The position numbers were made by a program, and so were the translations under genes. A stretch of 64,000 nt of DNA from Alphaproteobacteria bacterium. GTDB lineage: Bacteria; Pseudomonadota; Alphaproteobacteria; Micropepsales; Micropepsaceae. The notes under the pieces are model-generated. The model was not told the origin of the DNA, did no database searches, and worked only from the letters and a program-made list of their open reading frames with translations. This document shows, one piece after another, positions 1-64,000 of this stretch. How positions within the stretch are numbered: the first letter of the stretch is position 1; each line of letters begins with the position of its first letter. Location of the stretch: assembly GCA_028871795.1 (NCBI GenBank), contig JAGWMG010000007.1, forward strand, positions 1 to 64,000, given 5' to 3'.

Positions 1-734
1 ATATGGCGGGCATGAATGCCAATTCTTCCGGCGGCGGAGCGCCGATGGCAGGCATGTCACAATCTCCCGCCACATCATCGGGAAATTCCACCGCACCTAT
101 GGATAGCATGCCCAACATGAATATGTCGGGCATGGGTAATACGACCCAAGGCAACATGCCCGGAATGGGGCAGACGACGATGCCTGCCGCCGCTAAAATT
201 CCAACAGTCAATGCCAGCGGCGTCGATCCTGCGACGTTGACCGGCAATCCGAATGTCGACAACGTCGCGATGATGCCGCAAAGCCGTTTGGCGGAAGCGG
301 GGGACGGATTGGATGGCAACGGCCGGCGCAATCTTACCTATGCCGATCTCGCCGCATCGGAGCCGGATGAAGACTCCGCACTTCCTACACGCGAAATCGA
401 GTTTCATCTGACGGGAAATATGGAACGCTTTACGTGGGGCTTCGACGGAAAGGCCTTCTCCGAAGCGCCGCCTGTTCACGTTAAGCTAGGAGAATGCGTT
501 CGCTTCGTTTTGACCAACGACACGATGATGGAGCACCCGATCCATCTTCACGGGTTTCTGTTCTCGCTTGAGAACGGGCAAAGCCAGCTTCCTCGCAAGC
601 ACACAGTAAACGTCAAGCCCAACGAGCGGCTCAGCTTCGTGTTCACGGCGGACACGCCCGGCTATTGGGCATTCCATTGTCACCTCCTGTATCACATGGA
701 GATGGGCATGTTTCGCACGGTGGTGGTGTCATGA
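1..734 (+). CDS. copA: CopA-type multicopper oxidase, C-terminal part (open at left edge)
   Basis: This is the C-terminal end of a periplasmic multicopper oxidase of the PcoA/CopA copper-resistance family, which oxidises Cu(I) in the periplasm. The reading frame is open to the left edge, so the N-terminal cupredoxin domains and signal peptide lie outside the window. The visible part starts with a methionine/glycine-rich linker (roughly the first 60 residues, with repeated MPNM, MSGM and MPGM motifs) that is typical of CopA copper-binding loops. The last cupredoxin domain follows, with the copper ligands in HPIHLHG and in the terminal HCHLLYHMEMGM motif. Its stop codon overlaps the start of copB (ATGA), which supports co-translation. 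Confidence 0.93.
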   Translation, partial: MAGMNANSSGGGAPMAGMSQSPATSSGNSTAPMDSMPNMNMSGMGNTTQGNMPGMGQTTMPAAAKIPTVNASGVDPATLTGNPNVDNVAMMPQSRLAEAGDGLDGNGRRNLTYADLAASEPDEDSALPTREIEFHLTGNMERFTWGFDGKAFSEAPPVHVKLGECVRFVLTNDTMMEHPIHLHGFLFSLENGQSQLPRKHTVNVKPNERLSFVFTADTPGYWAFHCHLLYHMEMGMFRTVVVS

Positions 735-1480
735 ACGTGCGAGCTACAGTCGCCTGTATGGTTGCGGCCGTGGTGGTCTGGCCCGTCGCGGCGTTGGCGC
801 AGATGGGAACGCCGGACGCAACACCCAGCGCGCCTTTCGGCATGCCGATGGAGACCCCGCTCTACTTCCATGCCATCATGAATCAGCTCGAAGGTCGCTT
901 CGGAACAAACAACAAGTTTCGTTGGTCCGGGGAGGCATGGGCGGGCACTGATACCAACCGGCTGTGGATCAAGAGCGAAGGCGAAGCCGGGACCCATGGT
1001 GTGCAGGACAGTCAGCAGGAGATATTCTACGATCGCCCGATCACCACATATTTCGACCTTCAGGCCGGTCTACGGAGCGATATCGACTCCCGGGCCGGTC
1101 GAACCTGGGCGGCATTCGGTGTGGAAGGTCTCGCGCCTTATTTCTTCGAAGTCTCGGCGACGGCCTATGCCAGTGACGAGGGCCACTACGCCGCCAAGCT
1201 AGAGGGCTCCACCGATCTTCTCATCACGCAACGGCTGATCCTACAGCCCCAGATCGAGATGAACTTCTATTCGAAGAACGATCCCGCCCGCGCCGTCGAC
1301 TCGGGGTTTTCCAATCTCGATGCCGGCCTACGTCTGCGCTACGAAATCACCCGCAAATTCGCCCCCTATATCGGCCTGACATACGAGAGCAAATTCGGAA
1401 GCACCGCCAATTTGGTTCGTGTCGGTGGGGACAAAACTTCGGACCTTCGCTTCATCGTCGGCGTCCGAGTCTGGCTATGA
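731..1480 (+). CDS. copB: Copper resistance protein B (outer membrane)
   Basis: This encodes a 249-residue CopB/PcoB family protein, an outer-membrane beta-barrel that works with CopA in copper resistance. I place the start at the ATG overlapping the copA stop rather than at the upstream in-frame ATG at 665, because a signal peptide follows directly (hydrophobic stretch to about residue 25, ending in ALAQ). The mature protein contains the family hallmarks LYFHAIMNQLEGR near the N-terminus, RWSGEAWAGT, and alternating strands ending in VGVRVWL at the C-terminus, typical of a barrel-closing strand. The immediate coupling to copA supports the assignment. Confidence 0.93.
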   Translation: MNVRATVACMVAAVVVWPVAALAQMGTPDATPSAPFGMPMETPLYFHAIMNQLEGRFGTNNKFRWSGEAWAGTDTNRLWIKSEGEAGTHGVQDSQQEIFYDRPITTYFDLQAGLRSDIDSRAGRTWAAFGVEGLAPYFFEVSATAYASDEGHYAAKLEGSTDLLITQRLILQPQIEMNFYSKNDPARAVDSGFSNLDAGLRLRYEITRKFAPYIGLTYESKFGSTANLVRVGGDKTSDLRFIVGVRVWL

Positions 1481-1601
1481 CGAATTGACCCGAAACCGAA
1501 CTCGCCATTAAAGAGCGAGCCACGTGAAGATCCGTGAGCGATTCAGCGACACCCTTTTGCAGAAGCCTTGACTTTGGCGGTTGCATTTGACCGGCGGCGG
1601 T

Positions 1602-1740
1602 TCACGCAGCGCGCTGAAGTTGCTGACGCTCGGCGGTCCAGCTCCAGGGCAGGAGCCCGTCGAGCCGGTTGTTTGGCCACAGATTGACGAGGCGGGTGAG
1701 GACGTCGGTGAGATAGGCTTGCCATGAAGCGCGGCCCCTC
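1602..1740 (-). pseudogene. IS66-family transposase, C-terminal remnant
   Basis: Read on the minus strand, this stretch encodes the C-terminal tail of an IS66-type transposase (motifs WQAYLTDVLTRLVNLWP, NNRLD and LLPWSW, then a stop). Only about 45 residues remain. The frame is lost just upstream, at the boundary with the minus-strand gene at 1773-2237, and no intact IS ends are visible. It marks a past insertion event between the cop and cus parts of the copper island. Confidence 0.75.
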
Positions 1741-1772
1741 TGTGGACTTCTCCGGTTACTGGCAGCGCCACC

Positions 1773-2237
1773 TCAAAGCAGCGTGACATCTTCCGTAGGA
1801 CGCCACGGGCCTTCCGGTATCCGCCACACGCAAACGCCCTTGGTCCGCGCCACGCTTTCGACCTTGCCGCGCCGTGCTCGCATCCTGAGCGTCTGCACGA
1901 TCCGCAGCGCAATCGTCTGCGCCAGCACCTTGTCGCTCTCGTTTAGACCCTTAGCCCGGATAACGCGCAGGGCGAGTTGGCGGGTATCTAGTGGGCCTTC
2001 CGCTGCCAACGCATCCATGCAGATTTTGGTGGTCTCTCCCCGCCTCAGAACACGGTTGAGGTCAACATAGGGCGGCAGATCGGCGGCTTCGCCCGTGGCC
2101 TCGAACAGCCTCAGCGCCGCGTTGACGTGCGCCAGGTCGTGCTGCGCCTCGCGTAACAGCCGCTCATAATGAGCAATGACGCCGCAAATCTGATTGCGCT
2201 TCCGTTTCAGTGCAAATGCTGCATGTGGTTCGCCCAT
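1773..2237 (-). CDS. Hypothetical protein, coiled coil plus possible winged helix
   Basis: This encodes a 154-residue protein of unknown function. The first 60 residues are rich in charged heptad-like sequence (around HYERLLREAQHDLAHVNAALR) and may form a helical hairpin. The second half (about residues 70-145, starting at GETTKICMDAL and containing DTRQLALRVIRAKG) resembles a small winged-helix DNA-binding fold. It has no signal peptide. It faces away from the exported protein at 2385, and the interval between them holds a perfect inverted repeat (2285-2312), so a regulatory role is possible but not shown. It lies next to an IS66 remnant, so it is probably part of the mobile copper region. 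Confidence 0.6.
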   Translation of the reverse strand: MGEPHAAFALKRKRNQICGVIAHYERLLREAQHDLAHVNAALRLFEATGEAADLPPYVDLNRVLRRGETTKICMDALAAEGPLDTRQLALRVIRAKGLNESDKVLAQTIALRIVQTLRMRARRGKVESVARTKGVCVWRIPEGPWRPTEDVTLL

Positions 2238-2284
2238 GCTTGAAAGATAGGCGATGATCCGTCAGAATCTTCCGGTAGATGCGC

Positions 2285-2312
2285 CATAATACCGCTAAAT
2301 TTCGGTATTATG
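2285..2312. repeat. Perfect 10-bp inverted repeat (operator-like palindrome)
   Basis: CATAATACCG at 2285-2294 is matched exactly by its reverse complement at 2303-2312, separated by an AT-rich 8-nt spacer. It lies between the divergent genes 1773-2237 and 2385-2738, 48 bp from the first and 72 bp from the second. No T-run follows, so it looks more like a protein-binding dyad than a terminator. The regulator is unknown. Confidence 0.55.
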
Positions 2313-2349
2313 CAGCAAACACACCGTTGCCCCTGCGGCGCTGAGGCCG

Positions 2350-2378
2350 TTGAAACCGGTATTGAGTAGGCCTACTTT
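2350..2378 (+). promoter_or_regulatory. Candidate promoter with palindrome over the -10 region
   Basis: TTGAAA at 2350-2355 and TACTTT at 2373-2378 are separated by 17 nt and lie just before the ATG at 2385. The perfect palindrome AGTAGGCCTACT (2365-2376) overlaps the -10 element, a plausible operator position. If used, the transcript would have almost no leader, which fits the lack of a clear ribosome-binding site before 2385. This is inferred from spacing only. Confidence 0.3.
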
Positions 2379-2384
2379 GCAGAC

Positions 2385-2738
2385 ATGTGGTTGAGGAAGC
2401 TTTCCCTGCGTACCCTGATAAGCGTTTTCGTGGCGATGGTGTTTGCCATTGCTGCGGAGCCGGGCACTATGGCGATGCCTGCGCCGAAGCCGGCGGCCAT
2501 GGCGAGCATGTCACACGCCTCACCTGCTTGCGGTCACATGAACCAGCAAAAAAACCAGCGCAGCCCGTGCAAAGGCATGTCCGTCTGCCTTGGCATGTTG
2601 AACTGTTTTGGGATGGCCGTAATCGCCGCCGAATATCCTTTGCTTCCGACCACCGCGGTGTACGCGACCGCGCCTTATTTTCAGCAGACCGCATCGGGGC
2701 TGACGCTTCAGCCTGACAACCCTCCCCCCATCGCCTGA
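2385..2738 (+). CDS. Small exported Met/Cys/His protein in copper island
   Basis: This encodes a 117-residue protein with an N-terminal signal sequence (RTLISVFVAMVFAIAAEPG). The mature part carries potential copper ligands: several Met residues, MSHAS, a CGHMNQQ motif, and later Cys residues in SPCKGMSVCLGMLNCFGM. This looks like a small periplasmic or membrane-associated metal-binding protein of the kind found in cus/cop clusters. I do not recognise a named family with confidence. Its position ahead of the exported protein at 2875 and cusBA suggests one copper-responsive unit. Confidence 0.6.
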   Translation: MWLRKLSLRTLISVFVAMVFAIAAEPGTMAMPAPKPAAMASMSHASPACGHMNQQKNQRSPCKGMSVCLGMLNCFGMAVIAAEYPLLPTTAVYATAPYFQQTASGLTLQPDNPPPIA

Positions 2739-2874
2739 TGGCTGATCGCGCCGCTCCCAAACCGAGCCGCGCGTTCTTCGCGACGACGCCCGCGCTTGTT
2801 TGCTCCAGCGTCATCGCAATTCCCGGACCGTTTGCCGCGATCAGTCCTGGGCGCCGCCCAGGCAGGAGGATGCC

Positions 2875-3300
2875 ATGTATAACAACTTCAAACAGAATGC
2901 TCTCTTCAGCGCCGCGATGCTCGCCGCCGCTCTCGTTTTGGTGCAGTCATCGGCGGCTGGCGCGCCGTCGCACGTTATGCCAGCGGACCGCCCGCACCCT
3001 GTTTATGAACTCAAGACCGCCGCTGCACCCGAAGCAAGTAAGCCGCTTCTAATCTCGCTGGTGAACAAGGCGGACGGACAGCCCGTGAGCGACGGCCAGG
3101 TCGCGGTAATGCGGCCCGTCAATCTGGGCATCAAGGCTTCGCCGATGATCCAATACGTCCCCGTGCCTCTGGCGCGGGACGCATACGGCAACTTCGTCTG
3201 TCCCGGCGAACATCACGTGCCGGGAGAACGGCTGACGCTGCGCGGCACCGGTCCAGGCGGGTCTTCTCCCGTGTGGCTCACCCTGACGGCCAAGAGCTGA
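2875..3300 (+). CDS. Hypothetical exported protein upstream of cusBA
   Basis: This encodes a 141-residue protein with a signal peptide (hydrophobic core AMLAAALVLVQSSAAG). I choose the ATG at 2875 because GGAGG sits about 6 nt before it; an in-frame ATG further upstream at 2800 would add a non-signal extension. After the cleavage site the protein seems to form a single small beta-rich domain (segments PLLISLVNKADGQPV, then GNFVCPGEHHVPGERLTL), perhaps an Ig-like or FixH-like periplasmic domain. It has a single Cys and an EHH motif that could bind metal. The function is unknown; the location ties it to copper handling. Confidence 0.6.
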   Translation: MYNNFKQNALFSAAMLAAALVLVQSSAAGAPSHVMPADRPHPVYELKTAAAPEASKPLLISLVNKADGQPVSDGQVAVMRPVNLGIKASPMIQYVPVPLARDAYGNFVCPGEHHVPGERLTLRGTGPGGSSPVWLTLTAKS

Positions 3301-3376
3301 CGCGTAAAGGCCGGATCCGATTAGCGCCGGCTCCGCGCCGTGTCCGATTTCACTTCTTCTCGTCTGGAGACAACAG

Positions 3377-4891
3377 ATGCAACGCATATTGTTTGCCGCT
3401 CTGGCGTTCGTTTTTACCGTCACGCTGGCGCATCCAGCCTCGGCTCTGACAGGCCTCGGCTGGAGGGTGCTCGATCCTTCTCTCCCCGCCAATGTCAGCA
3501 GCCAGATCAGGGTTCAGCTCGTTGACGGCACCGGGCATATGGTCCGGCAGGCCGTCACTGTGTTGTCCGTCCGGGTGGACATGAGCCCGGACAACATGGC
3601 CGCGATGACGGCGCCGGCGAAGGTGCTGCCGACAAAGGAGTCGGGCGTCGTGGTGGTCGAAACCAACCTCACCGCGCCGGGTCGCTGGGCGGTGATCCTT
3701 GCGGCCACTGTCGACGGCAACCCCATCAAGGGCAGCGTGGTCGTCACAGCCGGCCAGAAGCGTGAGGAGGCGGCATCGCCGCCTCCGTCCCACCGCATTC
3801 TCACCTACCGCAATCCGATGGGCTTGGCCGACACTTCGCCCGTGCCCAAGAAGGACGCGATGGGGATGGACTACATCCCTGTTTATGCCGACGAGGTGAT
3901 GAAGGTTCGGGGTGCGGTTCGGCTCACAACCGAGAAAATCCAGCGCGCGGGCGTGCGCACCACTGTCGTCATGCGCATGAAGCTGGCGAAGACGGTGCGC
4001 GCCACCGGCACCGTCGCTGCGGACGAGAACCGGCAGGCCGTTCTGACGGCCCGCTTCAGCGGTTTTGTCGAGAAGCTCTATGTCTCCCAAACCGGCGATG
4101 TTGTACGCGCCGGCCAGTCCCTGATGCGGGTGTGGATCGAAAGCCCCGATGTGCTGGTGAAGGAAGCTGACTATATCGGCTCGCTGGCTTCGCACGCGGA
4201 GGCACACGCCGCGCTGGCGGCAAACCTGCTGCGCCAATACGGAGTGCCGCAATCCGAACTGAACGCCATGGCAAGAAGCGGCGCGCCCACGCGCACTATC
4301 ACAATCGCCGCGCCCGCAAGCGGTACAGTGATGGAAAAGCCCATCGTGCAAGGTATGCACTTCGCGGCGGGCGACACGTTGTTCAAGACGACGGACGTGA
4401 CGCAATTATGGGTCTTGGCCGAGGTGTCGGAGCGCGATTTGGCCGCGGTGAAGCCCGGCCAGAAGGCTACGGTCACCTTCCGCGATAATCCGGCGGCCTC
4501 TTTCGACGGCAAAGTGCTGTTCATCTACCCGGAGATCGATCCCGCGACCCGCACGGTCAAGGTGCGGATAGCCGTAGCGAACAAAGCCAACCAGTTGCGC
4601 ATCGGCCAATACGCTGATGTGCTGATCGACGCGCTGGTATCGACGGCGCCCATGTTGACGGTGCCGGTTTCCGCAGTGCTCGACGACGGCACGCGGCAGG
4701 TCGCGTTTGTCGCCAAGCCGGGCGGGATATTCGAGCCCCGCGATCTGAAACTTGGTGCCCGCTCCGGCGACATGGTGGAAGTGCTCGCGGGGCTGAAGCC
4801 AGGCGAGCGCGTCGTCACCTCCGGAAATTTCCTGATCGACGCCGAAAGCAATCTTGAGACCGCGCTTCAGACCTTTGGACCGCAAAAATGA
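3377..4891 (+). CDS. cusB: CusB-type RND efflux periplasmic adaptor with N-terminal YtkA-like domain
   Basis: This 504-residue membrane fusion protein links an RND pump to an outer-membrane channel for Cu(I)/Ag(I) export. A signal peptide (to about residue 23) is followed by an extra beta domain similar to YtkA/FixH (to about residue 125). Next comes a heavy-metal-binding segment (around residues 140-175, NPMGLADTSPVPKKDAMG and MDYIPVY), then the HlyD-type lipoyl and beta-barrel regions (AARFSGFVEKLYV-like and GQYADVLIDA). A GGAG lies 8 nt before the ATG. The last codons overlap the cusA start (ATGA), so the two are translationally coupled. The fused N-terminal domain makes it longer than a standard CusB. 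Confidence 0.92.
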   Translation: MQRILFAALAFVFTVTLAHPASALTGLGWRVLDPSLPANVSSQIRVQLVDGTGHMVRQAVTVLSVRVDMSPDNMAAMTAPAKVLPTKESGVVVVETNLTAPGRWAVILAATVDGNPIKGSVVVTAGQKREEAASPPPSHRILTYRNPMGLADTSPVPKKDAMGMDYIPVYADEVMKVRGAVRLTTEKIQRAGVRTTVVMRMKLAKTVRATGTVAADENRQAVLTARFSGFVEKLYVSQTGDVVRAGQSLMRVWIESPDVLVKEADYIGSLASHAEAHAALAANLLRQYGVPQSELNAMARSGAPTRTITIAAPASGTVMEKPIVQGMHFAAGDTLFKTTDVTQLWVLAEVSERDLAAVKPGQKATVTFRDNPAASFDGKVLFIYPEIDPATRTVKVRIAVANKANQLRIGQYADVLIDALVSTAPMLTVPVSAVLDDGTRQVAFVAKPGGIFEPRDLKLGARSGDMVEVLAGLKPGERVVTSGNFLIDAESNLETALQTFGPQK

Positions 4892-7800
4892 TCGCTCGCA
4901 TCATCCGCTGGTCGGCGGGCCATTGGGGATTGGTTCTGATTGGGACCGCGGCGCTCGTCGTGCTCGGCATCCTGGCCGTCAGCCGCATCCCGCTCGATGC
5001 CATTCCCGACCTGTCGGATACGCAGGTCATCGTCTACACCGAATATCCCGGCCAGGCACCGCAGGTTGTCGAGGATCAAGTCACGTTTCCCTTGACTTCC
5101 GCGCTCCTCAGCGTGCCCAAGGCCAAGACGGTGCGCGGCGTGTCGTTCTTCGGCGTTTCCTTCATCTATGTGATCTTCGATGAGGGCACGGACATCTACT
5201 GGGCGCGTTCGCGCGTGCTGGAGTACCTGAACGCGGCGGTCCAGCAATTGCCGCAAGGCGTGACACCGAGCCTCGGCCCCGACGCTACCGGCGTCGGCTG
5301 GGTCTATGAATACGCGCTCACCGGCAAGACGCAGGACCTAGCGCAACTGCGGTCGCTACAGGACTGGCATCTGCGCTACGCGCTGGCGAAGACCGAGGGC
5401 GTCTCGGAAGTCGCAAGCGTCGGCGGTTTCGTCAAGCAGTACGCGGTCGTTGCCGACCCGAGCCGGATGCGCGCCTACGGCATCACCCTGGGACAAATCC
5501 GCGATGCGGTGGGGAACGCCAATATGGATGTCGGCGGACGCACCATCGAGCTTTCCGAAACCGAATTCATGATTCGTGGCCGCGGTTACATCAAATCGCC
5601 CAGCGATCTCGACCGTGTGGTGCTGAAAGCCAAGGACGGTACGCCCATCCTTCTCGGCGCCGTTGCGCATATGGAGACCGTTCCAGACGAGCGCCGGGGG
5701 CTGACCGAACTGAACGGCGAGGGCGAGGTGGCATCCGGCATCGTGGTGCAGCGCTTTGGCGCCAATGCGCTCAATGTCATCCGCGCGGTGAAGGCGCGGA
5801 TCGCGGAGATCGCAGCAAGCCTGCCGGCGGGCGTAAAGATGTTGCCGGTCTATGACCGTTCGCAGCTGATAGAGCGGGCCATCGGCACCCTCAAGAGCAC
5901 GCTGCTGGAGGAAAGCGTGATCGTGGCACTGGTTTGCTTCCTGTTCCTGATGCATGCGAGGAGTGCGTTAGTCGCCATTCTCACCCTGCCCGTCGGCATT
6001 CTCATCGCCTTCATCGCCATGCAGGCGCTGGGCATCGGCTCCAACATTATGAGCCTGGGCGGCATCGCGATCGCCATCGGCGCGATGGTGGACGCCGCCA
6101 TCGTGATGATCGAGAACGCGCACAAGCGTCTGGAACGCGCCGGGCCGGACGAACCGCGCCTGAAGGTGTTGGTCGCGGCAGCGGTGGAGGTTGGTCCGGC
6201 ACTGTTCTTCAGCCTTTTGGTCATCACCGTCTCGTTCATCCCGATCTTTGCGCTTCAGGAGCAGGAGGGCCGGTTGTTCCACCCGCTCGCCTTCACGAAA
6301 AGCTTCGCGATGGCGGCGGCAGCGATGCTCTCTGTGACGCTTGTGCCCGCGTTGATGGCACTATTCGTGCGCGGCAGGATCGCGCCCGAGGCAAAAAACC
6401 CGATCAATCGTTTCCTCATCCGGGTCTATCGCCCGGTAATCGCCACGGTGCTGCAGCGACCCTGGGCGACGCTCGGGCTGGCGGCGGCTGTGCTTGCGGT
6501 CAGCCTCTATCCCGCCTCGCGCATCGGCAGCGAGTTCATGCCCACGCTCAACGAAGGCACGCTGCTCTACATGCCGACCACGCTGCCGGGACTGTCGATC
6601 ACCAAGGCGGCGCAAATCCTGCAAACCCAGGACCGCATCATCAAGTCCTTCCCAGAGGTGGAATCCGTGTGGGGCAAGGCGGGGCGCGCCGAGACCGCCA
6701 CCGATCCCGCACCGCTGGAGATGTTCGAGACCGTCATCAACCTGAAGCCGCAGGGGCAATGGCCCTCGGGCATGACCACCGACAAGCTGATCGCGGCGCT
6801 CGACAAGGCGCTGCAGTTCCCCGGCATCAGCAATGCCTGGACCATGCCGATCAAAGCGCGCACCGACATGCTGTCCACGGGCATCCGCACGCCGGTCGGC
6901 GTCAAGGTCTACGGCAAGGACCTGAACGAGATCGAAAAACTGTCGCGCGAAGTGGAGGCGGCGGTGCGCACGGTGCCCGGCACCACGTCGGCCTATGCCG
7001 AACGCGTGAACGGCGGCTATTACCTCGACATCACCCCGGACCGCGAGCAGATCGCCCGCTATGGGTTGTCGATGGACGACGTCCTGTCCACGATCTCGAA
7101 TGCCATCGGCGCCAAGACCATCACGACGACGGTGGAGGGCCGCGAGCGCTACGGCGTGGTGCTGCGCTATCCCCGCGACGTACGCAGCGACCCCGACGCC
7201 ATCGCCGCAAATACGCTGGTGTCGCTGCCGTCGGGCGGAGCGATCCCGCTTGGCGAGGTGGCGAAGGTCACGCGGGCGCGCGGTCCCACCATGATCCGCA
7301 CCGAGGACGGGCAACTCGTGAACTACGTGTATGTGGATTTCCACGACCGCGACCTGGGTGGTTATGTCAAGGACGCCCAGCGCGCGGTGGCCGAACATGT
7401 CTTCTTCCCGCCCGGCACTTACGTGCGTTGGAGTGGCCAGTTCGAATATCTCGAACGGGCGAACCAGCGCCTCAAGATCGTGGTACCGGCGACGCTACTC
7501 CTGATCCTGTTCCTGCTTTGGCTCAACTTCCGCAAACTCTCGGACACCCTGATCGTGATGCTGTCGCTGCCGTTCGCGTTGGCGGGCGGATTCTGGTTTA
7601 TGTGGGCCATGGGCTTCAACATGTCCGTCGCTGCCGCGGTCGGGTTTATCGCCCTGGCGGGTGTGGCAGCGGAAACCGGTGTGGTGATGCTGATTTATCT
7701 CAACAACGCGCTAGGGGAGGCGAAGGCCCAAGCCGCTTCGAACAACAGGACACTGACGCGCGCGGACCTCGCGGCGGCGGTGATGAAAGGCGCCGTGGAC

Positions 7801-8025
7801 CGCGTACGACCCAAGATGATGACCGTTTCCGCGATCATGGCCGGTCTCGTACCGATCCTGTGGGCAACGGGTGCCGGTTCGGAGATCATGCAGCGCATCG
7901 CCGTGCCGATGATCGGCGGCATGGTCTCATCCACTGTTCTCACGCTCGCAGTGATCCCGGCGCTGTTTTACCTCGTTCACTTTGGACACCCTGTAGCAGC
8001 TACGAATGACCGCTTTAGACTATGA
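4888..8025 (+). CDS. cusA: CusA/CzcA-family heavy-metal RND efflux pump
   Basis: This 1045-residue inner-membrane RND transporter exports monovalent copper or silver using proton motive force. Twelve transmembrane helices are arranged as expected, with the TM4 acidic motif GAMVDAAIVMIEN and the N-terminal PLDAIPDLSDTQVIVYTEYP signature. The segment MPIKARTDMLSTGIRTPVG matches the Cu/Ag-type (HME-RND) subgroup, where methionines in this area relay Cu(I). The length is normal. It is coupled to cusB. No CusC-like outer-membrane factor or CusF follows: the next gene is a cytochrome b561 on the other strand, so the outer channel must be encoded elsewhere. Confidence 0.95.
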   Translation: MIARIIRWSAGHWGLVLIGTAALVVLGILAVSRIPLDAIPDLSDTQVIVYTEYPGQAPQVVEDQVTFPLTSALLSVPKAKTVRGVSFFGVSFIYVIFDEGTDIYWARSRVLEYLNAAVQQLPQGVTPSLGPDATGVGWVYEYALTGKTQDLAQLRSLQDWHLRYALAKTEGVSEVASVGGFVKQYAVVADPSRMRAYGITLGQIRDAVGNANMDVGGRTIELSETEFMIRGRGYIKSPSDLDRVVLKAKDGTPILLGAVAHMETVPDERRGLTELNGEGEVASGIVVQRFGANALNVIRAVKARIAEIAASLPAGVKMLPVYDRSQLIERAIGTLKSTLLEESVIVALVCFLFLMHARSALVAILTLPVGILIAFIAMQALGIGSNIMSLGGIAIAIGAMVDAAIVMIENAHKRLERAGPDEPRLKVLVAAAVEVGPALFFSLLVITVSFIPIFALQEQEGRLFHPLAFTKSFAMAAAAMLSVTLVPALMALFVRGRIAPEAKNPINRFLIRVYRPVIATVLQRPWATLGLAAAVLAVSLYPASRIGSEFMPTLNEGTLLYMPTTLPGLSITKAAQILQTQDRIIKSFPEVESVWGKAGRAETATDPAPLEMFETVINLKPQGQWPSGMTTDKLIAALDKALQFPGISNAWTMPIKARTDMLSTGIRTPVGVKVYGKDLNEIEKLSREVEAAVRTVPGTTSAYAERVNGGYYLDITPDREQIARYGLSMDDVLSTISNAIGAKTITTTVEGRERYGVVLRYPRDVRSDPDAIAANTLVSLPSGGAIPLGEVAKVTRARGPTMIRTEDGQLVNYVYVDFHDRDLGGYVKDAQRAVAEHVFFPPGTYVRWSGQFEYLERANQRLKIVVPATLLLILFLLWLNFRKLSDTLIVMLSLPFALAGGFWFMWAMGFNMSVAAAVGFIALAGVAAETGVVMLIYLNNALGEAKAQAASNNRTLTRADLAAAVMKGAVDRVRPKMMTVSAIMAGLVPILWATGAGSEIMQRIAVPMIGGMVSSTVLTLAVIPALFYLVHFGHPVAATNDRFRL

Positions 8026-8130
8026 GAAGTGCAGTATAATCGACGTGGCCGCTCATGGCGGATATTGTTGCAAAAGTCGATTGAAGGTCGTTTCAGGGCA
8101 CGTCCCGATTGGGTTGGTGGTTGATACCAG

Positions 8131-8700
8131 TTAGACTCGGCCAACCCGGCCCACCATTCTCAGCAACATGCCATCCTTGATGACGAAATGATGGAATAGC
8201 GCAATCACTGCATGGCCGAACGCCACCGCCATAAGCAGGTGCGCCGTCCATTTGTGAACCTCGATAAGCGTGCTCGACAGCGGCTTAAAGCCCAAGACGA
8301 TGGGGGAAATCGTGAAAAGACCCGCCAGCGGCCAGCCGCGCAGTAAGATGATGGCGAAGCCCAGCGCGATCAACACCAAAACGAGGAGATAAAGCACGAT
8401 GTGAATCGCGCGCGACGCAAATCGCAAAGCGTCTGAGCCGACCGGCGACAAAACGCGACCGCCGAACCTGCGCCACCACAACCGCGCGACGATCACAAAA
8501 AACAGTAACAGGCCGAAGCTAAAATGGAAATTCCAGTAGATCATTCGTATTGGCCGCTCATCGATCAGATGCATCAGCATCGCGCCGCTCCACTGCATAA
8601 CGACCAAGACGGCCGTCACCCAATGCAGCTCGATGGTCGGAGGGTCGTAGCACGCGGTGGTATCGGCCAGCGATTTCGCAGCAGGGCTCTTGATGTTCAT
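8131..8700 (-). CDS. Cytochrome b561 family protein
   Basis: This encodes a 189-residue four-helix membrane protein of the prokaryotic cytochrome b561/Ni-Fe hydrogenase b-subunit-like family, which binds two b-type haems and transfers electrons across the inner membrane. Haem-ligand histidines are visible in ELHWVTAVLVVMQW near the N-terminus, in YWNFHFSFG, and in the C-terminal pair EVHKWTAHLLM and FGHAVIALFHHF. I choose the ATG at 8698-8700 because AAAGGA precedes it; an in-frame GTG overlapping the stop of the upstream transporter gene (GTGA) could add 15 residues. It is downstream of and probably co-transcribed with the 2-hydroxycarboxylate transporter. Confidence 0.85.
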   Translation of the reverse strand: MNIKSPAAKSLADTTACYDPPTIELHWVTAVLVVMQWSGAMLMHLIDERPIRMIYWNFHFSFGLLLFFVIVARLWWRRFGGRVLSPVGSDALRFASRAIHIVLYLLVLVLIALGFAIILLRGWPLAGLFTISPIVLGFKPLSSTLIEVHKWTAHLLMAVAFGHAVIALFHHFVIKDGMLLRMVGRVGRV

Positions 8701-8741
8701 TGTGCGTCCTTTATCGCAGCCACGGGCCTTTGCTGCACCAG

Positions 8742-10139
8742 TCACAGCGGATGAGCAAAATGCGCCATGGCCATCAGGGCAACGATCACCGTCAAGGCGC
8801 CGCCGATGCGCGTGGCGATCTGCGCAAATGGCATGAGCTGCAAACGGTTGGCAGCCGTAAGAATGGCCACGTCACCCGTTCCGCCTTGGCCGCTGTGGCA
8901 CGCGTTCACAATGGCAACATCGATCGGGTACATTTTAAGGTATCGCGCGACAGAAAATCCCGTCGCCATGATGGTGACGACGGTTGCAAAAATCGTGATG
9001 AGATTGGGCCATGCGAGAGAGGAGACAAGTTTATCCCATGGCGTCATCGTCACGCCGATCGCAAATAACAGCGGATAGGTAACGGCCACCGAAAAGAAAC
9101 GGTAAACGACGAAAGCGCCCTGCTCCAGCTTTGGAGAGGTGATGTAACACAGCTTGATTGCAACGACCGCAAACAGCATCACGACGGGAGCAGGCCATCC
9201 CCAGAGGCGCTGCGCCAACACGCCAACAAGATATAGCGTCACGGTCATAACCGAAGCGGCCGCAACAGTGGTTACGTCGGGTATCGTCATTGGTTTTTGT
9301 TTGCTCTGCGGTTTGTCTTCGCGACTGTCCGCTTGAAGCCGTCCCTCGCCCGTCAGATGCGGGTAACGCTTGCCAATGAAATTCAAGAAGCCGGAAAGGA
9401 TGATCGCGCACAGGCTTCCCAGCATGACCGGAGGCAGCACCAACGCCACAAGCTCGCCATGTGTCTCATGCAGTATTGAGCTATAACCTAAGGAGAGCGG
9501 GATAGCGCCTTCACCGACGCCTCCAGCCATGATCGGTACGACAATGAAGAAAAACGTATGATACGCGCCAAGCCCCAGTGCTGTTCCGACCAGCGTACCC
9601 ACCACGCCTGCCACGACGGAGCCGGCTGCCAGCGGTACGAAAATCTTAAAAAATCCCGCAATCAGGACATGCCGATCCATCCCCAGAATGCTGCCTACAA
9701 TGATCGACGCGATGAAGAGATAGAGGAAGTTGCTTGATTTGGTGAAGGTCGTCACCGAGTCGACAACCGGCGCTGGAATCAAGTGGGCATAAGCGAGATA
9801 AGAGGGAATGAAAGTTGCGAAGATTGCAGCGGCACCGATATGCTTGATCAGCGGCATTCGCTTTCCCAGTTCGGCGCAGGCGAACCCTCCGACGGCCAAA
9901 AGGGCCATGTTCATCAATATATCCGCAGGGACGCTGCCGGTACGAACAAAAGCAGCAATGAGGCCCAGGAGACCGGCAAAGACCGGTATCGGCACGATCC
10001 CGATCTTGAAATCCACAATCTTCCACCACCAGACTAGAATAAGAGGACCCGGTAATTGCTGCGGTTCGCTCCGATTCAGAGCGGTGGCGCTATTCGATAG
10101 GCGATCTTCCATCTTGTTATTCTGAAGCATGCTTTTCAT
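8742..10139 (-). CDS. 2-hydroxycarboxylate transporter (CitS/MaeN type)
   Basis: This 465-residue secondary transporter belongs to the 2HCT family (sodium or proton coupled citrate/malate carriers). Two inverted structural halves are visible, each with the family's re-entrant loop signature: GGVGEGAIPLSLGYS in the first half and CHSGQGGTGDVAILTAANR in the second. The C-terminal RIGGALTVIVALMAMAHF helix is also typical. The cytosolic N-terminus of about 30 residues is polar. The exact substrate (citrate, malate, other) cannot be read from the sequence. The start has competing in-frame ATGs (10139, 10130, 10112), none with a convincing ribosome-binding site. Confidence 0.9.
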   Translation of the reverse strand: MKSMLQNNKMEDRLSNSATALNRSEPQQLPGPLILVWWWKIVDFKIGIVPIPVFAGLLGLIAAFVRTGSVPADILMNMALLAVGGFACAELGKRMPLIKHIGAAAIFATFIPSYLAYAHLIPAPVVDSVTTFTKSSNFLYLFIASIIVGSILGMDRHVLIAGFFKIFVPLAAGSVVAGVVGTLVGTALGLGAYHTFFFIVVPIMAGGVGEGAIPLSLGYSSILHETHGELVALVLPPVMLGSLCAIILSGFLNFIGKRYPHLTGEGRLQADSREDKPQSKQKPMTIPDVTTVAAASVMTVTLYLVGVLAQRLWGWPAPVVMLFAVVAIKLCYITSPKLEQGAFVVYRFFSVAVTYPLLFAIGVTMTPWDKLVSSLAWPNLITIFATVVTIMATGFSVARYLKMYPIDVAIVNACHSGQGGTGDVAILTAANRLQLMPFAQIATRIGGALTVIVALMAMAHFAHPL

Positions 10140-10290
10140 TCCCCACTACAATTCACCCTTTGGATACGAAGAGTGTGAATCGCAATCCGTCGAGGCTCTG
10201 AGTTGGATGAATACTGGGCCGACGCAACGAAATCTTCCGCACAAACCCTTCCTTTTCGTCGGGTCCAGCCACAGCAAGAGGTTCAAAAGA

Positions 10291-10313
10291 TTGCTCAAAA
10301 ACCATACGAGCAA
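10291..10313. promoter_or_regulatory. Inverted repeat TTGCTC-N11-GAGCAA upstream of ABC importer
   Basis: A 6-bp perfect inverted repeat (TTGCTC at 10291-10296 and GAGCAA at 10308-10313) is separated by 11 nt in an AT-rich stretch about 70 bp before the leader reading frame and the binding-protein gene. The geometry resembles a LysR-type half-site pair, but no regulator gene is nearby. The remainder of 10140-10379 shows no gene. Confidence 0.3.
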
Positions 10314-10379
10314 AAAATTGTCTTTTTAATATAAAGAAAACAGTACTACGATTGCAAGCTCAGACTTAAGGAGGGGTGA

Positions 10380-10421
10380 ATGTTCCCATCGGCAATAGGC
10401 GTCATGGTCGATGAAGAATGA
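10380..10421 (+). CDS. Possible 13-residue leader peptide before the peptide-binding protein
   Basis: An ATG 4 nt after the strongest ribosome-binding site in the area (TAAGGAGGGG) opens a 13-codon frame that reads MFPSAIGVMVDEE and then stops. It overlaps the first codons of the binding-protein frame starting at 10411, which has no ribosome-binding site of its own. A translated leader that couples or tunes translation of the importer is a reasonable reading. Alternatively, a sequencing error could separate the site from the true gene start. Confidence 0.3.
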   Translation: MFPSAIGVMVDEE

Positions 10422-12111
10422 CCCGGATAATCACGCGCGTGCCGGGCTTTCCCGTTCTGAAGCCGAAAGGCTGAATTGTTCCGGCCACAAACGCACGATG
10501 AATTGGATGCTGGCTAGTTTTTTCGCCAAATTGCGCGCCGGCCACGGTCAGCCGTATCGCCGCTTGTGCACTCAACTCGCGGCCCTCGTAATCGCGTGTG
10601 GCGTGGCTGCTCCCGTTGCCGCCGAGACCGTTCTGCGTACAAGGTTGAATTCCGACATTCTCTCCTCCGATCCCGGCACCAGGCGGGACGAGAATACCGA
10701 TGCCGTCATTCTGCATGTAGTCGAAGGGCTTGTCGCTTCACGCGAGAACGGCTCGGTCGGCCCGCTGCTCGCAGAAAGCTGGACCGTGTCCCAAGGTGGC
10801 CGCACGTATACGTTCAAGTTGCGCCAGGGCGTCGTCTTCCACAATGGCGCACCGCTCACCGCCGACGATGTCGTGTGGTCGCTGAGGCGTTACCTCAAAC
10901 CTGAGACGCGCTGGCGCTGCCGTCTGGAATTCGCCAAAGACGGCATCGCGCAGATTTTATCCATCACCGCGCCGAACCCGCAAACGGTCATCATTACCTT
11001 GAACCGCGCCGCGCCGCTGTTTCTCAAAACGCTGGCGCGTGCAGATTGCGGCGGCACCGGCATTTTACAGCGCGCGTCTGTGGGACCGAACGGAGTTTGG
11101 CGAAAGCCCATCGGCACCGGTCCTTTTATGTTCGGCGCCTGGCAGCGCAACCAGTTCATCGATCTGGTGCGCTTTCCTCGTTACGCCGCCTTGCCTGGAC
11201 CACGAGACGGCAATACCGGTGGCAAGCACGCACTGGTGGATCGAATCCGGTTTCTGGTCATTCCCGACAGTTCAGCCGCGTTGACGGCTTTGGAGCGCGG
11301 TAGCCTGGATATTCTCGATGCGCTCGCCCCCTCCGATCTTGTGCTCATGCGCGGGCGTGGCGACATCAAGCTGGACATGGCACCGACGCTGGATTTTTAC
11401 GCCATTCTGTTTCAGACAAACGACCCGTTGCTGCGGGATGCGCGTATCCGCCGGGCGATTGCGCTCACACTCGATACGGCGGGCCTGACAAAGGCGGTCA
11501 CCCAGGGCACTGCGCGTCCCGACAATTCTCCCATCCCATCGGCCAGTCCTTATTACGGTCCGACGGAGACATTGCGTAGGCCCGATCTGGCGGCCGCGCG
11601 CCGCTTGCTGAACGAGGCTGGCTATCACGGCCAGCCGATCAGCCTGATCACAAACCGCCGCTATCCGCAAATGTTCGACATTGCCGTTCTGGTGCAGGCA
11701 ATGGCGGCCGAGGCGGGTATCGATCTGGAGATCGAAACTCTCGATTGGGCAAGTCAGTTCGCCCGCTACGGCAGCGGCAGCTACCAAGCAATGTCCTTCG
11801 CCGTTTCCGCCAAGCTCGATCCGTCTTTCAATTTTGGACTACTGATCGGCGATAAGACGAGAGATCCGCGCAAAGTATGGGGTTCGCCCGAGGCTCAAAA
11901 GCTCTTGCGCCAAACGATGGAGACGGACGATCCGCGCCAGCGCCAGGCATTGTTCAACACTCTCAACACCGCCTTTATGCGCGAGGTGCCCGCTATCATA
12001 CTGTTCAACACCACCCACATCGCGGCGTTCCGCGCGAATGTGACGGGATATAAGGGCTGGCCCGCGGCGCAGTTGCGTCTGTGGAATGTCGGTTTCAGCG
12101 GAATGCGGTAA
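10411..12111 (+). CDS. ABC transporter substrate-binding protein, peptide/dipeptide type (SBP_bac_5)
   Basis: This encodes a periplasmic solute-binding protein of the DppA/OppA cluster, about 566 residues from this start. The N-terminal signal region is unusual: some 45 hydrophilic residues precede the hydrophobic core (CTQLAALVIACGVAAPVAAE), so the true start may be the ATG at 10498. The mature part has the family pattern: VVEGLVASRENGSVGPLLAESW, then YTFKLRQGVVFHNGAPLTADDVVWSLRRY. It ends normally. It heads a tight operon with two permeases and a double ATPase, typical of Dpp/Yej-like importers of short peptides or peptide-like compounds. The ligand is unknown. Confidence 0.88.
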   Translation: MKNDPDNHARAGLSRSEAERLNCSGHKRTMNWMLASFFAKLRAGHGQPYRRLCTQLAALVIACGVAAPVAAETVLRTRLNSDILSSDPGTRRDENTDAVILHVVEGLVASRENGSVGPLLAESWTVSQGGRTYTFKLRQGVVFHNGAPLTADDVVWSLRRYLKPETRWRCRLEFAKDGIAQILSITAPNPQTVIITLNRAAPLFLKTLARADCGGTGILQRASVGPNGVWRKPIGTGPFMFGAWQRNQFIDLVRFPRYAALPGPRDGNTGGKHALVDRIRFLVIPDSSAALTALERGSLDILDALAPSDLVLMRGRGDIKLDMAPTLDFYAILFQTNDPLLRDARIRRAIALTLDTAGLTKAVTQGTARPDNSPIPSASPYYGPTETLRRPDLAAARRLLNEAGYHGQPISLITNRRYPQMFDIAVLVQAMAAEAGIDLEIETLDWASQFARYGSGSYQAMSFAVSAKLDPSFNFGLLIGDKTRDPRKVWGSPEAQKLLRQTMETDDPRQRQALFNTLNTAFMREVPAIILFNTTHIAAFRANVTGYKGWPAAQLRLWNVGFSGMR

Positions 12112-12115
12112 CGGC

Positions 12116-13060
12116 ATGCTGTCATACATCGCAAAAAGACTGCTGCTTGCTATTCCCACCCTGTTGCTAGTGGCGGTGGCTGTGTTTTTGTTGATCCGTC
12201 TTATTCCGGGTGATCCCGCACAGGTCATGCTGGGCGAAGGTGCTGATGCCGCCTCGCTGGCCGCTTTGCATCACGATATGGGGTTGGATCATCCTCTGCC
12301 AGTGCAGTTCGCTGCATGGTTTGGCCATGCGCTATCCGGCGATTTAGGGCATTCGATCGTGACGGGCGAGCCGGTAGCGAGCATGATTTTGCAGCGGTTC
12401 CAACTGACGGCGATCATCGTGCTGGTAGCTGTGCTGTTGGCAACGCTTATTGCCGTAGTGGCCGGATTGGTCGCGGCTTGGCGCCGGGACAGCATCATCG
12501 ATCTGGCAGTGGTGGGCTCGGCGAGCATCGTTCTGGCTGTGCCCAGCTTCTGGCTCGGCCTTGTTCTTCTGCTGGTGTTCGGCCTTAAATTCGGCTGGCT
12601 GCCAGTGGTGGGGTATGTGCCCTTTTCCGAAAGCGCCGCTCAGGCGGCGTTGTTTCTGATCCTGCCCATCGTGACGTTGACGCTCACCCAAAGTGGTGTG
12701 CTGACGCGCATGATGCGAGCCAGCTCCATCGACGTGCTGCGACAGGAGTATATCACCCATGCCCGCGCCAAGGGCCTAGCGGAGCGGGTCGTGCTTTCGC
12801 GGCATGTGTTCCCTAACGCCTTTGCGCCGACGCTGACGCTGGTCGGCCTGTCGCTGGGGCATTTGCTGGGCGGCATCGCCGTGCTCGAGACGGTCTTCAC
12901 CTTGCCGGGGTTGGGCCGCCTGATGGTCGATTCAATTCTGGCGCGGGACTATCCGGTGGTGCAGGGCTGCCTGCTGTTTACCGCCTTCGTCTATGTTGTG
13001 GTCAATCTCCTCATCGATATTTGCTATCCGCTGCTCGATCCACGGGTGACCACGCAATGA
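12116..13060 (+). CDS. ABC transporter permease, DppB/OppB type
   Basis: This 314-residue inner-membrane permease begins 4 nt after the binding-protein stop. The N-terminus MLSYIAKRLLLAIPTLLLV and the RLIPGDPAQVMLG segment are standard for the DppB family. The coupling loop that contacts the ATPase is visible around VLRQEYITHARAKGL (EAA motif). About six transmembrane helices can be traced. Its last codons overlap the next permease gene (ATGA), so translation is coupled. Confidence 0.93.
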   Translation: MLSYIAKRLLLAIPTLLLVAVAVFLLIRLIPGDPAQVMLGEGADAASLAALHHDMGLDHPLPVQFAAWFGHALSGDLGHSIVTGEPVASMILQRFQLTAIIVLVAVLLATLIAVVAGLVAAWRRDSIIDLAVVGSASIVLAVPSFWLGLVLLLVFGLKFGWLPVVGYVPFSESAAQAALFLILPIVTLTLTQSGVLTRMMRASSIDVLRQEYITHARAKGLAERVVLSRHVFPNAFAPTLTLVGLSLGHLLGGIAVLETVFTLPGLGRLMVDSILARDYPVVQGCLLFTAFVYVVVNLLIDICYPLLDPRVTTQ

Positions 13061-13884
13061 CGGGGCCTGCGATTCACCGGTTGCCGCTGAACGCGATTCT
13101 GGGCACGGCGCTGGTCGGTCTGCTGGTGGCAGCGATCCTGATAGGCTTGTTCTGGATGCCCTACGGCCCCATCGCCATCGATCTGGATCACCCTTTGGCG
13201 CCACCGTCTTGGGCGCATTGGTTCGGGACCGATCAGTTCGGCCGCGATGTCCTGAGCCGCGCGATGTTGGGCGCGCGGATCAGCACATCGATTGCGCTGG
13301 GCACGGTGGTTGTGGCGATTTCCACGGGCACCTGCGTTGGCCTAATTACGGGTTTTCTGCGCGGTTGGACCGACCGGCTTTTGATGGCGGCAAGTGACGC
13401 CATTCTGGCTTTCCCGGGCATTCTGTTGGCACTGGCGTTGATTGCCGTTCTGGGGTCGAGCCGCTCCAGCATCATTCTCGCGCTTTCCATCGCCTATCTG
13501 CCTTCGGTCGCGCGGGTGGTGCGTAGCGCCGTGCTTTCGATCCGCGAACGTGAATATATCGAGGCCTCGCGTGTGGCGGGTGACGGCACGATTTACATCG
13601 TGCTGCGTCATGTCCTGCCCAATGCGCTGCCGCCGGTCGTGGTGTTGGCGACTAGCCTGTTCGGTTGGGTGGTGCTTGCGGAAAGTGCGCTCAGTTTTCT
13701 GGGCGTCGGCGTTCCGCCGCCCGCGCCCAGCTGGGGCAATATGCTGTCGGACGCGCGGCCCTACATGGAAGCGGCGAACTGGCTAAGCATCGTGCCGGGC
13801 TTTTGCATTATGGGAACTGTGCTCGGCGTCAATCTTTTGGGAGATGCGTTGCGCGATTGGCTGGATCCGCGAGGTGAAACCTGA
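13057..13884 (+). CDS. ABC transporter permease, DppC/OppC type
   Basis: This 275-residue second permease is the DppC-type partner. The start overlaps the stop of the first permease; an upstream in-frame start would only add codons inside that gene. The N-terminal helix is followed by the DppC hallmark HWFGTDQFGRDVLSRAMLGAR. The EAA loop is EYIEASRVAGDG, and the C-terminus NLLGDALRDWLDPR is typical. The stop overlaps the ATPase start (TGATG). Confidence 0.93.
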   Translation: MTGPAIHRLPLNAILGTALVGLLVAAILIGLFWMPYGPIAIDLDHPLAPPSWAHWFGTDQFGRDVLSRAMLGARISTSIALGTVVVAISTGTCVGLITGFLRGWTDRLLMAASDAILAFPGILLALALIAVLGSSRSSIILALSIAYLPSVARVVRSAVLSIREREYIEASRVAGDGTIYIVLRHVLPNALPPVVVLATSLFGWVVLAESALSFLGVGVPPPAPSWGNMLSDARPYMEAANWLSIVPGFCIMGTVLGVNLLGDALRDWLDPRGET

Positions 13885-15506
13885 TGCCGGCACCTCTGTT
13901 GCAAGTTGAAGGACTTCGCATTTTGGCAGTGGGCCACGAGGCAGATGGGCGCCCGCCTTTGTTGGACGATTTTTCCTTCGATGTTGCACCAGGCGAGTTC
14001 GTCGCAATTGTTGGCGAGTCGGGAAGCGGCAAGACAATAACTGCACGGGCAATACTTAACCTGTTGCCACCGGGGGTGAAGCGAGCTGCGGGCAGCATCC
14101 GTCTGGACGGCCGCGATCTGATGACGCTGTCTCCGGACCAGATGCGAAAAGTTCGCGGCGGCGATGTTGGCATGGTGTTTCAGGAGCCTATGGTTTCACT
14201 CAACCCGGCATTGACCATCCGTTGCCAACTGGCCGAAGGCCTCAAGCTGCACCGCAAACTTTCGTCGGTGGAAATTCATCGCCGCTGTTTGCAGATGCTG
14301 ACGCGGGTGCAGATCGCCGATCCAGAACGTTGTCTCGCTTCATATCCGCACGAATTTTCCGGCGGTATGCGCCAGCGCATCATGTTGGCGTCGGTTCTGT
14401 TGCCGAAGCCCAAACTGCTGATTGCCGACGAACCGACCACGGCGCTCGACACGCTGAGCCAGCGCGAAGTACTGGAGTTGATCGTCGAACTGGCGCGCGA
14501 TGACGGCGTTGCCGTTCTTCTCATCACCCATGATCTGGGTTTGGTCGCCCAGTATGCGCGGCGCGTTGTCGTGCTGGAAAAAGGCCGGTTGGTCGAAAGC
14601 GGCGAGACACAGCAGATTCTCTGCCATCCCGCTCATGCCTATACGCAGCGTCTTGTCAATTCCCTGCCGCATCGGCCGGACGTCCGTGCGGCGATTAACG
14701 CAAACGCACCGGTTGTTTTGTCGGTGGCGCGTGCCTCGGTCGATTATCCGGGACGCCCGGGATTGCTGCGCGCAGGTCCGCCGAAGCGGGTGGTAAAAAA
14801 TGTCGATCTCCAAGTGCGCGAAGGCGAGATCGTGGCGTTGGTCGGCGCCAGTGGGTCAGGCAAGACGACACTTGGCCGTGCCGTGCTGGGCCTCAAGCCT
14901 CTTTCGGGCGGCGCAATCCGTTTTGACGGCGTCGATCTCGGTGCAATGTCGCCGCGGCAAAGCATAGATTTCCGGCGTGCCGCCCAGCTTGTATTTCAGG
15001 ACCCCTTTTCGTCGCTCGACCCGCGCACGCGGATCGGCGATACAGTCGGCGCCACCTTGCGCCATGTATCGGGTCTTGGCCGCGCGGAGCGCCGAGCGCG
15101 TGTCGAGGCGGTTTTGGACGAAGTAGGGCTTGCAGGGTTTGCCGAACGCTTTCCACATCAAATGTCGGGCGGCCAGCGGCAGCGCGTGGCGATCGCCCGT
15201 GCGATCATCTCGCGCCCACGTCTGGTGGTTGCCGATGAGCCGGTCTCGGCACTTGACATGACCATCCAACTGCAGGTTCTGACCCTGTTTCAGAAGTTGC
15301 AGTCACAATATGGCTTTGCCTGTTTATTCATTACCCATGATTTGGCAGTCGTGGCACAGGTGGCAGACTGGGTGGTGGTGATGTCAGAGGGCACGGTGGT
15401 AGAGTCGGGAATGACGGATGCCATCCTTGATGATCCGCAACATGAGTATACGAAGGCATTACTTTCGGCCACGCCAAGCTTCAGTGCTCTGGCTCTAACG
15501 GCCTGA
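13884..15506 (+). CDS. ABC transporter ATPase with two fused nucleotide-binding domains
   Basis: This 540-residue cytoplasmic ATPase contains two complete nucleotide-binding domains, as in YejF or GsiA, and powers the importer formed by the preceding permeases. The first domain has Walker A GESGSGKT, signature FSGGMRQR and Walker [13 protein letters not shown]. The second has Walker [13 protein letters not shown], signature [14 protein letters not shown] and Walker [13 protein letters not shown]. The oligopeptide-transporter C-terminal extension after the first domain ([15 protein letters not shown]) supports a peptide-type system. It ends the operon; a 226-bp gap follows. Confidence 0.94.
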
Positions 15507-15732
15507 ATCCTCACGATTTTGGTATTGTGCAAAGATACAACAAACGGGCAGGAACGTATTAGGTGTCCGAAAAAAAAGCGGGTCGATCGGCTGATCGCGC
15601 AGTGAAAGTTTCGAGGATCGCGAACAGGACCGCCGTGCTTAGTCCCACCGCTTCGACAAGCGCCCACGGCGCCGCCCGAATCGTCATCTGCGCTGGGTAG
15701 ATCAACTATGCCGAACCAAGCACCTTGAATTG

Positions 15733-17232
15733 TCAGTTCCTTGCCCGAGCGCCAACCAATGTAGGATGACTGAGTGCAGATGAATTGACATTCACGCTGC
15801 GGTCGATCGTTACGTGGCTGCCGTCATCCTCAAAACGACAAATCACTGTGTCGCGGAAAGCGGTATTGACGAATATCCAGATCATTTGCAGAGTCGTTGC
15901 ATCGAGCCAGTTAGCGCCCGCGACGATCCGTGTGCCTTTCAAATGGTAACCATGATGGAGGTCGCGCCCGGGCATATCGGTTTGACCTTCGAGCCACCCG
16001 TCATTGCCCATGAATACGACATGTTCGCCTTCGGCGTCGGTCAAATAAAATACGCTGCGCTTATTGGAGAAATCGAAACGTACTTCGCTGACACCCAAGG
16101 GATTGCACTCTACCCGGTAACGGACGCCGGAAACCTTCAGCGGTAATTGAGACGGCGCGGAGGTGAGTTGTCTGGCAAGGCTGAGTGTCGCAAGCCGGGC
16201 CTTCAGATGTGCATCGGCCTTGGCATTCTCAAAAGGCGCATCGCGGAAGAGCTTCGGAAAATGCCGATGCACCAGAGGTAGGATGAGATGGCTACCCCCG
16301 ATGCCTGCGGTCAGCGCCAACGTGCCGCCAGCTTGCGGAAACACCATTACCATCTGCACGAAAACGCCAAGCGCGCGGTAACTGCCACCTTTGTCTGTGA
16401 CCCAGTGATAGCCGTAATCATTACCGCCATGCGGGCGTGTTACGGTTTCAATCCATGCTTGAGGCAACAGACGCTTGCCGTTCCAGATGCCTTTCTGCGC
16501 GTGCAGCACGCCGAATTTCAGAATATCCGCAGTCTTGCATGTCAGGCCGTTGCCGCCCGGATTGATGCCGTCCGGGCCAATGTCCCAATGCTCGCCTATA
16601 ATGCCCAGCGGTTCTAGCAGACGTGGTTTCAGATAGTCGTGCAGCGTCTCGCCGGTCGCCTTTGTCAGGATGGCCGAGAGCATATAACTCGCTGCGCTGG
16701 TATAGACGAAGGTCGTGCCCGGCCGATGGACGACGGGGATCTTGAAGAATTCGGCGATCCAGCTGGTTTCGATGCCGCGCCAGGATGCGCCGGAGGTTTC
16801 CTCCGCATGACCCGTGCGCATGGTCAAAAGATCTTTGACGGTCATCGCCGCGAGGTTGTCGTTCACCAACGGCGGCAGAAATTCCGGGAAGAAGGAAACA
16901 ATTTTGTCGTCCAGTGCGAAGCGGCCTTCTTCCAGCGCTAAGCCAATAGCCGCAGCGGTGAAACTTTTTGCCAGAGAATGCATGATGTGAGGATATTGCG
17001 CGCGGTAAGGCCACCACCAAGCTTCGACCGCCACATGGCCGGCGCGGTGCAGCATTAGGCTATGCAATTCCAGCTCCGCCGCCTCCACATTGTTCAAAAA
17101 CGCTTCAACTTCGCCGGCATCCACGCCAACCGCGCTAGGCGCAGCGCGCGCCAGCCCATCAATCTGTGCAGCACAAGCATGGAGAGCGCCAACTTCACGA
17201 ACGGCATCCACGATTGGTGAGAAAGTAGACAT
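15733..17232 (-). CDS. Serine hydrolase of the class C beta-lactamase / D-peptidase fold
   Basis: This encodes a 499-residue member of the beta-lactamase-related serine hydrolase family (esterases, D-aminopeptidases, amidases). The nucleophile motif SLAK is at residues 86-89 (context MHSLAKSFTAA), and the second catalytic motif appears as YTSAASYML around residue 175, a YxS variant of the usual YxN. A C-terminal beta domain of about 150 residues (from around VSGVRYRVECNPLG) follows the catalytic domain. No signal peptide is evident, so it is probably cytoplasmic. It lies next to the peptide importer, convergent with it, which hints that it processes an imported amide or peptide. The substrate is unknown. 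Confidence 0.82.
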   Translation of the reverse strand: MSTFSPIVDAVREVGALHACAAQIDGLARAAPSAVGVDAGEVEAFLNNVEAAELELHSLMLHRAGHVAVEAWWWPYRAQYPHIMHSLAKSFTAAAIGLALEEGRFALDDKIVSFFPEFLPPLVNDNLAAMTVKDLLTMRTGHAEETSGASWRGIETSWIAEFFKIPVVHRPGTTFVYTSAASYMLSAILTKATGETLHDYLKPRLLEPLGIIGEHWDIGPDGINPGGNGLTCKTADILKFGVLHAQKGIWNGKRLLPQAWIETVTRPHGGNDYGYHWVTDKGGSYRALGVFVQMVMVFPQAGGTLALTAGIGGSHLILPLVHRHFPKLFRDAPFENAKADAHLKARLATLSLARQLTSAPSQLPLKVSGVRYRVECNPLGVSEVRFDFSNKRSVFYLTDAEGEHVVFMGNDGWLEGQTDMPGRDLHHGYHLKGTRIVAGANWLDATTLQMIWIFVNTAFRDTVICRFEDDGSHVTIDRSVNVNSSALSHPTLVGARARN

Positions 17233-17431
17233 TATTCAACCATATCAGTAAGTTAGTTATGCTGCGTGTTACGATCGAAAGTCGACAAATAGAGTATGTG
17301 AATACGGTTGACCGCAGAGCACGTCAGTGTATTCTGTATTTTCTTGTGCAAAAAACCAATGAGAATATTTCCGCCTGAATTCCCTGCCTTTAAGGTTAAG
17401 AAAGTTCTACACTATCGAGGTGTGAAATATT

Positions 17432-18223
17432 ATGCCCCTGACAGGCCGTCCACGCCGGTTGTTCTCTTGGATTCTGACGGCAGGTATGTTTTTCGGTATC
17501 GTTCCCGCTATGGCTGGCGAGATTCCCGTCGCCGGTGGCCCTTGTGAACTGCTTATCAGCTATCGCGTGAAGCCCGAGAATCGTCCGGCGTTTCGCAGAT
17601 TTCTGCTCAGAGAAGAAACCGCGAGGCTTGAAAATCTCAGGCGCGACGGCATCCTGAGAAGTTATCAGATTTTGTTCAATCCGTTTGTGACGGCGCGCAC
17701 ATGGGACGCGATGGCCGTGCTGAGTTTTCAGCGTTATACCGATACCCGGCGCTGGAAGGAAATCGAGCGCACCGCGCCGGGCGGACTCAGTCCGACGGGC
17801 CTGCGTTTGGCAACGTCCATCGACACCGTTAGCGCCGATCTGTCCTGGGAAGGCGCCGCACCCGGTGCAGATACCGAGAAAAATTCGGTTTTCTACGTCA
17901 TTCCCTATGAATACAATGCCACCGATCAGTACAAAAAATATGTCGATGATTATGTAATCCCGCAGACCGAGGGCTGGCTCAAGGAAGGCGTGTTGAGCAG
18001 CTATCGTATTTACATGAACCGCTATCCGGTAGGACCGGCTTGGGATTCGCTGTTTGTGTTTCAATATCGCGATCTAGAGGCGTTCGGGCGACGCGAACAA
18101 ATCGTCGCCAAAGTGCGCGAGACACTTCGCGCGGATCCGGCCTGGAAAGCGCTCAACGACGTCAAGCAGACCATCCGCACGGAAAGTGAAAACACAATCG
18201 CCGAGAGGTTGACAGGACAATGA
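17432..18223 (+). CDS. Exported protein with two NIPSNAP-like ferredoxin-fold repeats
   Basis: This encodes a 263-residue exported protein. A signal sequence (RRLFSWILTAGMFFGIVPAMAG) is followed by two homologous repeats of about 95 residues, each resembling a dimeric alpha/beta-barrel (NIPSNAP/antibiotic-monooxygenase-like) module. In repeat 1 (around residues 35-120) the landmarks are RRDGILRSYQILFNPFV and TWDAMAVLSFQRY. In repeat 2 (around residues 150-240) they are LKEGVLSSYRIYMNRYPVG and AWDSLFVFQYRD. The stop overlaps the hydrolase start (ATGA), so both products are made together. A binding or chaperone role for the hydrolase is possible; I do not know the function. Confidence 0.75.
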   Translation: MPLTGRPRRLFSWILTAGMFFGIVPAMAGEIPVAGGPCELLISYRVKPENRPAFRRFLLREETARLENLRRDGILRSYQILFNPFVTARTWDAMAVLSFQRYTDTRRWKEIERTAPGGLSPTGLRLATSIDTVSADLSWEGAAPGADTEKNSVFYVIPYEYNATDQYKKYVDDYVIPQTEGWLKEGVLSSYRIYMNRYPVGPAWDSLFVFQYRDLEAFGRREQIVAKVRETLRADPAWKALNDVKQTIRTESENTIAERLTGQ

Positions 18224-19287
18224 TGCAACGAAAATTCGGCAAGGCGATCACCTTCGCAGTCCTTCTTCCGCTCATGTGTGTCACCGTGAGCTATAGCGCG
18301 CCCGTGGCAAAAAGAGTTGCCGCGCATACGGCAAAGGCCGAAGGGGCGCTGGATACCTCTGTCGACACGGAATCACGCGACGTGACTGTGCAGCTGCGAA
18401 GTCTGGAGCAGGAGGTCTATATCACACAGCAATACCTCTATCTCCTATTGTTTCGCCAGCAATTCGCCGGTCGGATTACAGCCGACAGGGTCAATATTGC
18501 CAATGTCGATGGCGGGGGAACGCCGGCTTATGTTTTTGCGCCTGCGGTGCTCGAAAAAAATCGTCAGTATCCCGGCTTGGTGATCGTTCACGGTTCCTAT
18601 CACGGGTCTTTAGATCCCAGCATTTTCGAACTGATCGCGACCGCCGTCGACAAAGGCTACATTGTTATTTTCCCAGAATATCGCGGTAGCCGCGGTTACG
18701 GTCAGGCTCATTATGACGCCATCGATTTCGGCGGCAAGGAAGTCGACGACGTGGAGGCGGCAGCCGATTATCTCGCGCAAACCCGGCCGGTACCGCGCGA
18801 TCGCATCGGCATTTATGGGCGCAGCAAGGGAGGGATGGTCACCTTGCTCGCTATCGAACGCTTTCCCAAAAGCTTCAAGGCAGCCGTCGATGTTGTCGGC
18901 CTGACCGATATGATCGCCTATATGGCCTATAAGCCTGGCTTTCGCGGCGAGGATGTCGCCAAGCAGCCGCGTTTCGGCGGCAAGACGATCCAGCAGGATG
19001 CGGCCCCCTATATCGATGTCTCGCCGCTCAACCATGTCGATGCGATCGAAACCCCATTGTTGATTCATGCCACAACCGGCGACAAGACCGCGCCGGTTCA
19101 GCTACATAGCGGGCGGTTAATCGAGGTGCTGAAGGCTCATGGCAAGGGTTTCGAATCGAAAATCTACGACATGGCGCCTGGCGGCCATCTTTACAGCGAA
19201 GTGGACACGCCGCAGGCTCGCGATTCCGAACAACGCATTTTCGAATTCCTGGCCAAATATCTTCAGCCCACCCCGCCAACGCCGTGA
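18220..19287 (+). CDS. Exported alpha/beta hydrolase, prolyl-oligopeptidase (S9) type
   Basis: This 355-residue protein has a signal peptide (TFAVLLPLMCVTVSYSAPV) and an S9-type alpha/beta-hydrolase domain. The catalytic triad can be placed: Ser202 in YGRSKGG, Asp288 in TGDKTAP and His323 in PGGHLY. The oxyanion region VHGSYHGS and the FPEYRGSRGYG loop match dipeptidyl/acyl-aminoacyl peptidases. No N-terminal propeller is present, so it is a stand-alone catalytic domain. It is translationally coupled to the NIPSNAP-repeat protein and lies beside the peptide importer, which supports a role in periplasmic hydrolysis of peptides or related esters/amides. Confidence 0.87.
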   Translation: MMQRKFGKAITFAVLLPLMCVTVSYSAPVAKRVAAHTAKAEGALDTSVDTESRDVTVQLRSLEQEVYITQQYLYLLLFRQQFAGRITADRVNIANVDGGGTPAYVFAPAVLEKNRQYPGLVIVHGSYHGSLDPSIFELIATAVDKGYIVIFPEYRGSRGYGQAHYDAIDFGGKEVDDVEAAADYLAQTRPVPRDRIGIYGRSKGGMVTLLAIERFPKSFKAAVDVVGLTDMIAYMAYKPGFRGEDVAKQPRFGGKTIQQDAAPYIDVSPLNHVDAIETPLLIHATTGDKTAPVQLHSGRLIEVLKAHGKGFESKIYDMAPGGHLYSEVDTPQARDSEQRIFEFLAKYLQPTPPTP

Positions 19288-19330
19288 CGCCATCGCGGAT
19301 TTTGATGGGTTAGGATAATTGCGGTATTAC

Positions 19331-19352
19331 GGCGCAAACGCCATAGGTTTTT
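19331..19352 (+). terminator. Weak candidate terminator after the hydrolase
   Basis: GGCG-CAAA-CGCC forms a short GC hairpin (19331-19342), and a run of five T residues follows within 10 nt. It lies in the 100-bp interval between two convergent genes, the place where a terminator is expected. The stem is only 4 bp, so confidence is low. Confidence 0.3.
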
Positions 19353-19387
19353 CAGCGGGGCAAATCCCAATCCTTCCGGACCATGAC

Positions 19388-20413
19388 TCAATAACGAACA
19401 CTCTCGATGAATGCGCGGATGTTGGCGGTGGTGACGCCGGGGGGCATGCCGCCGCCGCAAGACGGAATCAGATGAGTGTGGTCCGCGGTTTCCGACAACA
19501 GTTTGCGCACGGCAGCACGGACGTCGTCAGGCGTGCCCTGCGCCAACACGTCTCGCGGCGGGATGTTGCCGAGAATTGCAAGCCGGTTGCCGGTAGCGCG
19601 ATGGAGGTCGTTCATGGTCATCTGGATGCCTGGGTTGTAGAGGTTGATGCCTAGGTCGGGGTAATACTTGACCGACTGGCGGCAATCGGCATCGTTGTGG
19701 AAGAATTTTACCGAGACCGGTGCGGCGAACAGCTCTTTCAAGTATGGCAAAGCGAACTCCTTGAAATCGCGCTCGCCGATGAATCCGACAATGTCGTCGA
19801 GCACCAGCATGCCATCGATCGAGTCGATGGCCTGTCGCTGACGGGCGTGCCATTCGATGAGGAACGTGTTGATGATGCGCAGCAGTTTGTGGGTCCGCTC
19901 GGGATCGGTGCCGAGCATCATCAAGAACTCCGTGGTGCCCATGAGGAAGGTGGCGATGTTGAGCGGGCCGCGCGAAACGGAGAAGCGGATGCGGTGCCCC
20001 ATCACCTCGATGCGCGCACGGTTGCGGACCAGCCGATTGAGCATGAACGGCAACAGTCCGTCGGTAGTCACGTTTGGTGCCGTGACCTTGTCGATGTCTT
20101 CTTCGGTCAGGATGTTCTTCTCGGCAAAGGGAAACTCGTTCTCGGGAAATTGGCATTTGCACCCGAACGCCGACGGTTCGGTACACATCCCGAACTCCGA
20201 CCAGAACCCCGGCAGGAACATACACTCCGAAAAGGTCTCGATGGCTTTCTTGTTCGCCGCGAACCACACCTCATCGCTGGAGAAGTAATCGAGGATGTTC
20301 ACGCCGTACCAGTTTGGCAACCAGGGGCAGTCAATGATGAACGCTACCGGCAATGGCCGCCGTTGCTCGCCGCGCAAAACCGCAAGTAGATCGTTCCATT
20401 GTTGCTCGGTCAT
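19388..20413 (-). CDS. URO-D superfamily corrinoid methyltransferase-like protein
   Basis: This encodes a 341-residue protein of the uroporphyrinogen-decarboxylase/MtaA-CmuA superfamily. I choose the ATG at 20413 because AAAGGTG precedes it. Members in corrinoid clusters move methyl groups between a corrinoid protein and a thiol or folate, using a zinc site. Candidate ligands are His239 and Cys319 (SCGGGMPPG); the position that is usually Cys in an H-x-C motif is Asp241 here (HND), with Cys244 shortly after. It is divergently transcribed from the homocysteine methyltransferase gene and forms the left end of the corrinoid cassette. It is unlikely to be haem biosynthetic HemE given this context and its divergent active site. 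Confidence 0.8.
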   Translation of the reverse strand: MTEQQWNDLLAVLRGEQRRPLPVAFIIDCPWLPNWYGVNILDYFSSDEVWFAANKKAIETFSECMFLPGFWSEFGMCTEPSAFGCKCQFPENEFPFAEKNILTEEDIDKVTAPNVTTDGLLPFMLNRLVRNRARIEVMGHRIRFSVSRGPLNIATFLMGTTEFLMMLGTDPERTHKLLRIINTFLIEWHARQRQAIDSIDGMLVLDDIVGFIGERDFKEFALPYLKELFAAPVSVKFFHNDADCRQSVKYYPDLGINLYNPGIQMTMNDLHRATGNRLAILGNIPPRDVLAQGTPDDVRAAVRKLLSETADHTHLIPSCGGGMPPGVTTANIRAFIESVRY

Positions 20414-20600
20414 AATTTTCACCTTTGCCGGCCGGCGGAAGACGCACGCCATCGCCTCCAATGTGGCCAGCATACAACCGCGACGGGCTTCTCGACAGCC
20501 CAGTCATGCGACACGTCGTGCATTGCTCGCCACATGGTGACATATTGTGAATCGAAGCCGCAGGATTTTGCGCGGAAGAAGCGGATTTGGAGGACAACGC
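20414..20600. promoter_or_regulatory. Divergent promoter region of the corrinoid cassette
   Basis: This 187-bp interval separates the divergent URO-D and homocysteine methyltransferase genes and must contain both promoters. I could not find a cobalamin riboswitch B12-box or a convincing SAM-riboswitch pattern. A GGAGG ribosome-binding site lies 8 nt before the ATG at 20601. No unambiguous -35/-10 pair was identified. Confidence 0.35.
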
Positions 20601-21485
20601 ATGACACTTCATCCGCTCATCCGGAAACTAATCGATCGGGGACCGACGATCACGGACGGCGCCTGGGGCACGCAACTCCAGGCGCGCGGACTCGCACCGG
20701 GCGAGATGCCGGATCTCTGGAACCTGACCCATCCCAAAGAGGTCGCCGAGGTGGCTCGCGCCTATGTCGCAGCCGGTTCGCAAATCATCCTGACGAACAC
20801 GTTCGGGGCAAACCGCATCCGCCTGGCTGAGAGCGGTTGCGTGGACCGCCTTCTGGAAATCAACCGGGCGGGTGTTGCCCTTTCGCGCGAAGCGGCCGGC
20901 AAACGCGCGTTTGTCTTCGCTTCGGTGGGTCCCAGCGGCAAGCTGTTCGCGAGCGGCGACATAACCGAGAAGGAGTTGCGCGCCGCTTTCACGGAGCAGG
21001 TTCGGGCTCTGGCCGACGGCGGAGCCGATGGCCTGGTGGTGGAAACGATGCAGGACTTGGAGGAAGCGAAACTCGCCACCGCTGCGGCAAATGCCACTGG
21101 CCTGCCGGTGATCGCCAGCATGGTCTTCGATTCGGGTAGGGACAAAGACCGCACGATGATGGGGATCACGCCCGAACAGGCGGCGGCCGGCTTGGTGAAG
21201 GCCGGTGCCGATGTCATCGGCGCGAATTGCGGCCAGGGCATCGCCGGGTTCGTTACGATCTGCGCGCGATTGAAAGCGGCGGCAGACGGACATCCCGTTT
21301 GGATCAAGGCCAACGCCGGTTTGCCACAGATCCGGGATGGAAAAACGGTCTATGCCATGACGGCGGCGGAGTTCACAGGCTATGTCCCCGCCGTGCTGGC
21401 AGCCGGCGCCGACTTCATCGGCGGCTGCTGTGGAACATCTCCGGAATTCATCCGGGATATTCATCGCCTGCTTCGCGCCCTCTGA
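20601..21485 (+). CDS. Homocysteine S-methyltransferase family protein
   Basis: This 294-residue protein has the BHMT/MetH-N-terminal TIM-barrel fold that transfers a methyl group to or from a zinc-bound thiol, classically homocysteine. The three zinc cysteines are intact: Cys210 in GANCGQG and Cys276/Cys277 in GGCCGTSP. The N-terminal DGAWGTQLQARGL motif and the TNTFGANRIRL segment are standard. The length equals the isolated homocysteine domain of MetH, with no corrinoid or folate domains fused. The start at 20601 has GGAGG 8 nt upstream. Its stop overlaps the DUF1638 start (TGATG), and the rest of the cassette provides a separate corrinoid protein and reactivator. Confidence 0.9.
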   Translation: MTLHPLIRKLIDRGPTITDGAWGTQLQARGLAPGEMPDLWNLTHPKEVAEVARAYVAAGSQIILTNTFGANRIRLAESGCVDRLLEINRAGVALSREAAGKRAFVFASVGPSGKLFASGDITEKELRAAFTEQVRALADGGADGLVVETMQDLEEAKLATAAANATGLPVIASMVFDSGRDKDRTMMGITPEQAAAGLVKAGADVIGANCGQGIAGFVTICARLKAAADGHPVWIKANAGLPQIRDGKTVYAMTAAEFTGYVPAVLAAGADFIGGCCGTSPEFIRDIHRLLRAL

Positions 21486-22237
21486 TGGACCGGCTGCGGC
21501 TGTGCGTCATGGCCTGTCCCACGTTCCAACCGGAACTGGAAATGCTCGCTGTCGAAGCCAAGACCGCCGTCACGTTTCGTCGTTTGGAAACTGGCCTGCA
21601 CGAACGCTCCGCCGGAGCCCTCCATGACGTGCTGCAAAGCGCGATCGACCGGGAGGCGGACGACCGATGCGATGCCGTCGCCATCGGCTACGGACTCTGC
21701 CATCACGGCATCGTCGGGCTGCGGGCGCGGACCTTGCCGGTGGTCATTCCGCGGGCGCATGATTGCATCGGAATGCTCCTGGGCGGCAATCGGTGTTATC
21801 TTGCCCAACTGGAAGCGCAGCCCGGCACGTATTTCCAGAGCGCCGGCTGGCTGGAGAATTCGTCAGCCAACGGCGATGTCCGCCAACCGGGTTTCACCTT
21901 CGGCCCCAACTCCAACGTCACACGCGAGCGCCTCGTCGAGCGATACGGCGAAGAAAACGCCGATTACTTGCTCGGGCAATTCGACGGATTCACCCGGCAC
22001 TATGAGCGGCTCGCGTACATCGCCACACCGGTGCCCGCGTCGCCCCGTTGGGAGGCGGCGGCCAAGAAGACCGCCGGCGACCGCAATTGGAAATTCGAGC
22101 GACTCCCGGGCGATCTCGGCTGGTTGCGGCGGCTCTTGAACGGCGAATGGAACGAGCGCGAGTTTCTCACGTTGCGGCCGGGCGAGCGCGTTGTTTTGAC
22201 GTTCGATGAACTTCTTATCGGCGCGGAACCGGCATGA
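21485..22237 (+). CDS. DUF1638 domain protein
   Basis: This encodes a 250-residue soluble protein of the DUF1638 family. The family landmarks are visible: GYGLCHHGIVGLRA, VIPRAHDCIGMLLGG and QPGTYFQSAGWLE. The start overlaps the homocysteine methyltransferase stop and the end overlaps the reactivator start (ATGA), so the three are co-translated. DUF1638 genes recur next to corrinoid methyltransferases in methanogens and bacteria, but their biochemical role is not established. Conserved Cys and His residues suggest a metal or cofactor role. I do not assign a function. Confidence 0.88.
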   Translation: MDRLRLCVMACPTFQPELEMLAVEAKTAVTFRRLETGLHERSAGALHDVLQSAIDREADDRCDAVAIGYGLCHHGIVGLRARTLPVVIPRAHDCIGMLLGGNRCYLAQLEAQPGTYFQSAGWLENSSANGDVRQPGFTFGPNSNVTRERLVERYGEENADYLLGQFDGFTRHYERLAYIATPVPASPRWEAAAKKTAGDRNWKFERLPGDLGWLRRLLNGEWNEREFLTLRPGERVVLTFDELLIGAEPA

Positions 22238-23739
22238 ACCAGCCAACCTGCGACCTCACGCTTTCGCCGGCCGGCAGGCGGCTGAGGGTTGCAGCCGGCT
22301 CGGCGTTGCAGGATGTCCTTTTCGAACAGGGCGTCGAATTTCCCTGTGGCGGCCGCGGGCGATGCAAAAGCTGCCGTGTCAAACTTTTGAAAGGCCGCCT
22401 GCAGGCGAATGCGGAGGAAACCAAGCTACTGACAGCCGTGGAGCTTGCCGACGGCTGGCGTCTGGCATGCCGACATTGCATCGATGGCGATCTGGAGTTG
22501 GAACTCGCGCAATGGGAAATGCCCATCTTGAGCGATCATTCCGCTTTCACGTTTACCCCGCAAGCGGGCCTTGGCGTGGCCGTCGATCTGGGCACCACCA
22601 CGATCGCCGCGCAGCTTCTCGATATGGGAACCGGCAATGTGTTGGCCGTTGCGACGGCGCTGAATGCGCAAGCCCGCCACGGCGACGACATCATAACCCG
22701 CGTCGAGTTCGCGTTGCACGGCGGACAAACGGAGCTCGAGCGGCTGATCCGCGAACAACTCGGGCGGATGATCGAGCACCTGCTGGCTGCGGCGGCGCCG
22801 GAACAATCGCTGGCTCGAATCGTCCTTGTCGGCAATACGGTGATGCATCACCTGTTCTGCGGCATCGACGTCACGCCGCTGGCGACTCACCCTTTCGAGC
22901 CCGAGCATCCGGGAAGGTTCCGATTCTCGCCCTCTCAATTGGGTTGGAATTTCGGCGAGGAAACGATGGTGGAGTTTCTGCCCTGCATCGGCGGCTTGGT
23001 CGGTCCCGACATCTTAGCGGGCATTGTCGCGACCGGTCTGCACGAAGGTGCCGGCCTGGCGGTCCTCCTGGATCTCGGTACCAACGGTGAAGTGGTCGCG
23101 GGGAACCGTGATAAATTGCTTTGTACCTCGACGGCGGCAGGGCCGGCGTTCGAAGGCGCCCGCATCTCGATGGGCATGCGTGCGGCTACCGGCGCCATCA
23201 GCGAGGTGCAACTGATCGACCGCGCCGTTGTATGCCGCGTCATTGGGAGCGGTGCGCCGCGCGGATTGTGCGGCAGCGGGCTGGTGGACGCCGTGGCGGC
23301 GGGATTGGATCTGCGTTGGATAGAAGCCAACGGACGGATGACGCTCGCAGGAGCCATGCCGTTGTCCGGCCCCGTGGCGTTGCTCCCTCAAGACGTGCGC
23401 GAACTGCAGCTGGCCAAGGGGGCGATTGCGGCCGGCCTGCGGATACTCGCCGCGCGATTCGGCGCGACGCTCGCCGATATCCAGCAGCTTTATCTCGCCG
23501 GAGCGTTCGGCAATTACATCAGTCGCACCAGCGCGCAGCGGATCGGCTTGTTGCGCACTCCCGTCGATCGGATCGTTCCCGCCGGCAACACCGCCCTGCT
23601 TGGCGCGAAACGCGCCTTGTTCGAGGACGCAGCCGCTTGGGATGGCCTCGCGTGCCGCATCGAACACGTGGCGCTCCATGAAGAGCCGGAATTTCAAGAC
23701 ATCTTCGCCGAGGAAATGCGCTTCCCCGAGACGGCCTAG
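22234..23739 (+). CDS. RACo/RamA-type corrinoid reductive activator (2Fe-2S plus ASKHA, DUF4445)
   Basis: This 501-residue protein is expected to re-reduce Co(II) corrinoid to the active Co(I) form at the expense of ATP. The N-terminal ferredoxin domain carries a plant-type 2Fe-2S motif at Cys38, Cys44, Cys47 and Cys79 (PCGGRGRCKSC and LACRHC). An ASKHA ATPase-like domain follows, with the phosphate motif AVDLGTTTIAAQLLD near residue 116 and later LLDLGTNGEVVAGN and LAGAFGNYI. It is shorter than the roughly 630-residue activators of acetogens and lacks an extended linker domain. It overlaps DUF1638 and converges with the corrinoid protein gene, overlapping it by 4 bp. Confidence 0.9.
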   Translation: MNQPTCDLTLSPAGRRLRVAAGSALQDVLFEQGVEFPCGGRGRCKSCRVKLLKGRLQANAEETKLLTAVELADGWRLACRHCIDGDLELELAQWEMPILSDHSAFTFTPQAGLGVAVDLGTTTIAAQLLDMGTGNVLAVATALNAQARHGDDIITRVEFALHGGQTELERLIREQLGRMIEHLLAAAAPEQSLARIVLVGNTVMHHLFCGIDVTPLATHPFEPEHPGRFRFSPSQLGWNFGEETMVEFLPCIGGLVGPDILAGIVATGLHEGAGLAVLLDLGTNGEVVAGNRDKLLCTSTAAGPAFEGARISMGMRAATGAISEVQLIDRAVVCRVIGSGAPRGLCGSGLVDAVAAGLDLRWIEANGRMTLAGAMPLSGPVALLPQDVRELQLAKGAIAAGLRILAARFGATLADIQQLYLAGAFGNYISRTSAQRIGLLRTPVDRIVPAGNTALLGAKRALFEDAAAWDGLACRIEHVALHEEPEFQDIFAEEMRFPETA

Positions 23740-24362
23740 AGTTCGCGGGCCGCTGCCACCGCGCCGGCCGCGCTTTTGCTGTAACCGTCGGCGCCGATCT
23801 CCTCGGCGTATTTCTCACTGATGGGCGCGCCGCCGACCATCACTTTCACCTGGTCGCGAATGCCGGCTTGTTTCAAAGCTTCGATGGTGGTTTTCATGGC
23901 CGGCATCGTGGTGGTCAACAGAGCGGACATCGCGACGATCCGCGCGTTCTTTTCCTTCACGGCCGTCACGAATTTCTCCGGCTCCACGTTCACGCCCAGG
24001 TCGATGACCTCGTAGCCGCCGCCTTCGAGCATGGCGGCGACCAAGTTCTTGCCGATGTCGTGGAGGTCGCCTTTGACGGTTCCGATGACGATGCGTCCGG
24101 CTGGTTCCACGCCGCCGGCGATGAGCAACGGACGAATAAGCTCCAAGGCGGCTTTCATGGCGCGCGCGGCGAGAAGCAGCTCCGGCACAAAATACTCGTT
24201 GCACTCAAACCGGCGCCCCACCTCGTCCATCGCCGGCATCATGGTTTCCTGAACCAGCTTCATCGGCTCGACACCGGCGGCAAAGGCGGCTTCGGTGGTG
24301 GCTTTTGCCGTCTTCGCGTCCCCTGTGAGGATCGCATCATGCAATGGTTTGAGGTCCGGCAT
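23736..24362 (-). CDS. Methyltransferase-cognate corrinoid protein (B12-binding)
   Basis: This 208-residue corrinoid protein carries the methyl group between methyltransferases. An N-terminal four-helix cap domain (residues 1-85, with ETMMPAMDEVGRRFECNEYFVPELLLAARAM-type helices) precedes the Rossmann B12 domain. The cobalt ligand motif is D99-L-H101-D-I-G104 in GTVKGDLHDIGKN; Ser146 and the Gly177-Gly178 loop that hold the B12 tail are also in place. I choose the ATG at 24362 because AAGGAA precedes it. It is the MtbC/MttC/MetH-cap-like partner for the homocysteine methyltransferase and URO-D proteins and the substrate of the adjacent reactivator. Confidence 0.93.
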   Translation of the reverse strand: MPDLKPLHDAILTGDAKTAKATTEAAFAAGVEPMKLVQETMMPAMDEVGRRFECNEYFVPELLLAARAMKAALELIRPLLIAGGVEPAGRIVIGTVKGDLHDIGKNLVAAMLEGGGYEVIDLGVNVEPEKFVTAVKEKNARIVAMSALLTTTMPAMKTTIEALKQAGIRDQVKVMVGGAPISEKYAEEIGADGYSKSAAGAVAAAREL

Positions 24363-24551
24363 GGGATTTCCTTTTGACCCGTTCAAATCACAGTGCGGCG
24401 AGGATTTCGCTGGGCAATATAGCAGTTGGCCGCAAGAAACGCCTCACCGGAATGGAACTCGCCTGACCGATTTTTTTTGGACAATGCGGTTTGAGAGAAC
24501 CTGTCTTGGAAAGGAGCTTGGCTATGGCGAAGAAGACTTCGGCGACGCACG

Positions 24552-26045
24552 TCAGACAAGGGTGGCAACTTCGAACCTCTCGCGCGGACAGGCCTCGTCT
24601 TCCTGAAAGCTGACGCTCGAAGCGCCTTTGCGCGCAAGAGCGGCACGCAGCGTTTCGCCCCGGCTGTCGATCCAGCGGATGACTTCCGGCGCGGCGCGGA
24701 CGCCGATCCGCTTGCCGGGCGCCGCGTGGGCAGCGGCTTCGATCCGCCTGATAATATCCCTCGCCACCGCGTCGGGCCTGCGCACCAGCCCGTGCCCTGC
24801 GCACGCCTCACAGCTTTCGCTCGCAAGAGAAACGAGCGGCTCGCGGACACGCTTGCGGGTGACCTCGACGAGACCAAGCGGCGACGGAGGCGATACCGCG
24901 ACCGGAACACCGTCCCTTGACAGGCTTTGTGCGAGCGTTTCCAGGATCCGGTTGACCTGCGTTTGCTCTTTCATGTGCATGAAATCCACCACGATCAGCC
25001 CGCCGATGCCGCGCAGGCGCAACTGCCGGCCGAGCTCGTGCGCCGCCTCCAAATTCACCGTCAGACTCGTGTCCTCCAGACCGGAAGCATGTGTGAAAGC
25101 GCCGGAATTGACGTCGACCGCGGTGAGGGCTTCGCTCCCTTCGATGGTGATCCAGCCGCCGCAGGGGAGCGGCACGCGCGGACGCATCAGGCCGTCTATA
25201 TCGGTTTCGAGATCGTGGAGATCGAACAGAGCGCCCGGGCCGCAAAAAAGTTCCACGCGCTCTTCGGTCTGCGGCATCGCATGGCGGCAGAACGCCCGCG
25301 CGGCTTCGGCAGCGTCGGCGTCGTCGAAGATGACGCGGGCCGTGTCCTCGCGGACGAGGTCGCGCAGTGCGCGCGCCACGGGACCGACGTCGCGATGCAG
25401 CAGCGCCGGCGGCCTTGCCTGCTTGCGCGCGGCAAGGATCGTCCGCCATTCATGCCCCAGCCGAACCGCGTCGTCGCGAAGCTCGTCAAGTCCGGCGCCG
25501 ATGGCGGCCGTGCGAAAGATATAGCCGGCACCGGCAATGCCGCCAGGCTGGGTTATCAAGGCTTCGCCGAGCGCCAGCAGACGGGCACGCTCGTTCCCGT
25601 CCTCGATGCGCCGCGACAGGGAGATGCCGGGCTGATGCGGAGCAAGCACGCACAGCCGGCCCGGAATCGTCACGGCGGCGGTGAGCCGTGCGCCCTTTTC
25701 GCCGATCGGGTCCTTGACGATCTGGACCAGGACCTCGTCGCCTTCGCGCACCAGCTCGCCGATCGGCGCTTCGTGCTCGGCGGCGGCGCCCGCGAGACAG
25801 CGCGCCTCCCGTGCCCCCAGGAAACCCGCCCGCTCGTGCCCGATGTCGACGAAGGCGGCCTGCACCGCCGGCAGCACGCGCAACACGCGCCCGAGCACGA
25901 CATCGCCGACGAAACTGCGGCCGCCGCCGGTCGATTCATCGTCGGCACCGATCGTCCGCTCGCAGCGAAGCACCTGCAGCCGGCCGTCTTCGACCACGGC
26001 GATGCGGATTTCCGCGGCGCTCACATTGACGAGGATTTCGTGCAA
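24552..26045 (-). CDS. rng: Ribonuclease E/G family (RNase G)
   Basis: This is an endoribonuclease of the RNase E/G family, about 497 residues from the proposed TTG start at 26043-26045. The open frame extends to 26270, but the extra residues are low-complexity and unlike the family, while LHEILVNVSAAEIRIAVVEDG is the usual N-terminus and AAGG lies 8 nt before the TTG. The S1 domain is recognisable (FVGDVVLGRVLRVLPAVQAAFVDIG). The catalytic aspartates lie in ALTAVDVNSGAF and LIVVDFMHM. The zinc-link motif is CEACAGHG. There is no long C-terminal scaffold, so this is RNase G rather than RNase E. It usually follows maf directly in this class; here asnS and a Rap1a gene intervene. Confidence 0.9.
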   Translation of the reverse strand: MHEILVNVSAAEIRIAVVEDGRLQVLRCERTIGADDESTGGGRSFVGDVVLGRVLRVLPAVQAAFVDIGHERAGFLGAREARCLAGAAAEHEAPIGELVREGDEVLVQIVKDPIGEKGARLTAAVTIPGRLCVLAPHQPGISLSRRIEDGNERARLLALGEALITQPGGIAGAGYIFRTAAIGAGLDELRDDAVRLGHEWRTILAARKQARPPALLHRDVGPVARALRDLVREDTARVIFDDADAAEAARAFCRHAMPQTEERVELFCGPGALFDLHDLETDIDGLMRPRVPLPCGGWITIEGSEALTAVDVNSGAFTHASGLEDTSLTVNLEAAHELGRQLRLRGIGGLIVVDFMHMKEQTQVNRILETLAQSLSRDGVPVAVSPPSPLGLVEVTRKRVREPLVSLASESCEACAGHGLVRRPDAVARDIIRRIEAAAHAAPGKRIGVRAAPEVIRWIDSRGETLRAALARKGASSVSFQEDEACPRERFEVATLV

Positions 26046-26617
26046 GACCGGACCTTGAGGAATGGCCGCGGACTTTAGAGCGCGGGCGTTGCATCGGCAA
26101 TCGCGCGGCGAAGCCTCCACGGCGCCCGAGGCAAACATGCCGAAAGCGGGCTGCGCGCGGGCGGCCGATTTTCTGGCCACTCCCGGCGAACCCGCCTTCG
26201 GTTCGAAGCTACGGCAGGCCAGTGGTCTCCGTTTTTCAGGCGGAATCCCCAAGCACCTTCGCTTTCCCACGGGCTTCGCGGAGCGCCGTTGTCAGCGGCG
26301 TCAATCTCCACACGGGTTGCACGCGGCTCGCACCCTGCCCTGTATGGGCACACGTTATCTTCGCTTCGGGACTTTGGGCCGGCCCCGCGACACACAGACG
26401 AGCATGGCGTTTCCTTTGGAACTCATTTGGACAAATGGGGAACGCCAAACGGGGATTCAAGGGTGGGGGAGAGATTTAATGTTCGCGAATGGGAAGCGCT
26501 TTCATCTGTCTGCGGAATGAAACAATTTCACTCCGACCCCAATTCTTCATATCGAGCGGAAAACATATTTCAGCGGGGCAATTTGCAGCCTGTCGGCGGA
26601 TCAACCGAGACAAGACG
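26046..26617. other. Gene-poor interval upstream of RNase G
   Basis: No supportable gene lies in this 570-bp stretch. The RNase G frame stays open to 26270 without family-like sequence, and other frames give only low-complexity peptides. At 26529-26548 there is a short motif (CACTCCGACCCC followed by TTCTT) that recurs inverted near 27000. It probably contains the RNase G promoter and leader. Confidence 0.4.
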
Positions 26618-27017
26618 TTATTTCGAACAGGGGTAAAGCGCTTCCAGCGCAGCATCCGACGCGGCCTCCCAATCGTCCGGATGGACTTGCGGGTTCGCTT
26701 CCAGCCAGGAGAGGACGCCTTCAACCTCGGCATCGGTCGGCATCACCATATCTTTCGGCGCGCACCAATCGCCGCCCGTTAACACGGCCAGGCCGATGCT
26801 GTTTCTGCAGTTAATGAGATTGACTCTGCACTGCGCGATCATATTCGCCGTGTCGTTGCTATCGGCTTTTACCGGAACGGCGAAACACAATGCGCCGAGC
26901 GCTGCCAAAGCGGCGAAGATAAAACGATCCATCTGCCCTCCGAAAATGCAAGACGCACGGAAGCTAACCTCAAGCGATGAAAATTACTACTGCCATTAAA
27001 AGAACGGGGTCAGCGTG
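26529..27017. repeat. Inverted pair of GACCCC-type repeats flanking the Rap1a gene
   Basis: CACTCCGACCCC-AA-TTCTT at 26529-26547 is matched by the reverse complement of a similar sequence at 26998-27017 (on the minus strand CACGCTGACCCC-G-TTCTT). CAC, GACCCC and TTCTT match; the spacer bases differ. The pair encloses the small exported gene at 26618-26932 and the right copy abuts the duplicated maf tail. The motif resembles scattered REP-like sequences. It may mark the ends of an inserted segment. Confidence 0.35.
26618..26932 (-). CDS. Small exported Rap1a/Tai-like domain protein
   Basis: This 104-residue protein has a clear signal peptide (FIFAALAALGALCFAVPVKAD) and a mature part with the Rap1a/Tai pattern: a Cys near the start (AQCRVNLINCRNSIG), a central WCAPKD, helical NPQVHPDDW, and a final ALYPC. 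Tai-family proteins include immunity proteins against type VI amidase effectors, but many members sit outside such loci and have unknown roles. No effector or T6SS gene is near. It is enclosed by inverted repeats and sits between rng and a broken maf tail, so it is probably part of the insertion there. Confidence 0.7.
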   Translation of the reverse strand: MDRFIFAALAALGALCFAVPVKADSNDTANMIAQCRVNLINCRNSIGLAVLTGGDWCAPKDMVMPTDAEVEGVLSWLEANPQVHPDDWEAASDAALEALYPCSK

Positions 27018-27028
27018 CACGCCCGTCG

Positions 27029-27113
27029 GCACCCATAGCCGCAGCCGCGCGGCAGGGCCGCGGTTTCCGCCGGCGGCAGGCCGACGACGTTGGAATAAGA
27101 GCCGTTGATGCGG
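27029..27113 (-). pseudogene. Duplicated 3' end of maf
   Basis: On the minus strand this 85-bp piece reads RINGSYSNVVGLPPAETAALPRGCGYGC, the C-terminal end of Maf. The intact gene at 28667 ends in the same residues with four changes. By eye the DNA shows 9 mismatches over 85 bp. It starts 8 nt after the asnS stop and lacks the rest of the gene. Together with the intact copy it brackets asnS as diverged direct repeats. Confidence 0.85.
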
Positions 27114-27121
27114 AATATGCC

Positions 27122-28528
<1,407 letters not shown>

Positions 28529-28666
28529 TTGCCGAGGGTTACTCAGGCAGGCGATCTTGTCCAGCGATTCCAACGGATCGGCGAAACCCGCCCACCCGGC
28601 ATAAGATCGCAGATGCGTCGCGCGGGAAAATCGATCCTCACGCGGAAACGGAAATCCATTTCCCCT

Positions 28667-29233
28667 TCAGCACCCATACCCGCAGCCACGGAGCAGGGCC
28701 ACGGTTTCGGCCAGCGGCAGGCCGACGATGTTGGAATAGGAGCCGTTGATGCGGCGCACGAAGACCTCGGCGCGGCCCTGGATGGCGTAGCTGCCCGCCT
28801 TGCCCTCGCCTTCGCGGCACTCGGCATACGCTTCGATTTCGGCGGCGGACAAGCGGCGGAAGACCACGGACGTCACCGCGATCCGTGTACGGATCGCCTC
28901 GCCGGGCGCAGCGGCGGCGACTGCCGTGACGACTTGGTGGCGGCGCCCGGAGAGCAGTTTCAGGCAGGCGCGCACCGTTTCGGCACCGTCCGCTTTGGGC
29001 AGGATGCGCCGCCCGCATGCCACCACCGTGTCGGCTCCCAGCACGATGGCCGGCTCGTCCGTGTATTTGGCCGCGACAACGCGGACCTTTTCGCAAGCCA
29101 GCCTGAGTGCGTGAAGCCGCGGCAGCTCGCCTTTCAGGGGACTCTCGTCGATCGATGCGGAACGGATCGCGTCGGGCACGATTCCGGCCTGCGCCAACAG
29201 CGCCTTGCGCCGCACACTTTCGCTCGCCAGCAC
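28667..29233 (-). CDS. maf: Maf-like nucleoside triphosphate pyrophosphatase
   Basis: This 188-residue Maf protein hydrolyses non-canonical or canonical NTPs to NMP and pyrophosphate. The N-terminal LASESVRRKALLAQAGI motif (normally LASxSPRR), the central VLGADTVVA and GKAGSYAIQG motifs, and the C-terminal INGSYSNIVGLPLAE are all present. The likely start is the GTG at 29231-29233, 17 nt after the infA stop, within the conserved gene order infA-maf. Its C-terminal 85 bp are duplicated at 27029-27113 on the far side of asnS. Confidence 0.93.
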   Translation of the reverse strand: MLASESVRRKALLAQAGIVPDAIRSASIDESPLKGELPRLHALRLACEKVRVVAAKYTDEPAIVLGADTVVACGRRILPKADGAETVRACLKLLSGRRHQVVTAVAAAAPGEAIRTRIAVTSVVFRRLSAAEIEAYAECREGEGKAGSYAIQGRAEVFVRRINGSYSNIVGLPLAETVALLRGCGYGC

Positions 29234-29249
29234 CAGCCGCGCGGATGAC

Positions 29250-29468
29250 TCATTTGAAGCGATAGGTGATACGCCCTTTCGTCAGGTCGTAAGGCGTCAT
29301 CTCGACCATGACCTTGTCGCCCGTCAGCACCCGGATGCGGTTCTTGCGCATCTTTCCGGCGGTGTGGGCGATGATCTCGTGCCCGTTCTGCAGCTTGACG
29401 CGAAAGGTCGCGTTGGGCAGAAGCTCGCTGACCACGCCTTCGAATTCGAGAAGTTCTTCCTTTGGCAT
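29250..29468 (-). CDS. infA: Translation initiation factor IF-1
   Basis: This 72-residue S1/OB-fold protein is IF-1, which binds the A-site of the 30S subunit during initiation. The whole sequence matches the family, with [38 protein letters not shown] and the end [13 protein letters not shown]. The length is exact for alphaproteobacteria. It lies between UPF0262 and maf, as usual for the class. Confidence 0.98.
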
Positions 29469-29548
29469 TCGCCCTCTGGGTTAATTCCGGGCCGGGAGAT
29501 TGCACCGAAATCGGCCAAAAGCAAGGGTTTGCGAGGTCTCATTCCCGC

Positions 29549-30031
29549 TTATGCCTTCAAATGCAGCACGCAGATCAGCGTGAAAAGTCGCCTGGCGGTG
29601 TCGAAATCGACCTCGATCTTGCCCTTCAGCCGCTGGCGCAGCAGCTCGGCGCCTTCGTCGTGCAGGCCGCGCCGGCCCATGTCGATGGCCTCGATCTGGG
29701 CCTTGGTGTGGGAGCCACCGATGGCCGCGAAATAGCTTTCGCAAACGATGAGATAATCCTTGACGATGCGACGAAACGGCGTGAGCGAAAGCATCAGCTT
29801 GCCGTGCGTCTTGCCGTCGGCAAGGCGCACGTCGAAGATGAGGCGGTTCTCCTCGACGCCGAGCACCAGCCGATAGGGACCGCCATCCGAGCCTGCGGGC
29901 CGAAAGTTGTTCGACTCCAACAGATCGTAGAGCGCGATGTCGCGTTCGTGTTCGATCTCGCGGGTACGGCGCCCGAAGCTGTGTTCCTCCAGCGTCACGC
30001 TGCTCAAGCGAAAGGGCGATGTTCCGCTCAT
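29549..30031 (-). CDS. UPF0262 family protein
   Basis: This 160-residue protein belongs to the UPF0262 family, conserved in Alphaproteobacteria between hisD and infA. Recognisable segments are [25 protein letters not shown] and [17 protein letters not shown], with LRKIVKDYL-like helices later ([16 protein letters not shown]). The function is not known. Its ATG overlaps the hisD stop, so the two are translationally coupled. Confidence 0.93.
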
Positions 30032-31332
30032 CGGCCGGTGCGCGCCTTCAGCCTCGCGGCGATGGAGCGCGCATGCGCCTCCAGCCCCTCGGCTTGCGCG
30101 AGCGCGATCGCGTCCGGCCCCAGCTTCGCGATTGCCGCGGGGCTGCAGGCAAGCAGGGTCGAGCGCTTGAGGAAGTCGAGCACCGACAGACCCGAAGAAA
30201 AACGCGCGGTACGCGCGGTAGGCAGCACGTGGTTCGGTCCGGCGATATAGTCGCCCATGGCCTCGGGCGTAGTGCGGCCGAGGAAAATGGCGCCGGCGTG
30301 CCGCACGCGCTTCAGCAAAACATCGGGATCGGCGGTGGCGATCTCCAGATGCTCGGGCGCGATCTTGTCGACCAGCGCCGCCGCGTCGCTCAACTTCGCG
30401 ACCACGACGATGGCGCCGTGATCGCGCCAGCTCGCCGACGCGATGTCCTTGCGCGGCAGCAGCGGCAGTGCGCGGGCGACAGCCTCCTCCACTCTCTTGG
30501 CAAAGCCGGCGTCGTCGGTGATCAGGATGCTCTGCGCCGAGGTATCGTGCTCGGCCTGTGCCAACAGGTCCGCCGCGATCCAGTCCGGGTCGTTGGCGCC
30601 GTCGGCGACAATCAGGATTTCCGACGGTCCGGCGACGGAATCAATACCGACTTGGCCGAAGACTTCGCGCTTGGCCGCCGCCACATAGGCGTTGCCGGGG
30701 CCGACGATCTTGTCGACCGGGGCGATGGTCTTCGTGCCGTAGGCGAGCGCCGCCACCGCCTGGGCGCCGCCGACGCGATAGATCTCGCCGATGCCGACAC
30801 GACGCGCGGCCTCGACGGTCAAAGGATTGATGGCGCCGCCGCCCGCCGGCGTGACCATGACGATGCGTTTCACGCCGGCCACCACCGCCGGAATGGCGTT
30901 CATCAACACCGAACTGGGATAGCTCGCCGTGCCGCCCGGAACATAAAGGCCGACGCTGTCAAGGGGCGTCCAGCGCCAGCCCAGCCGGGCGCCAAGCTCG
31001 TCGACATAGGAGACGTCGCAGGGAATCTGGCGACGGTGATAATCTTCGATCCGCTTGGCGGCGACATCGAGGGCGGCCAATACGTGGCGCCCGCAACCGT
31101 CAGCCGCAGCGGCGATTTCCGCAGCGTCGAGGCGCAGCGTCGCCGGCGTGAGGCGGACCTTGTCGAAGCGCTCGGTGAATTCGATCAGCGCGGCGTCACC
31201 GCGGGAGCGTACCTCGGCGACGATCGAGCGGACGGAAGCCGCGAGGTCTTCGTCCGCTTCCCGCTTGAGCGAAAGAAAAGCGTCGAAGCAGCCGGCGAAG
31301 TTCGTGTCGCGCGCATCGAGCCAACGCGCCAT
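30028..31332 (-). CDS. hisD: Histidinol dehydrogenase
   Basis: This 434-residue enzyme catalyses the last two oxidation steps of histidine biosynthesis (histidinol to histidine, NAD- and zinc-dependent). I choose the ATG at 31332, which follows the DUF2948 stop by 1 nt; the frame remains open upstream inside that gene. Family motifs include [22 protein letters not shown], the [18 protein letters not shown] cofactor region, [12 protein letters not shown], and the catalytic Glu-His segment around [10 protein letters not shown]. Alphaproteobacteria commonly keep hisD apart from the rest of the his genes in this murA-hisD-infA block. Confidence 0.96.
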
Positions 31333-31333
31333 T

Positions 31334-31777
31334 TCAATGCTCTTCGCTGTCGTGCTCGGGACGGCGGCGCGCCGCCCAATCGCCGCTGACATCCGCCAAA
31401 CCGGCGTCCAGACATTCGACTTCGAGCATCATCGCGCCGCCGCCCGCGAAGACTAGCTCCACGGTGCCCAACGGATCGTCCGCTGTCTTGGGCGTGAAGC
31501 GGACCGCCAGAAGAGAAACCACGGCATCGGGCGCGCCGCGTTTCAAGTTCCGCGATTTCACCGACAAAACGCCGTCGAAATGCAGCCCGGAGCGTACGCG
31601 CAGGTTTTCGTGTTTGCCGCTTTCCCATTTGAAGCGGTTGAACAGGGCCGCAAAGCGCCGCTGCTTCGGCAGATAGACGAGATCGCCCATGCGCGCGACG
31701 GCGTCCTGCAGGCGCGCGGAGATCACCTCCAGGTCTTCGGCATCGACGGCCGCCAGGACGGGTTCGCGCGCGCTCAT
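31334..31777 (-). CDS. DUF2948 family protein
   Basis: This 147-residue protein belongs to the DUF2948 family found between murA and hisD in Alphaproteobacteria. Landmarks are [31 protein letters not shown]-type sequence near residues 14-45, [13 protein letters not shown], and the acidic end [17 protein letters not shown]. Its start overlaps the murA stop (ATGA). The biochemical role is unknown. Confidence 0.93.
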
Positions 31778-33054
31778 GCCGGCAGCCGTTCGATGTCCGC
31801 GCCGACGCGGCTGAGTTTTTCCTCCAGCCTTTCGAAACCGCGGTCCAGATGATAGACGCGATTGACGATGGTCTCTCCTTCCGCCCCCAGGCCGGCCAGC
31901 ACCAGGCTGGACGAGGCGCGCAGATCGGTCGCCATCACCGGGGCGCCTGCCAGCCTCGGCACCCCTCTGACGATGGCCGTGTCGCCTTCGATCGTGATGT
32001 CGGCGCTCATTCGCAGAAGTTCGGGCACATGCATGAAGCGATTCTCGAAAATCGTCTCCCTGATATGGGAAGTCCCCTCGGCCGTTGCCATCAGGGCCAT
32101 GAACTGCGCCTGAAGATCGGTGGGAAATCCCGGAAACGGCGCCGTCGTGGCGGATACGGACGTCGGACGGACGCCGTTGCGGGCGACCGCAAGGCCGCGA
32201 TTGGTCTGCGAGACCTGGGCGCCGGCCATTTCCAGCACGGTGATGAGCGAGCCGATGAGATCGGCGCGCGTCCCGGTCAATTCGATCTCGCCGCCGGCGA
32301 TCGCCGCCGCCATGGCGTAAGTGCCGGTTTCGATCCGGTCCGGCAGCACTGCGTGCTCGGCCGCATGCAGGGCAGCGACGCCATCGACCACGATGGTCGA
32401 CGTGCCCAGGCCGGAAATCCGCGCACCCATGGCCATAAGGCAATCGCCCAGATCGCCGATCTCCGGCTCGCGGGCGGCGTTGGCGATGACGCTGTGACCC
32501 TCGGCCAGCGTGGCGGCCATCAGGGCGTTCTCCGTAGCCCCGACCGAGACGGTGGGGAATTCGATGCGCGCGCCTTTCAAACCGCCAGGGGCGCTGGCGA
32601 TCACATAGCCGTCCGAGAGTTCGACGGCGGCGCCCAGCGCCTCCAGCGCCATCAAGTGCAGGTTGACGGGGCGCGCGCCGATGGCACAGCCGCCCGGCAA
32701 GGAAACCTTGGCCTGACCGGCGCGAGCCAGCAGGGGCCCCAGGACCACGAAGCTCGCGCGCATCTTGCGCACGATGTCGTAATCGGCGGTGGTCCCGACC
32801 AGATTGGCGGCGCAAAGACGATAGCGTCCGCCCGCGCCCGGCGAGGATTCCGGCGTCCATTCCACACCGGCCCCGAACAGACGCAGAAGGTCGGCCATGA
32901 AGGCCACATCGGCCAATTTCGGTACGTTGGTCAGCGTCAGCGGCGCGTCGGTGAGCAGGCAGGCCGCCATCAGCGGCAAGGCGGCGTTCTTGGCGCCGCT
33001 GATCGGGATTTCACCCTTGAGACGGACCCCGCCTCTAATTCTAATCTTGTCCAT
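31774..33054 (-). CDS. murA: UDP-N-acetylglucosamine 1-carboxyvinyltransferase
   Basis: This 426-residue enzyme performs the first committed step of peptidoglycan synthesis, transferring enolpyruvate from PEP to UDP-GlcNAc. The N-terminus [29 protein letters not shown]-type region is canonical. The fosfomycin-target cysteine loop is present as [13 protein letters not shown], followed by [12 protein letters not shown]. The C-terminus [22 protein letters not shown] is normal. It leads the conserved murA-DUF2948-hisD-UPF0262 chain, with overlaps or near-contacts at every junction. Confidence 0.97.
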
Positions 33055-33130
33055 AGCCCCTCGGGTGGTGCGTAAGCCGAGCGTTTTAGCGCGCGCGCGC
33101 CGTCAACAACAGCGGCAAACTGAAGCCTGA

Positions 33131-33319
33131 TTAACTCGCTTTTGGAGCCTTATTCCGGTCCTTTGACGGCGATTCCGGGGCGCGGACCGCGGCTTCGGCC
33201 CGAGGTTTTGCCCCTTCGCCGGACAATTCGCGGGCGCGGGCTTTGCGGCGCTTTAAATTCTCGCGCAGCGTGGCAGCCAGCCGTTCCCGCCGACCGGAAG
33301 ATTTGCCCGGTTTGGCCAT
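33131..33319 (-). CDS. Small basic conserved protein upstream of murA
   Basis: This 62-residue, strongly basic protein begins with SGRRERLAATLRENLKRRKARARE, a pattern shared by short hypothetical proteins encoded next to murA in Alphaproteobacteria. The C-terminal half is Ala/Pro/Lys-rich and probably disordered. It is convergent with nothing and precedes murA by 76 bp on the same strand. The function is unknown. Confidence 0.6.
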   Translation of the reverse strand: MAKPGKSSGRRERLAATLRENLKRRKARARELSGEGAKPRAEAAVRAPESPSKDRNKAPKAS

Positions 33320-33399
33320 GCCGCAGCCCTTTCCCTTTCGCCCGGACCTGGGCTATAGCAGCGCTCCTTTCGGACCGGGGTTTCTCCGGTCCGCCGGTC

Positions 33400-33474
33400 G
33401 CCGGAGTAGCGTAGTGGTAGCGCAACCCCTTGGTAAGGGGTAGGTCGACAGTTCAATTCTGTCCTCCGGCACCA
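33400..33474 (+). tRNA. tRNA-Thr (GGT)
   Basis: A complete cloverleaf can be folded by eye: acceptor GCCGGAG/CTCCGGC, D-arm, anticodon stem ACCCC/GGGGT with loop TTGGTAA (anticodon GGT, threonine), and T-arm GACAG-TTCAATT-CTGTC. CCA is encoded. The variable region is short. Confidence 0.96.
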
Positions 33475-33492
33475 GTTTCCATCCCCGTTTGG

Positions 33493-34617
33493 CTAGCGCC
33501 CGAAGACGTCGGCGCCGAAGCTCTTTACCCGCGGTCCGCCCGCCAGGGCCAAATGGCCGATGCCGAAAATGTCTTCGATGGAGCGCAGCAGGCTGTAGTG
33601 GTTGTAGGAATGCCGCGACACGGTGCCGGGGCGGATGGACGGCGACAACAGCACCGCGCCGACTCTGCCTCCGCCGGGTCCGTTGCCGCCGGGCGGGCCC
33701 GAGGCTCCCGGCATCGCTTCCTCGCCGCAACAGGCCGCAGAATCCTCGCGGCCGATGGCGCCCGCTTCGTCGAAAGTGACGATCAGAAGCCCGTCCCGCT
33801 TGAACGCGGGCGACCGCCGGATGAGCGGAACCCATTTCCGCAGGAAGGCGTCGGCGGAGACAAGCCCGCCCAGTCTACGATCGATGCAAGGGGCGTCGTG
33901 TCCATCGTCGCAGAGATTGGGTGTGATGAAGTTGAAATCGGCGGTCGTGGCGGGAGTCTTGAGGTCGTTTTCCAAGGCGTCGAGCGGCACGACATGGCTA
34001 TTGCAACGCGCCGGGTCGTCGATGATCGAGTGGAAATAGACGAAGGGGTCGTGCCTGACGGCATACTGGTCGCCGGGCGTGGCGTGAAGAAGATTTTCTT
34101 TGGCGCCGACCGCCGAATGGGCGCAAGCCGCGCCTTCGCGGTCGGGATCCTTTCCCATGTCCTCCATGTAAGCGCGCCAGGAACGGCCGGCCGCCTCCAA
34201 CTGATCGGGGAGTGTCTTGACCAGAGCGGGATAGACGCAGCCGCGTCCCAAGGCGCGGCCTTTCGGATCGAGGCCGGGCGCCCGCATCTGAAAATCGTCG
34301 AACACGGGACAATCGCGCTGGGTGTCTTCGTTGGGCGGTTGTCCGCTGACCATCGCGATATAGTTGTCGAGGCTGGCGTGCCCGATACCGTAATAGTGCG
34401 AGAGGAAGGCGCCCCTCTTTCTCAGCGTCCGCGACAGATAAGGCGCAGGCGAATGCTTCCCGAAGGTGAGGGAATAGGATTGGTTCTCCAGCACGATGAC
34501 GAACACATGGCCGATGCGCGGAGTTGCGCCTGCCTCCTGCGTCATGGCCGTGCACGCCAGTCCGCCAAACAGCAGTGCAAAGAGAAGACGCGAAGAAAAC
34601 CGTCGGATGGTCTCCAT
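33493..34617 (-). CDS. Exported phosphoesterase (acid phosphatase / phospholipase C-like, PF04185)
   Basis: This 374-residue protein has a signal peptide (LLFALLFGGLACTAMTQ then cleavage before ATPRIGH) and the phosphoesterase family pattern: HVFVIVLENQSYSLTFG with the metal-binding Glu-Asn near residue 40, GHASLDNYIAMVSGQPP, and a C-terminal IVTFDEAGAIG motif with the metal-binding Asp-Glu. The final SRHSYNHYSLLRSIEDIFGI stretch matches bacterial acid phosphatases. The true start is the ATG at 34617 with the signal peptide; the frame happens to stay open upstream into the next gene. It is likely periplasmic; the substrate (phosphomonoester or phospholipid) is unresolved. Confidence 0.88.
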   Translation of the reverse strand: METIRRFSSRLLFALLFGGLACTAMTQEAGATPRIGHVFVIVLENQSYSLTFGKHSPAPYLSRTLRKRGAFLSHYYGIGHASLDNYIAMVSGQPPNEDTQRDCPVFDDFQMRAPGLDPKGRALGRGCVYPALVKTLPDQLEAAGRSWRAYMEDMGKDPDREGAACAHSAVGAKENLLHATPGDQYAVRHDPFVYFHSIIDDPARCNSHVVPLDALENDLKTPATTADFNFITPNLCDDGHDAPCIDRRLGGLVSADAFLRKWVPLIRRSPAFKRDGLLIVTFDEAGAIGREDSAACCGEEAMPGASGPPGGNGPGGGRVGAVLLSPSIRPGTVSRHSYNHYSLLRSIEDIFGIGHLALAGGPRVKSFGADVFGR

Positions 34618-34706
34618 ATGCCGTCGATCCTTTGTGTGCCCTGTGACGAGTCCCGCTATTCGATGTTGGCTTTTTCGGGATGGCGCGTCAAAGCGCTCGG
34701 CAGGAC

Positions 34707-35774
34707 TTAATCGGTAGCCATGGCTGCGCCGGGGTTGCCCGCCGCCATGCGCTTTTCGGCCATGGCGTCGGCGATGACGTTGGTGGGGCGCTTTTCGGCG
34801 TCGGCGCGGCGGAAGATGGCCGTCAACGTGTCGGCGATGGCAAGCGTGCGCCGCTCGATCTCGGCGTCGCTCCAGCCGCAGATCTGACCCGCCACGCGGA
34901 TGATGCCGCCGCCGTTGATGGCATAGTCCGGAGCGTAAAGCACCCCGCGCGCGGCAAGCATCGCGCCGTGCTCGTCGCGGGCCAACTGGTTGTTGGCCCC
35001 GCCCGCCACCACATGCGCGCGAAGATGGGGAATCGTCCGCTCGTCCAGGATTGCGCCCATGGCGTTCGGCGACAGCACATCGCATTCCACCGTGACGATG
35101 TCGTCGGGCGAGGCGATGCGCGCATCGAAAGCCTCCACGGCGCGGCGCACGACGTCATCGTTGACGTCGGCGACAACCAGCTTTGCCTCTTCTTCGTGAA
35201 GGCGCTTGGCGACCCCCATGCCGACCTTCCCGAGGCCCTGGATCGCAATCGTCAATCCTTTCGTCGTGTCGAGGCCGAGGCGGTGCTTTACCGCGGCTTT
35301 CATCCCCACAAAGACGCCGAGCGCCGTCAGCGGTCCGGAATCGCCTCCGGTCTTCCCCGCTTGATCGTATCCGGCGATGAACTTGGTTCCGCGCGCGATG
35401 ACGGGCATGTCCGCGGGCCGCATGCCGACATCCATCGCCGTGACATAGCGGCCGCCCAGCGCATTGACGGCTTGTGCGTAGGCGAGCAGACGCACCTCGC
35501 TCTTGTCCTTGGCGGGATCGCCGATGATCACCGCCTTGCCGCCTCCCAGCGGCAAATCCGCGATGGCGCTCTTGTAGCTCATGCCGCGCGAAAGACGGAG
35601 CGCATCGGTCAGCGCGGCGTCGGCGCTGACGTAAGGATACATGCGCGTGCCGCCGCAAGCCGGCCCCAGCGCCGTCGAATGGATGGCGATGATCGCCTTC
35701 AGGCCGGTCTTCTTGTCGTGAAAGAAGGCAACGGTCTCGTGGGCATCGAAATCGGACGATTCAAATACGTTCAT
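34707..35774 (-). CDS. Leucine/Glu/Phe/Val-type amino acid dehydrogenase
   Basis: This 355-residue NAD-dependent dehydrogenase oxidatively deaminates branched-chain or aromatic amino acids. The substrate domain shows the glycine-rich GPACGGTRMYPY loop and the catalytic lysine segments YKSAIADLPLGGGKAV. The Rossmann fold begins at IAIQGLGKVGMGVAKRL. The set is typical of leucine/phenylalanine dehydrogenases rather than hexameric glutamate dehydrogenase. It is divergent from phenylalanine 4-monooxygenase, so either branched-chain or phenylalanine catabolism is possible. The start is the ATG at 35774, with an in-frame TTG two codons upstream. Confidence 0.9.
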   Translation of the reverse strand: MNVFESSDFDAHETVAFFHDKKTGLKAIIAIHSTALGPACGGTRMYPYVSADAALTDALRLSRGMSYKSAIADLPLGGGKAVIIGDPAKDKSEVRLLAYAQAVNALGGRYVTAMDVGMRPADMPVIARGTKFIAGYDQAGKTGGDSGPLTALGVFVGMKAAVKHRLGLDTTKGLTIAIQGLGKVGMGVAKRLHEEEAKLVVADVNDDVVRRAVEAFDARIASPDDIVTVECDVLSPNAMGAILDERTIPHLRAHVVAGGANNQLARDEHGAMLAARGVLYAPDYAINGGGIIRVAGQICGWSDAEIERRTLAIADTLTAIFRRADAEKRPTNVIADAMAEKRMAAGNPGAAMATD

Positions 35775-36029
35775 GGCCAATCTATTCCGCGGCTTGGACA
35801 GCGGGCATATCAGACGCAGGATCGTTGCCGGTCAAGGGCAAACGGCGCGGCATCATCAATACGTTCGCTTTCATCTTGCGTTCGAGTTTACGCTCCGGCA
35901 CGCGCAAGGCGTCGAGCTTGGTGCGACAACGCGCGGCACAGACATGGTCCCGGCGGGCTTCAAGAAATTCGGTACGCGCATCGACGATATGGCTTTACAG
36001 GCGATCCCGATCGGCCTTCTAATCCCGCC

Positions 36030-36902
36030 ATGCCGACGCTAGACGAACTTCGCCGCAGCCATCCCAATATAGGGCCGGATTACACGATTCCCCAGCATTG
36101 GGAACGCTATGGCGCGGCGGAACACGGGATTTGGCGGACCCTGTTCGACCGCCAGGCGCGCGTACTTCCGGGGCGCGCCTGCCGCGAATTCCTGGAAGGG
36201 CTGAGCAAGCTTAAACTCGCGTCGGACCAAATCCCCGACTTCGAAAGGCTTTCCGAGGAACTCAGCGCCTTGACGGGCTGGCGGGTGGTGGCGGTGCCTT
36301 CCCTCGTGCCGGACGACGTCTTCTTCGATCACTTGGCGAACCGCCGTTTTCCCGCCGGACAATTCATCCGCAAGCCGCAGCAGCTCGACTACATCGAAGA
36401 GCCCGACGTCTTCCACGACGTCTTCGGCCACGTGCCGATGCTCGCCCATCCCGTCTTTGCGGATTACATGGAAGCCTACGGCAAAGGCGGGCAGCGCGCG
36501 CTCTCCGAATTCGGTGCCCTCAAGAATCTGGCGCGCCTCTATTGGTACACCGTCGAGTTCGGGTTGATCGAGAGCCGCGACGGCTTGCGCATCTACGGCT
36601 CCGGCATCGTGTCGTCGAGCGCGGAATCGATGTACGCCGTGGAAAGCCCTTCGCCCAACCGCATCGGCTTCGACCTGGAGCGGGTGATGCGCACCGATTA
36701 CCGCATCGACGATTTCCAGGAATCCTATTTCGTCATCTCCTCGTTCGAGGAATTGTTCGCCGAGACCTACAAGGATTTCGCCGCGCTCTACGCCAGACTC
36801 GCGAGCGGCCCCGGCTACAGGCCCGGCGACGTGCTGGCAGCGGACCGCGTTCTAACCCGCGGCACGCACAGCTACCGCGCGGGCAGCCACGCGGCGGTTT
36901 AG
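36030..36902 (+). CDS. phhA: Phenylalanine 4-monooxygenase
   Basis: This 290-residue, non-haem iron, pterin-dependent monooxygenase converts phenylalanine to tyrosine. The facial triad is visible as the two histidines of DVFHDVFGHVPML and the glutamate of YWYTVEFGLI. The bacterial short form has only the catalytic domain, as here, with IPDFERLSEEL and GWRVVAVPSLVPDDVFF being typical. The ATG at 36030 begins MPTLDELRRSHPNIGPDYTI, the usual N-terminal region. A 255-bp divergent gap separates it from the amino-acid dehydrogenase and probably holds shared regulation. Confidence 0.95.
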   Translation: MPTLDELRRSHPNIGPDYTIPQHWERYGAAEHGIWRTLFDRQARVLPGRACREFLEGLSKLKLASDQIPDFERLSEELSALTGWRVVAVPSLVPDDVFFDHLANRRFPAGQFIRKPQQLDYIEEPDVFHDVFGHVPMLAHPVFADYMEAYGKGGQRALSEFGALKNLARLYWYTVEFGLIESRDGLRIYGSGIVSSSAESMYAVESPSPNRIGFDLERVMRTDYRIDDFQESYFVISSFEELFAETYKDFAALYARLASGPGYRPGDVLAADRVLTRGTHSYRAGSHAAV

Positions 36903-37116
36903 CCACACCGTGTCCGCTTCGCGCCAACTTCAGGCACTCAAAAGCCAGGCCAAACCGCCGTTGATTCGAGCAACCGTGGACGCCTTTAAATTTGTTTGAC
37001 GAATGGCTACTACTCTGGCGGTCGATGGACACGCAGTCCGACTGGCCTTAAACCGGCTTAGCCATTGAGCCACGATGCCGTCATGGCGGTCCAAAAGCGC
37101 ACGGAGGTGGAGCAAA

Positions 37117-37584
37117 ATGGAAAAGGTCGATCTGTATAAAGATCTTGAACAACAGGCCCACAGTCTGCTCGAAGGTGAACGCGATCCCTACGCCAACGCC
37201 TCCAATTTTGCGGCGCTCATCTGGCAAACGCTTCCCGACATAAATTGGGCGGGGTTCTATTTCCGGAAGGCTGGCTGGCTTGTACTGGGTCCATTCCAGG
37301 GAAAGCCGGCCTGTTCCCGTTTGCAGATGGGTGCCGGCGTGTGCGGAACGGCGGCAAAGAAAGCTAAAACGTTGGTGGTTCCCGATGTGCACAAGTTCGA
37401 CGGGCATATTGCATGCGATGAGGCGTCAAGTTCGGAACTCGTAGTACCGTTGATAAAATTCGCCACGGTCATCGGGGTAATCGATTTGGACAGTCCGTTG
37501 TTCAATCGTTTCGATGATGACGACGCACGGGGAGTCGAAGCGCTGGCGCGGTTCTGGGTGGTTTCCAGCGACGATCTTCCTTGA
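37117..37584 (+). CDS. msrC: Free methionine-(R)-sulfoxide reductase (GAF domain)
   Basis: This 155-residue GAF-domain enzyme reduces free methionine-R-sulfoxide. The three functional cysteines are at positions 66, 76 and 100 (ACSRLQMGAGVCG and HIACDEASSSELVVPL), with the same 10- and 24-residue spacing as in the E. coli enzyme. The pocket residues WAGFYF and VVPDVHKFDGH are also typical. I choose the ATG at 37117 because GGAGGTGGAG lies just upstream; an earlier in-frame ATG adds 14 poor residues. Confidence 0.93.
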   Translation: MEKVDLYKDLEQQAHSLLEGERDPYANASNFAALIWQTLPDINWAGFYFRKAGWLVLGPFQGKPACSRLQMGAGVCGTAAKKAKTLVVPDVHKFDGHIACDEASSSELVVPLIKFATVIGVIDLDSPLFNRFDDDDARGVEALARFWVVSSDDLP

Positions 37585-37638
37585 CCATAATCGTCGGTTC
37601 GAGAATGACGGCAAGAAGCGCAACGCGGAAGTTCCGAG

Positions 37639-39720
37639 CTACCGGGCTGCCCCGATCGTCCTCAGCACTTCTCCTTCGGTCAGAACTTGCGGCAGCACGA
37701 CTGCGTCGCCGGCGCCGGGCGCATAATAGAGATAGAGCGGCACCCCGGAGCGGCCATGCGCTTCGAGCAGCGCGGTGATCCCGGGATTGCGGTTGGTCCA
37801 ATCGGCGACCAGCAGGGCGATGTGCTTGTCCGCAAACGCGGCGCGCACGGCGGGCCTCGACAAAGCCGCTTCCTCGTTCACTAGGCAGGTGATGCACCAC
37901 GAGGCGGTCGCGTCGACGAACACGGCGCGGCGTGCGCGGCGCAGCACATCGAGGCGCGCGGCGGAATAGGGCTCCGATTTGATGCCCGCGAAGCTGGTCT
38001 GGACCGACGGCGGCGGCGCTCCGCGGCCAACCAAAGTCAGCGCAGACAGCGCACCGATAATCCCGGCAGCCGCGACGAACGTGCCGGCCAGGCGGATCCA
38101 ATCCTTGGCCGTGCGGGTGGCGCCCCACAGCCATAGCGAGACGCCAAGCGCGGCCATCGCGGCCGCTGCGGCGACCAGGCCGTCGCGGTCCACCTGCTGC
38201 GACAACACCCACAACAGCCATGCGGCGGCACCATACATCGGGATCGCGAGAATCTGCTTCAGGCGCAGCATCCAGCCGCCGGGCTTGGGCAGGATGCGAT
38301 GCAGCGCGGGCCACAGGCCCAGCAGCAGGAACGGCAGCGCGAAGCCCAGACCCAGCGCCGCGAACACGGCGACCACGACGGGCGTGGATTGCGTCAGGCC
38401 GTAACCGATGGCGGTTGCCATGAATGGCGCCGTGCAAGGCGCGGCGACGGCCACCGCCAGCACGCCCGTGAAGAACGCGCCGACGAGCCCGCCCCGGCGC
38501 GCCAACCCCTCACCCGCCGCGATCCCCCCGACCTCGAAGACACCCGACAAATTAAGGCCTACCGCGAACATCAAAAGCGCCAGTCCCGCCACCACGACGG
38601 GCTCCTGCAACTGATAGCCCCAGCCGATGGCGGCCCCGCCGGCGCGCAGGGCGACAAGCAGCACGCCGAAAGCCACGAAACTCAGGACGGCGCCGGCGCT
38701 GTAGGCGAAGGATTCCGCGCGCGCCTCGGCGCGGCCCGTATGCCCAGCCAAAGCCAGGGCCTTCATCGCCAGAACCGGCAGTACGCAGGGCATCACGTTG
38801 AGGATCAGCCCGCCGACGAAGGCGAAGAACAGCGCCAGGGCAAAGCCGAGCTGCGCCGCTTCGTCGAACCGCGCCGGCGGCACCGCGCCCGGCGTGGCCT
38901 TCACCACCAACGCCTGCACGGATTTGTCGGCGGAGGTCAGCACCAGCACGCCGTCGAGCGCTTTGCCAAGCTTATTTCCCGTCTGCAGGCGCAACACGAT
39001 GCCGTCTTGCGCAAAGCCGAGCGCTTGCGGCGCGGCGTCCTGTACTTCGCCCGGACGGGCCGGGAAGAACTGCGCGTCCACCGGCCTCGCCTTGCCGGCC
39101 AGCGCGGGCGCGCGCAGGTAAAGGCGAAGGTCGTCGCCGAGCGCAAAACGTGCCGGCCAAGGCGAGGCGACGGGAAGCTTGGCGCGGGCGGCGGCGAACT
39201 GCTCGGCGCCGATCGGATCGGGCGGCGGCGGATTCGATCCGACGAACAGCGTCAGATTCAGCACCGTGTCTTCGGGAATGCAGACCTCGCGGCAGACCAG
39301 CCAATCGACCGCCGCGCTCAGATGCACTTCTTCGCCGGGCTTGGCCTCGGCAGGCGCCTGCAGATCGACCAGCAGCCAGACGTTGTCTTCGTAGCCGTAG
39401 TCCATCAACGGTCCGACCGGGTCGCGATGCGGATAAGGCCATTGGATCGCGCCGGCCTTCCAGCCTGGCGGCAAAGTCCATTTGATCTCGGTCGGCGCGC
39501 CCGCCTCGCCGGGATTGGACCAATAGGTATGCCAGCCGGGGCGTATGGCCTCTTCCAGCGCCACCGTGAGCTTGCCGCCGGGCGCAACCTCGTCGTGCTC
39601 GGCGATCAGCCGGGCGTGGACCTTCGGCGCCTGGTCGATCTGGGCCGCGGCCGGAGCCAGAGCCGCCAGCAGGACAAGGAGCGAGAACCGGAAGAGCCGC
39701 ATCGCCATGGCGCCGCTCAT
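37639..39720 (-). CDS. DsbD/ScsB-like thiol-disulfide interchange membrane protein
   Basis: This membrane reductase, about 693 residues, passes electrons from cytoplasmic thioredoxin to periplasmic proteins. A signal peptide (LLVLLAALAPAAAQ) leads an N-terminal periplasmic DsbD-alpha-like domain with the pair LVCREVCIPED. Eight transmembrane helices of the CcdA/DsbD-beta type follow (conserved NVMPCVLPVLAMKAL and AAPCTAPFMATAIGYG, each with a redox Cys). A C-terminal thioredoxin domain carries WCITC. The start is uncertain among closely spaced ATGs at 39720, 39708 and 39702. It is the ScsB/DsbD type; partners are not nearby. Confidence 0.9.
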   Translation of the reverse strand: MSGAMAMRLFRFSLLVLLAALAPAAAQIDQAPKVHARLIAEHDEVAPGGKLTVALEEAIRPGWHTYWSNPGEAGAPTEIKWTLPPGWKAGAIQWPYPHRDPVGPLMDYGYEDNVWLLVDLQAPAEAKPGEEVHLSAAVDWLVCREVCIPEDTVLNLTLFVGSNPPPPDPIGAEQFAAARAKLPVASPWPARFALGDDLRLYLRAPALAGKARPVDAQFFPARPGEVQDAAPQALGFAQDGIVLRLQTGNKLGKALDGVLVLTSADKSVQALVVKATPGAVPPARFDEAAQLGFALALFFAFVGGLILNVMPCVLPVLAMKALALAGHTGRAEARAESFAYSAGAVLSFVAFGVLLVALRAGGAAIGWGYQLQEPVVVAGLALLMFAVGLNLSGVFEVGGIAAGEGLARRGGLVGAFFTGVLAVAVAAPCTAPFMATAIGYGLTQSTPVVVAVFAALGLGFALPFLLLGLWPALHRILPKPGGWMLRLKQILAIPMYGAAAWLLWVLSQQVDRDGLVAAAAAMAALGVSLWLWGATRTAKDWIRLAGTFVAAAGIIGALSALTLVGRGAPPPSVQTSFAGIKSEPYSAARLDVLRRARRAVFVDATASWCITCLVNEEAALSRPAVRAAFADKHIALLVADWTNRNPGITALLEAHGRSGVPLYLYYAPGAGDAVVLPQVLTEGEVLRTIGAAR

Positions 39721-39814
39721 AGCCTGCCCGGCGGACTTCCGCCAGCCGTACGACCAAGCCCTCGCGCGAAGGTGAAGGATTGCGCTAGTTTCCGCCCGAA
39801 GTACGGGGCATTCC

Positions 39815-40375
39815 ATGCGCATCACGGGAGGCATATTCGGGGGCCGCGCGCTCGTGGCGCCCAGCGACGACCGCGTGCGTCCGACGTCGGACAAGGTGCG
39901 CCAGGCGATCTTCAACATCCTTCTCCACAACGATTTCGGCGTGACGCTGCAAGGCGCGCGCGCCGCCGACCTGTTCGCCGGAACCGGGGCGCTGGGCATC
40001 GAGGCACTGAGCCGCGGCGCGTCTTTCTGCCTGTTCGTGGACGACGCCGCCGAAAGCCGCGCCGTCATCCGCCAGAACGTCGAGGCGCTGGCGCTGACCG
40101 GCGCCAGCAAGATCTGGCGGCGCGACGCCACCAAGCTCGGACCGATGGCGGCGGGCGCCGGCGGGCCGTTCGAACTCGTCTTCCTCGACCCGCCTTACCG
40201 CAAGGGACTGATCGCGCCCGCATTGGCGAGCCTGCGCCAGGACGGCTGGCTGGCGGATGGCGCCGTGCTGGTGGCCGAGGCGGCCGCGGACGATGACAAT
40301 CCGTGTACGGACGTATTCGTCCGGCTCGGCGACCGTATCTACGGCGACACGCGGGTGTTATTCCTCAGGGCGTGA
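39815..40375 (+). CDS. rsmD: 16S rRNA (guanine(966)-N(2))-methyltransferase RsmD
   Basis: This 186-residue SAM-dependent methyltransferase modifies G966 of 16S rRNA. The N-terminal MRITGGIFGGRAL and the RPTSDKVRQAIFNIL loop are RsmD hallmarks. The SAM-binding motif is ADLFAGTGALGIEALSRGA and the catalytic motif is VFLDPPY. The length is normal. It ends 10 bp before a broken copy of the mutL 3' end and is convergent with the toxin-antitoxin pair. Confidence 0.95.
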   Translation: MRITGGIFGGRALVAPSDDRVRPTSDKVRQAIFNILLHNDFGVTLQGARAADLFAGTGALGIEALSRGASFCLFVDDAAESRAVIRQNVEALALTGASKIWRRDATKLGPMAAGAGGPFELVFLDPPYRKGLIAPALASLRQDGWLADGAVLVAEAAADDDNPCTDVFVRLGDRIYGDTRVLFLRA

Positions 40376-40384
40376 TAACTTCCC

Positions 40385-40470
40385 TTAACGCCGCCCGAAC
40401 AGTTTTTCTATATCCGCCAGTTTCAGCTCCACATAGGTCGGCCTACCGTGATGACATCGACAAGAGCGGG
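40385..40470 (-). pseudogene. Duplicated 3' end of mutL
   Basis: On the minus strand this piece reads [20 protein letters not shown] then EKLFGRR and stop, which is the MutL C-terminus. The intact gene ends [18 protein letters not shown] then EKLFGRR. Over the 61 bp at 40390-40450 I count 10 mismatches against 41164-41224. It begins directly after the antitoxin stop. With the intact copy it brackets the toxin-antitoxin pair as diverged direct repeats. Confidence 0.85.
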
Positions 40471-40842
40471 TCAGACCAACTCGTCCATGTCGATTTCAAG
40501 GGTGTGGGCGAGCTTCTTCAGCACAACGGCGCTTCCGGGTTTTGTGCCATTCTCGATCTCCGAAAGGTACGGCGCCGAAACGCCCGCCGCGCGCGCCAGC
40601 GCGTTGAGGCCCAGACCGCGATACTCGCGCCAGATACGCAAAGCGTTCTCGCCCCGGCGAACACGGCGGTAGAGCGCCGCCGGAAGCGCGTCGTCCTTGT
40701 CCACAACGGCACGCGCCAAGGAGCGCCGCAGGGCCGTGCGGTCGGCGGTATCGTCCAGACGGCCGAGGATCATCTCCCAATCGGCGCGTGCCAGTGTCAC
40801 CGTCTCCTTGGTGGTAGCGACAGGTTTCGGCATCTTGTTCAT
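40471..40842 (-). CDS. HigA-like antitoxin (XRE-family HTH)
   Basis: This 123-residue protein has a central helix-turn-helix of the Cro/C1 type ([34 protein letters not shown], given here in parts: [15 protein letters not shown] and [10 protein letters not shown]) and an N-terminal extension typical of antitoxins paired with RelE-like toxins. Its start overlaps the toxin stop (ATGA), so it is translated after the toxin from the same mRNA. It should neutralise the toxin and repress the operon. It lies inside the segment bracketed by the two mutL tails. Confidence 0.82.
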
Positions 40843-41117
40843 CGGTACACGCTTCCTCTCACATCGACGAGAACGACGCGCATTTCATCGGCGCCGCGGT
40901 CAAGCCGGTACACGGCGCGCCAGTCGCCCTGCCGCAACCGGAAAGCATCCTTCGTGCCTTTCATGGCCTCCACATTCGGATGTCTGGCGAACGGATCGGC
41001 CGCAATTCGCTCCAGCCGCTTCAGGAGCGCTTCCGCCGCCCTCGCCGTCATCCGGTCGAGACCTTTGCGCGCAGCCTTTTCCAGCAACAGCCGCATGGAA
41101 GAATGGTATTCGCTCAT
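40839..41117 (-). CDS. RelE/HigB-like mRNA interferase toxin
   Basis: This 92-residue protein has the RelE/ParE-superfamily pattern: helix LLLEKAARKGLDRM followed by the beta-sheet core LKRLERIAAD, DAFRLRQGDWRAVYRL and [14 protein letters not shown], with basic residues (Arg, Lys) on the sheet as expected for RNA cleavage. The ATG at 41117 is chosen over an upstream extension that lies inside the mutL 3' region. The order is toxin first, then antitoxin (HigBA-like). It starts 42 bp after the mutL stop. Confidence 0.82.
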   Translation of the reverse strand: MSEYHSSMRLLLEKAARKGLDRMTARAAEALLKRLERIAADPFARHPNVEAMKGTKDAFRLRQGDWRAVYRLDRGADEMRVVLVDVRGSVYR

Positions 41118-41158
41118 AGCGAACAAGTCAAGCGACAGAACATAATCGACGGCGGCGC

Positions 41159-42922
41159 CTACCGCCGCCCGAACAGTTTTTCGATGTCGGAGAGTTTTAA
41201 CTCCACGTAGGTTGGCCTTCCGTGGTTGCATTGGCCGGAGTGGGGCGTGGATTCCATCTCGCGCAGCAGCGCGTTCATCTCCTCGGCGGTAAGGCGGCGG
41301 CCGGCGCGCACCGAGGTGTGGCAGGCGAGCGTGCCGGCGACGTCCTGAAGGCGTTCCTTCAGCGACAAGGCCGAGCCGGTCTCGGCGATGTCGTCGGCGA
41401 GATCGCGCATCAATCCCTTCAAATCCATCCGGCCGAGCATGGCGGGCACTTCGCGCACCACCACCGCGTCGGGGCCGAACGGCTCCACGATCAGCCCGAA
41501 CGCGGCGAGGTCAGAGGCGCGGCCGGTGAGGCGCTCGACCTCGGCGGGATCGAGGCTCACCACTTCGGGAACGAGCAGCGGCTGGCGCGCGATGGCGCCC
41601 TCCTCCAGCGCCCGCTTCATCTTCTCGTAGGTGAGGCGCTCGTGCGCGGCGTGCTGGTCGACGATGACGATGCCGTCGGCGGTCTGCGCCACGATGTAGG
41701 TCTCGTGCAATTGCGCCCGTGCCGCGCCCAGCGGACTGTCCGTGGGCGGAGTTTCGGTTTCGACGCGGGCGGACGGCGCGTCGAACAGCGGCGACTGGAA
41801 ATCGCGCGCGGGATCGTACGCAGCAGAGGTCGCGCGATAAGCGGGCGGCTCGGCATACCCCGTGTGTGGGCGCAGCGCCGCCAGCGCCTCGCCCGCCACC
41901 GTGGTGGACGCCTTGTGGCCGGCCTCGTGCAGCGCCCGCTTGAGCGCGGAAACGATCAGTGCGCGCACCAGGCCCGCGTCGCGGAAACGCACTTCGGTCT
42001 TGGCGGGATGCACGTTGACGTCGACGAAAACCGGATCGCATTCGACGAACAGCGCCAGCGCCGGATGGCGGTCGCGCGTCAGGAAATCGGCGTAGGCTCC
42101 GCGCACCGCGCCGACCAGCAGCTTGTCGCGCACCGGCCGGCCGTTGACGAATAGGAACTGCATCTGCGCGTTGCCGCGGTTGTAGGTGGGCACCCCCGCA
42201 TATCCGTGCACGCGCACGTCTTCGCGCGCGGCTTGGACCGGCACCGCGTTGTCGGCGAATTCGCCCCCCATGATGCGCGAAAGCCGCTTCAAGCGACCCG
42301 CAAACAGATCGGCTTCCGCCGGCAGGTCGAGCACGCGCCTGCCGTCCAGCGTCAGCGTGAAGGCGACGTCGGCGCGCGCCATCGCCAGCCGTTTGACGAT
42401 GTCCGTGGTGGCTATGTCTTCCGAGCGCGCGGATTTGAGGAATTTCAGCCGCGCCGGCGTCGCGAAGAACAGCTCACGCACTTCGACCCGCGTGCCGGTC
42501 TGGCCCTTGGCGAGGAAACCCGCCGGCATCGCCGAGGAGGCGCGCCCGCCGTCCACGCGAATCTCGTGCGCTTCGCCCTTCTGCACGCGGCTGACGATCG
42601 AAAGGCGCGCCACGGCGCCGATGGACGGCAACGCCTCGCCGCGAAACCCCATCGTCACGATGTGCGAGAGGTCGTCGCCGCCGAGCTTGGAGGTGGCATG
42701 GCGCTCCACCGCGAGGACGAGATCGTCCGCCGCCATGCCCTCGCCGTCGTCCTCCACCAGCACCAGGTCGCAGCCGCCGTTGGCAGCGGCGACGTCGATG
42801 CGCCCGGCGCCCGCGTCGAGCGCGTTCTCGACCAGTTCCTTGACCGCGCTGGCCGGACGTTCGACCACCTCGCCCGCGGCAATGCGGTTGATGGTGCCTT
42901 CTGCGAGACGGCGGATCTTCAT
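41159..42922 (-). CDS. mutL: DNA mismatch repair protein MutL
   Basis: This 587-residue protein coordinates mismatch repair downstream of MutS. The GHKL ATPase domain has motif [29 protein letters not shown]-type sequence at the N-terminus, motif [15 protein letters not shown], and motif [19 protein letters not shown]. The C-terminal dimerisation domain includes [16 protein letters not shown] and ends [13 protein letters not shown]. It lacks the DQHA(X)2E(X)4E endonuclease context check: [12 protein letters not shown] is present, so an endonuclease-type MutL is likely. Its last about 60 bp are duplicated beyond the toxin-antitoxin pair. Confidence 0.96.
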
Positions 42923-42951
42923 GGGCGCAGTGTAGCGGATTCGGGGAATTT

Positions 42952-42973
42952 CTTCCCTTTTGAAAGGGGGAAG
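42952..42973. repeat. Short GC hairpin between mutL and the M16 gene
   Basis: CTTCCC at 42952-42957 pairs with GGGAAG at 42968-42973 around a small TTTTGAAAGG centre. It lies 5 bp before the M16 stop and 30 bp upstream of the mutL start, in a position that fits a weak terminator for the M16 transcript or a REP-like hairpin. A related hairpin occurs at 49417-49430. Confidence 0.3.
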
Positions 42974-42977
42974 TCGA

Positions 42978-44321
42978 TCATTGCGAGGCGGGCAGCAGAT
43001 ACGCGCTCACCGATTCCGCCTTGACCAGACTGGCCGCGGCGGCCTTGCGCACATCGCCGCGCGTCACCGCCTGAATGCGTTGAGGCCATTGCTGCACGTC
43101 GAATACGGTCAGCCCGATCGCCAGCGCCCGGCCGTACGCCGACGCCATCTCGAACGGACTGTCGCGGCGAAACGCGGCGCCGGCGACGAGTTGTGCCTTG
43201 GCGCGCGTCAACTCCGCCGCCGTCGGCGGGCGGCGCAGATATGGCGCAACAACGTCGTCGACGGCGCGTTCCAGCGTTTCCGGCGAGACGCCGGGACGCA
43301 GCCTGGCCGTCACGGCGAACACGCCCGCGTCGCGCGTATAGCCGTCATAGGCGGCGCCGGCGTCGGTGGCGAGCTTGCGCTCCACGACCAGCCGGCGATA
43401 GAGCGCGGAGGCGGCATCGCCTCCCAGCAGCTTGGCCAGAACCTCAAGCGTCTCGGCGCGTCCGGGCGCCGCTTCCGCATAGCCCTGGACGCGATAAAGG
43501 CGCAGGAACATCGCCGCCTTCACGTTCTTGCGGGCGATGACGAGATGCGTCTCGCCAAGCCGCGGCGGCTGCGCGTAATCGGCGCGCGCGATCAGTTCGC
43601 GGGCGGGCAACGGCCCGAACTCCGATTCCGCTGCGGCGCGCACGTCGTCCGCCGTCACGTCGCCGGCTACGACCAGGATGGCGTTGTTGGGCGCGTAATG
43701 GCGCCTGTAGAAATCCTCGGCCTCGGCGCGGCCGATATGGCGGATCTCGTCGGGCCAGCCGATCACCGGCCGTCCATAGGGATGGGACAGATACAGCGCC
43801 GCTTCGGCCTGCTCGGCCGTCAGCGCTTCGGGATCGTCGTCGACGCGCAGGCGGCGCTGCGCCAGCATCATCTCGCGTCCGGCGCCGACGGCCGCATCCG
43901 AAAGATCGAGATTCGTCATCCGATCCGCCTCCAGATGCATGACGAGGCGCAGCTTGTCCTTGGCGATCTGCTCGTGGAAGACGGTGTAGTCGTGGGTCGT
44001 GAAGGCGCCGTCGTCGCCGCCATTGCGCGCGATGGTCTGCGAGAACCCGTCCGCCGGCAGCGCCCGCGTGCCGCGGAACATCATGTGCTCGAGGAAATAG
44101 GCCAGGCCCGAAACGCCGGGCGGATCGTCCACGGCGCCGGTCTTGAACCAGATCATCTGGGTGAACACCGGCGCGCGGTGATCGGGCACCACCACGACCT
44201 GCAGGCCGTTCTGCATCACGAACTGGAACGCCTTGGGCGCCGACGCCGCGCGCGCTTCCGCGCCGAGCAGGAGCAGCGCACAGACTGCGAACAGGGAAAT
44301 TGCCTTCGACAGGGCGGTCAC
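42978..44321 (-). CDS. M16 peptidase-family protein, probably catalytically inactive
   Basis: This 447-residue secreted protein belongs to the M16B (pitrilysin/processing-peptidase-like) family. It has a signal peptide ([19 protein letters not shown]) and the normal two-domain layout. The zinc motif HxxEH is altered: the first His is Tyr75 (Y-F-L-E78-H79), while Glu and the second His remain. The distal glutamate segment, usually ExER followed by VVxxE, reads [13 protein letters not shown], so the third zinc ligand also appears lost (Gly146/Gly148). It starts at a GTG. Related organisms usually carry two adjacent M16 genes, one active; only this one is seen here. It may be a pseudoenzyme scaffold. 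Confidence 0.85.
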
Positions 44322-44398
44322 GACGCTTCGATCCCCTCCGCACTCAGTACGAGGCGCGCGTCTCTCTCATTTGCCGCAGGACGAGAGGCCGGACGCTC

Positions 44399-44989
44399 CT
44401 AGAACCAGTCGAACCAACCGTCGAACCAACCGCTCTTACTTTCCTCGGGTTTGGGAGCTTCGGGCTTTTGCTCCTGCGCGGGCGCCTGGCCGGCCTTTTG
44501 GGCCGCGATGCGTTTGGCCTCGGCATCGGCATCGACGACCTTGCCGGGTTCGCTCGTCGGACCCTTCCAGAAGAGAATTTCGTCGGTGAAGCTGTCGTCG
44601 GCTCCCAGCATCGACTTGCGGTCGGATTGCAGATGCTGGCGGATGGCCGGATCGGCATTGGCGAACCCGGCATTGGCCAACAGCAGCTTCTCGCCCTCGC
44701 TGGCGTCGCCCGGGATATTGGAGGCGATCGTCGCCGGATCGCTGCCGAACAGGGCCGCCTCCGCCGTGTCGGCGGGCTCCGTCTGGTTGGTCGGCGCGGC
44801 GCCGGGCCTCGGCGGCTTCAGATTATAGTCGGGCGGCACCACCAGCGGCGCTTTCGTCAGCACGGCGAACTCGTCGGGCGAGGCCTTCTCGAGGCCGGCG
44901 GCATCGCGGATGGTTTGACAGCCGCTTAGCGCCAGACCCACGCCGACCAAGACGGCGGCACGCACGACGTGCGGCGAACGAATGTTCAT
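44399..44989 (-). CDS. DUF3035 family lipoprotein
   Basis: This 196-residue lipoprotein has a lipobox LALSGC after a hydrophobic signal. The mature region carries the family pattern SPDEFAVLTKAPLVVPPDYNLKPPRPG, then low-complexity Ala/Pro/Glu and a Trp-rich tail (GWFDGWFDWF). DUF3035 proteins sit between lspA and an M16 peptidase in many Alphaproteobacteria, as here. They are predicted outer-membrane lipoproteins of unknown function. The gene starts 3 bp after the lspA stop. Confidence 0.9.
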   Translation of the reverse strand: MNIRSPHVVRAAVLVGVGLALSGCQTIRDAAGLEKASPDEFAVLTKAPLVVPPDYNLKPPRPGAAPTNQTEPADTAEAALFGSDPATIASNIPGDASEGEKLLLANAGFANADPAIRQHLQSDRKSMLGADDSFTDEILFWKGPTSEPGKVVDADAEAKRIAAQKAGQAPAQEQKPEAPKPEESKSGWFDGWFDWF

Positions 44990-44992
44990 AGG

Positions 44993-45496
44993 CTACTCCT
45001 TGCCGGTTTCGCTTTGCGGCGTCTCGGGCTTCAATAACGCATCGTACAACAAACCCACGACGCCGAAAGTGATCGCGGCGTCCGCGACGTTGAAGACATA
45101 CCAGTCGTAGCCAAAGCCGTAAAAGTGGAAAAAGTCGGCGACCGTGCCGTAAACCAAGCGGTCGATGAGATTGCTCAGCGCGCCCCCGATCACCAGCCCC
45201 AGCGCAATGGCCGGGGTGCGGTGCTTCACCAGCCACAACCACCAGCCCAGGATGCCTATGGCAACAAGCTGAAATGTCGCCAGAATCACGGTTCCCTCCG
45301 GCCCGCTGGCCGGAAACAGCCCAAAACTGACGCCCGGGTTCCACAGCATCACAAGATTAAAAAAAGGCAAGACGGACACCGACTGGCCGGGGCCCATATG
45401 CACGAAGCCGAACTCGTATAGCATCAAGAGCTTGGTGCCCTGGTCGAGGACGAGGGCGGCCGCGGCGGCCGCGAGCCCGATGTCGCGCGTTCTCAT
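44993..45496 (-). CDS. lspA: Lipoprotein signal peptidase (signal peptidase II)
   Basis: This 167-residue, four-helix aspartyl protease cleaves signal peptides of prolipoproteins. The N-terminus has the LVLDQGTK motif. The catalytic pair is in GGALSNLIDRLVYGTVADF (first Asp) and VFNVADAAITFG (second Asp). The ATG at 45494-45496 overlaps the ileS stop, so the two are coupled, as is usual in proteobacteria. The adjacent DUF3035 lipoprotein is a likely substrate. Confidence 0.95.
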   Translation of the reverse strand: MRTRDIGLAAAAAALVLDQGTKLLMLYEFGFVHMGPGQSVSVLPFFNLVMLWNPGVSFGLFPASGPEGTVILATFQLVAIGILGWWLWLVKHRTPAIALGLVIGGALSNLIDRLVYGTVADFFHFYGFGYDWYVFNVADAAITFGVVGLLYDALLKPETPQSETGKE

Positions 45497-48453
45497 GCAC
45501 CCTCCATGGCGCCGGCGCAGCGGTTGCACAAGTCCGGATAGGACGGATTCTTGCCTACTTCCGGCAGGATCATCCAGCAGCGCGCACACTTGTCGCCCTC
45601 GGCATGATGGAAACTGACGGCCACGCCGGGCACGTCGGGCAGCGCGAAGGCGTCGGGCGGCGGGGAGCGCGTGACGACATGGGCGGCCGAGGTGATGGCG
45701 ATCTCCGCAAAATCGACACCTTCGAGCACGGCCACATCCGCCTCGTCGGAGACATAAAGGACGGGCGCGGCCTCCAGGCTGGCGCCGATCACCTTGTCGC
45801 GGCGCTTGATCTCCAGCGCCCCGGTGACGACGCGGCGCAGCGCGCGGATGCGGTTCCATTTCTCGATGAGCGCGGGCGCGCTCCAGGCGGCAGGCGTCGC
45901 GGGGAACAGCTGCAGATGCACGCTGTCGTCCGGGAAGCGCAGCGTCCAGGCTTCCTCCATGGTGAAACAGAGGATCGGCGCCAGCCACGTCACCACGCGG
46001 CGGAAGGTTTCGTCGAGCACGGTGCGGGCGACGCGCCGGCGCGGGGCGGCGAGCGGGTCGCAGTACAGCGCGTCCTTGCGGATGTCGAAATAGAAGGCCG
46101 ACAGCTCGTTGGTGCAGAAATTGAACAGCGCGTTGAAGACGCGGTTGAAATCGTATTCCGCGTAGCCGCGGCGCACCAGGGCGTCGAGTTCCGCCAGCTT
46201 GGCCAGCATGTAGCGCTCGAGTTCCGGCATTTCGGCGGCGGCGATGCGTTCGCGATCGTCGAAACCGGCGAGGTTCGCCAGCATGAAGCGGATGGTGTTG
46301 CGCAGGCGGCGGTAGGCGTCGACGTTGGTCTTGATGATGTCCTGGCCGAGGCGCAGGTCCTCGGTGAAATCCGACGAAGCGACCCACAGCCGCAGGATGT
46401 CGGCGCCGTTCTTCTCCGCGATGGCCTGCGGCAGCACGGTGTTGCCGAGCGACTTGGACATCTTGTAGCCCTGCTCGTCCAGCACGAAGCCGTGAGTGAG
46501 CACCGCCTCGTAGGGCGCGCGTCCCCGCGTGCCGCAGCTTTCCAGGAGCGACGACTGGAACCAGCCGCGGTGCTGGTCGGAGCCTTCGAGATAGAGATCG
46601 GCGCGGGCCTTCTTCGGCCACGACGGCTCGATGGGCTGCTCCACCGTGAAGACGTGCGTGGAGCCGGAATCGAACCAGACGTCGAGGATGTCGCGCACCT
46701 GCTCGTAATCGCCGGCGGGAAGGTTGCCGAGGAAGCGCGACGGCGGCGAGTTGAACCAGGCGTCGGCGCCTTCCTGCTCGAAGGCGGCGACGATGCGGGC
46801 GTTGACGGCCGCGTCGTTGAGGATTTCGCCGGATTTCTTGTTGACGAAGATTGCGAGCGGCACGCCCCAGGCGCGCTGGCGCGACAGCACCCAGTCGGGA
46901 CGGCCTTCCACCATCGAGGCGATGCGGTTCTCGCCTTGCGGCGGATACCATTTGGTGTCGCGGATGGCCTGCATGGCGATCTGGCGCAGGGTTTTGCCGT
47001 TCGAGTTCTTGAACGGCTTGTCCATGGCCGCGAACCATTGCGGCGTAGCGCGGAAGATCACCGGCGCCTTCGAGCGCCAGGAATGGGGATACTGGTGATG
47101 CAGCGTGCCTTTCGCGAGCAGCGCGCCTGCTTTCTCTAATTCCTCAATGACCGCCTTGTTCGCATCGCCGTCCTTCTTGCCGTCGCGCGACAGGATGTGC
47201 TTGCCGGCAAACAACGGAACTTGCGGTGCAAACGCACCCTCCGCCGTGATGATGCTGAAAGCGTCGGGGTGTTTCGTCGGATAATCGGTTCCAAACGCCG
47301 AAACCATCAGCTCGAAATCGTCTTCGCCGTGACCGGGCGCTGTATGGACAAAGCCAGTGCCGGTGTCAGAAGTGACATGATCGCCAGCGAGTAACGGAAC
47401 ATCGAAGTCATAGCCCTGTCCGCGGAAGGGGTGCGCCACGAACTTGATGACATCGGGATCGACCTTGCCGATCCGCCGCAGATCGACCTTCGCGTTCTTT
47501 GCGGTTTGATCGGCAAGAATGTCCGCCAAAACGATGAACTCGCCCGCCACGGCAAGTGAGCCATCCTGCGAACTGACAACTTCATAGACGCTGTAATCGA
47601 TGTCCCTCGAATAGGCGATGGCGCGATTCCCGGGGATCGTCCACGGGGTTGTCGTCCAGATCACGACCGATGCGTTGCTCAATTCCTTCGGAGGCGGGGG
47701 GGCAGGAACCGGGGCTGGGCGCTCATCGTCTAGAGAACGCGGGAAGCTCTCGAAATAGACGATTGCACGGACCGGAAACTTCACATAGATCGTCGGCGAT
47801 TGTTTTTCCTTGTACTCCACCTCCGCCTCGGCCAGCGCCGTCTTCTCGATGGGCGACCACATCACCGGGCGGAAGCCGCGGTAGAGCAGTCCGTTGGCCA
47901 CGAATTTGTGCAGCTCGGCGGCGATCGCCGCTTCGGCGCGGTAGTTCATCGTGGTGTAGGGCCGCTCCCACTCGCCCATGCAGCCCAGCCGCTTGAACTG
48001 TTCGCGCTGCACGTCGATCCAGCGCGCGGCGAATTCGCGGCAGTCGCGGCGCAATTGGTCGATGGGCACGTCGTCCTTCGACTTGCCGGCGGCGCGGTAC
48101 TGCTCCTCGATCTTCCATTCGATGGGCAGGCCGTGGCAGTCCCAGCCGGGCACATAGGGCGCGTCCTTGCCCAGCATCCCCTGCGAGCGCACCACGAAGT
48201 CCTTGAGGATCTTGTTCAGCCCGGTGCCGGAATGGATCTCGCCGTTGGCGTAAGGCGGGCCGTCGTGCAGGATGAACAGCGGCCGGCCCTTGGCCCGCTC
48301 GCGGATGCGGCCGTAGAGGTTCATCTTTTCCCAGCGCTTGAGCCATTTCGGCTCGGCCTCGGGCAGGCCGGCCTTCATGGGGAAATCGGTCTGCGGCAGG
48401 AACAGGGTGGCGCGGTAATCCTTCGCGCCTTCTTCTAGGGACTTGCTGGACAT
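45493..48453 (-). CDS. ileS: Isoleucyl-tRNA synthetase
   Basis: This 986-residue class I synthetase charges tRNA-Ile and edits misactivated valine. The HIGH motif appears as DGPPYANGEIHSGTGLNK (a HSGT variant), and the KMSKS motif as GYKMSKSLGN. The CP1 editing domain contains WTTTPWTIPGNRAIA. The C-terminal zinc-binding Cys cluster is present (CARCWMI and CNRCAG). It is a full-length, bacterial-type IleRS. A 236-bp upstream gap with a hairpin separates it from the WG-repeat gene. Confidence 0.97.
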   Translation of the reverse strand: MSSKSLEEGAKDYRATLFLPQTDFPMKAGLPEAEPKWLKRWEKMNLYGRIRERAKGRPLFILHDGPPYANGEIHSGTGLNKILKDFVVRSQGMLGKDAPYVPGWDCHGLPIEWKIEEQYRAAGKSKDDVPIDQLRRDCREFAARWIDVQREQFKRLGCMGEWERPYTTMNYRAEAAIAAELHKFVANGLLYRGFRPVMWSPIEKTALAEAEVEYKEKQSPTIYVKFPVRAIVYFESFPRSLDDERPAPVPAPPPPKELSNASVVIWTTTPWTIPGNRAIAYSRDIDYSVYEVVSSQDGSLAVAGEFIVLADILADQTAKNAKVDLRRIGKVDPDVIKFVAHPFRGQGYDFDVPLLAGDHVTSDTGTGFVHTAPGHGEDDFELMVSAFGTDYPTKHPDAFSIITAEGAFAPQVPLFAGKHILSRDGKKDGDANKAVIEELEKAGALLAKGTLHHQYPHSWRSKAPVIFRATPQWFAAMDKPFKNSNGKTLRQIAMQAIRDTKWYPPQGENRIASMVEGRPDWVLSRQRAWGVPLAIFVNKKSGEILNDAAVNARIVAAFEQEGADAWFNSPPSRFLGNLPAGDYEQVRDILDVWFDSGSTHVFTVEQPIEPSWPKKARADLYLEGSDQHRGWFQSSLLESCGTRGRAPYEAVLTHGFVLDEQGYKMSKSLGNTVLPQAIAEKNGADILRLWVASSDFTEDLRLGQDIIKTNVDAYRRLRNTIRFMLANLAGFDDRERIAAAEMPELERYMLAKLAELDALVRRGYAEYDFNRVFNALFNFCTNELSAFYFDIRKDALYCDPLAAPRRRVARTVLDETFRRVVTWLAPILCFTMEEAWTLRFPDDSVHLQLFPATPAAWSAPALIEKWNRIRALRRVVTGALEIKRRDKVIGASLEAAPVLYVSDEADVAVLEGVDFAEIAITSAAHVVTRSPPPDAFALPDVPGVAVSFHHAEGDKCARCWMILPEVGKNPSYPDLCNRCAGAMEGA

Positions 48454-48495
48454 ACGGTCAGGCCTTGGTCAGTCAGTGGCGTGCGAAGGGCGAAC

Positions 48496-48547
48496 CCCGG
48501 CCTTCGCGTCCGGCAGGCGGCTTCAGCCCCCCGCCCGCGAAGCCGGG
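48496..48547. repeat. Long inverted repeat upstream of ileS
   Basis: CCCGGCCTTCGCG (48496-48508) and CGCGAAGCCGGG (48536-48547) form a 12-bp stem with one bulged base and a loop of about 27 nt. It lies 43 bp upstream of the ileS start on the minus strand, after the WG-repeat gene. It could terminate the WG-repeat transcript or act in the ileS leader; no T-run follows on either strand. Nothing else is visible in 48454-48689. Confidence 0.4.
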
Positions 48548-48689
48548 CACCGAATTCGCGCAAATCCGCCGAAAAACCGCATAATTCCCGCCTTCAAATC
48601 AGTGGCTACCTTCTAACAGCGCCGGGGGTGGCGGTCCAGCGGACCGATCACCTCCCCTTTTTGAGCGGAGACGGGCCGGCGTCGCCCTG

Positions 48690-49331
48690 TCAGTTGTTGA
48701 GCATGTCGTACCGCACGCCATCGAATTGGGTGTTGATGACGTACTTGCCGGTATGATCGATGAAGCCCCACTTGCCATTTACCAGCACCGCCGCGAGCCC
48801 GGTTTTTCTGCCGAAGACCGTGGCGTCATCGAACTGAGGGTTGATCGCGAAGTTTCCCTTGGCATCGATGTAGCCCCATTTGCCGTTGAGCTGCACGTTG
48901 CAGAGCTTGGTGCGTTCGTCGAATGCGCCGACACCGTCGAATTGCGGGTTGACCACGTATTTTCCGCTCTTATCGACAAACCCCCACTTATTGCCGAGTT
49001 CCACGGCCGCAAGCCCCGTTTCCTTGTCGAAGCCTTCGGCTTCGTCGAATTGCGGGTTGATGGCGTATTTTCCGTCCCTGCCGATATAGCCCCATTTGCT
49101 GCCGAGCTTCACCACCGCCAAATCAGATCGCCGGTCGAAGACACGGGCGTCATCGAATTGAGGATTGATCACATATTTTCCGGTCACGTCCACGTAGCCC
49201 CATTTGTCCGCCATCTTCACGGAGATCAAATCAGGCCGATCAAAGCCCCCTCCGAAATAAAGCGCGCCAAGAATGGCAACAACAACCGCCGCGGCGATTG
49301 CAGCAATAAGGCCAATCCGTTGTGTTGACAT
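48690..49331 (-). CDS. WG-repeat protein with N-terminal membrane anchor
   Basis: This 213-residue protein has one N-terminal hydrophobic segment (GLIAAIAAAVVVAILGALYFGG) and then about six WG repeats of roughly 30 residues, each of the form KWGYIDxxGKYVINPQFDDA. WG repeats form small beta units seen in bacterial surface or periplasmic proteins of unknown role. The repeats are near-identical, so slippage or recombination could change their number. It sits between ribF and ileS, genes that are usually adjacent in this class, so it is probably a later insertion. Confidence 0.87.
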   Translation of the reverse strand: MSTQRIGLIAAIAAAVVVAILGALYFGGGFDRPDLISVKMADKWGYVDVTGKYVINPQFDDARVFDRRSDLAVVKLGSKWGYIGRDGKYAINPQFDEAEGFDKETGLAAVELGNKWGFVDKSGKYVVNPQFDGVGAFDERTKLCNVQLNGKWGYIDAKGNFAINPQFDDATVFGRKTGLAAVLVNGKWGFIDHTGKYVINTQFDGVRYDMLNN

Positions 49332-49416
49332 GCGCGTGCCCCCATTGAGAGATTCAAGGATAACATCCGGGCATTTCGGACAATAGCCGGGAAATCAGTT
49401 GCGCGTACCCGACTCA

Positions 49417-49430
49417 CCCCCTCAAGGGGG
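49417..49430. repeat. CCCCC-TCAA-GGGGG hairpin downstream of ribF
   Basis: A 5-bp GC stem with a TCAA tetraloop lies 8 bp beyond the ribF stop on the minus strand. It could act as a weak terminator or be one of many REP-like CCCCCTYRAGGGGG elements found in alphaproteobacterial spacers. No T-run follows. Confidence 0.35.
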
Positions 49431-49437
49431 AGGCAAA

Positions 49438-50376
49438 TTATTTCAATGCTGCTTTGGCTGCTTGGCAATCTTTTTCGATCTGCGCCTTCAGCTCCTCCAG
49501 CCCGGCGAACCTGGCTTCGGGGCGGAGGTAGGCGATCAGTTCCACCGACAGGTGCTTGCCGTAGAGATCGCCCGAAAAATCGAACAGGTAGGCTTCCAGA
49601 ATCGGTTCGGGACTTTCGAACATGGGGCGGATGCCGAGGCTGGCGACGCCGTCGCGGCGGCAGACGACCAAGTCTTCCTCCAGCACCGCCACGCGCACGG
49701 CATAGATGCCGTAAGCCGGCCGCATGTGGCCGTCGAGACGCATGTTGGCGGTGGGAAAGCCCAGCGCATGGCCGCGCCCATCGCCCCGCTCGACGCGTCC
49801 CTCCACCGCGAAGGGATGGCCGAGCAGGCGCGCCGCTTCCTGTGGCCTGCCCGCCTTGAGCGCCGCGCGGATGCGTGTCGAGGAAATCTTGCCGCCGTCG
49901 TCCACCGTGACCGGCTCGAAGACCACCACGCCGAAGCCTTCCATCTCGCCCATATAGGAGAGCATGGCGGTGTCACCGGCGCGGCCCTTGCCGAACTGGA
50001 AATCCTTGCCGACCACGACACAGCCCACGCCCAGCCCGTCCACCAGGACGTCGAGAACGAAGCTCTGCGCGCTGCGCTGCGCCATCTCGGCGTCGAAGGC
50101 GAGCGCGAACATCGTGTCCACGCCCAGCTCCGCGATCAGGTGCGCCTTGATGCGAAACGGCGTCAGGCGAAACGGCTCGGCGCCGGGACGGAAGAACTCC
50201 CGGGGATGCGGCTCGAAGACCAGCACGGCCAGCGGCGCGGAACGCTCGTCCGCCAAGCGGCGCGCTTCGCCGATCAGGGCCTTGTGGCCAAGATGCACGC
50301 CGTCGAAATTGCCGATGGCGACGACGGCGCCCTTGAAGGCCGCCGGCACGTCGGCGATGTGACGGAATATCCGCAT
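49438..50376 (-). CDS. ribF: Bifunctional riboflavin kinase / FAD synthetase
   Basis: This 312-residue enzyme makes FMN and then FAD from riboflavin. The N-terminal nucleotidyltransferase (FAD synthetase) domain has AIGNFDGVHLGHKALIGEA with the HxGH motif, and the kinase domain begins at GRVERGDGRGHALGFPTANM with the GxPTAN motif. The length is normal. It is followed after 8 bp upstream by the MaoC gene on the same strand. Confidence 0.96.
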   Translation of the reverse strand: MRIFRHIADVPAAFKGAVVAIGNFDGVHLGHKALIGEARRLADERSAPLAVLVFEPHPREFFRPGAEPFRLTPFRIKAHLIAELGVDTMFALAFDAEMAQRSAQSFVLDVLVDGLGVGCVVVGKDFQFGKGRAGDTAMLSYMGEMEGFGVVVFEPVTVDDGGKISSTRIRAALKAGRPQEAARLLGHPFAVEGRVERGDGRGHALGFPTANMRLDGHMRPAYGIYAVRVAVLEEDLVVCRRDGVASLGIRPMFESPEPILEAYLFDFSGDLYGKHLSVELIAYLRPEARFAGLEELKAQIEKDCQAAKAALK

Positions 50377-50383
50377 CGACGCT

Positions 50384-50803
50384 TCAGGCCGCCGGACGCG
50401 CGGGCGCGATCACCAACGCCTCACCTTCCACGACCACGGTGTCCTTCACCTTGCAGATGCAATCGAAGATTACGCGGCGCTTTTCCAGCAGCTCGCGCAC
50501 CGTGCAGACGGTCACCACCGTATCGCCGATGCGCACCGGCGCCTTGAAGCGCGTGCTCTGGCTCACGAAGATGGTTCCCGGTCCCGGTATCTTCGTGCCC
50601 AGCACCGCCGACATATAGCTCAACGACAAGACGCCGTGGGCGATGCGGCCCCGGAAGACCGTGGTCCTGGCGTAGGCCTCGTCGAAATGGACCGGATTGG
50701 TGTCGCCGGAGACCTCGCCGAAAAGCTGCACGTCGCGCTCGCTGACGGTCTTGGTAAAGCTCTCGGCCATGCCGGGCTTCAAATCCTCGAAGTAATAGGT
50801 CAT
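50384..50803 (-). CDS. MaoC-type (R)-specific enoyl-CoA hydratase
   Basis: This 139-residue hot-dog-fold protein matches the MaoC/PhaJ hydratases, which act on (R)-3-hydroxyacyl-CoA or enoyl-CoA. The catalytic Asp-His pair lies in SGDTNPVHFDEAYA, and the FRGRIAHGVLSLSYMSAVLG helix is typical. Alternative starts 3 codons apart exist; I prefer the ATG giving MTYYFEDLKPG. It is a single-domain enzyme and may feed polyhydroxyalkanoate or fatty-acid pathways; the substrate is not determined. Confidence 0.88.
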   Translation of the reverse strand: MTYYFEDLKPGMAESFTKTVSERDVQLFGEVSGDTNPVHFDEAYARTTVFRGRIAHGVLSLSYMSAVLGTKIPGPGTIFVSQSTRFKAPVRIGDTVVTVCTVRELLEKRRVIFDCICKVKDTVVVEGEALVIAPARPAA

Positions 50804-50844
50804 TCCGTGCACATCCTTATATGCGGTTTATGGGGACCGTCAGC

Positions 50845-51690
50845 CTACCACGCTAGCGCGCCCATTGCCGCGCGCGCAGTCACACATTTCTTGGCAAACA
50901 GGGCGGCGAGATTGTCGGCCGTCAGCGCCCCCAATTCTTCGGCGTGAACGCCATGGACGACAAACAGGGCGTCCGCGCCCAAGCGATTGGCGCCGCGGAT
51001 GTCGGTCTCCAGTCCGTCGCCGACGACCAGCGGGCGAGAGGGCGAACCCGCCGCCGCCAGCGCCGCTTTGAAGATCGCCGGATGCGGCTTGCCGTAATAA
51101 ACGACGTCGCCGCCGATCGCCTCATAAGCGCGCGCCAGACCGCCGGCGCAATGCACCAGTCGACCGCCGCGCGGCACGATCAGGTCGGGATTGGCGCAGA
51201 TCAACGTCAGCCCCCGGCTTTTCAATTCGGCGAGGATTTCGCGGTAATGCTCGGGCGTTTCGGTTTCGTCGTCGTAAAGCCCGGTCAACAGCACGACGGA
51301 AGCCTTGTCGGGACCGACCAGCGCGACGTTCAGCCCCTCGTATAGCGCGCTGTCGCGATCGGGACCCAGATGCATCATGGCCAGCGGGCCGTTCGCGGCG
51401 CGGCGCGCAATGTCTTCGCGCGCGGCGGCGCCGGAGGTCACCACGGCATCGTAGCAGGCAGCCGGCACACCGATAGCCGTCAATTGCCGCTCGACGGCGG
51501 CGGCGGGGCGCGGGGCGTTGGACAGCAGCACCACCCGGCCATGATCGGTGCGGAACCGCCTCAAGGCCTCCACCGCGCCGGGATGCGGCCGCTCGCCGTC
51601 GTGCACGACACCCCAGACGTCGCACACGAGCGCGTCGTAGTCGCCGGCAATCTCGCGAAGACCGGTGAGGATCGTGGGCAAGGGCGTCAT
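50845..51690 (-). CDS. HAD-superfamily hydrolase, NagD-like (TIGR01459 type)
   Basis: This 281-residue phosphatase-like protein has HAD motif I DALVCDVWGVVHDGERP (Asp nucleophile), motif II VVLLSNAPRPA, and motif III/IV GKPHPAIFK and VVGDGLETDIRGAN. The NagD-type cap lies between. I choose the ATG at 51690 since the upstream 12 residues are atypical. Alphaproteobacteria often encode this class IIA protein near ileS/ribF; the physiological substrate is unknown. Confidence 0.88.
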   Translation of the reverse strand: MTPLPTILTGLREIAGDYDALVCDVWGVVHDGERPHPGAVEALRRFRTDHGRVVLLSNAPRPAAAVERQLTAIGVPAACYDAVVTSGAAAREDIARRAANGPLAMMHLGPDRDSALYEGLNVALVGPDKASVVLLTGLYDDETETPEHYREILAELKSRGLTLICANPDLIVPRGGRLVHCAGGLARAYEAIGGDVVYYGKPHPAIFKAALAAAGSPSRPLVVGDGLETDIRGANRLGADALFVVHGVHAEELGALTADNLAALFAKKCVTARAAMGALAW

Positions 51691-51732
51691 GGCGTAGCGG
51701 TTAGATGGCCGCGCGGGCGCGGTCAATAGGTT

Positions 51733-52980
51733 TTATCCCACCCGGCGGAATGGAATGATCGGCGCGGGGGGGTCCGTCTTTTCCGCGGGCTTGATGGCGT
51801 CGTCGCGCACCGCGCGCGGTTCGCCGAAGAGATAGCCCTGGGCGAAATCGACCGCGTAGTCCAAAAGCTGCACCACGGTCTTTTCGTCTTCCACGCGTTC
51901 GGCGATCAGGTTGACGCCGTGGCGCTCCAACAGCTTCTTGATGTCCTCGGCGGCGACGTCGGCCTGCGCCGGTCCCATGCCCCCGATCAGCGTTTCGGCG
52001 CGCACCTTCAGGTGCTTGAAACCCATGTTCTTCAGCTTGCCGAAGTCGAGCGCCAGGGTCTCCACATGGTCCATGGAGAGCGCAAATCCCAGCCCGGCGA
52101 GGTAATTCAGATTGGCTTCGCCTTCCGGCCCGGCCTTGAGCACGGCGCCCTGGTCGAATTCGAACACGATCTGGCCCGACAGGTCGCGGTTGTTGTGCAT
52201 GTATTCGAGGAACTGCGGGAAGAATTCCGCGTCGCGCAGCGTGTCGCCGGAAATGTTGCAGAAGACGCCGATGCCGCGGTTTTTCACGGTCAGCTTGCGC
52301 ACGATCTGGACGCAGCGGAACAGCAGCAGGTTGTCGACGATGGACATCAGTCCGGCGGGCGCGGCCACCTTGATGTACTGCGCCGGCATGATGACCGAAC
52401 CGTCTTCCGCGCGCAGCCGCGACAGCGCTTCGTAGAAGCGCAGCTTCCTCTGCGGCAGGCTAACGATGGGCTGCAGATAGAGGTCCACGCGGTTCTCTTC
52501 GAGCGAGGCGCGGATGGTCTCCAGCAATTCCGGCTCGCCCAGGCCGCTGAGATAGGATTTCATCGGCGCCTGCACGGCGCGTTCGAACGGGGCGTCCTCG
52601 ACAGGTTCGTTCTTAGCCTTGTCGGAAATCCGGCCGGCGAATTCGCGCATCAGGCTTTCGAGTACCTGCAGTTCGGAGACGATCTTCCTGCTCTGGGCCG
52701 TGGCGCGCGCTTCGACCGCCTTAGTGACCTCTTCCATCTTGGCGCGGGTCTCGGCCAGCGCCTTTTCCATGGCGGCGCCCGAACGCTTGAGGCCGGCGAT
52801 CGCCGCCTTGTGCGACTTGCGGTCCAGCCGGCGCAGCACGGCCGCGTCTATTTGCAGGATCAGCAGGAAGGCGATGGAGGCGCAAAAAACCCCGGCGGAG
52901 AGGCCCTGATAGAGGCCGGCCAAGCTGCCGAGCGTGAGGCTCGCCAGTATATAGATGACGAAGAGGAGGACCCGGATCAT
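51733..52980 (-). CDS. TipF-like membrane EAL-domain protein
   Basis: This 415-residue protein has two N-terminal transmembrane helices (residues 1-20 and 26-45), a long coiled coil (about 57-125) and a C-terminal EAL domain. This layout matches Caulobacter TipF, a c-di-GMP receptor that positions the flagellum. The EAL domain keeps FYEALSRLR and several metal-site residues (NISGDTL, FEFDQG, FKHLKV, ERVED), but the DDFG motif is degenerate (reads SMDHVETL), so it probably binds rather than degrades c-di-GMP. I choose the ATG at 52980 since it gives the membrane helix at the N-terminus. No flagellar genes are nearby. Confidence 0.82.
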   Translation of the reverse strand: MIRVLLFVIYILASLTLGSLAGLYQGLSAGVFCASIAFLLILQIDAAVLRRLDRKSHKAAIAGLKRSGAAMEKALAETRAKMEEVTKAVEARATAQSRKIVSELQVLESLMREFAGRISDKAKNEPVEDAPFERAVQAPMKSYLSGLGEPELLETIRASLEENRVDLYLQPIVSLPQRKLRFYEALSRLRAEDGSVIMPAQYIKVAAPAGLMSIVDNLLLFRCVQIVRKLTVKNRGIGVFCNISGDTLRDAEFFPQFLEYMHNNRDLSGQIVFEFDQGAVLKAGPEGEANLNYLAGLGFALSMDHVETLALDFGKLKNMGFKHLKVRAETLIGGMGPAQADVAAEDIKKLLERHGVNLIAERVEDEKTVVQLLDYAVDFAQGYLFGEPRAVRDDAIKPAEKTDPPAPIIPFRRVG

Positions 52981-53089
52981 GGTCGGATTCCGTGGCTTGC
53001 GACCGCCAACCATCGCCCGGCGCGCATTTCCAATCCGTTAACCAAGACGCGGCTTCGGCAAGATAAGATGCAATGCCGGAGGATGACAG

Positions 53090-53704
53090 ATGCATACGAT
53101 GCGTGAGCATTGGGACGGCGTCTACGCGACGAAGGGCGAGACCGAAGTGAGCTGGTATCAGCCGCGCCCCGAGCGGTCGCTGGCGCTCATCAACTCCGCC
53201 GTTCCCGACCAGTCGGCAGCCATCCTGGACGTCGGCGGCGGCACCTCGACGCTGGTCGACGGTCTGCTGGCCCAGGGCTACAGCGATCTGACGGTTCTCG
53301 ATGTTTCCGAAGCGGCGCTCGCCCGTTCGAAGGCGCGGCTGGGACAACGGGCCGGCAAGGTTTCCTGGATCGTCGCCGACATTACGGCATGGCGTCCGCC
53401 GCGGACGTGGCGCGTTTGGCATGACCGCGCGGTGTTCCACTTCCTGACCGCAACGGCCGACCAGGACGCCTACATCCGCGCCTTGAAGGCGGCGACCGCC
53501 CCGGGAGCGATGGTCGTCATGTCGTGCTTCGCGCTGGACGGGCCGGAAAAATGCAGCGGCCTTCCAGTGCAGCGCTACAGTGCGGCGATCCTAGCCGCCC
53601 GGATCGGCGGCGATTTCGAACTGGTGTCGCAAGCGTCCGAACGCCACCTGACACCCTGGCAAAGCGTGCAGAATTTCAGCTATGCGGTGCTGAAACGCCG
53701 TTGA
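53090..53704 (+). CDS. SAM-dependent class I methyltransferase
   Basis: This 204-residue protein has a Rossmann methyltransferase fold with motif I AILDVGGGTSTLVDGLL, motif II VLDVSEAAL and a later acidic motif VADITAW. The N-terminal HWDGVYATKGETEVSWYQPRPERSL and the RAVFHFLTA region place it in a common group of small-molecule (thiopurine-like) methyltransferases. The substrate is unknown. It is divergent from the TipF-like gene. Confidence 0.87.
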   Translation: MHTMREHWDGVYATKGETEVSWYQPRPERSLALINSAVPDQSAAILDVGGGTSTLVDGLLAQGYSDLTVLDVSEAALARSKARLGQRAGKVSWIVADITAWRPPRTWRVWHDRAVFHFLTATADQDAYIRALKAATAPGAMVVMSCFALDGPEKCSGLPVQRYSAAILAARIGGDFELVSQASERHLTPWQSVQNFSYAVLKRR

Positions 53705-53786
53705 GTTTCGCAGGCGGAACCGCCGGCCGCCCTTGCCAGCCATTGCCCAACCGGGGTTTGATGGGCCATCAACGCCGGGGGGCGCT

Positions 53787-54995
53787 TTGGCAAGGCTCGG
53801 GCAGAGGATCGGCAGTTTCGCGGTGCTGGCGCTGGCTGGGCTGCTGGCGGCTTGCTCGATCGACGATTCCGGCCCCGTGCGGTCGGTCTGGCGGCCCGCG
53901 GACGGAAAACCCACCTATACCGCCGTGGTGTACCTGACGGATCGCCAGCCCGACCCGCAGGCGGCGGGCGGCTTTGGCTCGCATTGGGCCGACGAGGCAT
54001 CCTGCGGCACCGCCGAGACCGTCATCCCGGCCGCCCTGCTGGTCGGCGAGAAGCCCCAATACGGTTATGTCGCCAAGACCTGGCCCGGTGCCTGCGCCAC
54101 GGACAAAGGTTTGCTCGCCGGCGTCGTGGCCGAAATCCAGGCGCAGGCCAAGGCGCGCAACTGCAATTCGGTCTTCCTGTTCGTCCACGGCTTCCATACG
54201 GGGTTCGACAACTCCGTGCTGCGTGCCGCCCAGATCGCCCACGACGCCCAGACGGGATGCGCCGTCGCGACCTTCAGTTGGAGCAGCGAAGTCGAACTCC
54301 GCCGCTATATCGCCGACGTCGAACACAGCCAATACGCCGAGCCGCTGCTGGCCGAACTGCTGCGCGAGCTGGCGGCGGCGAACCTGCACGTTAACATCCT
54401 GGCGCACAGCATCGGCGACAGAATGGTGCTGTCGGTGCTGTCCGGCTTCGCCCGCAGCCCCTTTCCCGTGAAAGGAGGCTTCATCGACGAACTGGTGCTG
54501 GCGGCGGGCGACGTCGGCGTCGAAAAGGACAACGACGATTTCGCGCATCTGCTGCACGACGCGACCCCGTACGTGCGCCGGACCACGATCTACGCCTCGT
54601 CGATCGACTCCGTGCTGACAATCTCCAAAGGCGCGCATGGCGGGGTGCCGCGGCTGGGACGCGAACCCGAAGCCGACCTACAGTATCGCGCCGACGGCAA
54701 GACCCATATCGTCGACGTCATCGACGCCTCGGACGTGCCCGCTGACATCCTCGACCACAGCTATTTCACGATGTCCTACGAGGCGGTCGCCGACATGAGT
54801 CTGGCGCTGGCGGGCGTGCCGACGGCGGACAGGCTGACGGCGATCGACGGCTGGAAGCCGACGCTGGTCTGTACCGACGTCAAGAACGGGCCTTGCGGCA
54901 GCGATGCGCGCTATGCGCTCGCCGCCGGCAAGGGCCGGCAGCCGCGCCTGATCTCGCGCATCCTGGTCAAGCTGGTGCCGTTGATTCCGTTCTGA
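53787..54995 (+). CDS. DUF900-type alpha/beta hydrolase lipoprotein
   Basis: This lipoprotein of about 402 residues has a lipobox LAAC after a short signal (ARLGQRIGSFAVLALAGLLAAC), so I choose the TTG at 53787; the frame is open to 53733. The hydrolase domain has VFLFVHGFHTGFDNSVLRA (oxyanion region) and the nucleophile motif in NILAHSIGDRMVLSVLSG, where Ser is in AHSIGDR, matching DUF900. The C-terminus overlaps the convergent rpiA gene by 29 bp. Substrate unknown; it may act on envelope lipids or esters. Confidence 0.78.
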   Translation: MARLGQRIGSFAVLALAGLLAACSIDDSGPVRSVWRPADGKPTYTAVVYLTDRQPDPQAAGGFGSHWADEASCGTAETVIPAALLVGEKPQYGYVAKTWPGACATDKGLLAGVVAEIQAQAKARNCNSVFLFVHGFHTGFDNSVLRAAQIAHDAQTGCAVATFSWSSEVELRRYIADVEHSQYAEPLLAELLRELAAANLHVNILAHSIGDRMVLSVLSGFARSPFPVKGGFIDELVLAAGDVGVEKDNDDFAHLLHDATPYVRRTTIYASSIDSVLTISKGAHGGVPRLGREPEADLQYRADGKTHIVDVIDASDVPADILDHSYFTMSYEAVADMSLALAGVPTADRLTAIDGWKPTLVCTDVKNGPCGSDARYALAAGKGRQPRLISRILVKLVPLIPF

Positions 54996-55680
54996 CCTCG
55001 ACGCCGTCCTCGCGCGCGATCACCAGCGTCTTGGCGATACCGACGTAAAGCCCATGCTCGACCACGCCGGCGACACAGGACAGCGCCGCGGCGAGCTTCG
55101 CGGCATCGGCGATGGCCCCGAAAGCGCAATCGTAGATGACGTTGCCGCTGTCGGTCTTATAGACCGCTGCGTCCTTCTTGCGCAGCAGAACCGGCGTGTT
55201 GGCGTAACCCAAACCCGCCACCGCGCGGATGATGCGCGCGGCGGTGGTGGCGTGGCCGAACTCCACGACTTCCACCGGAAGCGGAAAGCGCCCCAGCCGC
55301 GCCACCAGCTTGCTGGCGGCGGCGACGACGATCATCCGCCTGGACGAGGTCGCCACGATCTTCTCGCGCAGCAAGGCGCCGCCGCCGCCCTTGATGAGAT
55401 TGAAAGCGGCATCGGCTTCGTCGGCGCCGTCCACGACAAGGTCGAGCGGCGCCACGTCGTCGAGGTTCGCCAGCACCATGCCCAACGCGCGCGCCATCTG
55501 CGCCGTGCGCTCCGAGGTCGGCACGCACAGGACGTTCAAGCCGCCGCGCACGCGCGCGCCCAGAAGCTCGACGAACGCCTCGGCCGTCGAGCCGGAGCCG
55601 AGTCCGAGCTTCATCCCGTCGGAGATAAAATCGAGAGCGCGGGCGGCGGCGGCGCGTTTGAGGGCGGCGGAGTCGGTCAT
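54967..55680 (-). CDS. rpiA: Ribose-5-phosphate isomerase A
   Basis: This 237-residue enzyme interconverts ribose-5-phosphate and ribulose-5-phosphate in the pentose phosphate pathway. The motifs GMKLGLGSGSTAEAFVELLG, LDLVVDGADEADAAFNLIKGGGGALLREKIVA-like sequence and the lysine-containing loop are standard for RpiA. It is convergent with, and overlaps, the DUF900 lipoprotein gene. A 79-bp gap separates it from glmS. Confidence 0.95.
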   Translation of the reverse strand: MTDSAALKRAAAARALDFISDGMKLGLGSGSTAEAFVELLGARVRGGLNVLCVPTSERTAQMARALGMVLANLDDVAPLDLVVDGADEADAAFNLIKGGGGALLREKIVATSSRRMIVVAAASKLVARLGRFPLPVEVVEFGHATTAARIIRAVAGLGYANTPVLLRKKDAAVYKTDSGNVIYDCAFGAIADAAKLAAALSCVAGVVEHGLYVGIAKTLVIAREDGVEVRTESTAPA

Positions 55681-55759
55681 GGCTTAACTCAAACCGATGG
55701 CGCGGGCGGCGTAAAGCCTCATGCCTCAATTAAGAACAAATGCCAGTCCGCCGCAGGCC

Positions 55760-57589
55760 CTACTCCACCGTGACGCTCTTCGCCAGATTGCGCGGCTGGT
55801 CGACGTCGGTGCCTTTGGCGACGGCGGCGTAATAGGCGAGCAGCTGCACCGGCACGGCGTAAAGCAGCGGCGCGATGAAGGGATCGGCGCCGGGAACCTC
55901 GACGCTCGCCCATACCTGCGCGCCTCCCGCGGCAATCCCCTGCGCGTCGGAGATGAGCAGCACCTTGCCGCCGCGCGCCATCACTTCCTGCATGTTGGAG
56001 GTGGTCTTCTCGAACAGCGCGTCGTGCGGCGCGATGACGATCACCGGCACGCTCTCGTCGATCAGCGCGATGGGGCCGTGCTTCATTTCGCCCGCCGCGT
56101 AGCCTTCGGCATGGAGATAGGAGATTTCCTTGAGCTTGAGCGCGCCTTCGAGCGCGAGCGGGAAGCTCGGTCCGCGGCCGAGATAGAGTACGTCGTGGGC
56201 CTTGGCGATGTCCTGGCCCAGCGCTTCGAGCTTCGGCTCCTGCTTGAGGAATTCGACGATATGGCGCGGGGTTTCGAGCAGCGCGGTGCACAGCTTCTTC
56301 TCGGCGGCCCCGTCGAGCGTGCCGCGCGCGCGTCCTGCCGCGACGGCGAGCGCCGCCAGCGCCGCGAGCTGGCAGGTGAAGGCCTTGGTCGAGGCGACGC
56401 CGATCTCCGGCCCCGCGAATGTCGGCAGCACGACGTCGGCTTCGCGCGCGATCGAGCTTTCGGGCACGTTGACGATGGCGAACGTGGTCTGGCCCCGCGC
56501 CTTGGCGTCGCGCAGCGCCGCCAGCGTATCCGCCGTCTCACCCGACTGCGAGACGAACAGCGCCAGCCCGTCCTTGGGATAAACGGGATCGCGATAGCGC
56601 AGCTCCGACGCTACGTCGATCTCCACCGGCAGCCGCGCCAGCTTCTCGAACCAGTATTTGCCCACCAGGCCGGCATAATAGGCCGTGCCGCAAGCGGAGA
56701 CGGTGAGCCGCGAGGCGCCGGCGAATGCTTTGGCGACGCCGGGATCGGCGAGGTGCACGTTCGGTCCGGCGGGATCGAGATAATGGGCGAGCGTGTGGGC
56801 GATGACCTCCGGCTGTTCGTGGATTTCCTTGGCCATGAAATGACGGTGGCCTGCCTTATCTACCAGCCCCGTAGTTGCCGAGGTGAGCTTCACTTCGCGG
56901 TTGGCGGGACGGCCGGTCGCGTCGAAGATCGCGACTTCGGGCCCGCGCACCACGGCCACGTCGCCGTCTTCCAGATAGGCCACGCGATTGGTGAACGGCG
57001 CCAGCGCGAAAGCGTCCGACCCGAGATAACCTTCATGCTCGCCGTAGCCCACCGCCAGCGGGCTTCCCATCCGCGCGCCGACCAACAGGCCTTCTTCGCC
57101 CCTGAAGATCATAGCGAGCGAATAGGCGCCGGTCAGCCGGCGAACCGCGGCTTTCGCCGCCTCCTCGGGCGTCAGGCCTTGCCTAAGGTAGTCGGTGACC
57201 AGATGGGCGACGACTTCGCTGTCGGTTTCGGATTCGAACTTATGGTCCTTGGCAAGGAGTTCCGCGCGCAGCTCGCGGAAATTCTCGATGATGCCGTTGT
57301 GGACGATGGCGACGCGTTCGCTGGCGTGGGGGTGGGCGTTGATCTCAGACGGCTTACCGTGCGTGGCCCAGCGGGTGTGGCCGATGCCGGTGCGGCCGGG
57401 CAGCGGATGATGTTGAAGAACATCGCCGAGCTTGGCGAGCTTGCCCGGCGCGCGGCGGCGCTGGATTTGGCCGTCGACCAGCGTGGCGATGCCGGCGGAA
57501 TCGTAGCCGCGGTACTCCAGCCGTTTCAGCGCTTCGAGGATGACCGGCGCACAATCCTTGGTGCCCGCGATGCCGACGATGCCGCACAT
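55760..57589 (-). CDS. glmS: Glutamine-fructose-6-phosphate aminotransferase
   Basis: This 609-residue enzyme makes glucosamine-6-phosphate for cell-wall precursors. The N-terminal MCGIVGIAG has the nucleophile cysteine after the initiator Met. The glutaminase domain shows RRLTGAYSLAMIF and the SIS domains show VSACGTAYYAGLVGKYWFE and SQSGETADTLAALRDA. The C-terminus ends with the conserved PRNLAKSVTVE. It sits 1 nt downstream of glmU on the same strand. No glmS ribozyme or leader was seen. Confidence 0.98.
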   Translation of the reverse strand: MCGIVGIAGTKDCAPVILEALKRLEYRGYDSAGIATLVDGQIQRRRAPGKLAKLGDVLQHHPLPGRTGIGHTRWATHGKPSEINAHPHASERVAIVHNGIIENFRELRAELLAKDHKFESETDSEVVAHLVTDYLRQGLTPEEAAKAAVRRLTGAYSLAMIFRGEEGLLVGARMGSPLAVGYGEHEGYLGSDAFALAPFTNRVAYLEDGDVAVVRGPEVAIFDATGRPANREVKLTSATTGLVDKAGHRHFMAKEIHEQPEVIAHTLAHYLDPAGPNVHLADPGVAKAFAGASRLTVSACGTAYYAGLVGKYWFEKLARLPVEIDVASELRYRDPVYPKDGLALFVSQSGETADTLAALRDAKARGQTTFAIVNVPESSIAREADVVLPTFAGPEIGVASTKAFTCQLAALAALAVAAGRARGTLDGAAEKKLCTALLETPRHIVEFLKQEPKLEALGQDIAKAHDVLYLGRGPSFPLALEGALKLKEISYLHAEGYAAGEMKHGPIALIDESVPVIVIAPHDALFEKTTSNMQEVMARGGKVLLISDAQGIAAGGAQVWASVEVPGADPFIAPLLYAVPVQLLAYYAAVAKGTDVDQPRNLAKSVTVE

Positions 57590-57590
57590 C

Positions 57591-58940
57591 TCACTTGTCC
57601 TTCGATTTCGCGGCTTTTGACGCCTTCTTCCGAGCCTGGAATTTCTCCGCCCAGCCGGGAATCTCTTTCTGCTCCGCGCGGGTCAAAACCAGCGAACCGG
57701 CCGCCACGTCCTTGGTGACGACGGAGCCCGCGCCGACGATAGCGCCGGCGCCGACTTTCACCGGCGCCACCAGCGCGGTGTCCGAACCGATGAAGGCGCC
57801 GGCGCCGATGTCGGTCCGGTGCTTGTCGAAGCCGTCGTAATTGCAGGTGATGGTGCCCGCGCCGATATTGGCGCCCGCCCCAACCCGCGCATCGCCAAGA
57901 TAGGTCAGATGGTTCGCCTTGGCGCCTTTCTCGACGCGGCTGTTCTTGACCTCGACGAAATTGCCGACATGGGCGTTCTCTTCCAGCACCGTACCCGGGC
58001 GCAGCCGCGCATACGGTCCGACAATCGCGCCCGCGCCGACCTCGGCGCCTTCGAGATGGCTGAAAGCGCGGATGCGCGCGCCCGCACGCACGGCCACGCC
58101 CGGCGCGAAAATCACGTAGGGCTCGACCTGCACGTCGGCTTCGAGCACCGTGTCGTAGGACAGGAAAACCGTATCCGGCGCGGTCATGCCCACCGCTCCC
58201 GCCAGCGCGCGCACGCGCAGGCGGCTCTGCATCGCCGCTTCCGCCGCCGCCAGTTCGGCGCGGCTGTTGACGCCCATCATCTCGGTCTCGTCGGCCTCGA
58301 CCACGGCACAACGCACGCCCTCCCCCTTCGCCAGCCGCGGCACGTCGGTGAGGTAGTATTCCTTCTGTGCGTTGTCGTTGCCGAGCTTTGCGGCGCAGCG
58401 GAAAAATTCCTTCGCATCGGCTGCGAGAATTCCGGCATTGCACAAGCTCTCGGCGCGTTCCCGCGCGTTGGCGTCCCTGAATTCGACGATGCGGTCGAGG
58501 AAGCCCTGCCCGTCCAGAATCATCCGCCCGTAGGCGGCGGGATCCTTCGGACGGAAACCGATCATCGCCATGCCGGCCTTGGCCTGCGCGGCGAACGAAG
58601 CCTCGAACGTTGCGGGCGCAACCAGCGGCATGTCGCCATACGCCACGATCAGCTTGCCGGAAAAGCCGGCAAGCGCCGCCGCCGCGCAAGCCGCCGCGTG
58701 GCCGGTGCCGAGCTGGGGTTCCTGGACGACGCTGCCCGCGCCGGATTTCGCGGCGAAGGCGCGGACGTCTTCGCCTTCCTTGTGGGTGACGACGACGATG
58801 CGCTCCACCCCCGCTGCGCGCATGGCGGCGATCACATGCCCGAGGATCGGAAGACCGGCAACGGTATGCATGACTTTGGGCGTCGCGGATTTCATCCGCG
58901 TTCCCTGCCCTGCGGCCAAGACGATTCCAGCGCGCGCCAT
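57591..58940 (-). CDS. glmU: Bifunctional GlmU (glucosamine-1-P acetyltransferase / UDP-GlcNAc pyrophosphorylase)
   Basis: This 449-residue enzyme performs the last two steps of UDP-GlcNAc synthesis. The pyrophosphorylase half starts with IVLAAGQGTRMKSATPKVMH (LxxGxGTxM motif). The acetyltransferase half has the left-handed beta-helix with repeats such as VGAGAIVGPYARLRPGTVL and NIGAGTITCNYDGFDKHRT. I choose the ATG at 58940; an upstream frame adds a non-conserved extension. It is immediately before glmS in the same direction. Confidence 0.97.
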   Translation of the reverse strand: MARAGIVLAAGQGTRMKSATPKVMHTVAGLPILGHVIAAMRAAGVERIVVVTHKEGEDVRAFAAKSGAGSVVQEPQLGTGHAAACAAAALAGFSGKLIVAYGDMPLVAPATFEASFAAQAKAGMAMIGFRPKDPAAYGRMILDGQGFLDRIVEFRDANARERAESLCNAGILAADAKEFFRCAAKLGNDNAQKEYYLTDVPRLAKGEGVRCAVVEADETEMMGVNSRAELAAAEAAMQSRLRVRALAGAVGMTAPDTVFLSYDTVLEADVQVEPYVIFAPGVAVRAGARIRAFSHLEGAEVGAGAIVGPYARLRPGTVLEENAHVGNFVEVKNSRVEKGAKANHLTYLGDARVGAGANIGAGTITCNYDGFDKHRTDIGAGAFIGSDTALVAPVKVGAGAIVGAGSVVTKDVAAGSLVLTRAEQKEIPGWAEKFQARKKASKAAKSKDK

Positions 58941-59026
58941 GCTTGTTTCGATAGTCCGCCGTGTCATAAGGGTAAAGTGAAGAATTGCGACGCTATATTG
59001 CCGTCGATCGGGATGCGTTAACCGCG

Positions 59027-59698
59027 ATGACTGCTGCCCTCATTTTCGACCTGGACGGGACCCTTGTCGATACCGCGCCGGACCTGCTGGACGCCCTCAA
59101 TGCCGTCCTGGCGGGCGAAGGCCGCCGCCCGGTCGATCACGCGGACCTGCGCCATATGGTGGGATTCGGCGCGCGCAGCATGATCGCCCAGGCCTTCGAG
59201 ATGACCGGCAACCCGGCCGACCCGGCGCAGATCGAAGCGATGATGCCCGCGTTCCTCGACCATTACCGCCGCCACATCGCCGACTGCAGCCGGCCCTTTC
59301 CGGGCGTCGAAGAGACGCTTGCCGGCTTTAGGGCCGCAGGCGCGCGGCTGGGCGTGCTGACCAACAAGCCTCACGAGCTGACCGTGCTGCTGTTGTCAAA
59401 ACTGAAGCTGGACCGCTATTTCGCCGTGATCTTCGGGCAGGGGCGGATGCCCTACACAAAGCCCGACGCGCGCATCTTCCAGGACGTGGTGTGGGAGATC
59501 GGCGGACCCGGCGCGGGCGCGCTGATGATCGGCGACAGCGTCACCGATGTGACCACGGCGCGCGCCGGCGGCGCCCCGGTGATCCTGGTGTCCTACGGCT
59601 ACACGCCGGAACCGGCGCGGACGCTGGGCGCGGATGCGGTGGTCGACGATTTCCGCGAAATTCCGGCGGCGGCGCGGCGGCTTCTCGGCTCTGCTTGA
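59027..59698 (+). CDS. gph: Phosphoglycolate phosphatase-like HAD hydrolase
   Basis: This 223-residue HAD hydrolase has motif I ALIFDLDGTLVDTAPDL (Asp nucleophile), motif II GVLTNKPHEL and the final motif GDSVTDVTTARAGGA, the arrangement of Gph, which removes 2-phosphoglycolate. The ATG at 59027 fits the family N-terminus; the earlier in-frame ATG adds 14 residues. It is divergent from glmU, with an 86-bp intergenic region, and precedes tRNA-Val. Confidence 0.92.
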   Translation: MTAALIFDLDGTLVDTAPDLLDALNAVLAGEGRRPVDHADLRHMVGFGARSMIAQAFEMTGNPADPAQIEAMMPAFLDHYRRHIADCSRPFPGVEETLAGFRAAGARLGVLTNKPHELTVLLLSKLKLDRYFAVIFGQGRMPYTKPDARIFQDVVWEIGGPGAGALMIGDSVTDVTTARAGGAPVILVSYGYTPEPARTLGADAVVDDFREIPAAARRLLGSA

Positions 59699-59798
59699 CG
59701 CTCGTCGGGCGGCGGCCTTATAGCCCTTTTCCCCCGGGGAGCGCTCGCCGGCAAAGTGGATACCGGTTTGCCGTCAGCGAGCGCGGCCAAGTAGGACG

Positions 59799-59873
59799 GG
59801 GCGCGTAGCTCAGCGGGAGAGCACTCCCTTCACACGGGAGGGGTCACAGGTTCAATCCCTGTCGCGCCCACCA
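59799..59873 (+). tRNA. tRNA-Val (CAC)
   Basis: A standard cloverleaf is visible: acceptor GGGCGCG/CGCGCCC, D-arm GCTC/GAGC, anticodon stem CTCCC/GGGAG with loop TTCACAC (anticodon CAC, valine), and T-arm ACAGG-TTCAATC-CCTGT. CCA is encoded. The genes to the right look like an integrated island, so this tRNA's 3' end is a candidate integration site. Confidence 0.96.
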
Positions 59874-59971
59874 TTAACTCCGCGAAATTCCTGGATTTTG
59901 ATGGGCACTGTTCGTTCTGAAAGCGAACAGAAGCGGAAATTAGAGCCGGAACGGAGAACGAACTGCACATC

Positions 59972-59993
59972 AAATCCGTGCAAAATCCGTGCA
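59972..59993. repeat. Tandem 11-bp repeat AAATCCGTGCA x2 near tRNA-Val
   Basis: Two perfect copies of AAATCCGTGCA lie head to tail about 100 bp after tRNA-Val. Short direct repeats of this type can be arm-type binding sites for a tyrosine integrase, and an integrase gene is present at the right edge. Nothing else is recognised in 59874-60145. Confidence 0.4.
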
Positions 59994-60145
59994 GTCTGAG
60001 AGCACCCACGCCGCAATGTATCCCGCACCGATACCGCGTAGATACACGCTGCAAAATCGGAAATCCTCCTGCTATATTTGTCATGCTGGGTAGGAGACGC
60101 CCAAGTCGGTTTGTGCGGTCACCACCCCAAACAGGAGCTTCGGTT

Positions 60146-60424
60146 GTGAAGTATTTTTCCATTTTCATGTTGAATGACGAAGTTTCCGAATTTGATACGG
60201 CAATAGCGAACGGGCACCGTTTCGATATAGAAAGAAAGTCGGCACTAAGCCCGAAATACCCTCGGTTCCCTCGCAATCCCATGTTCCGAAAGACGGTCGA
60301 GCCCGTCGGCGCAGTGACCTACCTAGATGAAGAGACGGGCGGTCTTCTTCAAGGCACTCAGTGGGAGACTCGGCTTCACATGGTGACCAATGTTGATTTT
60401 CTAGTTGCTTGCAAGCTTGTTTAG
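60146..60424 (+). CDS. Hypothetical island protein
   Basis: This encodes a 92-residue soluble protein of unknown function. I choose the GTG at 60146 because AGGAG lies 8 nt before it; the frame is open further upstream but without a sensible start. Recognisable features are the N-terminal KYFSIFMLNDEVSEFDTAI and a C-terminal VTYLDEETGGLLQG segment. No family match is known to me. It lies in the low-GC part of the island after tRNA-Val. Confidence 0.45.
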   Translation: MKYFSIFMLNDEVSEFDTAIANGHRFDIERKSALSPKYPRFPRNPMFRKTVEPVGAVTYLDEETGGLLQGTQWETRLHMVTNVDFLVACKLV

Positions 60425-60448
60425 TCGGGAGCGCCATTGCGGGCTTGA

Positions 60449-60844
60449 ATGAGATGGCTATTGGACCTGTTCCGGTCAGCACAGCGAATGAAGTTCGTTG
60501 AGGAAACGGGTGTCACGATCAAGCCCCGCAAGAAAAGTGTAAAGAAGTCAAGGCGACGACGCCGATCTAAAGAAGAAATTCTCGCCGACCGAAAAAGGCT
60601 CGCCACAAGACTGAGAAAGCAAGGCGCGGCGTCATTTAGGCAAGAACGCGCACAAGCGCATCGTGTTGGCTCACGATTATATATTTGGCGAAGCGCTGGC
60701 GACTCCGACGTTTGCCCAGCTTGTGCGGCAAGCGATGGCAAGCGATTTGATTGGAATGTTTCCCCGCCTCATGGTCATCCGGGCGAGGCGGAATGCATCA
60801 CCAATGGATATTGCCGGTGCTACGCTGAGGCAGTTCTGCCTTGA
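60449..60844 (+). CDS. Small protein with phage Mu gpF-like C-terminal motif
   Basis: This encodes a 131-residue protein. The first 75 residues are strongly basic and probably disordered. The C-terminal 55 residues match the tail of Mu-gpF-like head morphogenesis proteins: a WRSAGDSDVCPACAASDGKRF motif (shown in parts WRSAGDSDVCPAC and ASDGKRF), then HPGEAECITNG and CRCYAEAV, with the Cys and His residues that form a metal-binding knot. It is much shorter than a real minor head protein, so it is either a decayed prophage gene or a small host protein reusing this module. Confidence 0.5.
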   Translation: MRWLLDLFRSAQRMKFVEETGVTIKPRKKSVKKSRRRRRSKEEILADRKRLATRLRKQGAASFRQERAQAHRVGSRLYIWRSAGDSDVCPACAASDGKRFDWNVSPPHGHPGEAECITNGYCRCYAEAVLP

Positions 60845-60905
60845 GCCTCTCTGAGCATTTGGCGGCGACAACTGGCCCGGCTGGCTGGAACAAGGACGAA
60901 AAATA

Positions 60906-61481
60906 ATGGGGATGTTATTAGTTCGGGCAACACTCTTGTCGCTCGCCCTGGTCATACTTCCATCGGCTGCAGTGGCAAGCTGTGAATCGCCGAATTGGCT
61001 CGATCAGTATCACTCGCTTCGGCCTTCGGTCGATGACTGCCGGCGCGCTGACTTGCACAAACCGCTATTCACGCGAGTCGGCACGCTCGTATGTCCCACG
61101 CGCGAGAGCTTCATTCTCGCCTATAACGCGCGGCCCCACGATTGGCATTTCATGGATTTGGCGGGAATACCGAGGCCGCCGGACGCATCGACGGGGATGT
61201 CGGTTTCACCTGCCTATTTTTCCTGTTCGGTTTATGGAGACGGCACCGCAGTCCAAATCTTGCAAGATGCCTTCGGGGAGGTGCTGACAAATATCGGTTG
61301 GCTTGCGCCAAGCGACTTGCGCAATTCGAGCGCTGACGTTGAACGTGCGGGCAATGAGGCCAAGGCGCTCGAGGCGGAACGGTCGCGACCGCGCCTCTGT
61401 TACCCGGACATACCTCGATACGGAAAGAAGCGCGGGCACTGCTATCACACTGACGTGAAGCCATATGCGCTCGTGCAGTAA
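60906..61481 (+). CDS. Hypothetical exported protein
   Basis: This 191-residue protein has an N-terminal signal sequence (RATLLSLALVILPSAAVASC). The mature part contains several Cys residues (CESPN, DDCRRAD, LVCPTR, FSCSV, RLCYP and GHCYH), which suggests disulphide bonds in the periplasm. I do not recognise a family. It is followed by a long gene-poor interval. Confidence 0.5.
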   Translation: MGMLLVRATLLSLALVILPSAAVASCESPNWLDQYHSLRPSVDDCRRADLHKPLFTRVGTLVCPTRESFILAYNARPHDWHFMDLAGIPRPPDASTGMSVSPAYFSCSVYGDGTAVQILQDAFGEVLTNIGWLAPSDLRNSSADVERAGNEAKALEAERSRPRLCYPDIPRYGKKRGHCYHTDVKPYALVQ

Positions 61482-62121
61482 CTTCGATCCTTTGGCGAGG
61501 CACTTGAGGGCGCGGTTGCGGAAGCCTTAGCGGGCGGGGCAACAGGCATTCGACACCTCAATGGAAGGCACTATTTGGCAATTCTTACAGCGATTTTCGA
61601 ACGTAATTTATCGTTTTATTTGTAGCGCTATCGTGTCTGGCAAGGTCATTCCTTAGACCAAAAGCGCTTGCTGGCGTCATTATATCAACCGATAATTTGG
61701 TCGCGGGCAGTCGAGATGACGCCTTTCCGATTAGCCAGGTACGGGTTTTGAAGAGCTAAGAATGTGGTCGGCAAGATAAAAGCAGTGCCGCCATAGCGGC
61801 ACTAACCCATTGTCTGCACATCATTTTTTGTGCCACCATCGCGACTTGCGATGCCGCCATTCCTTGCCCGAGCCGCCGCCATTGCTTCGTAAGTCCTTGT
61901 TTCAGCTTCGAGGAATTAGCGGCGAGGACGGAGGCAAAGAACCTATTGGCAGCGTGAACGGACTTCGGAGCATTGCGCAGGAGGCCGGGCCGCGGCGCGC
62001 CGTCAAGCCCGCGCTCACGCGCCCTTCGGCCTTGGGGCTTGACCGCGCGCCTCTCCGGCCCGGCTTAGGCTTGCGATGCTCCGAAGAATTTTCAGGAGCA
62101 AATTGCTCCTGTTCCGAACTA
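61482..62121. other. Gene-poor interval in the island
   Basis: No supportable gene is visible in this 640-bp stretch. The left half is AT-rich; the right half is GC-rich and runs into the end of the antitoxin gene. A perfect hairpin lies at 61784-61803. No recognisable repeat or IS end was identified. Confidence 0.4.
61784..61803 (-). terminator. Hairpin AGTGCCGC-CATA-GCGGCACT, candidate minus-strand terminator
   Basis: An 8-bp perfect stem with a 4-nt loop is followed on the minus strand by GCTTTTATC, a short T-run. It lies 319 bp downstream of the antitoxin gene, so it could terminate the PIN toxin-antitoxin transcript. Confidence 0.4.
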
Positions 62122-62388
62122 CTAGCGCTTGCGTTTGGTTTCCGGCATCTCGTCGCCCTTCATCGGTGGGCGGCCAACACCGGCACGCTTGAGGATTCGA
62201 AGCGCCTTGGGAACATCGGCGCGGGCGGCACGCTCCGTGATGTAACTTTCCGTGCGCAGGGCCGAGACCTTCTCAGCCACCGCCACGTTGATGAGCTGGT
62301 TGAGGGCCACGCCCTCCGCCTCGGCCAGCTTGCGCGCCTCGTCGAGAAGCGACGGCTGCAGCCGCAGTGCGAAATTGCTCTTCCTCAT
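62122..62388 (-). CDS. RHH-type antitoxin (HicB-like) of the PIN module
   Basis: This 88-residue protein carries a ribbon-helix-helix-like segment (NFALRLQPSLLDEARKLAEAEG then VALNQLINVAVAEKV), as in small antitoxins that repress their own promoter. The start at 62388 has GGAGAAGAG just upstream and overlaps the toxin stop (ATGA). The basic C-terminus MKGDEMPETKRKR may contact the toxin. As in the mutL-linked pair, the toxin gene comes first. Confidence 0.75.
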   Translation of the reverse strand: MRKSNFALRLQPSLLDEARKLAEAEGVALNQLINVAVAEKVSALRTESYITERAARADVPKALRILKRAGVGRPPMKGDEMPETKRKR

Positions 62389-62819
62389 GATCTCTTCTCC
62401 AATCGCTTCAAGGCCTCGCCCGGCGGCAAGACCGCAATTCCAAACTGTTCCGCCGCCGGGCCGAAGTCGCGCAGGTTGAACGTGACAATCCCGTCCGCCC
62501 GGCCATTGACCGCCGCCTCCAACACCATGTCGTCGTCCGCATCCGGCAAGGTCGGCCGCCAGAGATAGGCCAGCCTCACCGGCTCGGCCACCGCCGCGAC
62601 CGCATCGAGCAACACCGCGACATCCTCCACCGACAACCCCGCTGCCTTGAGATGCTCGGCACGCGTCATCACCGCCTCGTATTCGATCAGCAGCGGAACC
62701 GAGACCAAGAGTGTCAGGTCGCGCCGCCGTTCGAGAGCCGAGCGAAGCAGCCACCGGGAGGCCCCCGCGTCGCTGCGGATCGCGGCCACCATGGCAGCCG
62801 TGTCGAGCACCAGTCTCAT
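62385..62819 (-). CDS. PIN-domain toxin (COG1569 type)
   Basis: This 144-residue PIN-fold nuclease has the expected acidic residues: Asp6 in LVLDTAA, the Glu in LLIEYEAV, and the aspartate cluster in LPDADDDMVLEAAVNG followed by DGIVTFNLRDF. COG1569-type PIN proteins are ribonuclease toxins. It overlaps the antitoxin gene by 4 bp and precedes it. It lies in the tRNA-Val island next to the integrase. Confidence 0.8.
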   Translation of the reverse strand: MRLVLDTAAMVAAIRSDAGASRWLLRSALERRRDLTLLVSVPLLIEYEAVMTRAEHLKAAGLSVEDVAVLLDAVAAVAEPVRLAYLWRPTLPDADDDMVLEAAVNGRADGIVTFNLRDFGPAAEQFGIAVLPPGEALKRLEKRS

Positions 62820-63022
62820 ACCCGCTTATATGATATTACCCGCAATATTGCAATATGGGGTGCAAAGCGGTCAAGTTTCCATGCGCCGCCGAGTGCCGAG
62901 ACAAACCGACAGGAACCACCTTTGTGCACACAGCACTACGCAACAGCCGCCTACCCATATTGACGGATAGCGCCTTCGGGTGAAGCGTTGCGGGAGCTGC
63001 CATCGATGATCGAGACTGCGCC

Positions 63023-63400
63023 ATGAACCTCGCCTATTTCACGCTTCTCGAAGCTGCCGACAAACTGCGCATCTCGACAAAGACGCTGCGCGGAATTTTG
63101 GCGGCGTACCCCTTCTATTCGCGTGTCGGCAAGCGCAAGATTGTCATCTCCGAGGATGACTTGGCGCGTCTCTATGAGGTCCAGAAATGTCCCTCAAGCT
63201 CATTCGCTACTTCAAACGCTCATCGCATTGGTACATTCGCGGCACTGTCCGAGGCCAAGCTGTATTCGAGACTACGGGAACTGACGACCGCGCCACGGCA
63301 GAGGCCATCAAAGCAAAGCGCGAGAGCGAACTCCTCGAACGGAGCGTCTTTGGTCCCGGCGCTACCGTCAGCTTCCTTGAAGCGGCCCTCTCATACCTAG
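63023..63400 (+). CDS. Excisionase/MerR-like HTH protein overlapping the integrase
   Basis: This 125-residue frame has an N-terminal winged HTH of the excisionase/AlpA type (residues 1-58, LLEAADKLRISTKTLRGIL, then VGKRKIVISEDDLARLYE). The C-terminal 70 residues are in a different frame over the start of the integrase gene and read as low-complexity, so the functional protein may be only the first part or the overlap may be real. Small HTH proteins directly ahead of tyrosine recombinases control excision direction. Confidence 0.65.
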   Translation: MNLAYFTLLEAADKLRISTKTLRGILAAYPFYSRVGKRKIVISEDDLARLYEVQKCPSSSFATSNAHRIGTFAALSEAKLYSRLRELTTAPRQRPSKQSARANSSNGASLVPALPSASLKRPSHT

Positions 63401-64000
63401 ATGAAGGCGGCGAGGCGCGATTCCTCGGGCGCTACATCGAAGAGACGGGCCGGTGGACACTCCTGATCGGCCATTTCGACAAGACGCCGCTTGCCAAGAT
63501 CGGCCAGGAGGAAGCCGACAAAGCCGCGCGTGTTCTCTACCCGAACGTCAAGCCCGCCACGCGCAAGCGCCAGCTTTACATCCCGCTTGGCGCAGTCCTG
63601 CACCACGCCGAACAGAAAGGCTGGATCAAGGCACCACGCCTGCGCCATCCGCGCGTGCCGCCGCCGCAGACCAAATGGTCCACGCCGGAGCGGTTGGAAA
63701 AGCTGCTGCCCCATTGTTCGGCGAAGCTGCGCCGTTTGGTGATCTTCCTGACCTACACAGGCGCGCGGATTTCGGAAGCACTGCGGATCGATTGGGAGAA
63801 GGACGTTTCGTTGGCGCAGCGGACAGTGATCCTGCGGCGCACGAAGAACGGCAAGCCCCGTGCGGTTCATCTACCCGATTCGGTGTTGATCGAGCTGGCG
63901 GCGGTTCCCGAAGAGAAGCGAACCGGCAAACTCTTCGACTGGCAGAAGCGCCATTCGGTTTATGGGCCGCTACGACGGGCTTGCAAGCGCGCCGGCGTCG
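63187..64000 (+). CDS. Tyrosine recombinase / phage-type integrase (open at right edge)
   Basis: This frame starts at the ATG at 63187, inside the HTH gene, and runs off the window after about 271 codons. It has an N-terminal arm-binding region (SLKLIRYFKRSSHWYIRG), a core-binding domain (about residues 75-165) and the start of the catalytic domain with the first catalytic Arg in FLTYTGARISEALRI and the Lys-containing RTKNGKPRAVHLP. The C-terminal HxxR and the catalytic Tyr would lie beyond the edge. GAGG sits upstream within the HTH gene. It most likely mobilises the island inserted beside tRNA-Val. Confidence 0.88.
   Translation, partial: MSLKLIRYFKRSSHWYIRGTVRGQAVFETTGTDDRATAEAIKAKRESELLERSVFGPGATVSFLEAALSYLDEGGEARFLGRYIEETGRWTLLIGHFDKTPLAKIGQEEADKAARVLYPNVKPATRKRQLYIPLGAVLHHAEQKGWIKAPRLRHPRVPPPQTKWSTPERLEKLLPHCSAKLRRLVIFLTYTGARISEALRIDWEKDVSLAQRTVILRRTKNGKPRAVHLPDSVLIELAAVPEEKRTGKLFDWQKRHSVYGPLRRACKRAGV

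What the first reader, a model, noticed from the sequence alone, without database searches (positions are those of the whole stretch)
19388..24386. Compact corrinoid methyl-transfer cassette with no visible methyl-donor enzyme
Seen in sequence: a homocysteine-methyltransferase-type protein with intact zinc cysteines, DUF1638 and a 2Fe-2S/ASKHA corrinoid reactivator form one overlapping unit; a corrinoid protein (DxHxxG motif) converges on it and a URO-D-type methyltransferase diverges from it. Known: split B12-dependent methionine synthases that need a RamA-like reactivator have been described in some Alphaproteobacteria, and URO-D proteins act as methylcorrinoid:thiol or folate methyltransferases in methylotrophic pathways. 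Inference: this is either a split methionine synthase fed by an unusual methyl donor or a demethylation pathway for a methylated compound. The absence of a pterin-binding domain and of MttB/MtaB-type proteins makes the methyl source a real question.
Basis: partly seen in the sequence, partly recalled or inferred. Interest (0 to 1): 0.85.

Follow-up and report, generated by a model that had tools for sequence, protein, structure and literature searches.

The report
B12 cassette linked to wood-sugar demethylation
Five neighbouring bacterial genes probably use vitamin B12 to strip methyl groups from 4-O-methyl-glucuronic acid, a sugar acid of plant xylan, and pass them on to make methionine; this would explain how that common sugar is opened for use, but it has not been tested in the laboratory.

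Summary
The five genes are real and arranged as described. The genome (genus Rhizomicrobium, from named relatives) has a complete ordinary MetH, no MttB protein, and no pterin-binding protein besides MetH and dihydropteroate synthase. So this is neither the cell's only methionine synthase nor the known glycine-betaine (Mtg) system. The layout recurs in the genus: 5 of 6 other DUF1638-bearing genomes have all five genes, the sixth lacks CorP where its contig ends. The key is the URO-D protein, from a subfamily spread over several phyla. Of 75 loci outside the genus, 19 have its homocysteine methyltransferase and/or corrinoid partner nearby and 19 have GH115, GH67 or UxuA, genes for releasing and using glucuronate. 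All 7 Rhizomicrobium genomes with this URO-D have GH67, against 17 of 62 others. Its metal site has His-Asp in place of His-Cys, as reported for O-type enzymes. Best reading: a three-component corrinoid O-demethylase for 4-O-methyl-glucuronate with homocysteine as acceptor. Substrate and reactions are inferred, not shown.

The parts
19388..20413 (-). URO-D-superfamily protein, proposed donor-side corrinoid methyltransferase (MT1), likely the 4-O-methyl-glucuronate O-demethylase; ORF listed to 20473
   Evidence: Pfam URO-D 4.7e-36; subfamily alignments A1 and A2; AlphaFold2 model pLDDT 88.8; best solved relative 4ay7, methylcobalamin:CoM methyltransferase, Z 31.2, rmsd 2.6, 325 aligned, tied with true URO-D structures; H259 and D261 in 102 of 102 sequences
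20414..20600 (.). 187-base divergent intergenic region between URO-D and HMT, possible shared control region
   Evidence: position only, from homology-based starts; no promoter test made
20601..21485 (+). HMT: homocysteine S-methyltransferase domain alone, proposed methyl-corrinoid:homocysteine methyltransferase (MT2); ORF listed from 20547
   Evidence: Pfam PF02574 2e-66; GANC and GGCCG motifs in the translation (their role as zinc ligands is recalled); in a tree rooted on the own MetH it groups with URO-D-linked HMTs of other phyla, not with 4 alphaproteobacterial MtgE-like proteins
21485..22237 (+). DUF1638 protein, function unknown, linked in print to corrinoid reactivation
   Evidence: Pfam PF07796 1e-34; start; Price 2018, PMC5764234, passages
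22234..23739 (+). RACo/RamA-like reductive activator of the corrinoid protein (2Fe-2S plus ASKHA domains)
   Evidence: Pfam Fer2, Raco_middle, RACo_C_ter
23736..24362 (-). CorP: stand-alone corrinoid (methyl-carrier) protein, MtgC/MtbC-like, with a DLHDIG cobalamin motif; ORF listed to 24386
   Evidence: Pfam B12-binding and B12-binding_2; NCBIfam best match MtgC-like 220 bits, below its cut-off of 370

Best explanation
The cassette encodes a three-component corrinoid O-demethylase with its own reactivation. The URO-D protein takes the methyl group from 4-O-methyl-D-glucuronate (or a close derivative), released from glucuronoxylan by GH115/GH67 alpha-glucuronidases, and puts it on Co(I) of CorP. 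HMT moves it from methyl-CorP to homocysteine, giving methionine; the freed glucuronate enters the uronate pathway (fructuronate reductase, mannonate dehydratase). RACo, with help of unknown kind from DUF1638, re-reduces CorP when it oxidises to Co(II). Shown here: gene content, conservation, statistical and positional association with xylan/glucuronate genes, the His-Asp site. Inferred: every reaction, the substrate and the direction of transfer.
For: (1) MttB absent; the only pterin-binding proteins are MetH and DHPS, so URO-D is the plain donor-side candidate. (2) Of 75 URO-D loci outside the genus, 16 have HMT, 15 CorP, 12 both, 19 at least one within 8 kb. (3) 19 of the 75 have GH115, GH67 or UxuA within 8 kb, 7 of these also a corrinoid part; GH115 lies within 8 kb in 8 of 50 loci tested against genome-wide density, 0.22 expected. 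In L075, sister to the Rhizomicrobium URO-D clade in a FastTree tree, GH115 and URO-D overlap; in Acidobacteriota L104 the order is MFS transporter, URO-D, UxuA, SDR with overlapping ends, next to GH67. (4) Profiles: GH67 in 7 of 7 URO-D genomes of the genus against 17 of 62 others, p 3e-4; among 393 genomes of one Bacteroidota order GH115 in 16 of 27 URO-D genomes against 48 of 366, p 1.4e-7, or 11 of 22 without 5 genomes already in my set, p 8e-5. (5) The window's own contig carries an MFS gene, ManD, GH43, GH115, GH10, GH67, a fructuronate-reductase-like gene and GH3 42-70 kb from the cassette. (6) The position of Cys in the MtaA site is Asp261 here; carboxylate for Cys is reported for O-type enzymes (PMC10418091).
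Against: No experiment. In Rhizomicrobium the cassette is not adjacent to the xylan locus; in all 6 other URO-D genomes of the genus the URO-D and the GH67 genes lie on different contigs. 56 of 75 outside loci show none of GH115, GH67, UxuA within 8 kb, and 56 show neither HMT nor CorP (many contigs are short). 11 of 27 URO-D genomes of the Bacteroidota order show no GH115 (GH67 not searched there). 12 of 101 loci have a GFO/IDH/MocA oxidoreductase nearby, so the subfamily may act on more than one methyl ether. 4 of 50 URO-D genomes show no corrinoid protein in a frame of 200-285 aa. The profile tests are not corrected for phylogeny or genome size. By fold the model is equally close to true uroporphyrinogen decarboxylase (Z 31.0). 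Some UroD-type donor enzymes work without zinc (PMC13222342), so the site argument is indirect.
Confidence: 0.57

Rival explanations
1. Same three-component mechanism, but the substrate is a different O-methylated sugar or small methyl ether; the xylan link marks plant-biomass degraders in general.
For: Other URO-D clades lie near GFO/IDH/MocA genes or other glycoside hydrolases; 11 of 27 URO-D genomes of a Bacteroidota order show no GH115.
Against: The sister lineage of the Rhizomicrobium URO-D overlaps a GH115 gene, and another member sits between an MFS transporter and UxuA-SDR; the enriched neighbours are those that release and use glucuronate.
Confidence: 0.23
2. A split methionine synthase of the Phaeobacter type: CorP is methylated from methyl-folate, by MetH or another enzyme, and HMT makes methionine; URO-D is incidental or a methyl-folate enzyme.
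For: HMT, CorP, DUF1638 and a RamA-like protein are the kinds of parts found in Phaeobacter inhibens (PMC5764234, passages).
Against: No pterin-binding protein besides MetH and DHPS; full MetH present; URO-D is the partner that recurs with HMT and CorP across phyla.
Confidence: 0.08
3. A glycine betaine or other methylamine demethylation system (Mtg type).
For: CorP resembles MtgC and HMT resembles betaine:homocysteine methyltransferase, both below curated cut-offs.
Against: No PF06253 MttB/MtgB protein in the genome, which is the donor enzyme of that system (PMC12478193).
Confidence: 0.03
4. URO-D is the acceptor-side enzyme (methyl-corrinoid to a thiol, as MtaA) and HMT the donor side, demethylating a methylthiol or methionine-like compound.
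For: Best fold match by Z is the CoM methyltransferase 4ay7 (31.2), tied with URO-D.
Against: The His-x-Cys ligand pair is His-x-Asp in 102 of 102 sequences, unlike S-type enzymes; the glucuronate-gene neighbourhoods stay unexplained.
Confidence: 0.07

Closest known systems
MtgBCDE glycine betaine demethylase / split methionine synthase of Ruegeria pomeroyi and Phaeobacter inhibens (PMC12478193, PMC5764234)
   Same: Stand-alone corrinoid protein, homocysteine methyltransferase, RamA-like activator and DUF1638; methyl flow to methionine
   Different: Donor candidate is URO-D type, not MttB; no separate pterin subunit; own MetH present; HMT groups with the URO-D-linked lineage
UroD-superfamily corrinoid O-demethylases and dehalogenases (MtvB, OdmB, VdmB, MtoB, CdmB, CmuA; named in PMC13222342)
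   Same: Superfamily, separate corrinoid protein in most, ATP-dependent activator; Cys ligands replaced in O-type enzymes (PMC10418091)
   Different: Known donors there are methoxylated aromatics or haloalkanes and the Cdm acceptor is folate (other acceptors recalled); here a sugar ether and homocysteine are proposed. No direct sequence comparison with the O-demethylases was made; CdmB appeared only as a weak match of a paralogue
Type 1 mlp gene clusters (PMC10418091)
   Same: URO-D-superfamily proteins, corrinoid protein and Ram/RACE activator without a folate methyltransferase
   Different: Those have His-Cys-Cys sites (with few exceptions) and a proposed sulfur or selenium role; here His-Asp and no such genes seen nearby

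Membership tests
UroD-superfamily corrinoid methyltransferase | URO-D fold | tested here: met
   Pfam 4.7e-36; 4ay7 Z 31.2, rmsd 2.6, 325 aligned
UroD-superfamily corrinoid methyltransferase | Metal site of O-type (carboxylate or other residue for one or both Cys) | tested here: met
   By alignment: His kept (H259), first Cys position is D261, second Cys position is G341 with a Cys two residues earlier; metal binding itself not testable
UroD-superfamily corrinoid methyltransferase | Methyl transfer to a corrinoid protein | not testable with these tools
   needs an assay
MtaA/CmuA family (TIGR01463) | Score over curated cut-off 235.4 | tested here: not met
   66.1 bits
True uroporphyrinogen decarboxylase HemE | Score over TIGR01464 cut-off 302.95 | tested here: not met
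   47.3 bits; a second URO-D gene with 335 bits to PF01208 lies on C19
Mtg glycine betaine system | MttB/MtgB donor enzyme (PF06253) | tested here: not met
   0 matches in the own genome, 95.6% complete
Mtg / split methionine synthase | Separate pterin-binding subunit | tested here: not met
   only MetH and DHPS carry PF00809
Mtg / split methionine synthase | Homocysteine, corrinoid, RamA-like and DUF1638 parts | tested here: met
Glucuronoxylan utilisation gene set | Linked to alpha-glucuronidase and glucuronate genes | tested here: inconclusive
   met for the subfamily in other phyla by neighbourhood; in Rhizomicrobium only by co-occurrence, 7 of 7, not by adjacency

The most novel reading that the evidence does not exclude
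An undescribed, cross-phylum pathway in which vitamin B12 enzymes O-demethylate 4-O-methyl-glucuronate from glucuronoxylan and feed its methyl group straight into methionine without folate: a sugar-ether demethylase of the UroD superfamily with homocysteine as acceptor.
Probability: 0.52. Interest if true: 0.88.

Novelty: new variant of a known kind. Interest (0 to 1): 0.8.

Why it matters
4-O-methyl-glucuronic acid is a common side group of hardwood xylan, and the alpha-glucuronidases that release it are well known (recalled), but I found no described way in which bacteria remove its methyl group (listings of open-licence papers only). If the reading holds, it names a candidate gene for that step, gives a role to a large group of proteins matching the uroporphyrinogen decarboxylase family, links wood breakdown to methionine and B12, and offers a direct assay. 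It may also bear on the remark of Price et al. that some bacteria keep RamA-like and DUF1638 proteins although they have a standard MetH (PMC5764234, passages).

Tried and rejected
Rejected: sole methionine synthase (full MetH); glycine betaine system (no MttB); true HemE (low score). CorP ancestry is ambiguous: bit scores to alphaproteobacterial MtgC-like proteins (169-188) are as high as to URO-D-linked CorP (150-175), although the tree rooted on the own MetH groups it with the latter; the iqtree run had no outgroup and cannot decide this. The HMT tree holds only 4 alphaproteobacterial proteins. RACo and DUF1638 do not come with the URO-D outside the genus, apart from one RACo match (L090). 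Plasmid search gave only distant relatives, 6 records, best 34.6% identity. Literature searches for methyl-glucuronate demethylation with corrinoid or URO-D terms gave nothing on point (listings only, open-licence papers).

Rows dropped or limited: 50 of the 75 outside loci were searched, chosen by hand and mostly with longer flanks, after I had seen their neighbourhoods; all 8 loci with nearby GH115 were among the 50 (so 8 of 75 overall; without those 8 genomes GH115 is in 34 of 42). Counts of GH115 include short or weak matches over the family cut-off. The URO-D cut of 300 bits was set after seeing a gap between 333 and 131 bits; G302 shows only fragments and was counted as negative; 69 of 393 genomes pass E 0.001, most with other URO-D proteins. 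G029 (weak matches) was counted as negative and G051 (GH67 fragment) as positive; without G051 p is 2.3e-4.
Full report
Observation. The window holds five genes at 19388-24386 as described: URO-D (-), then HMT, DUF1638 and RACo in one + strand unit with overlapping ends, and CorP (-) whose end overlaps the end of RACo. Starts were corrected by homology. The own genome G000 has 2.98 Mb in 22 contigs at 95.6% completeness.

What else the genome has. An ORF of 1335 aa with S-methyl_trans, Pterin_bind, both B12 domains and the activation domain, a complete MetH, lies on contig C11. PF02574 occurs twice (MetH and the cassette), PF00809 twice (MetH and a dihydropteroate synthase over its cut-off), URO-D twice (a gene with 335 bits on C19 and the cassette), MttB not at all. 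So an ordinary MetH is present, and the MttB and pterin types of donor for CorP are absent. MetE, MtaB and MtrH were not searched.

Conservation. DUF1638 is found in 25 of 195 genomes searched, 7 of them of the genus including the own genome. In the 6 others of the genus URO-D, HMT, DUF1638 and RACo have the same layout; CorP follows in 5. In the sixth (L037, a 6-kb contig) a transposase-like ORF, judged by eye, follows RACo and CorP is not on the remaining 1034 bases. The 18 hits elsewhere in the class have no URO-D of this kind on the fetched stretch; 16 of them show CorP and fit the published Mtg layout in outline. Over 69 genus genomes the URO-D is in 7; one more has only weak, different matches. 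The named records L064 (Rhizomicrobium electricum) and L066 (Rhizomicrobium sp.) match contigs of genus members by length, which gives the genus. On the stretches compared the flanks fall into three contexts, the window sharing none with the others, which suggests more than one gain or move.

The URO-D subfamily. A scan of genome contigs found 238 stretches encoding relatives, the best 80 kept, 5 of them Rhizomicrobium or its unnamed kin: the rest are Verrucomicrobia, Bacteroidetes, Lentisphaerae, Ignavibacteria, an Acidobacteriota and others. Among the 75 outside the genus, 16 have HMT, 15 CorP, 12 both and 19 at least one within 8 kb; 15 have a protein with a Met_synt_B12-type activation domain, of which one was tested (243 aa, 46 bits, cut-off 25), perhaps in place of RACo/DUF1638. 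The other 56 have neither HMT nor CorP nearby. HMT of the cassette groups with the URO-D-linked ones in a tree rooted on MetH.

The xylan link. Clustering of neighbours showed GH115, GH67, GH43, GH10, UxuA, an SDR and an MFS transporter. The MFS proteins tested match a galactonate transporter family below its cut-off. Over 101 loci, 22 have GH115, GH67 or UxuA within 8 kb, 19 of the 75 outside loci. For 50 genomes, GH115 lies within 8 kb of URO-D in 8 against 0.22 expected from its genome-wide count; 42 of the 50 have GH115 somewhere, against 2 of 14 control genomes, which are not matched in kind. In an order of Bacteroidota (that of the Marinilabiliaceae record L072), GH115 is in 16 of 27 URO-D genomes and 48 of 366 others. 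In Rhizomicrobium, GH67 is in 7 of 7 URO-D genomes and 17 of 62 others. None of these tests corrects for phylogeny. On the window's own contig, at C3 66.9-94 kb, lie an MFS gene, ManD (over its cut-off), GH43, GH115, GH10, GH67, a fructuronate-reductase-like gene (below cut-off) and GH3. In the 6 other URO-D genomes of the genus GH67 is on other contigs. That GH115 and GH67 are alpha-glucuronidases acting on 4-O-methyl-glucuronate side groups, and that UxuA, ManD and fructuronate reductase serve glucuronate use, is recalled knowledge.

Active site. In the alignment with the 4ay7 sequence, H259 matches the His and D261 the Cys of its His-x-Cys pair; the later Cys matches G341, with C339 two residues earlier (that these are the zinc ligands of MtaA is recalled). 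H259 and D261 are in 102 of 102 sequences and C339 in 98. Kountz and Balskus state that S-type UroD methyltransferases have His-Cys-Cys and that O-type ones replace one or both Cys by carboxylate or other residues (PMC10418091, Results section read). Against leaning on this too far: CdmB and one O-demethylase are reported to lack zinc (PMC13222342, passages). A second URO-D gene near some members has His-x-Cys and the CoM-type pattern.

Corrinoid partner. 48 of 50 URO-D genomes have a PF02607 match; by my count of the listing 46 have one in a frame of 200-285 aa.

Known work. Price et al. 2018 (passages) tie DUF1638 and a RamA-like protein to a split methionine synthase and note that they also occur with standard MetH, unexplained. 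Mausz et al. 2025 (abstract, first part of Results, one Results section, Discussion) describe MtgBCDE. The Cdm paper (passages) lists UroD-superfamily donors. None of the literature searches found corrinoid demethylation of methyl-glucuronate.

Conclusion. The parts are known; the combination of a URO-D donor enzyme, a sugar ether and homocysteine is, as far as these searches show, new. URO-D as the donor side: likely. 4-O-methyl-glucuronate as the substrate: more likely than not.

Noticed in passing
L137:9036-10061, L139:9099-10118, L114:11729-12775, L128:9075-10079: A second URO-D-superfamily gene near or next to the first carries the CoM-methyltransferase-like His-x-Cys and GC pattern (L137 copy); its acceptor is unknown.
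   Followed up: partly
L247, L250, L252, L255, L256, L258, L259 and L071, L073, L077, L094, L134: In 12 of 101 loci the URO-D gene has a GFO/IDH/MocA oxidoreductase within 8 kb, a different setting from the xylan one in most of them.
   Followed up: partly
L105:1573-2304 and relatives: A protein of about 243 aa, over Pfam's cut-off for the MetH activation domain but weak against full MetH models, may stand in for RACo/DUF1638 in Bacteroidetes and Ignavibacteria clusters.
   Followed up: partly
own genome contig C3, 66894-94013 (beyond the window's right end): Glucuronoxylan utilisation locus with both GH115 and GH67, GH10, GH43, GH3, ManD, a TonB receptor and a LacI-type regulator.
   Followed up: yes
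L037:5055-6002: A transposase-like ORF (by eye) sits just after RACo where CorP would be expected.
   Followed up: no
window 63187-64245: ORF whose start looks like a phage-type integrase, by eye only.
   Followed up: no
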